Positions 1 through 42,491 of a DNA stretch of 42,491 bases are shown in pieces. The DNA is from a virus. Location: the IMG/VR virus record IMGVR_UViG_3300025921_000039, positions 1 to 42,491 of that record. One strand, 5' to 3'. A program made the translations under genes and the position numbers. The notes below the pieces were generated by a model. It worked only from the letters and a program-made list of their open reading frames with translations, was not told where the DNA came from and did not search any database. How positions within the stretch are numbered: position 1 is the first letter of the stretch; each line of letters opens with the position of its first letter.

Positions 1-106
1 CACCAGCGGCGAGTCCATAGGGCGGATCCGTGATGACGACGGCTCGCTCCGGGTCGTACGTCCCCGGCAACACGTCCTGCCAGCGGCCGACGAGAACCGG
101 CGTCAC
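1..106 (-). CDS. Duplicated 5' end of the DNA methyltransferase gene (partial)
   Basis: This is the second copy, within the terminal overlap, of the first 35 codons of the methyltransferase annotated at 41732-42460. It starts at GTG 106-104, sharing GTGA with the TGA of the preceding gene. The DPPYGL motif IV is present, and Leu32 is encoded by CTC instead of CTG. It runs off the window edge and is not a separate gene once the circle is closed. Confidence 0.85.
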   Translation of the reverse strand, partial: MTPVLVGRWQDVLPGTYDPERAVVITDPPYGLAAG

Positions 107-137
107 GCTGGTACCGCCCGGTCACAGGTTGTGCAGC
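1..137. repeat. Left copy of terminal overlap (direct repeat)
   Basis: These 137 bases recur at 42355-42491. Bases 12-137 (126 nt) are identical. The only difference is base 11 (g here, c at 42365), and it is synonymous in the methyltransferase gene that crosses the junction (CTC versus CTG, Leu32). Genes read smoothly across the join: the GTG of the methyltransferase overlaps the stop of the gene at 103-312. The simplest reading is a circular or circularly permuted genome opened by an assembler. A physical terminal repeat is less likely. Confidence 0.93.
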
Positions 138-312
138 GCCCGTCGACCGGAACGATCTCGTGCGGAGCCCGATAGCCTCGCGGTTGGTGCATCCTCACGG
201 GCTCATGCCACTCCCAGCACTCGCAGCCGTGCCCAAGTAGCCGACAACCGGCATCCGCGCCCTCATCGTCACCGACAAGGTGAGAGTGGCCGCAACCACA
301 GATGATGCTCAC
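103..312 (-). CDS. Small cysteine/histidine-rich protein, probable zinc-binding
   Basis: This is a 69-residue protein of unknown function. The N-terminus carries CGCGHSH, then CRLLGHGCECWEWH, and the C-terminus has a CTTC pair. The pattern suggests one or two small zinc-binding knuckles and perhaps nucleic-acid contact. The GTG start overlaps the stop of the upstream HNH-like gene (GTGA). Its own stop overlaps the GTG of the methyltransferase across the circle junction, so it is a translationally coupled member of the early operon. No family is recognised with confidence. Confidence 0.75.
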   Translation of the reverse strand: MSIICGCGHSHLVGDDEGADAGCRLLGHGCECWEWHEPVRMHQPRGYRAPHEIVPVDGRCTTCDRAVPA

Positions 313-725
313 GCCGTCTCCACGAGCTGGAACGGATCCGCTCGGTTACAGGGACCAGGACAGCCGTGCATCGGCTCGACATGGCCGCACCCGGCATCGT
401 TCGCGCGGGTCAAGTACTCCCGGAGCAGTGGCCGGTTCCGTGTCGCCCAGCCGAGCAGGTGCGCGTGGTAGCAGAGGGTGACGAGATGCGCCTTGTCACT
501 CGGTGCTCGCTTGCCCATCCGCCCGTAGGACTCCTGAACGTGGTCGAGCGTCAGCACGTACTCGTCGTCGGCTCGGTGGCTCTGGCCCCAGCGGTCCGCG
601 CACTTGTGGGTCGGGTCAAGGAAGCGCGCCACACAGCCGCCCGCGAACCGAAGGTCACGGACCAGCACGGCCTCATGGAGTTCGGGCGTCACCGGGTCGG
701 CCTTGGGCTTGCGGCGGAGCATCAC
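309..725 (-). CDS. HNH-type endonuclease-like protein
   Basis: This is a 138-residue protein with an HNH-like core. It has Cys residues near 31 and 42, a TLDHV segment that supplies the central histidine, and HLVTLCYHAH followed by GWAT and RPLLREYL. That order is typical of small phage HNH proteins. A Cys-rich tail (CGHVEPMHGCPGPC) may bind a second zinc. GTG 725 overlaps the upstream stop in a GTGA, and ATG 722 is an alternative start. It sits among replication and recombination genes of the early operon, so DNA processing or mobility are both possible. The nuclease call rests on motif pattern only. Confidence 0.7.
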   Translation of the reverse strand: MMLRRKPKADPVTPELHEAVLVRDLRFAGGCVARFLDPTHKCADRWGQSHRADDEYVLTLDHVQESYGRMGKRAPSDKAHLVTLCYHAHLLGWATRNRPLLREYLTRANDAGCGHVEPMHGCPGPCNRADPFQLVETA

Positions 726-952
726 GCCGCGTCCCCGAACAACGTCAACTTGGCCGAGGGGTCGATGTAGAACCTGTTCACCCCGTCGACCCGGCGGCAG
801 ACGATCTCGTGGCCGTCCTTGCGGGCGTCGGAGATGCGGGCGCGGGGGTTGGCGACGAAGGGATCCAGGCCACGAGTGAGTTCAGCGATCGTGCAACCCG
901 GATGCTCGCGCAGATACCTGACGACCCTGGCCGTCTGGGTGAGCTGCGTCAT
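722..952 (-). CDS. Small winged-helix DNA-binding protein
   Basis: This is a 76-residue protein. Residues 5-50 look like a winged helix-turn-helix: an N-terminal helix (TARVVRYLREHPGCT), then IAELTRGL and a recognition-helix region ending ARISDARKDGHEI. A short beta wing with VNRFYI follows. Similar small proteins are common in phage early operons, where they act as regulators or accessory DNA-binding proteins. The ATG overlaps the stop of the gene at 949-1920 (ATGA). The target is unknown. Confidence 0.72.
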   Translation of the reverse strand: MTQLTQTARVVRYLREHPGCTIAELTRGLDPFVANPRARISDARKDGHEIVCRRVDGVNRFYIDPSAKLTLFGDAA

Positions 953-1920
953 GCCGTCGCCTCGAGCGCGGCGTCGATGCGGGCCTGCTCGTCCTCATCG
1001 AAGAGCGGGGCCGACGGGGCCTCTGCCGGCTCAGGCACGTCCTCGGCTGGGATCGTCCACTCGGGTGTCTTGATCCGTTCCAAATGGATCCGCGAGTAGG
1101 GCGGCATCGGCTTGCCGTCCTTTGTCCACGGCACGCTCTCGACGGAGCCGAACACCGTCACCCGCAAGCCGTCGGTGAGCGGCGGGACAGCGATAGCGAG
1201 GACTTGCGCGAGATCGCCCTCCGCCACGCACTGGAAGCCCTTCCGCCCGGCCATGAGCTTGAAGCCGAAGACCGCACCGCCGTCTGCGGTGTTGCGGAGG
1301 TTCAGGTCGACTGGCGGCGCCCCAGCCTTCACGTCCCCAATGAGCCCTTCGGCTCGTCGTTCCAGCGGGGGCCGCATCGGCTCGCCGGGGTGATCGTCGG
1401 GAGGCATCTCGTCGGCGGGCGTCGGCTGGTAGCCGGCCAACGTCATGATCCAGGAGTACTGCTGACGGAACGCCCGCGACGTGGCGCGGGTCACGGCCAT
1501 GCTTCGCTTGACGTGATCCGGCCGACCCGTCCAGTTGCCGTCGCCCTTCCCGCCGGCCATCGCGGACGAGCCGCCGATGACCATTCCGTCTGAGAGCCGA
1601 ATTAGCTCGACGAACGCCTCCCAGGAGCCGTCCTCGTTCTTCACCGGCCGATCCGACTCGCGGGCGACTACGTTGTCCATGCGCCCGATCGTCATCCACG
1701 CCTCGACGTGGGGATACTTCTTCCCTTGGATCAGGGTGTAGAGCTGCTGCTGCTCGACCATCCGGGTCAGGGACGTGGCAATCCGCGATGCGGCCTCCAG
1801 CATCCGGTCCTGACCGTCCGGCGCATCGGCGGTGACAAGCGCCTGTCCCGGTTGGGCCGGGATGACCGCGCGCTCGGCCGGGATGACCTCAACGGCAGTT
1901 CCCTCGATCACGTCGGTCAT
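949..1920 (-). CDS. Possible recombination/ssDNA-annealing-associated phage protein
   Basis: This is a 323-residue protein starting at ATG 1920, chosen because it overlaps the upstream stop (ATGA). The longer upstream frame reads as a shadow. Residues about 30-165 show a pattern seen in phage proteins often placed with single-strand annealing or recombination genes: EAASRIATSLTRMVEQQQLY, VEAWMTIG, a Gly-rich VIGGSSAMAGGKGDGNW stretch, and SMAVTRATSRAFR followed by WIMTLAGYQPTPADEM. The C-terminal half is a beta-rich region with an acidic tail. Neighbours are a sliding clamp and replication genes, which fits DNA recombination or repair. The family name is inference; I am confident only that it is a real early gene. 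Confidence 0.6.
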   Translation of the reverse strand: MTDVIEGTAVEVIPAERAVIPAQPGQALVTADAPDGQDRMLEAASRIATSLTRMVEQQQLYTLIQGKKYPHVEAWMTIGRMDNVVARESDRPVKNEDGSWEAFVELIRLSDGMVIGGSSAMAGGKGDGNWTGRPDHVKRSMAVTRATSRAFRQQYSWIMTLAGYQPTPADEMPPDDHPGEPMRPPLERRAEGLIGDVKAGAPPVDLNLRNTADGGAVFGFKLMAGRKGFQCVAEGDLAQVLAIAVPPLTDGLRVTVFGSVESVPWTKDGKPMPPYSRIHLERIKTPEWTIPAEDVPEPAEAPSAPLFDEDEQARIDAALEATA

Positions 1921-2141
1921 GGCGCCAGCTCCGCCGTCACGACGTAGGCCCCGTGGTCCTCCAAGACGACCTCGCGTCGGGGGTTGGCCCACTGGTACAG
2001 GCGTCGGACCTGATTGGCCTGGATGCAGTCGATGTGGTCGCACTGGCCCGACTCGGAGCGCCACTCATCGCCGTATTCCTCGGGCGGGGTGTCGCGGTCG
2101 GGGTAGTCCTCTGGGGTTGGCAGGAGGCACGGGACGCTCAT
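1917..2141 (-). CDS. Hypothetical early protein, 74 aa
   Basis: This 74-residue protein starts at ATG 2141, overlapping the stop of the gene above it. The N-terminus is acidic and proline-rich (MSVPCLLPTPEDYPDRDTPP). The middle has CDHIDCIQANQVRRLYQW and the end is beta-like. Cys and His could form a small metal site. The function is not recognised. Its stop overlaps the ATG of the recombination-like gene. Confidence 0.65.
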   Translation of the reverse strand: MSVPCLLPTPEDYPDRDTPPEEYGDEWRSESGQCDHIDCIQANQVRRLYQWANPRREVVLEDHGAYVVTAELAP

Positions 2142-2383
2142 CGGTCGGCCGCTGCCGTCGCCTGACCCAAAGGGTCGTCGTGGTTCTCCGAGACGTAGCG
2201 GCGGGGGTAGACCCGGAGCAGCGCGTCTCGGTGATGGCGGCAGGCTCGATGGGTGAAGCCGCCCGCGTCCGTCCAAGTCGTCAGTCCGACCGTGGCGTCG
2301 CAGAAGATGGGCATCTCGGACCACTCGCCGGGATAGAAGCCCACACGAGCGTTGCAGGTGGTGGTGCGCGTCTCGGTGGTCAT
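2138..2383 (-). CDS. Hypothetical early protein, 81 aa, Cys/His-containing
   Basis: This is an 81-residue protein with scattered Cys and His (Cys10, Cys28, then HRACRHH) that may bind metal. It follows the sliding clamp gene with an ATGA overlap and precedes the 74-residue gene with another. No family is recognised. A role linked to the clamp or to replication is suggested only by position. Confidence 0.65.
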   Translation of the reverse strand: MTTETRTTTCNARVGFYPGEWSEMPIFCDATVGLTTWTDAGGFTHRACRHHRDALLRVYPRRYVSENHDDPLGQATAAADR

Positions 2384-2961
2384 GCCGCACGCTCCGTCAC
2401 CGACGCCAGTCGAACCGGCATAATGACTTCGCGGTAGTTCGGCCCGGTCACGAGGATCGGCTTCTCCGGGTCAGGGTCCGGGTAGATACGGATGTGGCCC
2501 GACGCTTTGGCAAGCGCGGCAGTCGTGTCACGGAGGAAGGCGGGGTTGACGCCCCACGCCACCCGATCGCCTGGCTCCCACGGCACGTCAGCGCGGCGGT
2601 AGTTGGGGAACGTCCCATCGCAGAGGCGGACCGTCAGCGAGAGCGCGCCGGCCTCAACGGTCAGATGGCCCTCGGCGTCCTTGCGAACCGCGACGGTGCC
2701 CTTGCTCGACCGGACCACGCTGACCACGAGCGGCAGATCGTGGGACCAGACGAGCGCCTGTCCGAAGTCGGACGCCTCCTCCGAGAGGTCCGCGATGGCG
2801 ATGCGGTAGTTGTCCGCAGCCACGAGGCGCACGCCCTTCTCATCGCCCTCCAAGAGGAGGGTCGTCAGGACGGGCCGCTGCGGGCTCAGCGCGATTGCGT
2901 GCTTGACGCAACCGATCGCCTCCAACAGCCGCGACGAGTGGAGCGTGAGTTCTGTCATCAT
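2380..2961 (-). CDS. Short DNA sliding clamp (DnaN/beta-clamp-like)
   Basis: This 193-residue protein carries several beta-clamp signatures: RPVLTTLLLEG at 29-39, an AADNYRIAIADL segment (bacterial clamps have ATDGYRLA), FPNYRR at 118-123, and VIMPVRL near the C-terminus (179-185), like the MPMRL end of bacterial DnaN. Bacterial clamps are about 370 residues with three domains; this one is about half that. It seems to lack domain I and may have a shortened last domain. Its job would be to tether polymerase or other clamp-binding proteins to DNA. It starts at ATG 2961 (ATG 2958 also possible) after a purine-rich stretch and a hairpin, and leads the recombination/replication part of the early operon. 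Confidence 0.72.
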   Translation of the reverse strand: MMTELTLHSSRLLEAIGCVKHAIALSPQRPVLTTLLLEGDEKGVRLVAADNYRIAIADLSEEASDFGQALVWSHDLPLVVSVVRSSKGTVAVRKDAEGHLTVEAGALSLTVRLCDGTFPNYRRADVPWEPGDRVAWGVNPAFLRDTTAALAKASGHIRIYPDPDPEKPILVTGPNYREVIMPVRLASVTERAA

Positions 2962-2981
2962 TCCCCTGCCTTTCGAGGTTT

Positions 2982-3013
2982 GCCCCGGCCGAGATCCAAC
3001 CCTCGACCGGGGC
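2982..3013. other. GC-rich hairpin upstream of the sliding clamp
   Basis: The arms 2982-2993 and 3002-3013 pair over 11 of 12 positions, with one mismatch (2989/3006) and an eight-base loop. Read on the minus strand, the hairpin lies between the 145-residue gene and the clamp and is not followed by a U-run, so a simple terminator is unlikely. It could slow or partly end transcription, protect the clamp mRNA, or bind a regulator. Confidence 0.5.
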
Positions 3014-3018
3014 CTTTG

Positions 3019-3456
3019 CTAGCCGGAAACGTCCGACTGGGCGCGTGCAGCGCTCCGGGGAGCGGGAGTCAGGGACGCAGGGGAACGCCCTGCTACGACC
3101 GCTCCCCTAAGGGCTGGACGGGTGGAGTGAGCCCGGAGGGACTCGGGGTCCGGGCTCGGCCGATGCTTCCTCGGCTGGGATGCCTCATCGCCCCTTCGAT
3201 GGTCGGGCGCCCCGGACCGGCGCTGACTGTCCACGAACGGACCGACTCCCACCGGGATGGGAGCCTGACCTGTCGCGTCAGCGCCGGACCGGGCGAGCCG
3301 GACGAGGTGGTGCTTGTGGCGCGGATTCTGGAGATGCCCGAGGACCAGGAGCGAGCGTCCCAACCGGACGACCCGCACCTCCTTGGAGCAGACGGCGCAG
3401 AACAGCCGCTCGTCGGCGGGGACGTAGGTCTGCGCGTCGGCGCTCGGGGGCCTCAT
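3019..3456 (-). CDS. Hypothetical early protein, Cys/His-containing N-terminus
   Basis: This is a 145-residue open frame. The first about 55 residues look protein-like, with FCAVC and GHLQNPRHKHHL, which could hold a zinc. The last about 90 residues are rich in Arg, Ser, Pro and Ala and resemble non-coding shadow, so the true product may be shorter or the 3' part may be regulatory DNA. The ATG overlaps the stop of the 27-residue membrane peptide upstream. No function is recognised. Confidence 0.5.
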   Translation of the reverse strand: MRPPSADAQTYVPADERLFCAVCSKEVRVVRLGRSLLVLGHLQNPRHKHHLVRLARSGADATGQAPIPVGVGPFVDSQRRSGAPDHRRGDEASQPRKHRPSPDPESLRAHSTRPALRGAVVAGRSPASLTPAPRSAARAQSDVSG

Positions 3457-3536
3457 CGCGGAGCCACCGACAGGACCACGAGGGCCACGATGCCCAGCAG
3501 GCCGACGATGACGAGGACGTAGGCGAAGCGGGTCAT
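3453..3536 (-). CDS. 27-aa single-span membrane peptide
   Basis: ATG 3536 to TGA 3453 encodes MTRFAYVLVIVGLLGIVALV followed by VLSVAPR. It is almost entirely one hydrophobic helix with a positive C-terminus. Both ends use CGATGA-type stop/start overlaps with neighbours, which argues that it is translated. It resembles tiny phage membrane effectors, but no function can be assigned. Confidence 0.55.
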   Translation of the reverse strand: MTRFAYVLVIVGLLGIVALVVLSVAPR

Positions 3537-3616
3537 CGGGACACCGCCGTCAGGGCGATGAAGATGAAGCACACGGCGACGAACGCCAGCCCATCGAGGA
3601 CGTCCTGTCGAGTCAT
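3533..3616 (-). CDS. 27-aa single-span membrane peptide
   Basis: ATG 3616 to TGA 3533 encodes a peptide beginning MTRQDVLDGLAFVAV and continuing CFIFIALTAVSR. It has a short charged head and one hydrophobic span. It is the same length as the next gene, has the same MTR start and the same kind of Arg-stop end, and is joined to it by an ATGA overlap. The pair may have arisen by duplication, or may simply be similar minimal membrane peptides. Confidence 0.55.
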   Translation of the reverse strand: MTRQDVLDGLAFVAVCFIFIALTAVSR

Positions 3617-3660
3617 CGGGGCGGCTCGTAGGGCGGGAAGTCGGTCGGACGACAGGTCAC
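3613..3660 (-). CDS. 15-codon micro-ORF linking two coupled genes
   Basis: GTG 3660 overlaps the stop of the zinc-ribbon gene (GTGA). The frame reads 15 residues (VTCRPTDFPPYEPPR) and ends in a TGA that overlaps ATG 3616. It may be a real micropeptide or may only carry ribosomes from one gene to the next. Confidence 0.35.
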   Translation of the reverse strand: MTCRPTDFPPYEPPR

Positions 3661-3836
3661 GCCACGAGCTCCTTGGCGGCAAGACGTCGCTGCTGTGCCC
3701 GACGCACCCACTCGGGGATGGCCTGAACAGGACGGCAGACGCACGCCGCGGGCGGGTTCTCGCAGCCCTGACAGACCCGAATCCCTGACGGGAAGTCGAG
3801 GTGAGTGCGGTTGTCGCACTGGCCGCAGCGGTTCAT
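3657..3836 (-). CDS. 59-aa zinc-ribbon protein
   Basis: ATG 3836 overlaps the stop of the HNH gene (ATGA). The product begins MNRCGQCDNRTHLDF, then has CQGC and CVC, so at least three Cys clusters (Cys4, Cys7, Cys22, Cys25, Cys33, Cys35) could form one or two zinc sites. The C-terminal third is basic and helical (VRRAQQRRLAAKELVA). Small zinc ribbons like this are common in phage early regions and may bind nucleic acid or host proteins. No specific role can be assigned. Confidence 0.7.
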   Translation of the reverse strand: MNRCGQCDNRTHLDFPSGIRVCQGCENPPAACVCRPVQAIPEWVRRAQQRRLAAKELVA

Positions 3837-4330
3837 GCGGCGACCGCCTGACGCTCGTCGACCCAGATGAGGCCGTTGACGATCCTGCTGATCGTGGCGT
3901 GATTGACGCCGTACTCACGGGCCATCGCCCGGACACCGGCACGCTTGCCGCGTCGCTTGATCTCAGCGACTTGCTCGGGCGACAGGACGCTCCTGATACC
4001 GCGCTGCACGTTCACCGCGTGGGTCACGAACTCCAGGTGGTCTGGATTGACGCACCACCGATTGCGGCACAGGTGATCGGGTTCCAGTCCGGTCGGGATC
4101 GGGCCAACGCGCAGGATGTAGGTGAGCAGGTGCGCCTGGTAGTAGATGCTCTGGATCGAGACGTGGCCGTAACCCGAGCCTGTTAGGCCACGAGTCCACC
4201 GCCAACAACCGTTCGCCTCGACGACGTACGACGCCCGAATCCGGTCGGCTGTCGATAGGCCCTTGTTGCGGCAGATCAGCAGCTCGTCGCGAGTCGGGTA
4301 GCGAACCATCGCCTGAGACTTCCGGCTCAT
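3833..4330 (-). CDS. HNH endonuclease with C-terminal helix-turn-helix
   Basis: This 165-residue protein has an HNH_3-type core at about 35-110: CWRWTRGLTGSGYGHV, AHLLTYILRVGPIPTGLEPDHLC, then NRWCVNPDHLEFVTHAVN. A C-terminal HTH follows, with LSPEQVAEIKRR, VRAMAREYGVNHATISRIV and NG. This is the usual layout of free-standing phage homing endonucleases, where the HTH helps find the target site. It is the second gene of the early operon, with ATGA overlaps at both ends. It could be a selfish element or could have a role in phage DNA processing. Confidence 0.85.
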   Translation of the reverse strand: MSRKSQAMVRYPTRDELLICRNKGLSTADRIRASYVVEANGCWRWTRGLTGSGYGHVSIQSIYYQAHLLTYILRVGPIPTGLEPDHLCRNRWCVNPDHLEFVTHAVNVQRGIRSVLSPEQVAEIKRRGKRAGVRAMAREYGVNHATISRIVNGLIWVDERQAVAA

Positions 4331-4530
4331 GCGGCCGGGGCGCGCCCGAGCCGCTTAGCTGCCGCCTCGGCCCGCTTCTCCCACTCCGCGCTAGGGGTCC
4401 GCTTGCCCTGTGCATAGGCGTAGATCGTCCACACCGGCGTGCCCAGAGCAGCAGCCAAATCGGTAATCGTCGCGCCGCGTTCGGTGAGGGTCCGGCGCCA
4501 CTCGGGCAAGTTGACTGTCGTGTCGGCCAT
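4327..4530 (-). CDS. Cro-like helix-turn-helix regulator
   Basis: This 67-residue HTH protein has the motif at about 20-45 (ITDLAAALGTPVWTIYAYAQ) followed by a charged GKRTPSAEWEKR helix region, as in short XRE/Cro repressors. It is the first gene of the leftward lytic operon and is divergent from the repressor-like gene at 4724. The -10 TACCTT ends six bases before its ATG, so the transcript probably starts at the AUG itself, and an operator lies between -35 and -10. It probably acts in the lysis/lysogeny choice, possibly binding the same operators as the opposing repressor. Confidence 0.78.
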   Translation of the reverse strand: MADTTVNLPEWRRTLTERGATITDLAAALGTPVWTIYAYAQGKRTPSAEWEKRAEAAAKRLGRAPAA

Positions 4531-4536
4531 GCGGCA

Positions 4537-4565
4537 AAGGTAATCGTACTAGCACTTTTCGTCAA
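4537..4565 (-). promoter_or_regulatory. Leaderless early lytic promoter
   Basis: On the minus strand, TTGACG (4565-4560), a 17-base spacer and TACCTT (4542-4537) form a good sigma70-type promoter. Six bases separate the -10 from ATG 4530, so +1 should fall on the A of the start codon. Operator O1 lies inside the spacer, where a bound repressor would block RNA polymerase. Confidence 0.75.
4546..4555. promoter_or_regulatory. Operator O1 (GTACTAGCAC)
   Basis: This ten-base near-palindrome is centred on CTAG. Its reverse complement is identical to O3 at 4629-4638. It lies in the spacer of the leftward promoter. CTAG is scarce in this GC-rich genome, so three such copies within 93 bases are unlikely by chance. 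Confidence 0.7.
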
Positions 4566-4573
4566 CCCAACTT

Positions 4574-4583
4574 GTGCTAGGTC
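4574..4583. promoter_or_regulatory. Operator O2 (GTGCTAGGTC)
   Basis: This site matches O3 at 8 of 10 positions, in the same orientation. It lies upstream of the leftward -35, between the two divergent promoters, as a middle operator would. Confidence 0.55.
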
Positions 4584-4611
4584 GGTGCCTCCGTACACCG
4601 CTGTTTTCCGC

Positions 4612-4641
4612 TAGACAACTTGTGGAACGTGCTAGTACACT
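4612..4641 (+). promoter_or_regulatory. Rightward repressor promoter
   Basis: TAGACA (4612-4617), an 18-base spacer and TACACT (4636-4641) give a plausible promoter for the plus-strand repressor gene. Operator O3 overlaps the spacer and -10, so autoregulation or Cro repression is expected. The start would be near 4648, leaving a leader of about 25 bases with AAGGGGA before TTG 4672. Confidence 0.6.
4629..4638. promoter_or_regulatory. Operator O3 (GTGCTAGTAC)
   Basis: This is an exact reverse-complement copy of O1. It overlaps the -10 region of the rightward repressor promoter. Confidence 0.7.
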
Positions 4642-4671
4642 TCGGCGGCGCGCAACGACGAAGGGGACGCA

Positions 4672-4758
4672 TTGACAGACGCGAGCCGCGACTCGGCCGC
4701 GGGAGACCGGCTCCGGGAAGGCGATGGAGCAGAGTCCGGGCTGGCCTGGCAACGCTGA
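4672..4758 (+). other. Out-of-frame N-terminal segment of the repressor gene
   Basis: TTG 4672 has a good upstream AAGGGGA. It reads MTDASRDSAAGDRLRE and then runs into nonsense and a stop at 4756-4758. The frame at 4724 continues as MEQSPGWPGN. Removing one base from the GG at about 4719-4720 would give GDRLREAMEQS, a normal opening for an XRE-type repressor. This strip is therefore probably the true start of the repressor, split from the rest by an indel. Confidence 0.55.
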
Positions 4759-5152
4759 TGCGCTAGAGAGGCTGGTGCGCGAGCAAGGCTCCCGCCTGAC
4801 CGCCACAACCATCCGGTCGTGGTTCAGCGGCACCCCGCCCCAGATCCCGAACCTACTCAAGATCGCGCCGATCCTGAAATGCTCGCCCTTGGACCTCTAC
4901 GCCGCTTGGTTCAATGAACCCCTGTCGAGCAGCGGCCTAGCCCGGATCGCGGACGAGATCAGCGAGCTCCGCGTGGCGTTCCTGCAGCGCGTGCCGCCTA
5001 ACCCGAACGTCGAGCGAGCGCGGGTCGGGGTCGCCGCGGCCGAGGTCCGGGCTGATCGGGAGAAACGTCGAGCAGCAGGCACCCCGCCACCCCGATCAGT
5101 CGACCCTGGCGAATCCGAGGTAGAACGACAAGTGTCCCGAGAGGGCGGGTGA
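4724..5152 (+). CDS. Phage repressor-like HTH protein (apparent 5' frameshift)
   Basis: The open frame gives 142 residues. Residues 13-60 form an XRE-like HTH: ALERLVREQGSRLTATTIRS, WFSGTPPQIPNLLKIAPILK, then CSPLDLYAAW. A polar C-terminal region that could mediate oligomerisation follows. There is no LexA-type protease motif, so SOS cleavage is not indicated. It diverges from the Cro-like gene around three operators and is the likely immunity repressor. ATG 4724 has only a poorly spaced Shine-Dalgarno, and a better start (TTG 4672) lies in another frame, so the gene may be frameshifted by mutation or by a sequencing error. Confidence 0.7.
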   Translation: MEQSPGWPGNADALERLVREQGSRLTATTIRSWFSGTPPQIPNLLKIAPILKCSPLDLYAAWFNEPLSSSGLARIADEISELRVAFLQRVPPNPNVERARVGVAAAEVRADREKRRAAGTPPPRSVDPGESEVERQVSREGG

Positions 5153-5342
5153 GGGTGACCGGCTGGTGGGTGAGGTACGCCTCATCCAGGGCCGCCAGCA
5201 CCGCAAGGAACCCGTCACCCGTGAACGCCTCGCGGGCCGGCATCCCGCAGCAGCACCGGCCAGTGGCGAGCGCCACAACGGCCTCATCGCACCATTCCAT
5301 GGTGTGCGCGGGTCCCCGAAACAGCGCAATCGCCATTGCCAT
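4998..5342 (-). CDS. Hypothetical protein convergent with the repressor
   Basis: This is a 114-residue open frame on the minus strand. ATG 5342 has a strong AGGGGAGG eight bases upstream. The first about 80 residues look protein-like: MAMAIALFRGPAHTMEWCDE, AVVALATGRCCCGMPA, FLAVLAALDEAYLTHQP and LGTLVVLPRI. The last about 30 residues overlap the 3' end of the repressor gene and are Arg/Pro-rich, so the real end is uncertain. No family is recognised. A plus-strand alternative across the same bases looks much less protein-like. Confidence 0.42.
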   Translation of the reverse strand: MAMAIALFRGPAHTMEWCDEAVVALATGRCCCGMPAREAFTGDGFLAVLAALDEAYLTHQPVTLTRPLGTLVVLPRIRQGRLIGVAGCLLLDVSPDQPGPRPRRPRPALARRSG

Positions 5343-5484
5343 CGCGCGGCCCTCCCCTTTGCCGACGTCATTAGGCTCGCCGTCGGCCTGCGAGCGTTCG
5401 ACTGCCCGGATACCCGAGCAACCGAGGATGAGGGCTGGGTGCGTCACCTTGGGTGACACGCCCTTCTGGGGGTCTTCGGCGGAT

Positions 5485-5498
5485 AGTACGACGGTACT
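5485..5498. promoter_or_regulatory. Inverted repeat AGTAC-N4-GTACT upstream of the SHOCT gene
   Basis: Perfect five-base arms flank a GACG centre, 19 bases before ATG 5517. The arm AGTAC is the right half of operator O3, so the immunity repressor or Cro-like protein might also act here. Apart from this repeat, no strong promoter was seen in 5343-5516. Confidence 0.4.
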
Positions 5499-5516
5499 GA
5501 GGGTCAAGGATTATCA

Positions 5517-5804
5517 ATGGGCCTAGAGCTCCTCATCGGCTGGCTCATCCTGGCTACGCTCGTCGGCATCTGGGCCGGACGGCGCGGCCACAACGCCGGG
5601 CAATGGGGCTTCATCGCCCTCGTGCTGTCGCCGCTGCTGGCGTGGCTCATCCTCCTGGCAATCGGGCCGGCGGAGGAGGGCGAAGCGACGCCGCCCGCGG
5701 ACGTCGAGGAGTCGCTCGCCCGGCTCGCCGCGATGGCGGATCAGGGGCTCATCACGGACGAGGAGTACGCCGAGAAGCGGCGGGATGTGCTGGCGCGGAT
5801 CTAG
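5517..5804 (+). CDS. Membrane protein with SHOCT domain
   Basis: This 95-residue protein has two predicted membrane spans, at about 4-21 and 30-50. A polar stretch and a C-terminal SHOCT-type helix pair follow at 63-95 (EESLARLAAMADQGLITDEE, then YAEKRRDVLARI). AAGGA lies about six bases before the ATG. It is one of few plus-strand genes and follows the repressor, so it may be expressed from the prophage, for example as a superinfection-exclusion or host-modifying protein. That role is inferred from position. Its TAG overlaps the TAG of the convergent tail gene inside the shared CTAG at 5801-5804. Confidence 0.72.
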   Translation: MGLELLIGWLILATLVGIWAGRRGHNAGQWGFIALVLSPLLAWLILLAIGPAEEGEATPPADVEESLARLAAMADQGLITDEEYAEKRRDVLARI

Positions 5805-8800
5805 CTCAGGATGCTCGCCCGGATGCTGTACTTGACCGAGCCTGTCGTCTTACCCGAGTTGTAGTAGGTGCCCGAGACGTACTGCCCGGCGCTCGTCCAG
5901 AAGACGTCGCTGCCCGAGCCGTCGTTTGCGATGTCGAGGCCGGTGGAGGAGCACCAGAAGCCGATCCAGTAGTCGCCCGCGGTCAGCCACGCCCCGATGG
6001 GCATCGCCACCCACCGCCCTGGCTGCGCGCCCGAGCTCGTCTCCTGGAAGACGGTGCTCGCCACGGCGGCGCGGATGATGAGGTGGTCCGGGACGCCTGA
6101 GGCGTCCGTCGTGAGGACCGGGGTGAGCAGGGTCGTCGCGTCGGCGTTGGACCGGATGTAGATGTCGATCGACGTCAGCAGACCATCCGTCGCGAGGGTG
6201 ACCTTCTTGACGTAGTGGCGGTTGGCCGCCGTGGCCGTCCACGTCCCGCCGATGGTGTTGTAGCCGAGGAACGACTGGGCCAGCCCGCCACTGCCGCCAA
6301 CGTCGGCCATCGTCGCGAACACGTTGCCTGCGTCCGGGGCAGCGGCTCCGAGCAGGGCGTCGGCGATGTCCTGCCCCGTGGAGGCGGCCAGAATGGTGTC
6401 GAGGTCGGAGCTGCCGCCCGTGGGAGTCGCCCAGACGAGGTGGTGGGTCGTCGGGTCGACCGTTAGCACCTGTCCGTCGGAGCCCTTGCCGAGTCGGGCT
6501 GGCCCGGTCCCGTCCCGGACGATGATGTCGTCCTGCGTCGTCAGGACGCTCTTGGCGATGAAGTCGGTGTGGGCGGAGCCGGAGTGCGTCCCGTCCACCG
6601 TCGGAGAGGCCCACGTTCCGCCCAGCTCGCCGCCGGGTGTCGTCCCGACGACGATCTCCGCCGACAGCCCTGCCTGCGCGGTACCGACGAGGTAGTCGGC
6701 AGACGACGGACCGTACTGGGGATGGTCGTCATCGTCCAGCCCACTCAGGGCACCGTGGTCCCCGACCGGCTCGGTGCTGTTGCCGTCGCTGATCGTCGTC
6801 GCCACGACGCCCGTGAGGCTGCTGCCCGCCGACCTGAGGAGACCGTTGTCGCCCTCGATGGTCGAGCCGACCTCCGGCGTCACCTCGAGGTTCCGGGCGT
6901 CGTCCTCGGCGATGGTGACGGCGACGACCCGCTCGTCGGCCTCGTCGAAGTCCTGCTCACCCGTTCCCGTGTGGAGGGTCACGAGGTCGCCGAGCCAGAA
7001 CTTGCCGTGCTCCGTCCCCTCAGGACCCGGCAGGTACTTGCCGACGTCCTCGTCGTCATCGTCGGTCGTGATGCGGAAGGCGATGGCGTCCGAGGCGACG
7101 AGCTGCCGCTGGAGCTCGGCCAGCCCCAGTGCCTCTAGGGCCGTCTCGTTGTCCGTCTCTCCCCGGATGGACGTCTCGCGCGGGATCCGGGAGGCGGCGT
7201 CAGGTAGCTCGGCCTCCGCCACGGCGTCGTTGGTGCCGATGACCTGCGCCCACGTCGCGACCGGCTCCGGCCTGCGCTGGCGTTCCAGTTGGTCGGCGAT
7301 GTTGACGCCCTTGGCGAAGCGCACGACGCCCGGCCCGAACGACGTTCCGGTCAGGTCTCGGCCGTAGTGGTTGTAGGCGTGGAGCTGGAGGTCGACGCCC
7401 ATGATGACGTCGAGGACTCCGGTTCCCAGGAGCTTGCCGAGGGTGTCGAGGTACGTCTCGCCCAGCTCCGCGGTGACCCCGATCAGCGCATCGGTCGTCG
7501 TCCACGGGTCGCCGTTCGAGTCGGTGGTGTCGGTGAAGTCGACCGTGAGCAAGGGCACCGGATGAGTCGGTCTGGAGGCCGCCACCGCCTCCTGGTACAT
7601 CCGGTACAGCACCTGTCCCGGCTTGTCGCCATCGCCGATGTCCGTCAGGTTGATGGACGTGTTCAGGGCGTACGAGGGTAGGTATTCCTTCACCCCATCC
7701 TGGTGCGGGTGGAAGTAATGCCCGACGTGACTGGGTGAGGACGGGTCCTCGGTCGTCGTGATGTGGACGAGGAAGCGCTTGCTGTTCTCGCTGGGCCACT
7801 GGTACGTCCGGCGGGAGTCGAAGTAGGCGCTGAAGCCGGTGGCCGTCGTGAAGTTCACGTAGCCCGTGATGACCCCGCCGGCAATGGTGTAGCGGCGGTA
7901 CGTGCCGGGTTTGACGATGATCGCGCCCTTGGTCCCCGCCGGTGGTGTCGCCATCGTCGCAGGCCACCAGTCGATGACGAACGATGAGGCGAGCCAGATG
8001 GCGCGGGCCAGATACGACAGCCCGCCGTTCCCCGTGATGGAGATGAGTTCGCCGCCGTGCTCCTGGTCGGAGACGAGGACGATCTTCTCGTCCTCCAGGA
8101 AGAAGGAGAAGATCGGGTCCGGGTCGATCCGGGGGATGGTGACCTTGACGAGGTTCCCGCCCCGGAGGATGTCGGCCGTGGCGTTCGGCGAGTAGCGGTT
8201 GAGCTTGAACGACCCGACGCCCGTGCCGTTGAGCATCGGCTTGATCTGCTTCTCGATGGCGTCGTCGAGGGTCGCGATGAAGACGTCATCGGGGTCATAC
8301 ACCCCGACGTCGATGCCGGGGTCCGGTTCGGAGGCGACACCGGAGTAGGAGACCGCGATGACGGCCCACGGCCACGGCGGCTGGCCGTCATTGATGAACG
8401 TCGCCGTCGGCGTGATGACGCCCGGCGTCGTCGTGTAGCAAATCAGCGTCTCGGGGTGACCATCAAAGACCTTCTGGTCGACGATCTTGGTCCAGCCCGC
8501 GCCGGGCGTGAAGGCGTTGAAGTAACCGCCGCCCGCATCGAACCCGCCACCGGACCCGATGCCGATGACCATGATGCCGATGCCGTTCGTGGGCACGGTG
8601 ATGTCAGGCCCGACCGGGACAGCTTGGCTCGTGGGACCGGAACCGGTCGCGCTCGACGAGTCGAAGGCGGTCGGCATCCCGTCGAGCCCATCCACCTCCA
8701 GCCACGCTACGAGGTTGTCGCCGTTGAAGCCGCTCAGGGTCGTCGCTTCGCCACTGGCGATCTTGGCCGCGACAGCAACCTTGTCCGTCACCGAATCCGC

Positions 8801-8953
8801 GACATCCCCCTCGGGGCTGGCCGTGTAGGTTCCCGGCGCTCCGCCTGTACCCGCTCGACCGGAGTACGCGACGATCAGGCCGATCCCGTCAGCCGGTGCA
8901 GGCGAGAGGGTCCGGGTGCTCAACCCCACCGATGAGCGGAGGATGGTCGCCAT
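5801..8953 (-). CDS. Tail hub/baseplate protein (Gp37-like) fused to receptor-binding fibre
   Basis: This 1050-residue protein is last in the late operon. Residues 1 to about 208 form a Gly/Ser/Thr-rich beta domain. About 210-660 resembles the siphovirus Gp37-like hub family of actinophages (GIDVGVYDPDDVFIATLDD, then FKLNRYSPNATADILRGGNL and IFSFFLEDEKIVLV). LDDDDHPQY at 739-747 is a typical trimeric fibre collar. Residues about 740-880 are fibre-like, and about 890-1050 form a beta-rich C-terminal domain (NRHYVKKVTLATDGLLTSID; GDYWIGFW) likely to bind the host surface. The gene follows the distal tail gene with a one-base TGATG overlap. Hub and receptor-binding functions appear to be joined in one chain. 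Confidence 0.78.
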   Translation of the reverse strand: MATILRSSVGLSTRTLSPAPADGIGLIVAYSGRAGTGGAPGTYTASPEGDVADSVTDKVAVAAKIASGEATTLSGFNGDNLVAWLEVDGLDGMPTAFDSSSATGSGPTSQAVPVGPDITVPTNGIGIMVIGIGSGGGFDAGGGYFNAFTPGAGWTKIVDQKVFDGHPETLICYTTTPGVITPTATFINDGQPPWPWAVIAVSYSGVASEPDPGIDVGVYDPDDVFIATLDDAIEKQIKPMLNGTGVGSFKLNRYSPNATADILRGGNLVKVTIPRIDPDPIFSFFLEDEKIVLVSDQEHGGELISITGNGGLSYLARAIWLASSFVIDWWPATMATPPAGTKGAIIVKPGTYRRYTIAGGVITGYVNFTTATGFSAYFDSRRTYQWPSENSKRFLVHITTTEDPSSPSHVGHYFHPHQDGVKEYLPSYALNTSINLTDIGDGDKPGQVLYRMYQEAVAASRPTHPVPLLTVDFTDTTDSNGDPWTTTDALIGVTAELGETYLDTLGKLLGTGVLDVIMGVDLQLHAYNHYGRDLTGTSFGPGVVRFAKGVNIADQLERQRRPEPVATWAQVIGTNDAVAEAELPDAASRIPRETSIRGETDNETALEALGLAELQRQLVASDAIAFRITTDDDDEDVGKYLPGPEGTEHGKFWLGDLVTLHTGTGEQDFDEADERVVAVTIAEDDARNLEVTPEVGSTIEGDNGLLRSAGSSLTGVVATTISDGNSTEPVGDHGALSGLDDDDHPQYGPSSADYLVGTAQAGLSAEIVVGTTPGGELGGTWASPTVDGTHSGSAHTDFIAKSVLTTQDDIIVRDGTGPARLGKGSDGQVLTVDPTTHHLVWATPTGGSSDLDTILAASTGQDIADALLGAAAPDAGNVFATMADVGGSGGLAQSFLGYNTIGGTWTATAANRHYVKKVTLATDGLLTSIDIYIRSNADATTLLTPVLTTDASGVPDHLIIRAAVASTVFQETSSGAQPGRWVAMPIGAWLTAGDYWIGFWCSSTGLDIANDGSGSDVFWTSAGQYVSGTYYNSGKTTGSVKYSIRASILS

Positions 8954-9414
8954 CAGCTACCCGTCACGACCGCCCAGTCGTCATAGCCTTCGAGCTCGAT
9001 GTTCAGTCCGACGTACTCGCCCTCGACAGAGCGGAGCTGGACGATGTTCATCGGCCGGGCGCTGATCGTCAGGATGTCCCCGTCCTCCAGCGTCGCCACG
9101 AGATCGGCTCTCGCCCGGTTGGAGGCGAACAGGGACCGGACCGCTCGGACGTTGGTCCGCCAGTCGGAGCGCATCGCCGAGAGGTCCGTCAGGGACGGGT
9201 CCGCCATGACGGCACCTTCGAGGACGATGGGCAGGACGTCGTTGACGCGGTTGCCCTCGACCCGACCTGCAAGAGCCGGGACCACGGTGTCCACGCCCCG
9301 GACCGTGGGCGTCTCGATGAGCCCCGACACGACCCAGAAGTAGATCGTGAAGTCGGCGAGCTGGATGTCCGCACCGTCGTACGTGAGCCCGACCACGGCG
9401 TAGGGGTTGCTCAT
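8953..9414 (-). CDS. Distal tail (Dit-like) protein
   Basis: This is a 153-residue beta-rich protein between the tape measure and the tail hub, the usual place of the distal tail protein that caps the tube. It starts MSNPYAVVGLTYDGADIQLA and contains a VRGVDTVVPALAGR segment typical of Dit-like or minor tail proteins of actinophages. The ATG overlaps the tape measure stop (ATGA). Assignment rests mainly on order and fold-like pattern. Confidence 0.65.
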   Translation of the reverse strand: MSNPYAVVGLTYDGADIQLADFTIYFWVVSGLIETPTVRGVDTVVPALAGRVEGNRVNDVLPIVLEGAVMADPSLTDLSAMRSDWRTNVRAVRSLFASNRARADLVATLEDGDILTISARPMNIVQLRSVEGEYVGLNIELEGYDDWAVVTGS

Positions 9415-12077
9415 GGCTTGTCCGTGTCGTCAAACACGCCGGCTCGGGCGAACCGGCCCAGCGTCCGGGCGACGTCGAACGGATCCTTGGCCTTGAGCAG
9501 GCCCTCGACGTTGACGTGGATGTCGGTCTTCCTCGTGACCGGAGCGAGGCGGGCCGGGTCGAGGGACGCCGCCATCGGGACCGACATCGAGGAGAGGGTC
9601 GGAGCGGCGAAGGCGGGCGTGAGGGGCGCCGTGAACGAGGGGACGCCGGCCGCGGCGAAGGCTCGGCTGACGGCGCGCATCTTCGCGATCTGACTCTCGA
9701 TGCCCCTTGCCAGGGAAGAGCCGAACCGTTCGCCCCAGCCCTCCGGCCCGCCGCGCTCCGACCACGGGCCTTCCTTGGCGGGGGAGCTGATGGCGAGCTG
9801 GTCGCGGGCGATTGCCGCAAGGCCCTGCGCCGCCAACCGCAGCATCCGCGCGCGGGAGTTCATGCCCGCGATCAGGCTCGTGACGAGGTTCCGGCCATAC
9901 GTCGCGCCGGCGGAGGGCAGGGCCGCGATCGGCTGCGTCGCGGCGGTGTAGATGGACCTCGCCGCCGCTCGGATCTCCGGGTCCTTGGACTTCATCGCCT
10001 TGCGCAGCTCGTCCATCCCGGCCTTGCCGATGTTCTTGGCGTTCGCCCCGAGCTGGTTGAGCCGGTCGATGATCGTCTGGCGGGTGACCTGCGCCTGAGC
10101 CCGCAGCTCCGGGTCCTTGGACTTCAGGCCCTTGGCGAGCTCCTTGGAGGCGAGCTGGCCGATGAGGTTCGCCCGCTCCTTGGTCGGCGTCAGCTCGTTC
10201 TTGAGCCCGTCAACGAGGGCCTGCCACGCCTGGTCGACGGTGGAGCGGGCCGTCGAGACGCGCTCAACGATGCCGGCTGCTGCCGCCGCGGCCATGCGCC
10301 GGCCGTATGCCTTCGCGGTGTCGGACTGAGCCGCGAGGTCCGAGCCGAAGACCTTGGTGATGATGAGCGCGGGTGCGGTCGGCTTCCACGCCTTGGCCGC
10401 GTTGACCATCGCGTCGCCGTACTTCTCAGCCGTCTGGGCGATGTCCGCGTGCCCGGCCTCGATACCTGTCTTGACCCCATCGGTGAACGACTCGCCGAGC
10501 GCCTCTCCGGCGTTGCCCGCTGCCTGGAGCGGCTGGCCGGACCGGATGCGGTCGAAGGCGTCCGCGGCCTGCTTGTTGATGTCCTTGCCGGTGATGTCCG
10601 GCAGGCTCGCCTGGATCTTCGGGATGAGGACGAACGGGATGACCAGCGGCGCCACGGCGAATGACGCCGCGACGACGGCTGCGATCTTGCTGCCGAGCCC
10701 GGTCACGGCGGAAGAGGCGAGGAACCGGGTCGCGAACTTCCCGGCGCTTGTTTCGCCGAGCCGCTCAAACAGCGGGTCGAGGAAGTTCTGGAGGGCGCTG
10801 ACGAACCGATCCTTGACGGTCAGGCCCTTGATGAGCGCCGTCTGGAGGCGGAGGCCGAGCGTCTCCGCCCGCGTGCCCAGCTCCGCGGCGGCAAACGCCC
10901 GCCCGATGGCCGGGATGACGTTGGCCGTCAGCCCGCCGAGGACTGCGCCGAACGCCTTGGCGAGCAGCCCGCCCTTGCCGAAGGCACCGCCGAGCTGGTT
11001 GATGGCGAACACCGCCGGGCCGACCGAGTTGACGAACGGCCCGCCCACGTCCTGGATGAACGTCTGGATCGTGGCGACGAGCCGCTTGCCCTGCTCGCTG
11101 GCCGACTTCGACTTCTCGGTGTACTGGCTGAGGGCCACGCCGCCCTTGTCCGCGCCCTCCTGGACGCGCCCCAGCTCCGTTGCCATCGCCGCTGCGTTGT
11201 CGCCGGTCACGGAGAAGGCGAGGGTCAGCGCCTCCGACGAGCCGAGGGCCTTGGCGAACTCCTCGTTGTTGCCCTTGGTCGCCTTGCGCAGCTCTTCCAG
11301 CGCGACCGCCAGTCCCTTGTCCGCGGCGAGCTTGGCGAAGTTGATGCCGGTCCGCTCCTGGATCGTGTTGAGGGTCGCGTTCGGCGTGAGCAGGGCCGAG
11401 ATGGCGTTCTTGATCCGGGTCATCGCCTGCGCGGCGGTGTCGCCCTTCAGGGTCATGATCGAGGTGGCGGCTGCGACCTCTTCCAGGGAGATGCCCGCGG
11501 ACGCCGCGATGGGTGCGACCTGCGAGATGCCACCAGCGAGCGCCGCGACGGTCGTCTTCCCGTCGGCCACGGCCTGCGCAAAGATGTCCGTCACCCGCGC
11601 GGACTTGTCGGCCGACAGCCCGTACGCCCCGAGGGCCGAGGTCACGAGGTCCACCGACTCGGACGTCGTTCCCAGCGCGCCGGTCGCAAGCACTGCCGAG
11701 TCCCGCAGAACGTTGATTGCCTTGTCCGCCGGCACCCCTGCCGACACGAGGTCGTAGAAGCCCTGCGTCAGGTCGTCGGTCGTCTTCCCGCTGTCCCGCG
11801 AGAGCTGCTGGATGTCGTCGCCGATCTTCGCGAGTTGGTCATCGCTGACCTTGGCGACGGTGTTGATGGTGCGGAGCTGGTCCTCGAACTTGACGCCGGA
11901 CTCCACGGCGGCCGTGAAGAACCCGCCGAGGGCGGCACCGCCGAGCGTCTGCTTCAGGCCGGACGAGAACCGCGAACCCAGCGCCTGGCCGTGCTTGTCG
12001 CCGGCCTTCTTGACGTCGACCTCGAGCTGCGAGTCATCAAGCAGGGCCTTGAAAAAGACGTCGGCGATACTCGCCAT
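9411..12077 (-). CDS. Tail tape measure protein (TP901-type)
   Basis: This 888-residue protein has an N-terminal TP901-like tape measure domain at about 60-260 (FEDQLRTINTVAKVSDDQLA, GFYDLVSAGV, GISQVAPIAASAGISLEEVA, TSIMTLKGDTAAQAMTRIKN). Hydrophobic Gly/Ala-rich segments follow at about 350-500, then helical repeats and a C-terminal region rich in Pro and Ala. It sets tail length and is ejected with the DNA. At roughly 1.5 angstroms per residue this predicts a tail near 130 nm. ATG 12077 is preceded by GGAG eleven bases upstream. The gap to the chaperone genes holds a small plus-strand gene. Confidence 0.92.
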   Translation of the reverse strand: MASIADVFFKALLDDSQLEVDVKKAGDKHGQALGSRFSSGLKQTLGGAALGGFFTAAVESGVKFEDQLRTINTVAKVSDDQLAKIGDDIQQLSRDSGKTTDDLTQGFYDLVSAGVPADKAINVLRDSAVLATGALGTTSESVDLVTSALGAYGLSADKSARVTDIFAQAVADGKTTVAALAGGISQVAPIAASAGISLEEVAAATSIMTLKGDTAAQAMTRIKNAISALLTPNATLNTIQERTGINFAKLAADKGLAVALEELRKATKGNNEEFAKALGSSEALTLAFSVTGDNAAAMATELGRVQEGADKGGVALSQYTEKSKSASEQGKRLVATIQTFIQDVGGPFVNSVGPAVFAINQLGGAFGKGGLLAKAFGAVLGGLTANVIPAIGRAFAAAELGTRAETLGLRLQTALIKGLTVKDRFVSALQNFLDPLFERLGETSAGKFATRFLASSAVTGLGSKIAAVVAASFAVAPLVIPFVLIPKIQASLPDITGKDINKQAADAFDRIRSGQPLQAAGNAGEALGESFTDGVKTGIEAGHADIAQTAEKYGDAMVNAAKAWKPTAPALIITKVFGSDLAAQSDTAKAYGRRMAAAAAAGIVERVSTARSTVDQAWQALVDGLKNELTPTKERANLIGQLASKELAKGLKSKDPELRAQAQVTRQTIIDRLNQLGANAKNIGKAGMDELRKAMKSKDPEIRAAARSIYTAATQPIAALPSAGATYGRNLVTSLIAGMNSRARMLRLAAQGLAAIARDQLAISSPAKEGPWSERGGPEGWGERFGSSLARGIESQIAKMRAVSRAFAAAGVPSFTAPLTPAFAAPTLSSMSVPMAASLDPARLAPVTRKTDIHVNVEGLLKAKDPFDVARTLGRFARAGVFDDTDKP

Positions 12078-12083
12078 CAGGCG

Positions 12084-12089
12084 TAGACT
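12084..12089 (+). promoter_or_regulatory. TAGACT -10 element, leaderless promoter for the gene at 12096
   Basis: TAGACT (TANNNT) ends exactly six bases before ATG 12096, placing +1 on the start codon. No good -35 is visible. The element lies between the tape measure start and the plus-strand gene. Confidence 0.5.
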
Positions 12090-12095
12090 CCGGGC

Positions 12096-12284
12096 ATGGT
12101 GATGACCAAGCCCACCCGCAAGGACGCGGAAGAGATGATCGGCCGGGCACTCCGCAACGAGACGGCCTGGAAGGCGGCGAGCATCCTGTTCGAGCGCCTC
12201 CGGGCCGACCCGTCATATGCGACTCTCGACGTCGCGCTCCGCGAGTCGATCGAGCGGTTCCTGGCGCAACACCCGGCCCCGTAG
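12096..12284 (+). CDS. Small plus-strand helical protein inside the tail operon
   Basis: This 62-residue, mostly helical protein (MVMTKPTRKDAEEMIGRALR, then AAWKAASILFERLRADPSYA-like amphipathic segments, ending FLAQHPAP) reads against the whole late operon. It fills the 208-base gap between the chaperone genes and the tape measure gene. A TANNNT -10 lies six bases before its ATG, suggesting leaderless transcription. Being antisense in this position, it may act in the prophage state or may have been acquired as a small extra gene. No family is recognised. Confidence 0.65.
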   Translation: MVMTKPTRKDAEEMIGRALRNETAWKAASILFERLRADPSYATLDVALRESIERFLAQHPAP

Positions 12285-12285
12285 G

Positions 12286-13001
12286 TCACGCCCGCACCAC
12301 GTTTCCGGGGAACATCTGGGCGATCTGCATCACGGCCTGCTCCAGATCGGCAGGCTTGATCGCCCGCGAGGTGCGCGCGTCGATATCCCGCCGCCAACGG
12401 CGATAGGCCGCCGGGTCGTAGGCGAAGAGGAGTCCGACGCGGGCAGCCTCGACCGACGACTCGAACTCGTGGCGCGTGCGCTCACGGATCCGGTCGGAGG
12501 CAGAGTCGAGATACCGAACGAGCTGCTCATCGCTCAGTCGGGTTTCGACCTCTTCCGGCGACCAGCCGTAGGCGGAGGCGGCGAACTCGTAGGCGGCGAA
12601 GGCGTCGTGAGGCTCGTCACCCGCTCGACCGTCATGGCGACTAAAGGGTTGGCGGCACGCCACACCTCGCGCACGGCATTGAGGACGTCGACCGAGGCGT
12701 CCGGCTCCAGCTCCTCGATGGCCTCGCGGGTCGGCAGGACCCCCGACTCGTCGTACGACAGGAGCATCGTGAGCAGGGCGTCCGTCTGGCCCGCCAACAT
12801 CCCGAGGATGGCGGCGTAGTCGTCACCCGCCGCGTCCAGCCCGTTGATGAGCCCGGCGATCTCCGCGTCGAGCTGCTGCTTCCACTCCCGGTTGGCCCGG
12901 ATGGACCGGACCGGGAGGGCGTATTCCTGGCCTCCGAGCGTGACCCGAACGACCCGGCTGAGGATGTCCCCAGCCGGGCGCTCGGCGAAGACGTCGATCA
13001 C
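12286..13001 (-). CDS. Tail assembly chaperone GT fusion made by -1 frameshift
   Basis: The downstream frame (open 12663-12286) has no good start of its own. It joins the upstream chaperone frame by a -1 shift at CCCTTTA (12648-12642). The predicted product keeps residues 1-120 of the first frame and adds about 118 residues (SRHDGRAGDEPHDAFAAYEF and onward, with EVETRLSDEQLVRYLDSASD), about 238 in all. This matches the gpG/gpGT pair of lambda and most siphoviruses. The long form is thought to bind the tape measure and recruit tail tube subunits. The position, between tail tube and tape measure genes, is canonical. Confidence 0.82.
12534..13001 (-). CDS. Tail assembly chaperone G (non-shifted product)
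   Basis: GTG 13001 overlaps the tail tube stop (GTGA). The product is 155 residues, with an N-terminal beta part (ILSRVVRVTLGGQEYALPVR) and helices such as REWKQQLDAEIAGLINGLDA. After the slippery site at codons 119-120 the zero frame adds only a Pro/Thr/Ser-rich tail (VTSLTTPSPPTSSPPPPTAG) that ends in KRSKPD. This is the shorter and normally more abundant of the two chaperone forms, absent from the finished virion in known phages. Confidence 0.82.
   Translation of the reverse strand: MIDVFAERPAGDILSRVVRVTLGGQEYALPVRSIRANREWKQQLDAEIAGLINGLDAAGDDYAAILGMLAGQTDALLTMLLSYDESGVLPTREAIEELEPDASVDVLNAVREVWRAANPLVAMTVERVTSLTTPSPPTSSPPPPTAGRRKRSKPD
12642..12648 (-). promoter_or_regulatory. Programmed -1 frameshift slippery site CCCTTTA
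   Basis: On the minus strand the bases read C CCT TTA in the zero frame, a perfect X XXY YYZ heptamer. After slippage the tRNAs re-pair with CCC TTT, and decoding continues with AGT in the -1 frame, which is open to 12286. Confidence 0.85.
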
Positions 13002-13540
13002 GAAGCGACGTCGAGGATGCGGATCCGCCAGGGCGAGGTCGTCGGACTCGACGCGTTGCGCCGGCCTTCCAGCCGGTAGCGAGGCGCGAACAGACCCGCG
13101 TCCTGGAGGTTGCCCTCGAACGGGTTGGTGTTGATCGCGTCGTCGACCTCGAACTGGAACTGGCCGCCGTTGAGGCGGTCGATGTCCAGCTCCCAGTCGG
13201 CGTATGACGCATCGGGGATACGCCGCGACGTGGCGTCGGAGACGAGCACCTGGCCGGGCGTCGAGGTGTCGACCGCGGCGCCGGGGATGCCTGCCGAGAT
13301 GACGCCGGAGCCGACCTCTGGGATGGACGCTTCGATGCGCCCGACCGACCGCGTGATGTAGTCGGTGCCCTTCAGGTCGCCCATGAGGCCGTTGAGCGGC
13401 GGGACGAACATCGTCCGCTCGACCGCGAAGAGGTTGTCCCCGGTCGACGCCCCGAAGTAGGCGTGGTTCCGAAGGACGATGCCGGCGCCGATCACCAGGT
13501 TGACCGGCGTGTCGGCGGTGATGCCAGTGCCCGTGGGCAT
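12998..13540 (-). CDS. Major tail tube protein
   Basis: This 180-residue protein starts MPTGTGITADTPVNLVIGAG and continues with LRNHAYFGASTGDNLFAVER, a beginning common in siphovirus tail tube proteins of actinophages. An excellent Shine-Dalgarno (TAGGAGGAACCC before ATG) suits a highly expressed structural protein. It lies directly upstream of the frameshifted chaperone genes, as tail tube genes normally do. Confidence 0.8.
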   Translation of the reverse strand: MPTGTGITADTPVNLVIGAGIVLRNHAYFGASTGDNLFAVERTMFVPPLNGLMGDLKGTDYITRSVGRIEASIPEVGSGVISAGIPGAAVDTSTPGQVLVSDATSRRIPDASYADWELDIDRLNGGQFQFEVDDAINTNPFEGNLQDAGLFAPRYRLEGRRNASSPTTSPWRIRILDVAS

Positions 13541-13549
13541 GGGTTCCTC

Positions 13550-13948
13550 CTACTTGTACTCGCGGCCAGCCCGGCGCTTGCCGGAGTACCAGCCGAGGAT
13601 CAGGTCGCGCCGGCGTGGTGCCTGGCCGCCCGTGGACAGACCGGCCAGCCGGTCGCGTGTGATGTCGCGGACACAGGCCGCGCCGCAGTCCTCGCACATC
13701 TCCACCCGGAGATCGCGGACCACCCCATCGAGCCCGACGTGCCTGCCCTCGCGGAGGACGGCGAAGCGGTGCTCGTTCAGGGCCTCGCAGGCGACCCGTG
13801 CCCCCCGTGGCGCGATGTCGTTGCGCGTCCAGACGGGGGACAGGTTCGCGAGCAGGCGGTCGAGCGACCGCTGGAGCTTCTGCTCCGGGCGCGTGTCGAC
13901 CACCAGCGCTCGGCGGCCTTCGATCGTTTCGACCCGTGGGCCGACCAT
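13550..13948 (-). CDS. Hypothetical neck/tail protein with a CxxC pair
   Basis: This is a 132-residue protein. The middle is helical (KLQRSLDRLLANLSPVWTRN) and the C-terminal part contains CEDCGAACVRD, which could bind zinc, followed by a basic tail. A good AAGGAG precedes the ATG. It lies between the tail terminator-like gene and the tail tube gene. No family is recognised. Confidence 0.65.
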   Translation of the reverse strand: MVGPRVETIEGRRALVVDTRPEQKLQRSLDRLLANLSPVWTRNDIAPRGARVACEALNEHRFAVLREGRHVGLDGVVRDLRVEMCEDCGAACVRDITRDRLAGLSTGGQAPRRRDLILGWYSGKRRAGREYK

Positions 13949-13978
13949 CTGACTCCTTCCCGGCGTACCGGGTGTGTT

Positions 13979-14398
13979 CTATGCGGCGGCCGTGGCCGCC
14001 ATGACCGTGATGACTCCGGACTCGTACGGCTGCTGGGTCGCCGGATCGGTACCGGACGCCCAATCGCCGTCGTCGATGGACTGGTAGAGCCACACGGAGC
14101 CGACCTTGCGGCCGCCGCGGGCGTTGAGGAAGTCGCTGACCTCGCCAGCCAGATTGGCGGCATCCTCAGCCGTCACGCCATAGGCCCGGATGCCGATTCG
14201 GGCGTCCATCGCCGGCACTCTGCCGAGCCGCCCGATACCGAGACGAGAGAGGACGACGAACCGCTTGTAGCTGCCGGCGGCTAGGGCGTCACCCTCGTAG
14301 CCGGTGGACTGCCCGGCCGGTTCCTTGCCGCGGACCCGCTTCCCGGCGATGTTCGCGGTCCGCATCTCCGTCACGAGGGCGCCGATCGGGTCCTTCAT
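13979..14398 (-). CDS. Tail terminator/completion-like protein
   Basis: This is a 139-residue alpha/beta protein with MKDPIGALVTEMRTANIAGK at its start and RIGIRAYGVTAEDAANLAGE followed by VSDFLNA in the middle. The length and position (after the gp10-like gene and before the tail tube) are those of siphovirus tail terminators. ATG 14398 overlaps the stop upstream; the longer frame is a shadow. It would cap the tail tube at the head end. Confidence 0.65.
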   Translation of the reverse strand: MKDPIGALVTEMRTANIAGKRVRGKEPAGQSTGYEGDALAAGSYKRFVVLSRLGIGRLGRVPAMDARIGIRAYGVTAEDAANLAGEVSDFLNARGGRKVGSVWLYQSIDDGDWASGTDPATQQPYESGVITVMAATAAA

Positions 14399-14805
14399 GG
14401 CACCCGCCTCAGATGCCCTTGGATCTCGGGTCGGAGGTAGCCGTGGGCGTTCGGCAGCTCCGCGAGCATGGCGGGCGTCAGGACCGGACGCGCCGGTTGA
14501 TGGATCGTCCCCTCCTCGTAGAACCGCATGGGGAACGGATAGCCGACGACGATGGTCACGCCTTCTTTGGTGCGGACCGAACGAGGTTTCGAGGCTCCAC
14601 CCGCGACCTTCCGACCGTCCGACCACACCCCGTAGTCGCCCTCGACCACGAGCCCCTCGCCGTAGGGCGGGGCGTCCGGCACGTTCGGCTGGGCCGTCGC
14701 GAGGACGGCCAAGGCGAGCCGCTCCATCCCCGCCACCTCGCCCTCGCGGATGGCCGTCAGTGCCTTGCGGTTGACAACGACGCGGGTGCTCACCTTGCCC
14801 GGCAT
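14395..14805 (-). CDS. Head-tail connector, HK97 gp10-like
   Basis: This 136-residue protein has MPGKVSTRVVVNRKALTAIR, then MERLALAVLATAQPNVPDAP and the segment YPFPMRFYEEGTIHQPARPV. That last segment matches the E-x-G-T ... P-A-R-P pattern of HK97 gp10-like neck proteins. The ATG overlaps the stop of the glycosyltransferase gene by one base. Its neighbours are glycosyltransferase and tail terminator genes. Confidence 0.72.
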   Translation of the reverse strand: MPGKVSTRVVVNRKALTAIREGEVAGMERLALAVLATAQPNVPDAPPYGEGLVVEGDYGVWSDGRKVAGGASKPRSVRTKEGVTIVVGYPFPMRFYEEGTIHQPARPVLTPAMLAELPNAHGYLRPEIQGHLRRVP

Positions 14806-15824
14806 CAGGCGGCCACCTTGACCCGCTCGCCAACGTGCCGTCGGATCGCGTCTGCTGCCCGCTGCGCCGCTCCGTGGCGCGGCTGGTACACGAGGCCGAG
14901 GACCCGCTCGCGCTCCTCAGCGACGGCCTGTTGGTCCGTCAGGGCCGTCTCGATGGCGTCCCCGAGATGCCGGGCCTCGTCCACCTGGATGCCGACCGTG
15001 GCCCAGTCCCAGAAGCGGCCACCATGCGAGACGTTGCGTCGGTATTGGGGCGCGTTCAGCACCACCACCGGCCGTCCCGTCGAGGCGAACTCAAACAGCG
15101 TCGACGAGTTGTCGCAGGCGTAGACGTCGGCTCGCTGCAGCACGTCGTCGAACTCCGGGACGAACTCGATCCCGGCCCGACGGAAGTAGCGCTCGACGCG
15201 CTGCGGCCAATCCGCCTTGGGATGCGCGTGGCCGATGACGTGGAACCGCTTCGCGAGGTCCCCGAGGACCGGCAGGTAGTGCCCAATCGCGGAGCCGGAC
15301 TCCGGGGCGACGAACGCCGGCCAGTGGAACGAGAGCGCGACCGTCGTCAGCCCGTCGGGGACGCGCGACGGCAGGTCGTCGAGCCGAGGACACCCGACGA
15401 CCTGCACCGCCGCGTCGGGATAGGCCGTGCGCCAGAGCGCCGCGCTGTAGTCGTTCGGCACCAAGAAGAGCGCCACGTCCTCGCGGTCCGCCCCGCCCGA
15501 GTAGGACGGGTGCCGAATCCCGCCAGCCCCGAGATACGCCTGACCGCAGCCGTGCTCCATGAAGACGAATCTGCGGTAGCCGAGGCGGCGGCCGATCTTC
15601 ATGTCCCCGATGGAGGTGACGAACGCCAGCGGCCCATCGCCCGGCTTCGCCTTCGGCGGCGAGCTGCTGCGCTGGATGGCGGCGATGTCCAAGGGCTCGG
15701 CGGGGATGCCCTTCGCTTGGGCGCGGTCCATGAGTCGCTCGCCCACGAGGAACCGGCCACCGACCTCCCGCCAGACAGGCGCGGCATGATCGAGGAACTG
15801 CGGCTCGCCCGCGAGGAAGTCCAT
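14805..15824 (-). CDS. GT-B-like glycosyl/glycerophosphotransferase
   Basis: This 339-residue protein has DNSSTLFEFASTGRPVVVLN at 238-257 followed by APQYRRN. That is the donor-binding signature of CDP-glycerol glycerophosphotransferases (TagB/TagF-like) and related GT-B enzymes. FMEHGCGQAYLG at 88-99 resembles their conserved His region, and HVIGHAHPK near 195 ends a Rossmann strand. It would transfer a glycerol-phosphate or sugar unit from a nucleotide-activated donor. No membrane span is visible, so it is probably cytoplasmic. It lies inside the virion operon with two other glycosyltransferase-like genes, so modification of a virion component is the leading idea. Confidence 0.68.
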   Translation of the reverse strand: MDFLAGEPQFLDHAAPVWREVGGRFLVGERLMDRAQAKGIPAEPLDIAAIQRSSSPPKAKPGDGPLAFVTSIGDMKIGRRLGYRRFVFMEHGCGQAYLGAGGIRHPSYSGGADREDVALFLVPNDYSAALWRTAYPDAAVQVVGCPRLDDLPSRVPDGLTTVALSFHWPAFVAPESGSAIGHYLPVLGDLAKRFHVIGHAHPKADWPQRVERYFRRAGIEFVPEFDDVLQRADVYACDNSSTLFEFASTGRPVVVLNAPQYRRNVSHGGRFWDWATVGIQVDEARHLGDAIETALTDQQAVAEERERVLGLVYQPRHGAAQRAADAIRRHVGERVKVAA

Positions 15825-15868
15825 CAGGGGCGCCAGCGCTTGGAGCGGTAGCGGGGGTCGGTGGTCAT
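15824..15868 (-). CDS. 14-codon micro-ORF before the GT-B gene
   Basis: ATG 15868 overlaps the stop of the gene upstream and the frame reads MTTDPRYRSKRWRP. Its TGA overlaps the ATG of the GT-B-like gene (TGATG). RYRSKRWR resembles the basic opening of many HNH proteins, so this may be a remnant, but it may simply couple translation of the two genes. Confidence 0.3.
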   Translation of the reverse strand: MTTDPRYRSKRWRP

Positions 15869-16809
15869 CCGCCGCTCACCATCAGGGGCTTCGGGACGCC
15901 TGCCGAAGGGGCACCGTCGGTATAGAGCTGACCGGCGATGAGCGGGTCGGCCGTCGGGAGACCCGACAGCGAGATCGTGTCGTTCTCGGCATCGACGAGA
16001 ACGACACCATCTCCATTTACGTCATTGACCCGCAGCCCGTCCGATCGGATCGACACGATGATCCGATTGGCGTCTGTCGACCAGAAGTCGAAGGAGATCG
16101 GGCCACCGACGGAGCCGTCTTGGAAGTGAAAGTCAGACTGACCGTCGCTGTTGATCTCCAGGACGGGGAGACCATAGACCTCCTCGGCAGCGCGCACCGT
16201 TAGTAGCGGGTCCCCGTCGTCAGGCGTCGCCAGACTGCTGACGCCGAGGCTGCCCTTGGCGTCGACCACAAGCGACTCTGGCTGGAACGGCACGACCGTG
16301 AAGTCGAACTGACCGACGATGCCGAGGTAGCGCCATGTCACCGGGGGTGCATCGTTCGTGATGCCGAGAGGGGCGAGGTTCACGGTGAAGTCGGTGAAGC
16401 CGGACGCCGATGCGTGGGTCATTCCTGCGGCGGCGACCTCGAAGACGCGCAGCTCGTCTTGGATGGTTTCGGCGATCCGATAGCCCTCAGAGACGGCGGT
16501 GTTCTGCTGCCAGACGTTGCCGGGGTCCTCCAGCACCGTGACACCCCCTGAGCCGCCGCCGGTGGACGGGTCCTGAACCGCGGTGAACGTGACGCCCGAC
16601 GAGTGAGCGGCGGCGGTGGTCCCGCCCACACCACGATCCACGACCGTACCCGTGGCCTCGATCTGACCGCCGCCACGACTGGTTCGTGCCGTCACCCGGT
16701 CGAGGCCGACGCGGATCAGCTCCGAATCCAGCGTGTAGAAGCCCGCCGAGACATCGGTCTGCGGGATGTACGCCTGCGTCGCATCCATGTTCCCAGCCAG
16801 CGTCGTCAC
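15865..16809 (-). CDS. Probable virion surface protein, beta-rich
   Basis: This is a 314-residue protein, Gly/Thr/Ser/Asp-rich and beta-patterned throughout, with low Lys and no membrane span. It has typical phage tail or decoration features: MDATQAYIPQTDVSAGFYTL, a Gly-rich linker STGGGSGGVTV, and a C-terminal PTADPLIAGQLYTDG ending that resembles fibre tips. GGAGG five bases before GTG 16809 is a strong Shine-Dalgarno. It lies between the glycosyltransferase genes, so it could be their target. A fibre or capsid decoration role is inferred. Confidence 0.55.
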   Translation of the reverse strand: MTTLAGNMDATQAYIPQTDVSAGFYTLDSELIRVGLDRVTARTSRGGGQIEATGTVVDRGVGGTTAAAHSSGVTFTAVQDPSTGGGSGGVTVLEDPGNVWQQNTAVSEGYRIAETIQDELRVFEVAAAGMTHASASGFTDFTVNLAPLGITNDAPPVTWRYLGIVGQFDFTVVPFQPESLVVDAKGSLGVSSLATPDDGDPLLTVRAAEEVYGLPVLEINSDGQSDFHFQDGSVGGPISFDFWSTDANRIIVSIRSDGLRVNDVNGDGVVLVDAENDTISLSGLPTADPLIAGQLYTDGAPSAGVPKPLMVSGG

Positions 16810-16818
16810 GTCACCCTC

Positions 16819-18378
16819 CTAGTAGGCGGAGCCGGCGCGGACAGCGCCGATATGGCTGATCCAGGGTTGGCCGTCGCCCCAGAAGGCGAACTTGGCGGAG
16901 GGGTCGCGGAGGAGGAGGTCGCCGAACACCCGCTCGGACGACTCGCGGGCGGGCCAGTCGTGCGACGTGACGGAGCGGTGGAAGAGGCTCGGGTTCATCG
17001 TCCAGAACAGGCGATGCTCCAGCCGCCCGTGGCCGTTCGTGATGTCCTTCGGGGTGAACTCGTCCGAGGGCCAGCCGAGGATGCCGGCGGCCCTCTCCCG
17101 TTCGTAGAAGGCCGCGCGGAGGAGGGCGATCTGGCGGAGGCCGGGATCCGCCTGGAGTGCCTCGATCATCGGCGCGAGGTCCACGTCCCGCTCGTATAGG
17201 AAGTCGTCTTCGACAGCGAAGACGTACTCGCCTTTGGCCCGACCCTTGATGTAGCGCCAGAGCTGCTGCGCGGACGCCACATAGCCGACGTGTCGCTCGG
17301 GACCGACCACGTAGAAGCCGTGCGGCGTGGCGATGGCGTCGAGCTCGACCCGGAACTCGGGTCCCCAATCGGAGTAGACGACCCGCTGGACGATGGGACC
17401 CGTGACGTGCTCGGCGAGAGAGGCGATGGAGCGGCGGAGGTACTCGCTGCGCTCACGCCAGGTCTCCGGCTCGCCGCCCGTTCGCAGGATCAGGGTGACG
17501 GTGGGTTCGGGGCCGGCCTTGTGGGCCTTCGCCCCTTCGCGCAGCTCCTCGAGCGTCGGCCACCAGTCGGACCAATCTGGCAGGCCGTGACGTTGGGCGG
17601 CCGCGTTGTACTTGGCGTCGTCGAGCTTGAGGTTCGCGATGTCGCGCTCCATCTCCGCGGCATCGGTCGGGGTATGCCGGTCGGTCAGCCCGTGGTCCCG
17701 GCGGACGGCGACCATATAGCGGCGACCGAGACGGGCGTTTGTCACGTACTCCGGGGACGCGGTGATGCGGCCCTCTCCCTTGACGATCCGCTCCTCGGAC
17801 CGCGGGTGCCAGAGATGGATCACGTCCCCCTCCACCCGCTCGTGGCCGTAGAGCCCGACGACGATCGACTGGAAGGCCATGTCCTCGAAGCCCCAGCCGA
17901 GGAACCGCTCGTCGAAGCCGCCGAGGTCATCCCAGATCGGCCGGGGGATGACGATGCAGCAGCTCCAAGAGATCGGGTTCGTCCGCTCGACCCAGAGATC
18001 CAGCTCGTCCCGGCTCGGCTCCGGGCCGAGATCCCGCTGGTCCGCGGCCAGTCGGACGCTCATGTCCTCGCGGATCCCGCGCCAGCGGCGGTGCGCCCAC
18101 GTCACCTTGCCGGTCGTCTGGGCTCGCTCGATCGCAGCGCGGACCTGCGACACGGCGAGCAGGACGTCGGAGTCGATGACGATGCCGAGATCCCAATCAC
18201 CGGCGGCCTTCGCCGCGAGGTTGATGGCCGCGCTGCGGTTGAACGGACCCTCGGTGTGGTGGCCCTCGTAGATCGGGATGTCCGGGAAGTACGTCTCCCA
18301 GCGCGCCCGGCAGTAGGCCCAGAGGGCATCCCGTGGGCCGTTGTCCTTCCGCCGTGGGACGAGGAAGACGGTCCTCAC
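16819..18378 (-). CDS. Two-domain glycosyltransferase (GT-A/GT-A fusion)
   Basis: This is a 519-residue protein. The N-terminal domain (1 to about 225) is a GT-A fold with FNRSAAINLAAKAAGDWDLG, the metal-binding DSD at 69-71, and GGFDERFLGWGFEDMAF at 153-169, the motif found in galactosyl- and N-acetylgalactosaminyl-transferases. After a helical linker (about 240-290) a second GT-A-like domain begins with VTLILRT and shows VEDDFLY at 389-395 in the DxD position. Two active sites in one chain suggest that two sugars are added in turn. It overlaps the preceding glycosyltransferase gene (ATGA). No signal peptide is present, so it should act in the cytoplasm. Confidence 0.72.
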   Translation of the reverse strand: MRTVFLVPRRKDNGPRDALWAYCRARWETYFPDIPIYEGHHTEGPFNRSAAINLAAKAAGDWDLGIVIDSDVLLAVSQVRAAIERAQTTGKVTWAHRRWRGIREDMSVRLAADQRDLGPEPSRDELDLWVERTNPISWSCCIVIPRPIWDDLGGFDERFLGWGFEDMAFQSIVVGLYGHERVEGDVIHLWHPRSEERIVKGEGRITASPEYVTNARLGRRYMVAVRRDHGLTDRHTPTDAAEMERDIANLKLDDAKYNAAAQRHGLPDWSDWWPTLEELREGAKAHKAGPEPTVTLILRTGGEPETWRERSEYLRRSIASLAEHVTGPIVQRVVYSDWGPEFRVELDAIATPHGFYVVGPERHVGYVASAQQLWRYIKGRAKGEYVFAVEDDFLYERDVDLAPMIEALQADPGLRQIALLRAAFYERERAAGILGWPSDEFTPKDITNGHGRLEHRLFWTMNPSLFHRSVTSHDWPARESSERVFGDLLLRDPSAKFAFWGDGQPWISHIGAVRAGSAY

Positions 18379-19070
18379 GCCGCGGCCTCGTCGAAACGAC
18401 GTAGGTCCGCCGCGAGTCCGCCGCCGTCACGCCATAGCTCGTAGGCCGTCCGGTCGCGGTCGGTGATGTCCTGGTTGTTCGCCCGCTCGTAACCCTCGTC
18501 CCATTCGGCCTTGCCGGCGAGCGGATGGAGGTGCTCGATCACCACCTCCGGCAGGTAGCGCAGGACGCCCAGCCCGAGCCCGATGTCCTTCCATGCGTTG
18601 TCGGGGAAGAGGTGCTCGACGACCGGCAGGGCGTACCAGCCGAGCCGCTTGGGGATGTCGGCCCGGATGAACGGCGACGTGACGAGCGCCTCGCCCTGGA
18701 ACAGGTCGTTGCCGTAGGCGATGCCCGCCCCAGCCTGCGCGACGATCCGGTCCCACGAGTGGGTGCGGAACACCATGTCGTCGTTGACGGTGCCGATGAC
18801 GTCGGCTTGGTCGGCGAACCTTCGCCACGAGCCGTTGAGAGCCTTGACGAGATCGCCCGTCTCGTTCTCCCAGAGCGTCGCGATCATCACCGGCTCGTAG
18901 CCGTACGCCCGCGAGGGAGCGATGCGCTGGTAGTCGCCCCTCGTGGGGTCGTCGTGGTCGACCGCGATGACCAGCCGTGTCTTCGGGTAGATCGCCGTGG
19001 CGCAGAACGACTCCGCCATCCGGGCCGCCTGCTCCGGCCGACCTCGCGAGGGGCAGAGGACGAGGATCAC
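18375..19070 (-). CDS. Glycosyltransferase, GT-A fold
   Basis: This is a 231-residue protein from GTG 19070, which overlaps the head-closure gene stop (GTGA); the longer upstream frame is a shadow. It opens with a nucleotide-binding strand and loop (VILVLCPSRGRPEQAARMAE), has IAVDHDDP, then VIGTVNDDMVFRTHSWD with a DD metal-binding motif, and a C-terminal EHLHPLAGKAEWDEGY. This is the normal order for GT-2-like enzymes. The next gene is a two-domain glycosyltransferase with which it probably acts. The acceptor is unknown; a virion protein is suggested by position. Confidence 0.7.
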   Translation of the reverse strand: MILVLCPSRGRPEQAARMAESFCATAIYPKTRLVIAVDHDDPTRGDYQRIAPSRAYGYEPVMIATLWENETGDLVKALNGSWRRFADQADVIGTVNDDMVFRTHSWDRIVAQAGAGIAYGNDLFQGEALVTSPFIRADIPKRLGWYALPVVEHLFPDNAWKDIGLGLGVLRYLPEVVIEHLHPLAGKAEWDEGYERANNQDITDRDRTAYELWRDGGGLAADLRRFDEAAA

Positions 19071-19441
19071 GAGCCCGTCACCGTCGGCCCTTCCGCCGAG
19101 CCAACCAGCTTCGCGTCGACCTCGAGATGTGGAACCGTGCCGAACTCGAAGGACCGGACGCCGACGATCTCGAACCGCCGGCCCGTCGCCGGTTCGTCGC
19201 GGATGTAGGCCGCGCCGGAGACGTGCATCGACGGCAGGAAGATCGTGAAGTCCCCAGTCTCCGCCCCGCCCTGGCTCGTCAGGGCGATCTCGCGGGCCGA
19301 CTTCGGCTGGACCATCCCCCGGACCTGCGTGACGGTGGGAGCGCCAGCGACCGGCTGACCGTAGCCGTCCACGTTGTCGGGATCCGGCGTCTCCGGCGTG
19401 ACAATCGCGAGCGGGTGGACCATCAGCGAGGCGTAGCTCAT
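19067..19441 (-). CDS. Head closure/head-tail joining protein
   Basis: This 124-residue beta-rich protein starts at ATG 19441, overlapping the connector stop (ATGA). The pattern VTQVRGMVQPKSAREIALTS, then GDFTIFLPSM and FEIVGVRSFE is that of small head-tail stoppers that plug the portal. It follows the connector gene directly, as expected. Confidence 0.62.
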   Translation of the reverse strand: MSYASLMVHPLAIVTPETPDPDNVDGYGQPVAGAPTVTQVRGMVQPKSAREIALTSQGGAETGDFTIFLPSMHVSGAAYIRDEPATGRRFEIVGVRSFEFGTVPHLEVDAKLVGSAEGPTVTGS

Positions 19442-20031
19442 ATCCACGGCTCCGCCCGGTTGATGACCGGATCGTTGACCGCGACGCGACGCGACTGGAT
19501 CGTGATGTTCGGGTCGTGCTTGGGCAAGAGCGACGAGACGATGGCGGCCTTCTGGGCGGCCGGCGAGACGGGACCCGTACCCTTCGAGTAGGAGTAAGCC
19601 CCGATCGTCTCGGACTCGTAGGGGGTGACGGGCTGGACAGCCAGCGCCAGGAGGTCGAAGAGCGCCTTGCGAACCACGTCCTCGTCGTTCGGGGTGTAGG
19701 TCGCCTCGACATACGGCCCGCTCCACCACTGGCTCGCGGCGGAGTAGGTGTGATGGACGGCGGAGCCGCGGTCGACCAGCCGGTAATGGTCCGTGTCGAC
19801 CGAGACTCCGCCATCGGTGAGCGTCACGGCATCGGTGTAGCGGGCAAGCCCGAGCTTGCCGTGCGTCCAGCCGATGCCGACATAGAACGTCTGGGTCCGT
19901 GATCCCGTGAGGAGGCCGATGCGCTGGGCCAGCCACGCCTCCTGCTCGTCGATGATGTCCTGTGCGACAAGATCGTCAGCAGGCAGCGCGATGCCCCGCG
20001 CTCGGGCCTCGCTCACAAGGATCAGGGACAC
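19438..20031 (-). CDS. Head-tail connector (gp6-like adaptor)
   Basis: This is a 197-residue protein with a helical N-terminus (DLVAQDIIDEQEAWLAQRIG) followed by a beta part. It ends with helices (DEDVVRKALFDLLALAVQPV) and an RRVAVNDPVINRAEPWI tail. The layout and position just after the major capsid gene match head-tail adaptor proteins that bind the portal. Assignment is from order and pattern. Confidence 0.62.
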   Translation of the reverse strand: MSLILVSEARARGIALPADDLVAQDIIDEQEAWLAQRIGLLTGSRTQTFYVGIGWTHGKLGLARYTDAVTLTDGGVSVDTDHYRLVDRGSAVHHTYSAASQWWSGPYVEATYTPNDEDVVRKALFDLLALAVQPVTPYESETIGAYSYSKGTGPVSPAAQKAAIVSSLLPKHDPNITIQSRRVAVNDPVINRAEPWI

Positions 20032-20034
20032 GGC

Positions 20035-20988
20035 TTACGAGCCGCTGTTGACGAGGACCGCGAACGGGAAGCGCGTCGCCTCCGCCACGCCCTCGGCATT
20101 GATCGGGTTCGCCACTGCGAACGCGAAGCGCCCGGTGCAGCGGATCGCGATCGCGTCCTGCTGCATCAGGTTCAGGACGACGTTCCCGGAGTCGTCCGAG
20201 ATGACGCCCTCGGTGAACACCTGGAAGTCGAAGTCCCGCCGAACACCGAGGATCGCGGCGGTCCGATCGCCCGCGATCAGCTCGTAGTTGTTGACCCACG
20301 GACCCGATGCGACGAACTCCAGCGTCTCACCGTACAGCGTCGCCGGGTTGCCCTGGGCGATCGGCTGATAGATGGGGTTGCCGTTGTCGTCGCGGAGGTT
20401 CCGCAGCCGCGCCCGGATCTTCCGGCGGGCATAGAACACGTTGACGTCGAAGCCGTCCTCTTCGACCTTCGCCATCGTGTCGGAGACGTCTCCGGCGAAG
20501 TCGTCGTGGGGAGCGGCTGAGGTGCCCTCAATGACGTAGTTGCCGGCGTCGAACGCCTGCCGCGAGATCCCCTTCTGGTAGGTCTCGGGCCAGGGGTTGT
20601 CGACGTTCATCAGGGTGGCGGCGTCGAGCTTCGCGCCGAACGCCTCGATGAGCCGCGGGACGGCCTCGCCGGCGATGTCGAAGTCCGAGTCGTCGACCAC
20701 GTTGATCGGGACCGGCACGATGACCGCGAGCTCCCGGACGTCCAGGTACTTGTTGGCCCACTCGATCGCCGACGTCTGCTTGAGCCCGGTGTCACCCGAG
20801 ACCCAGTAGGCGATCGGCAGGGCCGACAGGACCGGCATCCGCTGCTGGCTCTTGGTCATGTTGACCCGGCGGAACGTCGAGAGGGCCGCGGATGCCGCCG
20901 GAAGCCCCTGGACGATCGCCGTTGCGACCTCTTCGCGGCTCAGCGGGCCGGCATCGGTCCGGTCCGTGAGCGAGTTGTACGTTGTCAC
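20035..20988 (-). CDS. Major capsid protein (HK97 fold)
   Basis: This 317-residue protein has a helical N-arm (SREEVATAIVQGLPAASAAL), then RMPVLSALPIAYWVSGDTGL followed by KQTSAIEWANK. Next come the E-loop/P-domain region (LAVIVPVPINVVDDSDFDIA), a central helix (EAVPRLIEAFGAKLDAATLM) and a C-terminal beta region with AIRCTGRFAFAVANP. These are typical of HK97-type capsid proteins of actinophages, without a long N-terminal scaffold arm; a separate scaffold gene lies just upstream. GTG 20988 has GGGAG six bases upstream. The 83-base gap before it holds short inverted repeats but no clear terminator. Confidence 0.9.
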   Translation of the reverse strand: MTTYNSLTDRTDAGPLSREEVATAIVQGLPAASAALSTFRRVNMTKSQQRMPVLSALPIAYWVSGDTGLKQTSAIEWANKYLDVRELAVIVPVPINVVDDSDFDIAGEAVPRLIEAFGAKLDAATLMNVDNPWPETYQKGISRQAFDAGNYVIEGTSAAPHDDFAGDVSDTMAKVEEDGFDVNVFYARRKIRARLRNLRDDNGNPIYQPIAQGNPATLYGETLEFVASGPWVNNYELIAGDRTAAILGVRRDFDFQVFTEGVISDDSGNVVLNLMQQDAIAIRCTGRFAFAVANPINAEGVAEATRFPFAVLVNSGS

Positions 20989-21071
20989 TGGTGTCTCCCG
21001 CGGAGTGGGGAGGCCGCCTTCGGTGCCCTGTCGTAACTCCGCATTCCGTCAGGGCGACGGTTGATCGTTCG

Positions 21072-21677
21072 TTAGGCGCGACCCGCTTCCTTGCGGATCC
21101 ACGAGTTCAGATCGGGACCACCAGCCGCGGGCGTACCGCGCGGACCGAGCCCGGAGTCACCGGGGCGGGGAGTTGCCTTGGGCGTGAAGAGATCGGGTCG
21201 CGCTCGCTTGAACGCTTCGACCGCCGCATCGAGCCCTGTCACCTCGCCGTCGTCGGAGACCTTCAACGCCGCGAACTCGTCGGCCTTGGCTGCCAGGTCG
21301 AGGACCGAGGCGTTGATGCCGGCGCCCGTGAGCGCGGACCGAACCTCTGCCCGTCGGATCTGGGCCGTCCACTTCTCGGTCGCCTCGGCAGAGCCGGCCT
21401 TCTTGGCTTCGGCTACGGCCTTCTCGGCTTCCGTGAGGTGCTTGGCCTGGAGCTCGTCACGCTCCCTCTCAGCCTTGGAGGCACGATCCTCGGCTTCGCG
21501 CCGCGTGCGTCGTTCCTCTGCGAGGGCTCGCTTGCCAGCGTCGCCGAGCTGCAGATCGTCGTCTGTCGCAGATGACGGAGCGGCCGGAGGCGAGGAGGCT
21601 GCCGGACTTGCCGGCGTCTGGGGAGGCGTCGCGCCTCCCGCGGCGGGCATCGCGCCCGCGGATGCGGTTTCGGTCAT
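21072..21677 (-). CDS. Capsid scaffold protein
   Basis: This 201-residue protein has a Pro/Ala/Ser-rich N-terminus and a long charged coiled coil at about 45-100 (KRALAEERRTRREAEDRASK, AERERDELQAKHLTEAEKAV). A C-terminal part with a basic tail (LNSWIRKEAGRA) could contact the capsid protein. Its place immediately before the major capsid gene is typical. It guides procapsid assembly and is removed afterwards. Confidence 0.85.
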   Translation of the reverse strand: MTETASAGAMPAAGGATPPQTPASPAASSPPAAPSSATDDDLQLGDAGKRALAEERRTRREAEDRASKAERERDELQAKHLTEAEKAVAEAKKAGSAEATEKWTAQIRRAEVRSALTGAGINASVLDLAAKADEFAALKVSDDGEVTGLDAAVEAFKRARPDLFTPKATPRPGDSGLGPRGTPAAGGPDLNSWIRKEAGRA

Positions 21678-21717
21678 CGTAATCCCTTTCCTCCAGTTGT
21701 CCAGAGCGATTTTCGGA

Positions 21718-21963
21718 CTAGTTCACCCTCTTCAGCGGCGTGACCTGCCCAACAATGCGGATGATGGCGAACTCCGAGAGGTCCAAGTCGTCGAACGTCC
21801 CGTCCCGGTACGGCCCGTCGAGCGGGTCCTGGATGTAGCGCTCGATGTGGTCGACGTGGCCCAGCTCCGAGAGGGCGTCGAAGAGGTCGATACGGAGCTT
21901 GGCCTTGCGACCGGGCACCTTCAGCTCGGCCCGTGGGACCACGACGTCGGCGTGGGCTCTCAC
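21718..21963 (-). CDS. Hypothetical virion/assembly protein, 81 aa
   Basis: This is an 81-residue protein with an N-terminal strand (VVVPRAELKVPGRKAKLRID), a helix, and an acidic centre (IERYIQDPLDGPYRDGTFDD). The GTG start lies just after the repeat-protein stop. It precedes the scaffold gene. No family is recognised. Confidence 0.6.
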   Translation of the reverse strand: MRAHADVVVPRAELKVPGRKAKLRIDLFDALSELGHVDHIERYIQDPLDGPYRDGTFDDLDLSEFAIIRIVGQVTPLKRVN

Positions 21964-21964
21964 G

Positions 21965-23179
21965 TCATGCCGCCAGCAACTCGATCAGGAGCAGCTCGGC
22001 GTCGTCCGAGTTCGTGTCGTCCGGCGACAGGACGATGCCCTCGCCCACCGCTGACTGCGCGGTCTGCACCGAAAGTCCGGCACCGACGAGCCGCAGCAGG
22101 CCGCGTCCCGCTGCTGTCGCTGGTTCCTGCCACGGCTCGCCCGAGCCCGTGATGGCCGGGATCGGAACCACCGGCTCGGCTGGCGGCGTGACCAAGCCAC
22201 GGGCGATCGACACCTGTGCTGACTGCGAGGCTGCGCCGGCGGCCTGGAACGCTGCCCGGCGCGTGACCTGTGGCGTGACCGCGATGCCACCGTGCTTCCG
22301 CCAGCGACCGTAGCCCAGCGCCGTCTGTGCGCCCTGCGACGGCGAGCCGGTCCCCGTGATGGCGTTGGAGCCCGTCGCCCCGGTTCCTGCGGCCGTCTGT
22401 GGCTGCTGCGACGCTCCTGCCGACCCAATGAAGCGGAGCGAACCCTCGGCGACTGCTGTCTGTCCAGCCTGCGACTCCGAGGACGAGCCAACGAACCGCA
22501 GCAGCCCCGACGCTACCGCCGCCTGCGAACCCTGCGTCGTCGTGCCGGATGCTGAGAACTCCTCCTCGCCCGCCCCGGCCTCGTTCTGCGCCTGCTGACT
22601 TGTCGTGCCAGTGGCGATGAAGCGGAGCAGGGCCGAGCCGGCTGCCGACTGGCTCGTCTGACTCTCGGAACCTGTCGCGCGGAACCGCTCGGCTCCCGCT
22701 CCGCTCGCTGATTGGGATGCCTGGGATTGGGTATCGACTGCGATGAACCGCAGAAGCGCCGCGGCCGAAGCCGTCTGAGCCTGCTGGGACTGGGCACTCG
22801 TCGCCCGGAAGGCTTCGCGGCCTGTCCCCGATGCCGTCTGTGGCTGCTGGCTCGGGGCTGCGGTCCCGATGAACCGCTCCAGCGCTGTCGCGGCCGAGGT
22901 CTGAGACTGCTGCGACTCGGCCGAAGACGCCCGGAACCGTTCGAGGCCCGATGCTGCAGTCGTCTGCGGGGATTGGGCGGCGGCTCCGCTGGCGATGAAG
23001 CGAAGGCGGCCAGAACCTGCAGCCGTCTGGGACGCTTGGCTCTGGCCCGAGGTCGCGATGAACCGCTCTGTCCCAACGCCCGTCGTCGTCTGGGCCGCTT
23101 GTGACGGAGACCCCGTTCCGGCGAACGCCGGGACTTGGAAGACCGAGTGCTGAAAGACGTCGGGCTGGAAGACCGGCAT
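21965..23179 (-). CDS. Tandem-repeat virion protein (21-residue repeats)
   Basis: This is a 404-residue protein. Residues 1-18 show a five-residue period with Phe-Gln (VFQPD, VFQHS, VFQVP), common at the start of phage structural proteins. From 19 to 270 there are twelve perfect-length 21-residue repeats. Each unit begins F-[IRVA]-[AG]-[TS], has an invariant Gln at positions 9 and 12, and then T/S-rich and G/A-rich stretches ending ER or LR. Four more degenerate copies follow. The units lack charge and are rich in Ser, Thr, Gln, Ala and Gly. A beta-solenoid or extended fibre is plausible, and the Ser/Thr content would make a good O-glycosylation acceptor. It lies between virion genes, upstream of scaffold and capsid. 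The family is not known to me. Confidence 0.75.
   Translation of the reverse strand: MPVFQPDVFQHSVFQVPAFAGTGSPSQAAQTTTGVGTERFIATSGQSQASQTAAGSGRLRFIASGAAAQSPQTTAASGLERFRASSAESQQSQTSAATALERFIGTAAPSQQPQTASGTGREAFRATSAQSQQAQTASAAALLRFIAVDTQSQASQSASGAGAERFRATGSESQTSQSAAGSALLRFIATGTTSQQAQNEAGAGEEEFSASGTTTQGSQAAVASGLLRFVGSSSESQAGQTAVAEGSLRFIGSAGASQQPQTAAGTGATGSNAITGTGSPSQGAQTALGYGRWRKHGGIAVTPQVTRRAAFQAAGAASQSAQVSIARGLVTPPAEPVVPIPAITGSGEPWQEPATAAGRGLLRLVGAGLSVQTAQSAVGEGIVLSPDDTNSDDAELLLIELLAA
22370..23125 (-). repeat. Twelve tandem 63-bp coding repeats
   Basis: These are in-frame repeats encoding the 21-residue units of the virion repeat protein. Protein-level conservation (Phe1, Gln9, Gln12) is stronger than DNA identity, so the array is old and under selection. 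It is not a CRISPR array: there are no spacers. Confidence 0.85.
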
Positions 23180-23185
23180 CGAACG

Positions 23186-23842
23186 TCAGTTGATGAGGTA
23201 GCACGAGAGTCCGTTCACCGTCCACGCGGCCGAGGCACCGGTCGTGACCGTCAGGCCCACGTACTGACCGGCGAGAGCGGTGTTGTCGAACGTCGACGAG
23301 GCACCGGAGCCGCCGCCGCCGAAGCCAGGGCCGCCGCCTGACCCTCCAGATCCTGCGATGACACCCGTCGCGGAGACGCTGCGGACCATGAGAACTGCCG
23401 TCAAGATGCCGTCGGAGGCAACCGCGGTCTGGGCCTGGGTCGAGGTGAGCGCAAGGCGCGACGTGTCACCGATAGCCCCTGCTGCGCCGATGCGGAACGT
23501 CCAGATCGGCGCAGCGGTGCCGGCGCCCGTTTTCACGACGGAGATGTGCCAGACGTACGTTTGACCCGCCTCCATCCCGAACGACGGGATGAGGATGTTG
23601 GAGTTGGTCAGGTAGACCTCAGTCGTCGCGAGGGCGCCTTGCGCTGCCGTGGCGACGTTCCGGGAGAGGAGCCCGCGCCGAATCCCGCCGTCGTCGGTCT
23701 GGACGATCTTCTTGGTAGTCGCGTCAACCCAGATGACGGACTTGCCCGCAGCAGGAGTGGAGGGGGCGGTCTGGTTGTCGATCAGGATGTCGGCGGCGCC
23801 CGCGATAGGCTGGATTGGCCGGCCGTCAGGACGAACAAGCAT
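23186..23842 (-). CDS. Probable virion fibre/decoration protein
   Basis: This is a 218-residue protein. The N-terminus (MLVRPDGRPIQPIAGAADIL) with VIWVDATTKKIVQTDDGG is like the repeat-unit opening of phage fibres. The middle is beta-rich, a glycine linker lies at about 166-186 (GSGGSGGGPGFGGGGSGASS), and the C-terminus ends in a strand-rich domain (GQYVGLTVTTGASAAWTVNG). This suggests a two-domain exposed protein. It follows portal-linked genes, so capsid decoration is as likely as a tail function. Confidence 0.6.
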   Translation of the reverse strand: MLVRPDGRPIQPIAGAADILIDNQTAPSTPAAGKSVIWVDATTKKIVQTDDGGIRRGLLSRNVATAAQGALATTEVYLTNSNILIPSFGMEAGQTYVWHISVVKTGAGTAAPIWTFRIGAAGAIGDTSRLALTSTQAQTAVASDGILTAVLMVRSVSATGVIAGSGGSGGGPGFGGGGSGASSTFDNTALAGQYVGLTVTTGASAAWTVNGLSCYLIN

Positions 23843-24222
23843 CAGAGTCCTCTCCCAGCCAGGATCAGGCGCCCAACCGGCGCGAGGTCGAACACGTAGA
23901 GCTCGCCCGTCCCGAACAGCCGGAGGCGCGACGTGCCGAGCAGGCCCGTCCGCTTGTACTGGAGCATCCAGTTGTCGTTCACGACGTCCTGCGATCCGGC
24001 GTTGAACGAGCCCCGGATGCCGTCGGTGGCCTCGAGCAAGCGCAGCCGGGCTACGTCGATGACCGTCAGCCGCTGGTCAGCGGCAAGGCTGAACCGCTCC
24101 TGCTGGAGCATGACCTCACCGCCGGATAGGGACGTGCTGTGACCCGCGTTCCACTCGTCCGAGCCGACCTCAGACACGCCGTCATCGGCGGTGACGACGG
24201 TCTTGGCGTGGACAGTGCTCAC
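23842..24222 (-). CDS. Hypothetical structural protein, 126 aa
   Basis: This is a 126-residue protein with DDGVSEVGSDEWNAGHSTSL near the start, a motif seen at the beginning of phage fibre or decoration proteins. A beta-rich stretch with RLTVIDVARLRLLEATDGIR follows. It overlaps its neighbours by GTGA and TGATG. Its role is inferred from position between the portal and capsid genes. Confidence 0.55.
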   Translation of the reverse strand: MSTVHAKTVVTADDGVSEVGSDEWNAGHSTSLSGGEVMLQQERFSLAADQRLTVIDVARLRLLEATDGIRGSFNAGSQDVVNDNWMLQYKRTGLLGTSRLRLFGTGELYVFDLAPVGRLILAGRGL

Positions 24223-24626
24223 GACTTCGGCACCGTATGGGTGAACGACGTGATGTCGACCTGCGCGCCCGACTGGATCGCGGTCGAGTTCAGGTTCAGG
24301 TCCGCGCCGGAGGTACCGACAGAGCCGTCCATGACGACCGACGTCCCGTCGCTCTTCAGCGCCCGGTAGAAGGTCGCCGTGCCGGTGGCGTCGGCCGAGG
24401 TATCCGAGGTGATCGTCGACCAGGTGATGACACCGTTGGAGGCGGCACCCGACGCCGGGTTGGCGAACCGCAACTCGGCGAGCAGGGTGTTGCCCGAGAG
24501 CGCGGTGTCAGCCGTCGCTGGCTGCGTCCCCGAGTAGATACGGATGTAGCCGTTGTCGAGGAGGTCCGACAGGGCATCGGCCTCCGCGCTGACCGCGGCG
24601 TTGCTCATGTGGAGCGCGCTTGCCAT
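24219..24626 (-). CDS. Hypothetical structural protein, 135 aa
   Basis: This is a 135-residue protein. The N-terminus has MSNAAVSAEADALSDLLDNG then YIRIYSGTQP, and a low-charge beta domain follows (TATFYRALKSDGTSVVMDGS). Proteins with this opening are frequent in actinophage virion operons, but their function is not established. The ATG is immediately next to the portal stop. Confidence 0.58.
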   Translation of the reverse strand: MASALHMSNAAVSAEADALSDLLDNGYIRIYSGTQPATADTALSGNTLLAELRFANPASGAASNGVITWSTITSDTSADATGTATFYRALKSDGTSVVMDGSVGTSGADLNLNSTAIQSGAQVDITSFTHTVPKS

Positions 24627-26357
24627 CTATTCCTCCACGATCGAGTCGATCTGGTTGTTCGCATTGCGGAGGACGCGCTTCACTCGCGGCCGCTCCTCCA
24701 AGGCCGCGAGCCGGCTGGACACCTCAGCCAGCGGGTCAGGGTTCGTGGCCGGGATCTGCTGTGCGTCCTTGACCGTGATCGGCAACAGGCCGAGGTGCTT
24801 CACGGGATCGAGGCCAACCGTGGAGAGGGCAGCCTGCGGGTCGAAGCCGGCGCGGATGAGAGCCGTGGCCGCCTCGATCCGCTGGGGTGTCGGAGCGGTA
24901 CGCAGCGCCTGGATGCGCTCGATCTGCGTCGACGAGTAGCCGAGCTCGCCGAGGGCGAAGTCGTCCGGCAGGAGCCCGGCTTGGTACTGCTTGAGGATCG
25001 AGTCTGTCCGGGCGCCCTCGTTCCGCGTCTCGGCGTCGCGCCACATCGTCTCGGCATCGACGTTCTTGGCCTTCGCCGTCTGCCCCGCGGCGAGGAGGGC
25101 GACGCGCATCGTCTCCTCCCAGCCCTCACCGAAGTGGATCTCCTGCGCCTCGACCTTCTTGACGAGCGGCGCCTCGGAGGACTTCAGCGACTCCCCGGAC
25201 GGCGGAACGCTGGTCGGCGAACCCAAGAGGTAGTGGTACGGCGTCCGGCTGTTCGACGCCATCTGGCCGACCTCTTCCTCGATCATCTTCACGTACGGAT
25301 CGAGCGAGGCGGCAGGGAACTGGCCGAACTCGACGGGCGGGATGTTGCCGCCGTACTGAGCGTACGTCTCGGGGTCGGGGCGGATCGTGGCCCAGAGGGT
25401 GTCGCGGCCCGTCTTGAACGGCTGCTTGACCTGGCCGGTGTCGGGGTCCACCTCGAGGTCGAGGTTCTTGGCCCAGCGCTGGGGCAGGGCAGCGACGTCC
25501 GAGCCGATCAGCGCCGCGTAGCGCAGGAAGTTGATGGCGAGCTGGTTGCCCATGACCGGCTCGATCTCCGAGCGCCCTGTCCCATCCCGCCGCGGCCGGT
25601 TGATGAGCGGCACGATCGGTACCACGCCGAGTCGGTTCTGGAGCGGCCAGTCCTCGCCCTCTTCCGGCCCTTCCGTCCAGCGGACCTGCGCGAGCCCCTG
25701 ATACGTCGTATCGGTCCGCGTGGACAGCGAGCGGAACTTGTAGATCTCGTCCGGTAGGTAGAGGTAGGCCCGGTTGTAGCCGTCGTCGTCGATGAACACC
25801 TTGAGCGCAGCGAGGCGGATCCGGCGGTTGCCGGGCGCCGTCTCGACGACCGTCTCGGTCGGGTCCTCGATGGTGATGGACGGACCATCTGCGGTCGGGT
25901 CCACCGCGGCGTAGGCGATGCCCTTCGACAGGGCGATCTCGTGGGCGATCTGCGACTCGGCGTCGAGCTGGTTCTGCTGCCAGATGCGCCACACGCCCTT
26001 GTCCGACTCGGGGTTCGTGCCGAACCGGAAGCCGTCGACGATCAGCCGCTCCCGCTCCGCGTCGACCACCAGCGGCATGAAGTTGGCGACGTACTTTCCG
26101 ACCCGGTTGCCGTAGGTCTGGACGAACTTGTCCGAGGCGAAGGCGAGCGGCTGGCGGCCCTCGTAGAAGTCGTGGAACTTCTGGCACTCCGCGGCCCGGA
26201 CGATGATCCGCGCGAGCAGCCGGCGGAGCCACCACTCCGGCGAGTAGACCTCGACCAGCCGGCGCGGCTCGTTCGCCTGGACATAGGCGCCGATCGTCCG
26301 CCCATCAGGCCCGAGGATGTCGCCGGAGCGGGGGTAGCGGGAGAGGTCGAGCGACAT
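24627..26357 (-). CDS. Portal protein
   Basis: This 576-residue protein has the length and layout of SPP1-type portals of actinophages. It has an early helical region (WLRRLLARIIVRAAECQKFH, DFYEGRQPL), then NFMPLVVDAERERLIVDGFR, a wing with VFIDDDGYNRAYLYLPDEIY, and PIVPLINRPRRDGTGRSEIE followed by PVMGNQLAINFLRYAALIGS. The stem and crown helices contain GSPTSVPPSGESLKSSEAPL. It forms the dodecameric DNA channel and packaging-motor dock. The ATG overlaps the large terminase stop by one base. Confidence 0.9.
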   Translation of the reverse strand: MSLDLSRYPRSGDILGPDGRTIGAYVQANEPRRLVEVYSPEWWLRRLLARIIVRAAECQKFHDFYEGRQPLAFASDKFVQTYGNRVGKYVANFMPLVVDAERERLIVDGFRFGTNPESDKGVWRIWQQNQLDAESQIAHEIALSKGIAYAAVDPTADGPSITIEDPTETVVETAPGNRRIRLAALKVFIDDDGYNRAYLYLPDEIYKFRSLSTRTDTTYQGLAQVRWTEGPEEGEDWPLQNRLGVVPIVPLINRPRRDGTGRSEIEPVMGNQLAINFLRYAALIGSDVAALPQRWAKNLDLEVDPDTGQVKQPFKTGRDTLWATIRPDPETYAQYGGNIPPVEFGQFPAASLDPYVKMIEEEVGQMASNSRTPYHYLLGSPTSVPPSGESLKSSEAPLVKKVEAQEIHFGEGWEETMRVALLAAGQTAKAKNVDAETMWRDAETRNEGARTDSILKQYQAGLLPDDFALGELGYSSTQIERIQALRTAPTPQRIEAATALIRAGFDPQAALSTVGLDPVKHLGLLPITVKDAQQIPATNPDPLAEVSSRLAALEERPRVKRVLRNANNQIDSIVEE

Positions 26358-27805
26358 CAGAAGGCCACCGTCGACGAGCGCTTCCTGGTCTGGTCAGGAC
26401 GGACTTCGGAGGCCAGCCACAGCGCCCGGATGGCGGCCAGCGCCGCAGGGATCGGGTGGTTGTCGTCGGCCCGGACTGCCTGGAACGAGCCCGTCTCGTC
26501 GTGCGGCTTGCGGGCCGTCCACGAGAGGTCGGTCCCCACGGCAGCGGAGTCGGTCCACTTGACCTTGCCGCCCTCGACGAGAGTGACGAACCGGGCCGAG
26601 GCGTTGGCGTACTTGCTCGCGCTGATGGATTCCTTGCGGAAGAAGAACTTGGCGAGCTGCGCGTCGGTCAGGGGGTCGAAACCGACGATCGGCACGCTCA
26701 TCCTCCGAGCCGTGTCGCGAAGATCCTTGCCGAGCAGGTCCGCGTCGATCGGATTGCCCGTGACATCGAACAGGAGCCGCAGGCCAAACCCGTCGGGTCG
26801 CGCCCACGCCACGGCCGCAGCAGCCCGCTTGCCTGATGGGTCCATCGACACAGCCATGAACGGGCGGGTTGGCTCCTCGAGCTCGGGAACCTGAGCCGAG
26901 GACCAGTCGATCTCGGACACCAGCCGCTCACGCAGGGTCACGACCCAGCGGCAGAGGTGCTCGGTTTCGTAGATCGAGATCGTCCCGGCGAGGCTGTTGG
27001 AGCGCAGCTCGTCGATGAGCGTCTGCTCGACCGCCGGATCGTGGCCGAGGGACGGGTTCGACTCTTGCCATCCCGCCATCTCGTCCACCTGACGGTCCGA
27101 ACCGGCCGACCACTCTAGGTAGGCGATGGCGGGATCCTCGCCGGCCCGCTTCTTGAGCGAGTTCAGGACGACCGACGTCTCGGTGCCGGCGTTGGAGAGG
27201 TAGACCATCTGCGGCTTCCTGGAGGCCGTCAGAGTCGGCTTGGCCGCGGCGATGAAGTCGAAGTCCTCCATCTCGCGCAACTCGTCGACGATGACGAGAT
27301 CGCGGGACGGACCTCGAGCCCCACCCCGCGTCGGGGCGACGATGGAGTAGACGCCGCCGTTCTTGAGTCGAATCTCCTCCTGGCCGTTGGCGAAGCGAGG
27401 CCGCGTGACCCGTCCCCGACGCGAGGGCAGCTCTTTGGCGTACTTCTCCTCGATGATGTCGGCGACGACGCCGAACACCTCCCGCGGCAGGTCCCGGTTC
27501 TGGGCGGTGTGCATGATCCGCTGCCCGGCCAGGAGCCGCTGGATGATGAGCGGCACGAGGATGGCCGTCTTGCCGTTCTGTCGGGCGACGATGACCGCCA
27601 CCTCGCGGAACAGCCAGCGCTTGTCCGGCGCCTCCGCGGTCAGATAGCGCGCGACGGTCTGCTGCCAGGGCCGCAGCGTTAGCCCGATGCCGGCGGAGAA
27701 CTCGGCGAACTCCTTGTAGCCCGACCGGGCAGGGACAGGCGGAGCGATGCGCGGCTTGTCGTGGCCGAACACCGCAGCGCGGCGGGGCGCTAGGGCAGCG
27801 GTCAC
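26357..27805 (-). CDS. terL: Terminase large subunit
   Basis: This is a 482-residue protein. The ATPase half has a Walker A-like VARQNGKT at 73-80 and Walker B VIVDEL at 171-176 with catalytic Glu175. The C-terminal nuclease half has an RNase H-like strand (MAVSMDPSGKRAAAAVAWAR) that supplies an acidic residue, and a later LGKDLRDTARRM region. It is the motor and headful or cos nuclease for DNA packaging. GTG 27805 overlaps the HNH gene upstream and the stop overlaps the portal gene. No small terminase is recognised; the HNH proteins just upstream may assist cutting. Confidence 0.92.
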   Translation of the reverse strand: MTAALAPRRAAVFGHDKPRIAPPVPARSGYKEFAEFSAGIGLTLRPWQQTVARYLTAEAPDKRWLFREVAVIVARQNGKTAILVPLIIQRLLAGQRIMHTAQNRDLPREVFGVVADIIEEKYAKELPSRRGRVTRPRFANGQEEIRLKNGGVYSIVAPTRGGARGPSRDLVIVDELREMEDFDFIAAAKPTLTASRKPQMVYLSNAGTETSVVLNSLKKRAGEDPAIAYLEWSAGSDRQVDEMAGWQESNPSLGHDPAVEQTLIDELRSNSLAGTISIYETEHLCRWVVTLRERLVSEIDWSSAQVPELEEPTRPFMAVSMDPSGKRAAAAVAWARPDGFGLRLLFDVTGNPIDADLLGKDLRDTARRMSVPIVGFDPLTDAQLAKFFFRKESISASKYANASARFVTLVEGGKVKWTDSAAVGTDLSWTARKPHDETGSFQAVRADDNHPIPAALAAIRALWLASEVRPDQTRKRSSTVAF

Positions 27806-28299
27806 GCGGCGACCCGAGCGGACTTCCGCTGGTTGCAGATCAGGTGGGCTAGCTGGACGTTCGCCTCGACGTGCTGGCCGCCCCGACTGAGCGGCAGGAT
27901 GTGGTCGAGCGTCGCGCTGAGAGGCGACTTGGCGGGTGCGTCAGGGTCGACCGGCTGGTGACACACGCCACACGCCCAGTCGTCGCGCTCGAAGATGCGT
28001 GTGCGGAAGATCAGCTCGGCGGGCTGGTTCGTCTTTCGGACCGCTCGGCGGAGATCCCGGTCAGCCTGTCGGTGATACCGGCTCCCACACGCTTGCGAGC
28101 AGAAGCGCCGACCCCGTGTACCGATGAACTCGGTCCGGCACGAGAGGCACGCGCGGACCGAACGCGGAAGAGCCTGCGAACCCTCCCGTGCCTGGCGACG
28201 AGTCCAAGCACGGCTTGGCTGACACGACTGTCGGCAGTAGCGGCGAGGCGGCCCGAACCGCGCTTGCGGGATCTCGCCGCCGCATGTCGGACACGTCAC
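27802..28299 (-). CDS. HNH endonuclease with N-terminal zinc fingers
   Basis: This is a 165-residue protein. The N-terminus has two zinc-finger-like units: CPTC with YCRQSC, then CLSC with FCSQAC and GSRYH. The C-terminal half is a classical HNH nuclease (FERDDWACGVCHQPVDPDAP, LDHILPLSRGGQHVEANVQL, AHLICNQRK). It lies directly before the large terminase, where HNH proteins in several phages help cos cleavage. GTG 28299 overlaps the stop upstream. Confidence 0.87.
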   Translation of the reverse strand: MTCPTCGGEIPQARFGPPRRYCRQSCQPSRAWTRRQAREGSQALPRSVRACLSCRTEFIGTRGRRFCSQACGSRYHRQADRDLRRAVRKTNQPAELIFRTRIFERDDWACGVCHQPVDPDAPAKSPLSATLDHILPLSRGGQHVEANVQLAHLICNQRKSARVAA

Positions 28300-28742
28300 C
28301 GGGTGTAGTCCTTGGTGACCACCGCCGTCGGCCGATCCTTGATGGACCGGATCTCGCGGTCATGCCGAGCGACGACGCCGCGGGCGTAGTTGTGGTAGCG
28401 GCACGCTGCGCGCAGGTTCGTCGGGGCGAAGAACTCGCTGTCGGGCATACCGGGATAGACCTCGACGATGTGGTCGGCAATCGTGGCTCGGGTTTGGCAG
28501 CCAGGAACGACCTGGCACACGCCATTATCCCGGCGGAGAATGGCCTTGGCGAGCTTTTTCCACCGATTTGTGTGGTATCGGGCGTCTTCGCGCTTTCGGG
28601 GGAGAGAGATTTCGCGAGTCGCGGGTCGCGTGGCCTCGATCTCCTCGTTTATATGCTCCCACCCGTCGCTCCCACGTCCCATCTCGCGCATCGAACTTGA
28701 CACGCGCGTGGCGGGATTGCGGTTGACGATGATCTCCGTCAC
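28296..28742 (-). CDS. HNH endonuclease
   Basis: This is a 148-residue protein from GTG 28742 (GTGA overlap). The HNH core at about 70-130 is complete: YHTNRWKKLAKAILRRDNGV, C, then IADHIVEVYPGMPDSEFFAP, TNLRAACRYHNYARG. It is second of two HNH genes just before the terminase, so packaging-linked cleavage is likely. The N-terminal 60 residues are polar and of unknown role. Confidence 0.85.
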   Translation of the reverse strand: MTEIIVNRNPATRVSSSMREMGRGSDGWEHINEEIEATRPATREISLPRKREDARYHTNRWKKLAKAILRRDNGVCQVVPGCQTRATIADHIVEVYPGMPDSEFFAPTNLRAACRYHNYARGVVARHDREIRSIKDRPTAVVTKDYTR

Positions 28743-29080
28743 GACGACACCGGGAACGCCGACGTCCATGCCGGGTCGTCATGCCAGTGCTCGATGCCCT
28801 TGCCCGTGATGAGCGTCGTAAGCCGTTCGATGACCCACTCCTGGCTGCGCGTCCACTGTCCGCGGAGGAATGCTGCAGCCGACTCGCCATGCTCCGTCAG
28901 CGCCCGCGTCACGTCGATGTCGTGGCTGGCCCGCTCCTCGTCGTCAGGGGCGATAGGCGCGAAGCGGATCTCCCACTCCTGTAGCGAGAGGACGCCCTGC
29001 CACGCTGCGATGTGGGCGTTCATCTCGTCCACGTCGACGCCATCGGCGAAGGGCTTGGTCCACTCGGGCAGGGCTACCAC
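28739..29080 (-). CDS. Hypothetical protein, 113 aa
   Basis: This is a 113-residue protein from GTG 29080. GGAGGT lies nine bases upstream, and the start overlaps the last codons of the secreted barrel protein. It contains WQGVLSLQEWEIRFAPIAPD, then RSQEWVIERLTTLITGKGIE. The first part resembles the opening of phage zincin-like peptidases, but no HExxH motif is present, so it would be inactive if related. It could alternatively be a terminase or packaging accessory. Confidence 0.6.
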   Translation of the reverse strand: MVALPEWTKPFADGVDVDEMNAHIAAWQGVLSLQEWEIRFAPIAPDDEERASHDIDVTRALTEHGESAAAFLRGQWTRSQEWVIERLTTLITGKGIEHWHDDPAWTSAFPVSS

Positions 29081-29631
29081 GAGACGCTCACCTCCACGAC
29101 GCCCCTCGAGAGTGGCGCGAGCCGCTGGAAGGGTGCGGCGTACAAGTCGATCGTCTTGGAGGACGAGCCGCACCAGTCCACCAACTGCACCAGCACGCTT
29201 CGGCTCCCTGCTCGCACCGTCACGACGCGGCCCCGCCACTTCGGCCCGATGGCATCGCGGAGTCGGCCGCACGCGGCGGCGACCATCGAGCCGACTGGGT
29301 AGCGGTAGTGGCAGATGGGGTGGGCGGGGGAGCAGTAGAACGATGCTTGACCGCGAATCCGCCCCTGCCTGGATCCGGCGTCTTTGGCAACGGCACGCGG
29401 AGGGTTGGCTGGGAGTCGGGGAGTGGAACGGACCGCACTGACGGGCAGCGGGCGCACCACTGGTCGACGAGCAGGCCGGTCTCGCTCCGCCAGACGGTCT
29501 TGCCCTCCCACCGATGCAACCCGATCCGGCACAGCGCCCACCCAAACAACCCCCTCATCCGCCCGTCTCCCGACCGTGACGGACGAGAGCAGGAGGAGAG
29601 CCGAGAGGGCGAGGGCCGTGAGCGTACGCAT
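29074..29631 (-). CDS. Secreted double-psi beta-barrel protein (RlpA-like)
   Basis: This is a 185-residue protein. The N-terminus is a signal peptide (MRTLTALALSALLLLSSVTV, then G). A long Arg/Pro-rich linker follows, and residues about 95-185 form a double-psi barrel: GQASFYCSPAHP, MVAAACGRLRDAIGPKWRGR, VVTVRAGSRSVLVQLVDWCG, IDLYAAPF, LSRGVVEVSV. Such barrels occur in RlpA and expansin-like proteins that bind or cut peptidoglycan. It lies in the lysis block, so it may weaken the cell wall or bind it. The linker is also read in another frame (29220-29558), so overlapping coding is possible. Confidence 0.65.
   Translation of the reverse strand: MRTLTALALSALLLLSSVTVGRRADEGVVWVGAVPDRVASVGGQDRLAERDRPARRPVVRPLPVSAVRSTPRLPANPPRAVAKDAGSRQGRIRGQASFYCSPAHPICHYRYPVGSMVAAACGRLRDAIGPKWRGRVVTVRAGSRSVLVQLVDWCGSSSKTIDLYAAPFQRLAPLSRGVVEVSVSW
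29220..29558 (-). CDS. Out-of-frame ORF nested in the barrel gene
   Basis: ATG 29558 has GGGAG eight bases upstream. The frame reads MRGLFGWALCRIGLHRWEGK, then TVWRSETGLLVDQWCARC and a Pro/Ser-rich tail, 112 residues. The N-terminal half looks like a small zinc-binding protein (C, H, CxxC). The region it covers is the low-complexity linker of the barrel protein, so both may be translated, or one is a shadow. The tail past about residue 70 is probably not informative. Confidence 0.4.
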   Translation of the reverse strand: MRGLFGWALCRIGLHRWEGKTVWRSETGLLVDQWCARCPSVRSVPLPDSQPTLRVPLPKTPDPGRGGFAVKHRSTAPPPTPSATTATQSARWSPPRAADSAMPSGRSGGAAS

Positions 29632-29643
29632 CGCGAGCCATGG

Positions 29644-29742
29644 CTAGAAGTGGAGCCCCAACTGGCCCGCCGCCCAGACGAGCAGGAACACCACGACGAT
29701 GATCACGATGAGCTGGGTGAGCCAGCTCGGGATAGCGCTCAT
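29644..29742 (-). CDS. 32-aa single-span membrane protein, holin-like
   Basis: ATG 29742 overlaps the stop of the holin-like gene. The product begins MSAIPSWLTQLIVIIVVVFL and ends LVWAAGQLGLHF, one hydrophobic helix with short ends. Its place in the lysis block suggests a second holin, a pinholin or an antiholin, but a short membrane helix alone does not prove this. Confidence 0.55.
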   Translation of the reverse strand: MSAIPSWLTQLIVIIVVVFLLVWAAGQLGLHF

Positions 29743-30113
29743 TCGGTCGGCACCGGGTTCACGACCTCGGCCGCAGCCTCGGCCTTGGTTACCGGCTCCT
29801 CGGACGGCTTCGGCGGGACGATGTTGCCCTTGATGGAGCTAAGCGTCTCCGCCGCGTAGGCGGTCAAACCGCCAGCGGCGAAGGTCAGGAGCAGGCCGTC
29901 GTTGGCGAAGTAGCCGCCGGCGAGCAGGGCTGCCAGCGGAGCCACCCGGCCGAGGATGTGCTTGCGCAGGAACGCCGCGAGGACGTCGAGCTTGAACGTC
30001 CCGTCCCGGAGCGCGGCGAATGAGCCGGTGAGGAAGTCGAGGACGGCCGCGACGAGCGCGCCCTTGAGGGCGATGCCCGGCGTGCTGTCGAGGAACGCCT
30101 GGAGTTCGTTCAT
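29739..30113 (-). CDS. Holin-like membrane protein
   Basis: This is a 124-residue protein with two or three hydrophobic segments (about 17-34, 55-70 and 73-88: LKGALVAAVLDFLTGSFAAL, VAPLAALLAGGYFA, LLLTFAAGGLTAYAA). The C-terminal tail is polar and Glu/Pro-rich. The size, topology and position beside the lysin-like gene fit a holin. Both ends carry ATGA overlaps. Confidence 0.68.
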   Translation of the reverse strand: MNELQAFLDSTPGIALKGALVAAVLDFLTGSFAALRDGTFKLDVLAAFLRKHILGRVAPLAALLAGGYFANDGLLLTFAAGGLTAYAAETLSSIKGNIVPPKPSEEPVTKAEAAAEVVNPVPTE

Positions 30114-30229
30114 GGCTTGGCCTCCGCGTCGCCGCCATCGGAGTCGGCGTCCGGCTCCGGTACGGTGTCGTTCTCGGGCTCCGCAGAGGTGTCCTCGTCG
30201 GGAGGCGGAGCGTTCGTCTCGGTTTCCAT
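30110..30229 (-). CDS. Small acidic protein, 39 aa
   Basis: ATG 30229 has an excellent GGAGGTCTGAC just upstream. The product is very acidic and disordered (METETNAPPPDEDTSAEPEN, then repeats of D, E, P). It lies between the lysin and holin-like genes. No function is recognised. Confidence 0.6.
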   Translation of the reverse strand: METETNAPPPDEDTSAEPENDTVPEPDADSDGGDAEAKP

Positions 30230-30230
30230 G

Positions 30231-31010
30231 TCAGACCTCCTTGGCCCATGTGGAACGGATGTATTGCCCGGACCGAGCCCCGCTGGTGAGCCGGACGAGC
30301 GACTGCGCCGTGTGGCCCGGCCAGCGGTACAACCGGGGAGCGGTGCAGCTTGCCGAGAACCCGCCGGTGGTGGCGAAGCGGCCGCCGAGGAGGGTGTCGT
30401 CGACCACGGTGTAGACGCCGAACTGCCCTGCCGGGACAACCGCCCGGTAGGCGGCCACCTTGTCCCGTGTCAAGGCGGCGTAGGTCAGACCAGAGCCGAG
30501 GAGCGAACCTCCGCCCGTCACGTCCAGCTTCCCGGCGAATGCCTTGAGGAGCGCCTGCGGGTATGCCTCGCCGTGGTACTTGTAGATGCCGGCTCGTCGT
30601 CCGTCGGCAAGGGGATCCATGACGATCCAGCCCGGCAGGACCGTCACCGCGTGGTTGCCACGGAACCCCCCGCCCGCGTCGAATCGGCTATCGGCAATCG
30701 GCCCGTAGCCGCCTTGGAGGATGGCGCCCTTGCCCTGGTCGATGGCGGCTGCGAATGACGTCCACGGGAAGCGGTAGCGGGTGTCGAGGTCGATCTGCCA
30801 GCCCTTGAGCAGGGCGGCATCGACCTGCGCGAGCGTCGTCCCGCCCGATGAGTCGCCGGTCACCTTCCGCACGCTCGCCCCGGTCATCACGAACGACTTG
30901 CCCTGATCGAAGGCGGCGGCCATCGCGCCGGCGTAGCAGGTGCACGAGCTCCAGCCGAGCGGATAGCCGTTGATGGCGGGATTTTGAGCCTGAAAAGTTG
31001 GTGTGATCAT
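30231..31010 (-). CDS. Endolysin-like cysteine peptidase (C39/papain-fold)
   Basis: This 259-residue protein has the marks of a C39-like cysteine peptidase: WSSCTCYAGAMAAAF with Cys25 (or Cys23) at the start of a helix, then GNHAVTVLPGWIVMDPLADG with His120 and Asp132. Peptidases of this type form one domain of several actinophage endolysins. A C-terminal beta domain may bind the wall. With the holin-like gene next to it, this is the best candidate lysin. Its present ATG 31010 has no Shine-Dalgarno and its first about 11 codons are AT-rich; a displaced copy of the start lies beyond the inserted HNH gene. Confidence 0.68.
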   Translation of the reverse strand: MITPTFQAQNPAINGYPLGWSSCTCYAGAMAAAFDQGKSFVMTGASVRKVTGDSSGGTTLAQVDAALLKGWQIDLDTRYRFPWTSFAAAIDQGKGAILQGGYGPIADSRFDAGGGFRGNHAVTVLPGWIVMDPLADGRRAGIYKYHGEAYPQALLKAFAGKLDVTGGGSLLGSGLTYAALTRDKVAAYRAVVPAGQFGVYTVVDDTLLGGRFATTGGFSASCTAPRLYRWPGHTAQSLVRLTSGARSGQYIRSTWAKEV

Positions 31011-31021
31011 GCCGAGGTTGG

Positions 31022-31030
31022 TGCTATAAT
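31022..31030 (+). promoter_or_regulatory. Extended -10 promoter (TGCTATAAT) of the inserted HNH gene
   Basis: TG-C-TATAAT is a perfect extended -10. It ends six bases before ATG 31037, so the transcript should begin at the start codon (leaderless). It lies between the divergent lysin and HNH genes. Confidence 0.7.
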
Positions 31031-31036
31031 CTCGGG

Positions 31037-31534
31037 ATGAGACGACCGCTTGCGGATCGGTTCTGGGAGAAGGTGGAGAAGGGACCGGGATGCTGGCTTT
31101 GGCGCGGCGCTACGACCGGCAGGGGCTACGGAGCCATAGGCGCAGGCGGGAAGGGCGGCCGAATGCTGGTCGCCCATCGAGTCGCCTTGATCCTGTCGGG
31201 CGTCGAACTCCCTGACGAGGCGATGGCCTGTCATCGCTGCGATGTCCGGGCTTGCGTGCGCCCGAGCCACCTCTATGTCGGGTCGTCCACGACGAACAAC
31301 CGCGACACGGCCGCTAGGAACCCACTTGCCAGATTGCGTCCGCCATCGACCGGCCAGCACATCAGCGAGGGTCTCCGAGCACACTTCGCCGTCCAGCCCC
31401 GCGCCCGACTGACGTACTGCAAGCGAGGCCACGAGTTCACTGAGGCGAACAGCCAGTGGAACAAGCGCACCGGCAAGCGGCAGTGCCGAACCTGCCAGCG
31501 CGACAGCCTGCGGGCTCGCCGACACGCCGCCTGA
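31037..31534 (+). CDS. Plus-strand HNH homing-type endonuclease inserted at the lysin start
   Basis: This is a 165-residue HNH_3-type nuclease: RFWEKVEKGPGCWLWRGATT, MLVAHRVALILSGVELPDEA, CHRCDVRACVRPSHLYVGSS, then TNNRDTAAR. A C-terminal zinc-finger-like part follows (YCKRGHEF, CRTCQRD). It reads against the late operon. It sits between the zinc-protein gene at 31552 and the lysin, and separates a displaced MILPTF start from the lysin's MITPTF start. This is what insertion of a free-standing homing gene into codon 7 or so of the lysin would look like. It has its own leaderless promoter. Confidence 0.87.
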   Translation: MRRPLADRFWEKVEKGPGCWLWRGATTGRGYGAIGAGGKGGRMLVAHRVALILSGVELPDEAMACHRCDVRACVRPSHLYVGSSTTNNRDTAARNPLARLRPPSTGQHISEGLRAHFAVQPRARLTYCKRGHEFTEANSQWNKRTGKRQCRTCQRDSLRARRHAA

Positions 31535-31555
31535 ACGGAACGTCGGCAGGATCAT
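31535..31555 (-). pseudogene. Displaced original 5' end of the lysin gene
   Basis: ATG 31555 overlaps the stop of the upstream zinc-protein gene (ATGA), as genes in this operon normally do. It reads MILPTFR and then runs into sequence antisense to the HNH gene. The lysin now begins MITPTFQ at 31010. The match and the coupling suggest that this is the old start cut off by the insertion. Confidence 0.6.
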
Positions 31556-31737
31556 GCGGGCGCCTCCTCGTCATGGAGGACGAGCCTTGTGCAGGTCTCG
31601 CAGCTCTTCTCGTCGAGAGGCAGGCTCGGCGAGGTCGGCGCGTCCGCGGGCAGCGTCCGGCCGCAGCGGGTCCGGTGCGTGCCGCCGCGGTAGGTGAAGG
31701 CGTAGACGTGCCACGAACGGGCCTTGATCCAGCTCAT
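31552..31737 (-). CDS. 61-aa zinc-binding protein
   Basis: ATG 31737 overlaps the stop of the beta-helix gene (ATGA). The product has MSWIKARSWHVYAFTYRGGT, then HRTRCGRTL and SCETCTRLV, giving a likely Cys/His zinc site. Short proteins of this type are common in actinophage late regions. No specific role can be assigned. Confidence 0.62.
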   Translation of the reverse strand: MSWIKARSWHVYAFTYRGGTHRTRCGRTLPADAPTSPSLPLDEKSCETCTRLVLHDEEAPA

Positions 31738-32741
31738 CCCGCCACCCACACGTTCCCGGACTGCGTGAACGACGACGGCCCGTTGCCCTCGCCGGTGTAG
31801 ACGATCGGGGAGTAGGGCTGCCCTGCGACGCCGCCGTAGGAGGTGCCGACCTTGTTGTCGGTCAGGTAGTCGCCCTGGAGGCCGGCGAGCATGATCGGCT
31901 GGAGGGGCGCGCCGCCCGGCTTCTGGACAGCCCTTGTGACGGAGTTGCGGGCGATCGTGAAGTTCAGGGGGTGCGTCAGGGTCTGCGTCCCTGCCGGGGT
32001 GGGGCTACCGGCGATGAAGATTCCTCTGGGGCAGCCTTCGATGTGGTTGTCCGTGATCTGGACGCGCGTCCCGGCGTGAGCATTGACCCCCTGCCACAGC
32101 GGGACGTCCGCAATGGAGACGCCTTGGATCAGGCAGTCCGAGCAGGGCGGGTCGGTCGTTACGTTCGCGCTCTCGCTGCGGTTCAGCATCACCCCGTAGG
32201 CGTTGTTGCCCTGGAACCCGGTGGCCGGGTCCTTGGTGAACCCGATCCTGCTGATGGAGCCGCCGGTCACGGTCAGGTGGTCGCAGGAGAAGGCCGCGAT
32301 GCCCGCGTAGTCGCAGTCCGCGATATCGGGATCCTCGATGACGAGGCTCGAGACCTTGGTCGCGTAGATGCCGAGCCGGAAGCCCCGGATGTGGGGCCGG
32401 ATCAGGCGGACGTTGGTGAGGCCCGTCAGGGTGAACGCGGAGCCCAGCAGGGTCGTGTCGGTGATCTCGAGGTCGGTGTATGTCTGGTCGGACTTGCCGA
32501 CGATGGGCGGACTCTTGGTAGGGGTCGGAGCGGGAGTCGGCATCGGCGTCGGAGCGGGCACCGCGGCCTGCTCCAGCTTCGACACGCGGATCGTCAGGGC
32601 GTCGACCTGCGACTGGAGCTTCGCATCGCCGTCCTTGCGGGCCTGGATCTCGGCGGCGAGGGCCGTCACCGGAGCCCCACCAAGGGCGACGGATGCCACT
32701 GCCATCCCACCGCCGACCAGGAACCCGCGACGAGTGACCAC
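31734..32741 (-). CDS. Tat-signal right-handed beta-helix protein
   Basis: This 335-residue protein starts at GTG 32741, ten bases after the stop upstream. It opens MVTRRGFLVGGGMAVASVAL, then GGAPVTALAAE, a twin-arginine (Tat) signal with a likely AxA cleavage site. A short coiled coil (VDALTIRVSKLEQ) and a Pro/Thr linker (PAPTPMPTPAPTPTKSPP) follow. The rest is a parallel beta-helix with repeated short strands (ADCDYAGIAAFSCDHLTVTG, NAYGVMLNRSESANV, GVNAHAGTRVQITDNHIEG). Beta-helices often bind or cut polysaccharide. The signal suggests that the host secretes it folded, which is unusual for a phage protein; a depolymerase, adhesin or lysogenic-conversion factor is possible. Confidence 0.72.
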   Translation of the reverse strand: MVTRRGFLVGGGMAVASVALGGAPVTALAAEIQARKDGDAKLQSQVDALTIRVSKLEQAAVPAPTPMPTPAPTPTKSPPIVGKSDQTYTDLEITDTTLLGSAFTLTGLTNVRLIRPHIRGFRLGIYATKVSSLVIEDPDIADCDYAGIAAFSCDHLTVTGGSISRIGFTKDPATGFQGNNAYGVMLNRSESANVTTDPPCSDCLIQGVSIADVPLWQGVNAHAGTRVQITDNHIEGCPRGIFIAGSPTPAGTQTLTHPLNFTIARNSVTRAVQKPGGAPLQPIMLAGLQGDYLTDNKVGTSYGGVAGQPYSPIVYTGEGNGPSSFTQSGNVWVAG

Positions 32742-32751
32742 GAGGGATACA

Positions 32752-33051
32752 TCAGTGGCCCCGTGGCCAGTCGATGCGGCGCTTGTCCGTCTCGGGCGGC
32801 GTGCAGACCGGGCAATAGGGCTTGGAGCACATGATGTAAGGCGGGGACGGAGGCTCGGGGTCGTCGAGCTCGGCCCGGAACGAGCGGAGGGCCAGCAGGG
32901 CGAACTGGTGCGCGCCTTCGGCCTCGGCATACCGGCCCTCGGCGATTGCCACCTGCTCTTCCTCGGCCCAGTGGTCGTGCGCCGCTGCCAGCATCCGCAG
33001 GGCGGTGCTCCGGGCCATCGCGTCGCGGAGGACGGAGATGGGGGTGCTCAT
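32752..33051 (-). CDS. Hypothetical protein, 99 aa, helical with Cys motif
   Basis: This is a 99-residue protein, mostly helical (RDAMARSTALRMLAAAHDHW, EGAHQFALLALRSFRAELDD). A C-terminal MCSKPYCPVCTPP could bind metal. It overlaps the membrane-protein gene upstream (ATGA). No family is recognised. Confidence 0.62.
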   Translation of the reverse strand: MSTPISVLRDAMARSTALRMLAAAHDHWAEEEQVAIAEGRYAEAEGAHQFALLALRSFRAELDDPEPPSPPYIMCSKPYCPVCTPPETDKRRIDWPRGH

Positions 33052-33350
33052 CGGCCGTTGATCGGCCCCACGCCGCCGATCCTCTGGTGGTTCGTCCGGC
33101 CGAAGTAGAAGCCGATCACGAGGAAGAAGGCGTTGGACAGGAGCAGCGCAGCGGCGGTGTCCGTGGGGACGCGGAGGCTCAACTGACCGGCCACACCGAG
33201 CGTCACGAGCGTGACCGACACGGCGACGACTGCCTGGGTGATCTCCCAGATGAGGTTGATCCGGCGCTGACCGTGCGACACGCGGTCGCTCTCGTCTGCG
33301 CTGCCCCGCGCGACGAGCTGGGATTCGGTGGGCTGGGGCGCATCGGTCAC
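33048..33350 (-). CDS. Two-span membrane protein, 100 aa
   Basis: This is a 100-residue protein with two hydrophobic helices (about 38-57, ITQAVVAVSVTLVTLGVAGQ; and about 67-85, AALLLSNAFFLVIGFYFGR). Phage holin-like or membrane accessory roles are possible. It overlaps its neighbours by ATGA. It belongs to a run of four membrane proteins at 33048-33864 whose function is unknown. Confidence 0.62.
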   Translation of the reverse strand: MTDAPQPTESQLVARGSADESDRVSHGQRRINLIWEITQAVVAVSVTLVTLGVAGQLSLRVPTDTAAALLLSNAFFLVIGFYFGRTNHQRIGGVGPINGR

Positions 33351-33676
33351 TGACGCCTCGCCGCGGTGCCGCCGTCGTTGGGCTCGCGCTCCATCACGGA
33401 GTACACCCCGACGATGAAGAACGCCCCGGAGGAGATGGCGAACATCAGCCGGCCCCAGCCCTGACCGGGCGGGCCGAAGAGGGCCGCGGAGATGCCGAGG
33501 AAGGCCGCGAGGGCGACGAGGAACAGGCCGAACGCTTCCATCAGGTCGCGCCGCGCCCGCGGTTCCTGGTGCTTGCGGAAGATCCGATAGCGGCGGGTGA
33601 ACAGGGCGCCGTAGACGAGGACGGTGCCGATGCCCCAGACGACCCAGAAGACGAGGCGGAAGTCCACATCACTCAA
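33347..33676 (-). CDS. Three-span membrane protein, 109 aa
   Basis: This is a 109-residue protein with hydrophobic segments at about 8-25, 48-66 and 75-92. A basic loop lies between the first two (RRYRIFRKHQEPRARRDLM). ATGA overlaps occur at both ends. It is probably in the host inner membrane. The role is unknown. Confidence 0.62.
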   Translation of the reverse strand: MSDVDFRLVFWVVWGIGTVLVYGALFTRRYRIFRKHQEPRARRDLMEAFGLFLVALAAFLGISAALFGPPGQGWGRLMFAISSGAFFIVGVYSVMEREPNDGGTAARRQ

Positions 33677-33864
33677 CCGAGGAGCCGCCGTCCCGCGTCG
33701 AGCCCGAGCATGGCGAGAGCAGTCCCCAGGAGGAGTCCGTACTGAACGGTGTCGATGGTGAAGTCGGCGCTGGCCGCGTCCCAGATGCCGAGGACGATGA
33801 CCAGGGCAAGTAATGCCAACCCGCCGATGATCCGAGCCCGGACGAACGGAGAATCGGGCGGCAA
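33673..33864 (-). CDS. Membrane protein, 63 aa
   Basis: This is a 63-residue protein with two hydrophobic stretches (IIGGLALLALVIVLGIW and VQYGLLLGTALAMLGL). The only in-frame start is TTG 33864, with a weak upstream signal. Its stop overlaps the ATG of the next gene. The function is not recognised. Confidence 0.5.
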   Translation of the reverse strand: MPPDSPFVRARIIGGLALLALVIVLGIWDAASADFTIDTVQYGLLLGTALAMLGLDAGRRLLG

Positions 33865-33865
33865 G

Positions 33866-33949
33866 TCATGAGTTCCATGACGGCGTAGCGGACGTTCGGC
33901 ACAGCGGGCACGCGGACTCGGGGTCTAGCGACAGCACCACGACAGCCAC
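33866..33949 (-). CDS. Possible 27-aa peptide with CxxC
   Basis: GTG 33949 to TGA 33866 reads VAVVVLSLDPESACPLCRTS and then ATPSWNS. The CPLC pair and the end two bases before the next start favour coding, but no Shine-Dalgarno is present. Confidence 0.3.
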   Translation of the reverse strand: MAVVVLSLDPESACPLCRTSATPSWNS

Positions 33950-33958
33950 CGTACGCGC

Positions 33959-33980
33959 TGGTAGCTGCGGGTAGCTACCA
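33959..33980. other. Hairpin after the LuxR-type gene
   Basis: Perfect eight-base arms (33959-33966 and 33973-33980, TGGTAGCT/AGCTACCA) surround a six-base loop. It starts 12 bases after the LuxR-type HTH gene on the transcribed strand. No U-run follows, so it may be an operator or a weak or factor-dependent terminator. Confidence 0.45.
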
Positions 33981-33991
33981 CGATTGTGCGG

Positions 33992-34219
33992 TCAGGCGGC
34001 TTTCGGCAGCCTCAATCGTGCGGGATCGATGAAGCCCCGCTGGACCGCGATGGCGAACGCCTGTCCGCTATGAGCCGCACCGAAGACCGCTTGGAGGTCC
34101 GAAAGGACGTGCCGGACGGTGTGGGGGTGGATGCCCAGCCGTCGCGCAGCCTCGGTCGTGTTCCGGCACTCGATCCACGTCGCAAGTACCTGGAGTTGCC
34201 GCGCGGTCGGTTCAGGCAT
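33992..34219 (-). CDS. LuxR/GerE-type helix-turn-helix regulator
   Basis: This is a 75-residue protein from ATG 34219, eight bases inside the HNH gene. Nearly all of it is a LuxR-type HTH (EPTARQLQVLATWIECRNTT, EAARRLGIHPHTVRHVLSDL). There is no receiver or sensor part. As the second gene of the late operon, it may turn on late genes or adjust host genes. An ATG-overlap start supports it; the longer upstream frame is a shadow. Confidence 0.72.
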   Translation of the reverse strand: MPEPTARQLQVLATWIECRNTTEAARRLGIHPHTVRHVLSDLQAVFGAAHSGQAFAIAVQRGFIDPARLRLPKAA

Positions 34220-34754
34220 CGACGAGGGGCGCGTCGCGCTTGCCGTCGTTGCAGTCCTCGCACGCAGCCGCGAGGTTGTCGGGCTCGGACGTCCCGCCAT
34301 CGACGACCGGGATGCGATGGTCAACGACAAGCCTGATGCCGTCGTCCGGCGTGGCCCCGCAATAGACGCAGCGGTGGCCATCCCGCTCAAGGATCAGCCA
34401 GCGCACCCGCTTGCTGATGGACGTTCGCTTGCGCCGGCCGTGCGACAGCTCCCACTCGGCCCTGATGGTGCGTCTCTGGACGCGGGCCTCGGGCGTATGC
34501 GGCCCACCAATGACGGTCCTGAGTTGGCCAACCTCCGCCTCCAGGTCCTCGATCGCGTGGAGAGCAGTCGCCATCTCGCGGAGTCCCATCCGGTCGCGGA
34601 CGGCGGCCTCCAGGGAGTCGCCGTCGATCCGCCACGATCGACCTTCCTTGTGGCCGACGAGCTCGCCTCGCTTGACCATCAGCACGGCCAACTCGGAGCT
34701 GTTGTACTTCAGCCCGAGCATCACCGCGGCCTCTCGAGTCGTGTATGTCGTCAC
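34212..34754 (-). CDS. HNH endonuclease with N-terminal HTH
   Basis: This is a 180-residue protein. An N-terminal excisionase/MerR-like HTH (TREAAVMLGLKYNSSELAVL, GHKEGRSWRIDGDSLEAAVR) is followed by a coiled stretch (ALHAIEDLEAEVGQL). A complete C-terminal HNH follows (LILERDGHRCVYCGATPDDG, VVDHRIPVVDGGTSEPDNLA, AACEDCNDGKRD). GTG 34754 is chosen because the -10 TACAAT lies exactly six bases before it, and GGAGGT also overlaps. It is first in the late operon. A free-standing homing nuclease is likely, although a specific regulatory role cannot be excluded. Confidence 0.82.
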   Translation of the reverse strand: MTTYTTREAAVMLGLKYNSSELAVLMVKRGELVGHKEGRSWRIDGDSLEAAVRDRMGLREMATALHAIEDLEAEVGQLRTVIGGPHTPEARVQRRTIRAEWELSHGRRKRTSISKRVRWLILERDGHRCVYCGATPDDGIRLVVDHRIPVVDGGTSEPDNLAAACEDCNDGKRDAPLVDA

Positions 34755-34760
34755 CGCACC

Positions 34761-34766
34761 ATTGTA
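34761..34766 (-). promoter_or_regulatory. TACAAT -10 element, probable leaderless late promoter
   Basis: On the minus strand TACAAT ends six bases before GTG 34754, the same spacing seen at 4530, 12096 and 31037. No good -35 is seen, so an activator might be needed. Confidence 0.5.
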
Positions 34767-34984
34767 CCTCCATCGGCTGGCCAACCGGCTGCCTATCGCC
34801 GCAAACCCTGCTACAAGCTGCTACAAGATTTTCGGGATTTCCCCGATTGCACAGGCCCGAATCGGCCTTGTCGTGCGGGCCGTCAGCCCCGGTGAACTAT
34901 CCCGGCAGTATTGTGATTGGCGTGCGTGGGAGAGGCGATGTCATGCCTCAGGCTGCCTAACGGGCTGGCTAACTGCCGGGAGCG
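34767..34984. other. Non-coding spacer between the integration and late operons
   Basis: No convincing gene lies here. It holds a tandem ten-base repeat (ctgctacaag twice, near 34806-34827), an AT-richer patch with gattttcgggatttccccga, paired CCCGGCAG (34901-34908) and CTGCCGGG (34973-34980), and related ggctg/taac blocks near 34777 and 34952-34973. These may be regulator or integrase arm sites, so this is one candidate for the attachment region, but no core can be named. Confidence 0.45.
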
Positions 34985-35290
34985 TCACGTGGGACAGCCT
35001 ACGAGAGTGCCGTTCTCCTTGTAGAACTGGGCGCGCACGGCGAGCTTCCGAAGCGCTGCTTCGCGGGTTGGTCCGTAGCACCAGACGTTGAAACCCTCCA
35101 CGAACAGCGACGCGACCCACGCGCAGCACTCCTTGTTCGGATGACTCGACGGATGGCTCTGGACGAACGGGGGCTGCGGAACGTATCCGGGTGCCCCAGC
35201 GTCGCCGGGTTCGACGATCGCGATGCCAAGCCGCTCAGCGGCCTCGCGATACATCTCCCAGGACTCGGGGCGGATAGTCGCGTGGGTCAT
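34985..35290 (-). CDS. Hypothetical protein, 101 aa
   Basis: This is a 101-residue alpha/beta protein with RPESWEMYREAAERLGIAIV and a later FNVWCYGPTREAALRKLAVR. It is last in the integration operon and overlaps the gene upstream by ATGA. No family is recognised. Confidence 0.6.
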   Translation of the reverse strand: MTHATIRPESWEMYREAAERLGIAIVEPGDAGAPGYVPQPPFVQSHPSSHPNKECCAWVASLFVEGFNVWCYGPTREAALRKLAVRAQFYKENGTLVGCPT

Positions 35291-35502
35291 CGTGTCCTCG
35301 CTGCCTCCAACTCGGCACGGAGCCTCTCGTTCTCGGCTCGGAGGTCGTTCGACAAGCCGACGTACCCGGCGGCGACGGCGTACTCACCGATGCCGATGGC
35401 CTCGACCTCATCGAACCTGAGCACCCGGAACAGCCACGAGGCGATGCGACGCTGCCGCTTCTGGCGCTCGATGCGACGGAACAGCGCAGGCCACGTCATC
35501 AT
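35287..35502 (-). CDS. Hypothetical protein, 71 aa, helical
   Basis: This is a 71-residue protein from ATG 35502, overlapping the stop of the gene above. A basic N-terminal helix (PALFRRIERQKRQRRIASWL) is followed by a possible coiled coil (NDLRAENERLRAELEAARTR). It starts within repeat copy C, which supplies its ribosome-binding site. Confidence 0.58.
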   Translation of the reverse strand: MMTWPALFRRIERQKRQRRIASWLFRVLRFDEVEAIGIGEYAVAAGYVGLSNDLRAENERLRAELEAARTR

Positions 35503-35523
35503 CGCTTCCTCACGTTCAACGAC
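35499..35523 (-). repeat. Coupling repeat, copy C
   Basis: These 25 bases match copy A (36013-36037) with one difference. Read on the minus strand, they encode SLNVRKR, an AGGAAG Shine-Dalgarno and a stop/start TGATG or ATGA. The repeat therefore ends one gene and starts the next. Confidence 0.8.
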
Positions 35524-35720
35524 CGAATCCAACGATCAATCTCTGCCATCTCATCCTCCGTTGGTTCCCAGTGGAACCGGCAACCCTCAGCGGACGTGAC
35601 GGCGATGAGGCGATGGACGTGGAGCGTCTCGTCGCCCTCGGTCACGATCTCCACCGGCCCCGTCTGGGCGAACCTAGTGTTCGGCGGCGACCACTGACGG
35701 AATGACTCGCGCACTGTCAT
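35499..35720 (-). CDS. Hypothetical protein, 73 aa, ending SLNVRKR
   Basis: This is a 73-residue protein with a beta-rich N-terminal half (PVEIVTEGDETLHVHRLIAV) and a helical end (TEDEMAEIDRWIR). It ends SLNVRKR, like the two genes before it, because copy C of the DNA repeat lies across its stop. Its start lies in copy B. No family is recognised. Confidence 0.6.
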   Translation of the reverse strand: MTVRESFRQWSPPNTRFAQTGPVEIVTEGDETLHVHRLIAVTSAEGCRFHWEPTEDEMAEIDRWIRSLNVRKR

Positions 35721-35736
35721 CGCTTCCTCACATTCA
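35714..35736 (-). repeat. Coupling repeat, copy B
   Basis: These 23 bases are identical to 36010-36032 (copy A). The repeat spans the end of the 99-residue gene and the start of the 73-residue gene, with the AGGAAG ribosome-binding site inside the last codons. Confidence 0.85.
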
Positions 35737-36016
35737 GGCTCGTCACCACCGCGTCCGCGACCAGGAGCCGCCGAGCCTGGTTCGCGAGTTCGTCGTACGC
35801 CTCCACCAACTCCAGAGACGTCGCTCCGCCGCGATCGAGCATTGCCGCAAGGGCCTTGAGGAGTCCCTCCGCGGAGGTCTGATCCGCGACGACGGCGAGA
35901 ATCAGGTCGGCCGCGCCCACGTTATCGATGTCGCCCGAGTCCCACCTCTCGACGATGGTGGGCAACGCCCGTGCGAGTCGCTCACGGACCGTCTCAACGG
36001 TCGCTTGGTCTGTCAT
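35717..36016 (-). CDS. Hypothetical helical protein, 99 aa, ending SLNVRKR
   Basis: This is a 99-residue, mostly helical protein (TVETVRERLARALPTIVERW, LILAVVADQTSAEGLLKALA, LVEAYDELANQARRLLVADA). Its start (ATG 36016) lies in repeat copy A, and its C-terminus (SLNVRKR) lies in copy B. It follows the integrase directly. An integrase-linked accessory role is possible, but no family is recognised. Confidence 0.62.
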   Translation of the reverse strand: MTDQATVETVRERLARALPTIVERWDSGDIDNVGAADLILAVVADQTSAEGLLKALAAMLDRGGATSLELVEAYDELANQARRLLVADAVVTSLNVRKR

Positions 36017-36037
36017 CGCTTCCTCACATTCAACGAC
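36010..36037 (-). repeat. Coupling repeat, copy A, at the integrase 3' end
   Basis: The repeat spans the integrase stop and next start. Bases 36010-36032 are identical to copy B, and 36013-36037 match copy C at 24 of 25. It encodes SLNVRKR of the integrase and provides the AGGAAG site for the next gene. Confidence 0.85.
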
Positions 36038-37029
36038 TGCACCGCCGCCTTCTGGACGGCCGGGCTGATATGAGCGTAGGTGCTCCCGACAATGCGCTCC
36101 GTGTTCCCGAGCTGCTCCGCGATCACCTTCATCGACCAGCCGTCCGCCGCCATGAGCGAGGCCGCTCCGTGCCGCAACTTGTGTGGCGTCATCCTCGGCA
36201 GACCGGCGCGGACCAAGGCCCTCGGCAGGGCATGGGTCGCCGCGACACGAGTGAGCCTGTCGCCGCCCGGCCCGAAGAACACCGGCTCTCCCTTGCCCCT
36301 CCGGGGAGCCTGACGGATGGCCTCCTGCAGGGCCTCCTGCGCGTCCTCGCTGATGCGGGTGGCTCTTGGCTCGCCCTTCGGCTGGCGGATGCTCACCCAG
36401 CCGTCGTGGACGTCGCCCTGGTTCAGCGCGCAGGCTTCCCCGATCCGACAACCGGATCCCGCGAGGAAGCGGACGACGTGCTCCAGCCAGTGGCCCTTGA
36501 CGGCATCGAGGATGGCGTCCCGGTCGGCGGGCGTCATGGCCTCGACCGGCTTCCGTCTGACGGCTGGGGGCTCGACGTGGGCGGCGGGGTTCCGCTCGAG
36601 GTCGTGGTTCCGAACGGCGTGCTCCAGCGCTCCCCGCAACGTTCGCAGAACCAATCCCACCGTGCCGGGGGCCAGTTCGAGTCCGTCCACGAACGCCTCG
36701 ACGTGGCGAGCCCGCAGTTCGGACAGACGGAAACCCCCAAGTGCGGGGATGAGATGAACCCGGACGTGTGACTCGTATAGAGCCTGAGTCGACGGCCTGA
36801 TCCGGCGCTTCCCGGCGAGCCACCTTGGCAGGTACTCCGAGAGTCGCGGGTCATCGGGGACGTGGCCTCGCTTGGCCTCCTGGAGCCACCACTTCGCCTC
36901 GGACTCGTGGTCGAAGGTCCGCGTCTCCCGGACGCGCTTGCCGCCCTCGGTCCGCGATACCTGCGCCTGACACCGGCCGTTGGGCCTTCGGGTCAGGCCG
37001 CCGTCGCCCCTTCGACCGCGCTTCCGCAT
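36013..37029 (-). CDS. int: Tyrosine integrase
   Basis: This is a 338-residue tyrosine recombinase. It has an N-terminal arm-binding part (1 to about 60), a core-binding domain (about 60-155) and a catalytic domain. Arg195 is in GSGCRIGEACAL, Lys218 in a beta-turn, His283 and Arg286 in TPHKLRHGAASLM, and the nucleophile Tyr318 in STYAHI. The usual third His (LGH) is Asn309 here (LGN), a conservative departure seen occasionally. It integrates the phage into, and excises it from, the host chromosome. The C-terminal SLNVRKR is shared with the next two genes through a DNA repeat. Attachment sites were not identified. Confidence 0.9.
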   Translation of the reverse strand: MRKRGRRGDGGLTRRPNGRCQAQVSRTEGGKRVRETRTFDHESEAKWWLQEAKRGHVPDDPRLSEYLPRWLAGKRRIRPSTQALYESHVRVHLIPALGGFRLSELRARHVEAFVDGLELAPGTVGLVLRTLRGALEHAVRNHDLERNPAAHVEPPAVRRKPVEAMTPADRDAILDAVKGHWLEHVVRFLAGSGCRIGEACALNQGDVHDGWVSIRQPKGEPRATRISEDAQEALQEAIRQAPRRGKGEPVFFGPGGDRLTRVAATHALPRALVRAGLPRMTPHKLRHGAASLMAADGWSMKVIAEQLGNTERIVGSTYAHISPAVQKAAVQSLNVRKR

Positions 37030-37040
37030 CGGTGGTCATG

Positions 37041-37736
37041 CTAGCCGACCAGCCCGAGGACTTCCTGGGAGCAGCGGACGGCGGCGATTTCGCAGTAACG
37101 CTCTTCGATCTCAATCCCGATGGCCTTGCGACCGAGGGACTTGGCGGCGACGAGTGTCGACCCGGAGCCCATGAAGGGGTCGAGGACGGTTCCCGTCATC
37201 ATGCCGACCAGCCGAACCATGAGCGAGACTGGCTTCTCGTTAGGGTGCAACCGAAGATGGCTTGTGAACGCGAGGCCAGGAGCTGCATCCCGCCACACGT
37301 CTCCCCATCGCTTGCCTTTTGGCGAGATGTGGTGATCCGCGCGGTTGCTTCCGGTGCCTGCGTATTCGTGCGTCTTGCCGACGGGCGCGCCACGAGCGGC
37401 TACCAGTTTCCCGAAGAGCGCGATGTGCTCCGAGTCGCGGGCAACGGGCACCTCCGCAAAGCGGCCCTTGAGTTCGGCGTTCGAAGGCCACCAGACGACC
37501 CATTCGTCCGGGACGCGGCTCGCCTCGATACACAGCCGGATCAGGTTCTCGGGCCACCCGAAGACAGCGGCATTCGCCCACGAATTCAGCATCGCGGCAT
37601 TGAGGACGGCGGTGTCCGTGGCGTAAGCATTCGTGCCATACGGCGGGTCCGTCATGATGACATCGGCCTCGGGCATCCACTCCCGGCAATCGCCGTGGTA
37701 GATCGTCACGAGGTTGTCCTGGTAGTAGGGAGTCAT
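37041..37736 (-). CDS. DNA adenine/cytosine methyltransferase (beta class)
   Basis: This is a 231-residue enzyme with motif IV DPPYGT at 30-35 and motif I LDPFMGSGSTLVAAK near 185. The IV-before-I order is that of beta-class N6-adenine/N4-cytosine methylases (N6_N4_Mtase). AIGIEIEERYCEIA follows as motif II. No partner restriction enzyme is visible, so it is probably a solitary methylase that protects phage DNA or affects regulation. It overlaps the gene upstream (ATGA) and precedes the integrase. Confidence 0.87.
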   Translation of the reverse strand: MTPYYQDNLVTIYHGDCREWMPEADVIMTDPPYGTNAYATDTAVLNAAMLNSWANAAVFGWPENLIRLCIEASRVPDEWVVWWPSNAELKGRFAEVPVARDSEHIALFGKLVAARGAPVGKTHEYAGTGSNRADHHISPKGKRWGDVWRDAAPGLAFTSHLRLHPNEKPVSLMVRLVGMMTGTVLDPFMGSGSTLVAAKSLGRKAIGIEIEERYCEIAAVRCSQEVLGLVG

Positions 37737-38026
37737 GCCTGTGGATCTGGATCTGCGAGTGTCGTCGCGTTGTCCAAGATCGCTGGAGGTTCGGACGACA
37801 CGGTGGCGTGGGGCCCCGACCCGGCGGTGGCGGAGCCGCCGCGACGCACCATCTCCTCGAAGTACACGTTGGCGACCTGTCGGAGCCGCCGAACCTCATC
37901 AATCAGGGCTGCCACGTCGTCACGCCATGCCCGGACCTCGCCGTCGTCCGACTCGTTCCACTGCGACGCCCAGCGCATTTCGATGCCGTCTAGATCAATG
38001 GGCAACGGCTCGCCCCTCGGTTTCAT
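37733..38026 (-). CDS. Hypothetical protein, 97 aa
   Basis: This is a 97-residue protein from ATG 38026 (ATGA overlap with the excisionase-like gene). It has a central helical stretch (VRAWRDDVAALIDEVRRLRQ, VANVYFEEMVRRG) that may form a coiled coil, and a polar disordered tail. It lies between the excisionase-like and methyltransferase genes. No family is recognised. Confidence 0.58.
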   Translation of the reverse strand: MKPRGEPLPIDLDGIEMRWASQWNESDDGEVRAWRDDVAALIDEVRRLRQVANVYFEEMVRRGGSATAGSGPHATVSSEPPAILDNATTLADPDPQA

Positions 38027-38199
38027 GCCGCCCGAGCCCGGATATACCGCTGGATCTCGGACTCCCGGATGAAGGTGGAGCCGCGGACCTTGACGAAGCG
38101 GATGCGGCCGGCCTTCTGTTCGCGATAGAGTGTCCAGCGGCTGACCGCCAAGTAGTCCTCGGCGGCACGTTGGAGCGGGATCAGGCGATCGACCGTCAC
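38023..38199 (-). CDS. Excisionase-like HTH protein
   Basis: This is a 58-residue protein from GTG 38199 (GTGA overlap). Nearly all of it is a winged HTH of the excisionase/MerR-like type (IPLQRAAEDYLAVSRWTLYR, EQKAGRIRFVKVRGSTFIRE, then SEIQRYI). It shares the operon with the integrase, so it may act as the recombination directionality factor. A transcription factor role is equally possible. Confidence 0.75.
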   Translation of the reverse strand: MTVDRLIPLQRAAEDYLAVSRWTLYREQKAGRIRFVKVRGSTFIRESEIQRYIRARAA

Positions 38200-38624
38200 G
38201 CCGCGTCCAGGTGCGTGCGCTTGTGGTGACTCGGACACAGCCACACGACATCGAGTTGAGACTCGGGACCATAGCCGTGCGGGTGATGAGCCTGGGCCGG
38301 CATGTCCCCGCAGACGCCGCATGGCCCGCGAACCAACAGCCCCCTCTGGATCGCGACCCAGACCGCTCGATACGCGCGGTTCTGCTCAGGCGTGATGACT
38401 ACCGGTTTGGTGAGGTGCGCCGCCCGCCTCCGTTGTTTCGCCCGCCTCTGGATCTCTCGATACTTCTCAGGGTGGCGCTGCTTGTACAGCTTCCCGTTGC
38501 GCGCCACGGTGGCCCGGTGGCAGGTCAGGCAGGCGGTCCACGGGCGGCCCCTATTCCGCTTGATCTTCGTGTTCTCCGGCGTCAGTTCGTGACCCTTCCG
38601 GCAGTGCGTCCTGTCCTTGCTCAC
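38196..38624 (-). CDS. HNH-like zinc-binding protein
   Basis: This is a 142-residue protein from GTG 38624, with GGAGGT nine bases upstream. The N-terminus has CRKGHE and CLTC, and the middle is very basic (YREIQRRAKQRRRAAHLTKP). The C-terminus has CGVCG, then AHHPHGYG and VVWLCPSHHKRTH, an HNH-like or degenerate HNH arrangement seen in many phages. It heads the integration operon and diverges from the plus-strand operon around the palindrome at 38722. Nuclease activity is not certain. Confidence 0.7.
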   Translation of the reverse strand: MSKDRTHCRKGHELTPENTKIKRNRGRPWTACLTCHRATVARNGKLYKQRHPEKYREIQRRAKQRRRAAHLTKPVVITPEQNRAYRAVWVAIQRGLLVRGPCGVCGDMPAQAHHPHGYGPESQLDVVWLCPSHHKRTHLDAA

Positions 38625-38712
38625 CCTCCCGCCACCTCCCTGGCGGTGTCGGGGGGTCATGGGGTACGAGATGACCGGGCTACGCCCGGAGCGCGGGGCG
38701 CCAGATTGCCTC

Positions 38713-38741
38713 TTGACAATCTCTACGCTAGGGTAGATAGT
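38713..38741 (+). promoter_or_regulatory. Rightward promoter of the 38748 operon
   Basis: TTGACA (38713-38718), a 17-base spacer and GATAGT (38736-38741) form a promoter whose -10 ends six bases before ATG 38748, again predicting a leaderless message. The spacer holds the palindrome at 38722-38737. Confidence 0.68.
38722..38737. promoter_or_regulatory. Palindromic operator between divergent operons
   Basis: TCTACGCTAGGGTAGA is a 16-base near-perfect palindrome (7 of 8 pairs) centred on CTAG. It lies between -35 and -10 of the rightward promoter and next to a possible minus-strand promoter (TTGCGG, 18 bases, TACTAT at 38743-38738). One regulator could control both operons. The CTAG centre recalls the immunity operators, but the flanks differ. 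Confidence 0.6.
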
Positions 38742-38747
38742 ATTGGC

Positions 38748-38876
38748 ATGAAGACCTGCACCGCAACCAACAAGAACGGCAAGCCCTGTAAGCGGATCGG
38801 ATACAACTGGCCGCAGATCGGCCGGGTGCTCTGCCCACCGCACGCGATGGCCCTGGCCACCAAGAAGACGGCCTGA
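38748..38876 (+). CDS. 42-aa small zinc-binding protein
   Basis: ATG 38748 starts a 42-residue protein: MKTCTATNKNGKPCKRIGYN, then WPQIGRVLCPPHAMALATKK. Cys4, Cys14, Cys29 and His32 could form one zinc site. It is first in a short plus-strand operon, with its -10 six bases upstream. No family is recognised. Confidence 0.62.
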   Translation: MKTCTATNKNGKPCKRIGYNWPQIGRVLCPPHAMALATKKTA

Positions 38877-38879
38877 CCA

Positions 38880-39069
38880 ATGGACCACGAGACTATCCAC
38901 GCCAGAGTCCGGGGCCAGGGCTCGGCTCATCAAGACGCCATGTCGCCGGATCACGCCGGACGGACGGCCGTTCGGCTACGTCTGCACGAACTGCGGCCGC
39001 GAGCTGCGCGAGACCAAGACGGGCTGGTTCCGGCACACGGACATCCAGCGCGAGCGCGGCAACTGGTGA
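38880..39069 (+). CDS. Small zinc-ribbon protein, start or frame uncertain
   Basis: The frame of 38881-39069 reads RLIKTPCRRITPDGRPFGYV, then CTNCGRELRETKTGWFRHTD and IQRERGNW, a convincing zinc ribbon (C-x18-C-x2-C with a later His). It has no ATG, GTG or TTG start in frame. ATG 38880, just after the upstream stop, is in the frame one base before. A single extra base, for example in the GGGG at about 38911-38914, would explain this; a ribosomal shift is the alternative. The TGA overlaps the GTG of the next gene (GTGA), which supports the frame. Confidence 0.5.
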
Positions 39070-39224
39070 CCCTGCCCGAAGCGGCGGCATCCCTCGGGGT
39101 GACCGCGGCAACGCTCCGTCAGCAGATCGCGAATGGGAAGCTACGCGCGGTGAAACGGGGCCGCGACTGGTGGGTGACGGCACGAGAGGTCGAGCGGTAT
39201 CGAGCGGAGAACCGCCGGCGCTGA
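39066..39224 (+). CDS. Excisionase/MerR-like HTH protein
   Basis: This is a 52-residue protein from GTG 39066, overlapping the zinc-ribbon stop. It has a typical helix-turn-helix: TLPEAAASLGVTAATLRQQI, ANGKLRAVKRGRDWWVTARE, then VERY. It is a small regulator or directionality factor and might bind the palindrome at 38722. A longer frame from 38880 covers the same HTH, but its first half is a shadow of the zinc-ribbon frame. Confidence 0.7.
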   Translation: MTLPEAAASLGVTAATLRQQIANGKLRAVKRGRDWWVTAREVERYRAENRRR

Positions 39225-39244
39225 GGCTCACAACACCCCTTCGC

Positions 39245-39820
39245 TCATGGGTTCGTGGTTCCGGCTGGTTGCCCGGCTGCGCCGGGAGCCGCGAGGGCGG
39301 CCTTGAGAGCTTCGATTGCCTCGAACGGAACGAGGAAGTCGACGTATTCGCCGTCGAAGTTGTCGTCCGGCTCGGCCTTGTCCACGACGTTCTGCGCCGC
39401 CTCTCGGAGTCCCGGTGTCGGGGCCGAGCCTGCGGGCTCGGAGGCGCTGCGCGCGAGAACGGCGAGGCGGTTCACGGTGGCCTGCACCACCTTGTAGAAG
39501 GGTCCGTCCGCGCCCATGAACCGGGTGCCAGTGTCGGAGGCGTGATCCGCGTACCACGCATCCAGACCGACGCAGAGGTTCCGCTCGATGTCGGCGACCG
39601 TCTCCACGTCGAGTGCCGCAGGCACCCCGCCGGAGGCGGCCCCTGTTGACTCTGTGGAGGCGGGTAGGGCGGCACGGGAGACGACATCGAAGCCCTGCCG
39701 TCGCAGCAACCGAAGCGTGGTCTCCGCCTCCGCGCGATGCGTCGGACCGTCCAGCGTGCCGTACATCGCATCTGCAAGCGCGCTCAGGGCCGTCTCGGCG
39801 CTCTGGCGGTCTCCTGTCAT
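39245..39820 (-). CDS. Hypothetical early protein, 191 aa
   Basis: This is a 191-residue protein from ATG 39820. It has helical segments (ETALSALADAMYGTLDGPTH, RAEAETTLRLLRRQGFDVVS, DFLVPFEAIEALKAALAAPG), and is acidic and without Cys motifs except one near 91. It is the last substantial gene of the early operon. A six-codon frame (MSEGVL, 39248-39228) overlaps its stop and may only be a read-through tail. No family is recognised. Confidence 0.6.
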   Translation of the reverse strand: MTGDRQSAETALSALADAMYGTLDGPTHRAEAETTLRLLRRQGFDVVSRAALPASTESTGAASGGVPAALDVETVADIERNLCVGLDAWYADHASDTGTRFMGADGPFYKVVQATVNRLAVLARSASEPAGSAPTPGLREAAQNVVDKAEPDDNFDGEYVDFLVPFEAIEALKAALAAPGAAGQPAGTTNP

Positions 39821-39903
39821 GCCGCACCTACGATCAGGCGAGCGAGCAGGGCACCGACGCCGAGGCCGAGGACAAACCATTCAGCGCGCGGGTCGAGCCT
39901 CAC
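39817..39903 (-). CDS. 28-aa single-span membrane peptide
   Basis: GTG 39903 overlaps the stop of the zinc-ribbon gene and TGA 39817 overlaps ATG 39820, so it is coupled at both ends. It reads VRLDPRAEWFVLGLGVGALL, then ARLIVGAA, one hydrophobic helix. Confidence 0.5.
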   Translation of the reverse strand: MRLDPRAEWFVLGLGVGALLARLIVGAA

Positions 39904-40142
39904 TGTGGCCCGCCTTCGGTGGGAGTCGGCTGGGAGGAGTCAGGGTGGACGACGTTTCGATGGCCGACATCGACGCATGTCGGGCATACCGGATAGAACC
40001 GGCGTCGGCACTCGCTGCAGGCCCACATCGACCCATCCGCCGGGAGTCCGTGGAGTTCGCCCCGGAACGTGACAATCACGTTGTGCTCACAGTCCGGCGG
40101 CGCAGCCGCTCCCGGCCGCAGGCCGGGTTCCTTGACGTTCAT
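39900..40142 (-). CDS. Zinc-ribbon protein, 80 aa
   Basis: This is an 80-residue protein with CEHNVIVTF, then CSECRRRFYPVCPTC and VGHRNVVH. There are at least five Cys and several His for a zinc site. It overlaps its neighbours by ATGA and GTGA. Such small proteins are common in phage replication regions. No specific role can be assigned. Confidence 0.65.
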   Translation of the reverse strand: MNVKEPGLRPGAAAPPDCEHNVIVTFRGELHGLPADGSMWACSECRRRFYPVCPTCVDVGHRNVVHPDSSQPTPTEGGPQ

Positions 40143-40606
40143 CGCTCCTCCTCGGACTGCTTGTCTCGGTCCGCCCCTCCTTCGAGGACATCAGGGGGAC
40201 CGGCTTCGGTGGAGTCGGCCCCCTGGAGGGCGGCCACCAGCGGGGTGAATGCCGCCTCATCGTACTCGGGCTGCCAGCCGTATCGCTCTAGGCCAAGGGC
40301 CGTTCGGAGGTCGCCCCACGCGGCGTTCACCAAGTCCTCGGAGCCGTATTGAGCACCGCCGCACATGGAACAATCGCCAGTCAGGTCATAGGCGTGGGCG
40401 ACACCGGGCAGGTTCGTGCAGGGGTCGAAGTGGAGGTAGCGGTCGTGCGGCTCGCCGGGATGGTTGTCGCCGTTCAACGCGTCCCGGTTGCGCTCCAAGG
40501 CCGCGAGCATCCGCCACGCCACTTCCTCGATAGAGCGCGGCCCCGCCGCTCCGCCGTAGGCGGCTTCCTTCTCAGGCTCTACCGTCATGGCTGGGGTCCT
40601 CCTCAT
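40139..40606 (-). CDS. Hypothetical early protein, 155 aa, with CxxC
   Basis: This is a 155-residue acidic protein. The N-terminal helix is SIEEVAWRMLAALERNRDAL. The middle has CTNLPGVAHAYDLTGDCSMC then GGAQYGS, a possible metal site, and the C-terminus is disordered. It directly follows the replication-initiator-like gene (ATGA overlap). No family is recognised. Confidence 0.6.
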   Translation of the reverse strand: MRRTPAMTVEPEKEAAYGGAAGPRSIEEVAWRMLAALERNRDALNGDNHPGEPHDRYLHFDPCTNLPGVAHAYDLTGDCSMCGGAQYGSEDLVNAAWGDLRTALGLERYGWQPEYDEAAFTPLVAALQGADSTEAGPPDVLEGGADRDKQSEEER

Positions 40607-41343
40607 GCCGACTCCTTCTCACGCTCGGCCTCAAGACGGCGGAGCTCGGCGGCAATCTCAGCGTTGATGCCCGTCAGGCCGATGGCCCTCGGACGGTGGG
40701 GTTGCGGCGGCTTCACCTCGGCTGCCTTCGCTGCCTCGATACGCTCTCGCCGGTATTCCTTGTCGGCTTCGATGAGGGCGCCCAGCGGGTCCTCGGGATG
40801 GGCCAGCATGATGTTTGCGGACCACTGCGGGCCAGTCAGGTCATGGAGTTGGAGGATGGAGTCGAGCACCTGTCGCTGACGGGTAGACGGCGGACGTCGC
40901 TTGAGCAGGAGGAACGCCTCGAGGTCGGCTCGGCCGTCGTATCCAGGCAACGACTCGCGCGCTCTGTTCGGCTCGTTTTCTGCTTTGCTCGTCTCGTTTC
41001 TGTTAGGCATCGGTTCCGCACTGCCGTTCGCACTGCTCTCGCTATGCCATCTGGCTGCGGCTGCATTGCGGGCCGCATCTGAGCGGCGTCCCCGCTCGGC
41101 CTCCATGCCCTTCATCTGGTATCGGTGTCCAGCGAGGGTCGAGACGAGCGAACAGTCGACCAACCTAGCGAGTGGCCTAGGCTTCACGGAACGGGGCAGC
41201 TCGGGCGGAGTCGGCCACATCGGGTCCGCCGTCGCGAGGAGCCGGAGCCATGTGGCGAGCTGGGCGTCGTCGGCCCAGACCTCCGGGTAGTCCCGGATCA
41301 GGTCGTTGTAGTAGACCCGGACATACTTGCGGTCGTCGCTCAT
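40603..41343 (-). CDS. Phage replication initiator-like protein
   Basis: This is a 246-residue protein. The N-terminal about 70 residues form a winged HTH as in phage replisome organisers (KYVRVYYNDLIRDYPEVWAD, DAQLATWLRLLATADPMWPT). A basic AARNAAAARWH linker and a polar stretch follow. The C-terminal part is helical (RQVLDSILQLHDLTGPQWSA, EIAAELRRLEAEREKE). This layout (HTH, linker, helical helicase-loading part) is that of phage O/DnaD-like initiators. It follows the DnaA-type gene with an ATGA overlap. The origin itself was not identified. Confidence 0.65.
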   Translation of the reverse strand: MSDDRKYVRVYYNDLIRDYPEVWADDAQLATWLRLLATADPMWPTPPELPRSVKPRPLARLVDCSLVSTLAGHRYQMKGMEAERGRRSDAARNAAAARWHSESSANGSAEPMPNRNETSKAENEPNRARESLPGYDGRADLEAFLLLKRRPPSTRQRQVLDSILQLHDLTGPQWSANIMLAHPEDPLGALIEADKEYRRERIEAAKAAEVKPPQPHRPRAIGLTGINAEIAAELRRLEAEREKESA

Positions 41344-41735
41344 GCCGCCCGCTCCGCGAGGTCCAGCAGGTACTTGACCGTCGAGTAGTGGCGCCCTCCG
41401 AGCCGCAGCCCGATCTGATCGAGGGTCAGGTGGCTCTGTTGCCAGAGGCGTCGTGCCTCACGCGCGCGCGTCCGGGTGCAGGCGTTGTGGCGGCATCGAC
41501 CGGACAGGCCGCATGGCCCGCGCTGCGCCTCCTCCTCGGCCTGACGCGCCGCCTCACGGGCGGCCTTGGTCCGCTCGACGTGCTGGCGGCTGATCTCGTT
41601 GGCGCGGGCGCGGTCGTTCGGTCCCGGTCCCCCGACGACCAACGAGCCGCCGAGCTTCGGTGAGCCGCCGTAGGCCGGCCCCTCGTCGACCTTGATGGGC
41701 TTGCCGTCGGAGTAGCCGATGGTGCGGAAGCTCAT
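41340..41735 (-). CDS. Protein with C-terminal DnaA-type DNA-binding motif
   Basis: This is a 131-residue protein. The C-terminus (about 103-131) reads HLTLDQIGLRLGGRHYSTVK then YLLDLAERAA. It matches the DnaA domain IV signature (GGRDHSTV in bacterial DnaA), where the HTH reads DnaA boxes. Before it lies a Cys cluster (GPCGLSGRCRHNACTRTR) and a charged helix (ERTKAAREAARQAEEEAQRG). There is no AAA+ ATPase. It may bring the replication initiator to an origin or compete with host DnaA. It lies next to the replication initiator gene. Confidence 0.68.
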   Translation of the reverse strand: MSFRTIGYSDGKPIKVDEGPAYGGSPKLGGSLVVGGPGPNDRARANEISRQHVERTKAAREAARQAEEEAQRGPCGLSGRCRHNACTRTRAREARRLWQQSHLTLDQIGLRLGGRHYSTVKYLLDLAERAA

Positions 41736-42460
41736 GCTGGGATTCCGAGCGTGATGGCCTCGGTCTCGAAGGCCGTGTTAGCGGCTGCCGCGTATTCCGG
41801 GACGAGCTCCGCGCCGATATAGTCGAAGCCGAGGGTCCGCGCGGCGAGCCCGATGGTCCCGAGGCCCGCGAAAGGGTCGACGACGGTGCAACCCGGATCA
41901 GTCCACGTCTCCACGATCCATGCGGCCGCGGCGAACGGGGTCAACGCGCGATGTTGGGTCTTCGCCCCTCCCTGACGAGGATCTCGTTGGAGCAACAGGT
42001 TCGATTGGAAGGCGTCGCCGATAGGTGCGCGACGGTGGCGCTCAACCTGGAGCCGCCCGTAGATGGCCCAGCCCTGCCAGAGGAATGGAACGACGCCGGG
42101 CCGGTTAGCTGCCCGGCGACGATATGCGGCCACCTCGATGCACACTCGTCGCGGCATTGGATGATCTCGGCGAGCAAGCATGGTCGAGGGTCCGCGGATG
42201 CAATGGCGCTTGGCAGGTAGCACATCCAGCACCTCCTCAACGTGGCGTGACCACGGGATCTCGTCGGCGTAGCCCTTCTCTGTCTCGACGAGTGTCTTTC
42301 CACCCTTGCGTCCGAGTCCCATGTGACTACCCGGCGAACGGACACCGAGCCCGCCACCAGCGGCCAGTCCATAGGGCGGATCCGTGATGACGACGGCTCG
42401 CTCCGGGTCGTACGTCCCCGGCAACACGTCCTGCCAGCGGCCGACGAGAACCGGCGTCAC
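41732..42460 (-). CDS. DNA methyltransferase (beta class)
   Basis: This is a 242-residue enzyme from GTG 42460, which overlaps the stop of the gene at 103 after the circle is closed. Motif IV DPPYGL is at 27-32 and motif I VVDPFAGLGTIGLAARTLG lies near the C-terminus, followed by YIGAEL. This is beta-class order. The middle differs from the methylase at 37041, so the two probably recognise different sites. It lies in the early operon before the DnaA-type gene. No restriction enzyme is near. Confidence 0.82.
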   Translation of the reverse strand: MTPVLVGRWQDVLPGTYDPERAVVITDPPYGLAAGGGLGVRSPGSHMGLGRKGGKTLVETEKGYADEIPWSRHVEEVLDVLPAKRHCIRGPSTMLARRDHPMPRRVCIEVAAYRRRAANRPGVVPFLWQGWAIYGRLQVERHRRAPIGDAFQSNLLLQRDPRQGGAKTQHRALTPFAAAAWIVETWTDPGCTVVDPFAGLGTIGLAARTLGFDYIGAELVPEYAAAANTAFETEAITLGIPA

Positions 42461-42491
42461 GCTGGTACCGCCCGGTCACAGGTTGTGCAGC
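42355..42491. repeat. Right copy of terminal overlap (direct repeat)
   Basis: This copy equals bases 1-137 except at 42365 (c here, g at 11). Trimming one copy gives a circle of about 42,354 bp in which the methyltransferase gene and its upstream neighbour are intact and overlap by GTGA. Confidence 0.93.

Follow-up and report, generated by a model that had tools for sequence, protein, structure and literature searches.

An HNH endonuclease gene that appears to have interrupted a phage lysin gene and restored its N-terminus, with similar arrangements at other phage gene ends

A putative lysin gene of an environmental phage is preceded by an HNH endonuclease gene on the opposite strand and, beyond it, by what resembles a second copy of the first lysin codons, raising the question of whether the nuclease gene interrupted the lysin and supplied it with a new beginning. 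The window, that is, the whole stretch of DNA analyzed, is an IMG/VR virus record of 42,491 nt (42.5 kb) with a G+C content of 68%. Within it, a tightly packed minus-strand operon runs from a NosD-like gene (stop at 31734) through a small Cys-containing gene to the lysin (31010-30231), and the HNH gene sits on the plus strand between the latter two (Table 1). An earlier note on this DNA had placed the HNH gene between two lysin starts, and all of the elements were located as described there.

Table 1. Features of the lysin locus in the window and comparable gene ends in other phages (positions are those of the window unless another locus is named)
Feature	Position	Strand	Basis or remark
Small Cys-containing gene, 61 aa (SWHV...TRCGR...EKSCETC)	31552..31737	-	53% identity to L004 protein; L007 copy read
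Vestige of native lysin start, ATGATCCTGCCGACGTTCCGT (MILPTFR)	31535..31555	-	Codons as in L005/L006
HNH (His-Me finger) homing-type endonuclease gene, 165 aa, antisense to lysin operon	31037..31534	+	phrog_826
Extended -10 promoter TGCTATAAT	31022..31030	+	Single match in window
Replacement lysin N-terminus, 9 codons, ATG ATC ACA CCA ACT TTT CAG GCT CAA	30984..31010	-	AT3 P = 1.3e-5
Lysin body, candidate papain/C39-like cysteine peptidase fold and all-beta C-terminal part	30231..30983	-	Alignment with five relatives; AlphaFold
Inserted cassette, putative extent ~553 bp: replacement N-terminus, promoter and HNH gene	30984..31536	.	Junctions of native and foreign sequence, by comparison with L005/L006
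Antisense open frame, 182 codons, vestige ATG to TGA overlapping new lysin ATG	31007..31555	-	ORF reading
UDG start, 32 residues duplicated	L028/L030		PF03167 E 2e-20
Recombinase-like start, broken after AYLR	L049		Flank comparison
Phage lysozyme start, a second lysin start	L165 2403-3674, HNH in sense orientation		PF00959 E 3e-7
VRR-NUC-like gene, 3' end	L056		Flank comparison
3' end, ~37 residues	L090		Flank comparison
3' end of gene before HNH	L143 HNH 3578-4114		HNH_3 E 1.4e-12

Two beginnings of the lysin can be read at this locus. The upstream one, referred to here as the vestige, abuts the HNH stop codon and reads ATG ATC CTG CCG ACG TTC CGT (MILPTFR); as had been noted, its ATG at 31555 is still coupled by ATGA to the upstream gene, whose stop at 31552 overlaps the vestige start. 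The present lysin start at 31010 reads ATG ATC ACA CCA ACT TTT CAG GCT CAA AAT (MITPTFQAQN), and the duplication in the window extends to the start context ATGATC and the TGA within it. No Shine-Dalgarno sequence is visible ahead of the new start. The two beginnings had been called near-identical, which holds for the protein (5/7 residues) but not for the DNA (13/21 bases, 62%), the codons for P, T and F all being different; the present end is thus conserved in protein, divergent in DNA and in frame with an open lysin. Chance likeness was ruled out by the relatives lacking the HNH gene, described below, and by heptapeptide counts, since among ~19,400 ATG-initiated heptapeptides (window and other loci) the vestige alone has at least five identities to MITPTFQ, and no other heptapeptide within the window reaches even four. 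The present start had also been described as AT-rich, unlike the rest of the gene; this was borne out, except that the run comprises codons 3-10 rather than the first 11 or so. The third base is A or T in seven of codons 2-10, compared with 12% in the remaining gene (a binomial comparison; Table 1), a count reached by just 7 of 8800 nine-codon stretches taken from the window's other genes. AT-rich starts as a genome-wide trait were rejected, other genes typically having 0-3 such codons in nine.

Scans of IMG/VR yielded lysin relatives with readable starts in five contigs (L003-L007) and one partial relative. An HNH gene was absent from the lysin start in all five (0/5), each of which has a single uninterrupted start. 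The earlier note had proposed looking for an intact, continuous start in relatives lacking the HNH gene, and such starts were found: L005 reads VSFVRPTFQPQNPAINGYYLGW, L006 reads MSFTRPTFQPQNPAINGYYLGW and L003 reads ..LPTFQPQ. At the DNA level, L005 (GTG AGC TTC GTC CGC CCG ACG TTT CAG CCG CAG AAT CCC GCC ATC AAC GGG) and L006 (ATG AGC TTC ACC CGC CCG ACG TTC CAG CCG CAG AAC CCC) share ..RPTFQPQNPAINGYYLGW with the codons of the vestige (CCG ACG TTC in L006). The vestige stretch CTG CCG ACG TTC C agrees with the native codons of both, its native match running to TTCC (31537), and its CCGACGTTCC is identical in L006. The present lysin start departs from the native codons (CCA ACT TTT CAG GCT CAA, against CCG ACG TTC CAG CCG CAG in L006) and rejoins them at AAT CCC GCC ATC AAC. 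L004 and L007 also have this small Cys-containing gene, there placed immediately against the lysin or overlapping it. Because of the codons in L005/L006 and the gene adjacency in L004/L007, the vestige was identified as the native start, the break was placed after TTC C, in the codon for a conserved Q, and the inserted block was placed at about 30984-31536. This agrees with the claim that the insert interrupted the lysin near codon 7 and brought a replacement N-terminus; MILPTF was found in no other gene and the AT-rich start in no relative lacking the HNH gene, either of which would have spoken against it. At the level of sequence, the insertion, the duplicated end and the native origin of the vestige can be regarded as demonstrated. 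No lysin relative above ~57% protein identity, close enough to show what this lineage looked like before the insertion, came from the scans; searches of bacterial genomes and cultured phages found no lysin relative, and the contigs reached through terminase relatives, as a route to closer loci, stop before the lysin.

The HNH protein matches phrog_826 (E 4e-32), a large phage HNH endonuclease family, as well as Pfam HNH_3 (E 1e-3) and zf-His_Me_endon (E 5e-5), both below the curated cut-offs; a PDB sequence search with the HNH profile gave zero matches. Residues H66, C68, D69, C73, H78 and N87 are invariant and common to the other cassette HNH proteins, and the phrog_826 match, together with the conserved H66, H78, N87 and Cys/His residues, identifies the catalytic domain of an HNH (His-Me finger) homing-type endonuclease. 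The gene was also said to have its own extended -10 promoter, and TGCTATAAT is indeed a perfect match; TGNTATAAT occurs once in the 42.5 kb, at 31022-31030, with 0.01 occurrences expected. Because it ends just six bases ahead of the HNH ATG, the HNH message is probably leaderless. The antisense frame through the HNH gene, whose openness is not significant as evidence (16% of antisense 181-codon windows are equally open here), closes with an ATGA that overlaps the new lysin start, so that an ATGA junction is present at both starts. Since this frame is open from 31555 to 31007 and ends in this way, it is conceivable that ribosomes coupled to the upstream gene could still pass along it to the lysin.

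The locus is most probably an end-restoring homing endonuclease cassette, with a cycle of cutting, copying and a rewritten end. In this reading, an HNH gene with its own promoter inserted antisense into lysin codon 7, after CTG CCG ACG TTC C, supplying a nine-codon replacement N-terminus of differing codons that now starts the lysin and leaving the original first codons as the vestige. The lysin keeps its full frame because the replacement N-terminus of the cassette now begins the gene. The nuclease would recognize and cut the intact native start in a co-infecting, cassette-free phage, and repair of the break, templated by the cassette allele, would copy the HNH gene and the replacement end together, with the vestige and the upstream gene as the homology arm on one side and the lysin body on the other. 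The rewriting keeps the protein, as seen from the intact frames; it may also remove the cut site from both junctions, so that no re-cutting occurs, and lower the identity between the direct copies, so that recombination does not delete the cassette.

Beyond what the earlier note had covered, the same arrangement recurred in other environmental phages at both 5' and 3' gene ends, including a second lysin start (Table 1). The shared anatomy of the 5' type is vestige, HNH gene and replacement end joined to the gene body, and that of the 3' type is gene body with replacement end, HNH gene and vestige. The closest relatives of the HNH protein, in L009 and L010 (43% identity), are likewise encoded antisense at gene ends. 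In both of these contigs, an HNH gene precedes a head-tail adaptor gene, and identity between them is ~92-95% over this HNH gene and the first 12-14 codons of the adaptor, dropping to ~70% beyond; L093, which lacks the adaptor HNH gene, has other codons at the adaptor start (CTG..CGC TTC CGC vs TTG..CGG TTT AGG). No vestige is visible in the L009/L010 adaptor case. The capsid gene of L009 and L093 is interrupted close to the 3' end by a second HNH gene; its coding sequence finishes in rewritten form (..ATT CGC/AGA GTG AAA GTT GCA TCG TAA), and the vestige AGG GTG AAG GTC GCC TCC TGA (RVKVAS*) lies beyond the HNH gene. L010, without the capsid HNH gene, has a GC-rich capsid end of the vestige's type, and all 12 informative codons differ between the L009 and L010 capsid ends (5.2 expected; 14 codons compared). 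The HNH gene is thus polymorphic in its presence, being absent from the lysin start of L003-L007, and L009, L010 and L093 provide reciprocal empty sites. The rewritten capsid tract spans ~16 codons in L009 (5850-5940) and 7 in L093 (3400-3470), the vestiges being identical, a difference in length that suggests a single donor with two separate crossover points and is expected under variable co-conversion. As judged from the aligned contigs, these cases establish recurrence and the co-transfer of rewritten ends with the HNH gene. At the lysozyme start in L165, the vestige is MTDSSRFVPDLIHWEGNV and the new start, MDVAKFIPDLIRWESSV, overlaps the HNH stop. In L143, the gene ahead of the HNH gene terminates in YPWAHNPWVWVLSFRRVEQ*, and a further YPVESNPWVFVLSFRRAV* lies beyond the HNH gene; the same gene in the cultured phages F116, BgManors32 and Chronis ends NPWVWV(V/I)EF, with no annotated HNH gene after it.

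The frequency of duplicated ends was assessed through a flank-against-flank peptide comparison of ~145 HNH loci with control ORFs, a test that misses short duplications such as the window's own seven codons, which by themselves fail it. Scores of at least 50 were obtained for 4/145 HNH flanks vs 1/339 control ORFs (Fisher P = 0.03, with L143 counted as HNH); the top score among the 340 "controls", found blind, was that of L143, where the ORF turned out to encode an HNH protein. When random stretches from these loci served as the background, the first HNH set had six loci scoring 38 or above, with 1.8 expected, and the second IMG/VR set showed little excess, with L165 alone clear. Low-complexity flank matches in L086, L097 and L052 were set aside as chance. 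Among 19 HNH genes in 16 cultured-phage regions, duplicated ends were found at none (0/19). End replacement is a minority habit of the large HNH family, because of this count, even with a test blind to short duplications, and because the second set gave just L165 as a clear case.

The replacement start could instead have come from a diverged homologous lysin through illegitimate or mosaic recombination, with the HNH gene a passenger at the breakpoint and the rewriting without a role in homing. The pooled codon differences between copies number 38, vs 37.5 for two independent draws, as would be expected of two long-separated homologues, and nuclease genes at phage exchange boundaries are known (PMC10448857). 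Because the pooled differences equal two independent draws, they do not support a claim of selection against re-cutting, and an old, diverged donor end would fit them as well as such selection would. A passenger, however, need not sit exactly between the vestige and the replacement, whereas in every case the restored end, 5' or 3', is confined to a tract of a few to ~37 codons next to the HNH gene, and HNH gene and rewritten end move together as a single block, which makes this origin unlikely. It is far less probable that no interruption took place, with a free-standing HNH gene lying in an intergenic spacer, a lysin that always began MITPTFQ and a coincidental MILPTFR. The likeness does extend over seven codons at 62% DNA identity, for which the generic flank test is not significant, but the vestige occupies the exact ATGA position of the native start beside the same upstream gene as in L004/L007 and carries the native codons of L005/L006; its heptapeptide is unique and the relatives are uninterrupted.

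It could also be argued that the AT-rich codons were selected for translation initiation after loss of the coupled start and its ribosome-binding site, and not for escape from the nuclease. Weakly folded, AT-rich starts aid initiation, and the new start has no visible Shine-Dalgarno sequence. Most other genes here nevertheless do without such starts, ATGA coupling is again present at 31007-31010, and selection of this kind, which appears quite improbable, cannot account for the rewritten 3' ends (capsid gene, L009/L093). HNH genes are common in phage introns, and an HNH gene within a self-splicing intron or intein would allow the native start to be rejoined to the lysin body. Outside the HNH gene and the two starts, however, there are 26 bases in all, the HNH gene is antisense to the lysin, and an Rfam search of 29500-33000 gave zero matches at E values up to 1; no intron RNA was found. 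With no self-splicing element of the group I intron or intein kind found around the nuclease gene, splicing is scarcely credible here.

As a parallel for an end-restoring cassette, the earlier note had pointed to homing genes in fungal mitochondria, and correctly so (PMC3630166). Mobile ORFs carrying a replacement C-terminus are described there for Allomyces macrogynus atp6, Glomus atp6, atp9, cox2 and nad3, Rhizopus atp9 and Mortierella cox2; in Glomus atp6, the inserted end matches the native one at 63.5% of bases and 91% of residues, and an old, foreign end has been argued as the origin (PMC3630166). As in the fungal ORFs, an endonuclease gene lies in a coding gene, the native end remains as a vestige (here with native codons) and the inserted end conserves the protein and diverges in DNA, with 64-81% DNA identity of the fungal inserted ends to the ends of relatives (PMC3630166) and 61-71% between native and replacement copies in most of the phage cases. 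The fungal ORFs encode LAGLIDADG or GIY-YIG enzymes and replace C-terminal ends in mtDNA, whereas the phage genes encode HNH proteins at 5' and 3' ends, sense or antisense, and the window cassette differs further in having its own promoter. Because it is a phage HNH cassette with an N-terminal replacement, it would work like the fungal type without being a member of it.

Free-standing phage HNH genes such as T4 mobA-mobE and the I-HmuI-like genes of Skunavirus (PMC2988022, PMC12724721) resemble the present case in being free-standing HNH genes for which co-conversion of the flanks is expected; they are mostly intergenic with intact neighbors, whereas the present cassettes interrupt their target gene and substitute its end. 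Genes-in-pieces also have an HNH gene inside a conserved coding region (mobE in Aeh1 nrdA, mobA in T4 gene 60; PMC2988022), but there two polypeptides must reassemble, whereas here one polypeptide is restored, the lysin being continuous from 31010 and the vestige just seven codons. HomeR drives carry 22-27 re-coded codons beyond the cut site, plus foreign sequence against unwanted conversion; they likewise combine a cutter in the end of an essential gene, a re-coded rescuing end and measures against unwanted gene conversion; HomeR is a synthetic CRISPR system in Drosophila, and the likeness is an analogy in working only (PMC7968924). In phage reviews and surveys (PMC2988022, PMC10448857, PMC12724721), the passages found deal with introns, inteins, intergenic genes and split genes and make no mention of a restored gene end; further searches of the one paper collection used yielded no phage case. 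As far as these sources go, end replacement is known from fungal mitochondria and is apparently undescribed for phages.

On balance, the evidence tips slightly toward phages carrying a recurrent, undescribed natural home-and-rescue class, in which HNH cassettes would cut genes at conserved ends and supply a rewritten substitute resistant to cutting, at 5' and 3' ends and in either orientation, thereby occupying essential coding regions with no need for an intron or intein and exchanging gene ends while spreading. Homing genes are thought to persist in essential genes via introns, inteins or, rarely, working pieces, and otherwise to be intergenic; end replacement would be a further route into essential genes. 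It predicts precise cut sites, at the vestige-body junction, and would explain some of the abnormal codon stretches and short gene-end fragments beside HNH genes in phage annotations. Such cassettes would also be natural examples of the rescue principle of synthetic gene drives, in organisms that are easy to handle.

The target gene itself gave zero matches to Pfam and PHROG families. Its AlphaFold model (pLDDT 80) is papain-like in the N-terminal half and all-beta in the C-terminal half, with Cys25, His120 and Asp132 as candidate catalytic residues, and the best Foldseek matches in the PDB were mostly clan CA cysteine peptidases, among them the pseudomurein endoisopeptidase PeiR and a C39-like peptidase. 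As the best E values were 0.004-0.06, with none at or below 0.001, the assignment of a papain/C39-like fold is suggestive only. The replaced lysin residues all precede the candidate catalytic Cys25.

The window contains five further HNH-like genes on the minus strand (3833-4330, 27802-28299, 28296-28769, 34212-34784 and 38196-38954), around which no clear duplicated gene ends were found, 28296-28769 being borderline (1/60 nulls). Also on the minus strand, at 21965-23179, near the capsid and portal genes, a 404-aa protein of degenerate repeats (SQ.SQTA.G.G..RF.A) is encoded. In L028, the UDG-superfamily gene at 3465-4478 continues into a region resembling a polymerase before ending at 337 aa, and phage homologues of this protein are annotated as DNA polymerase.
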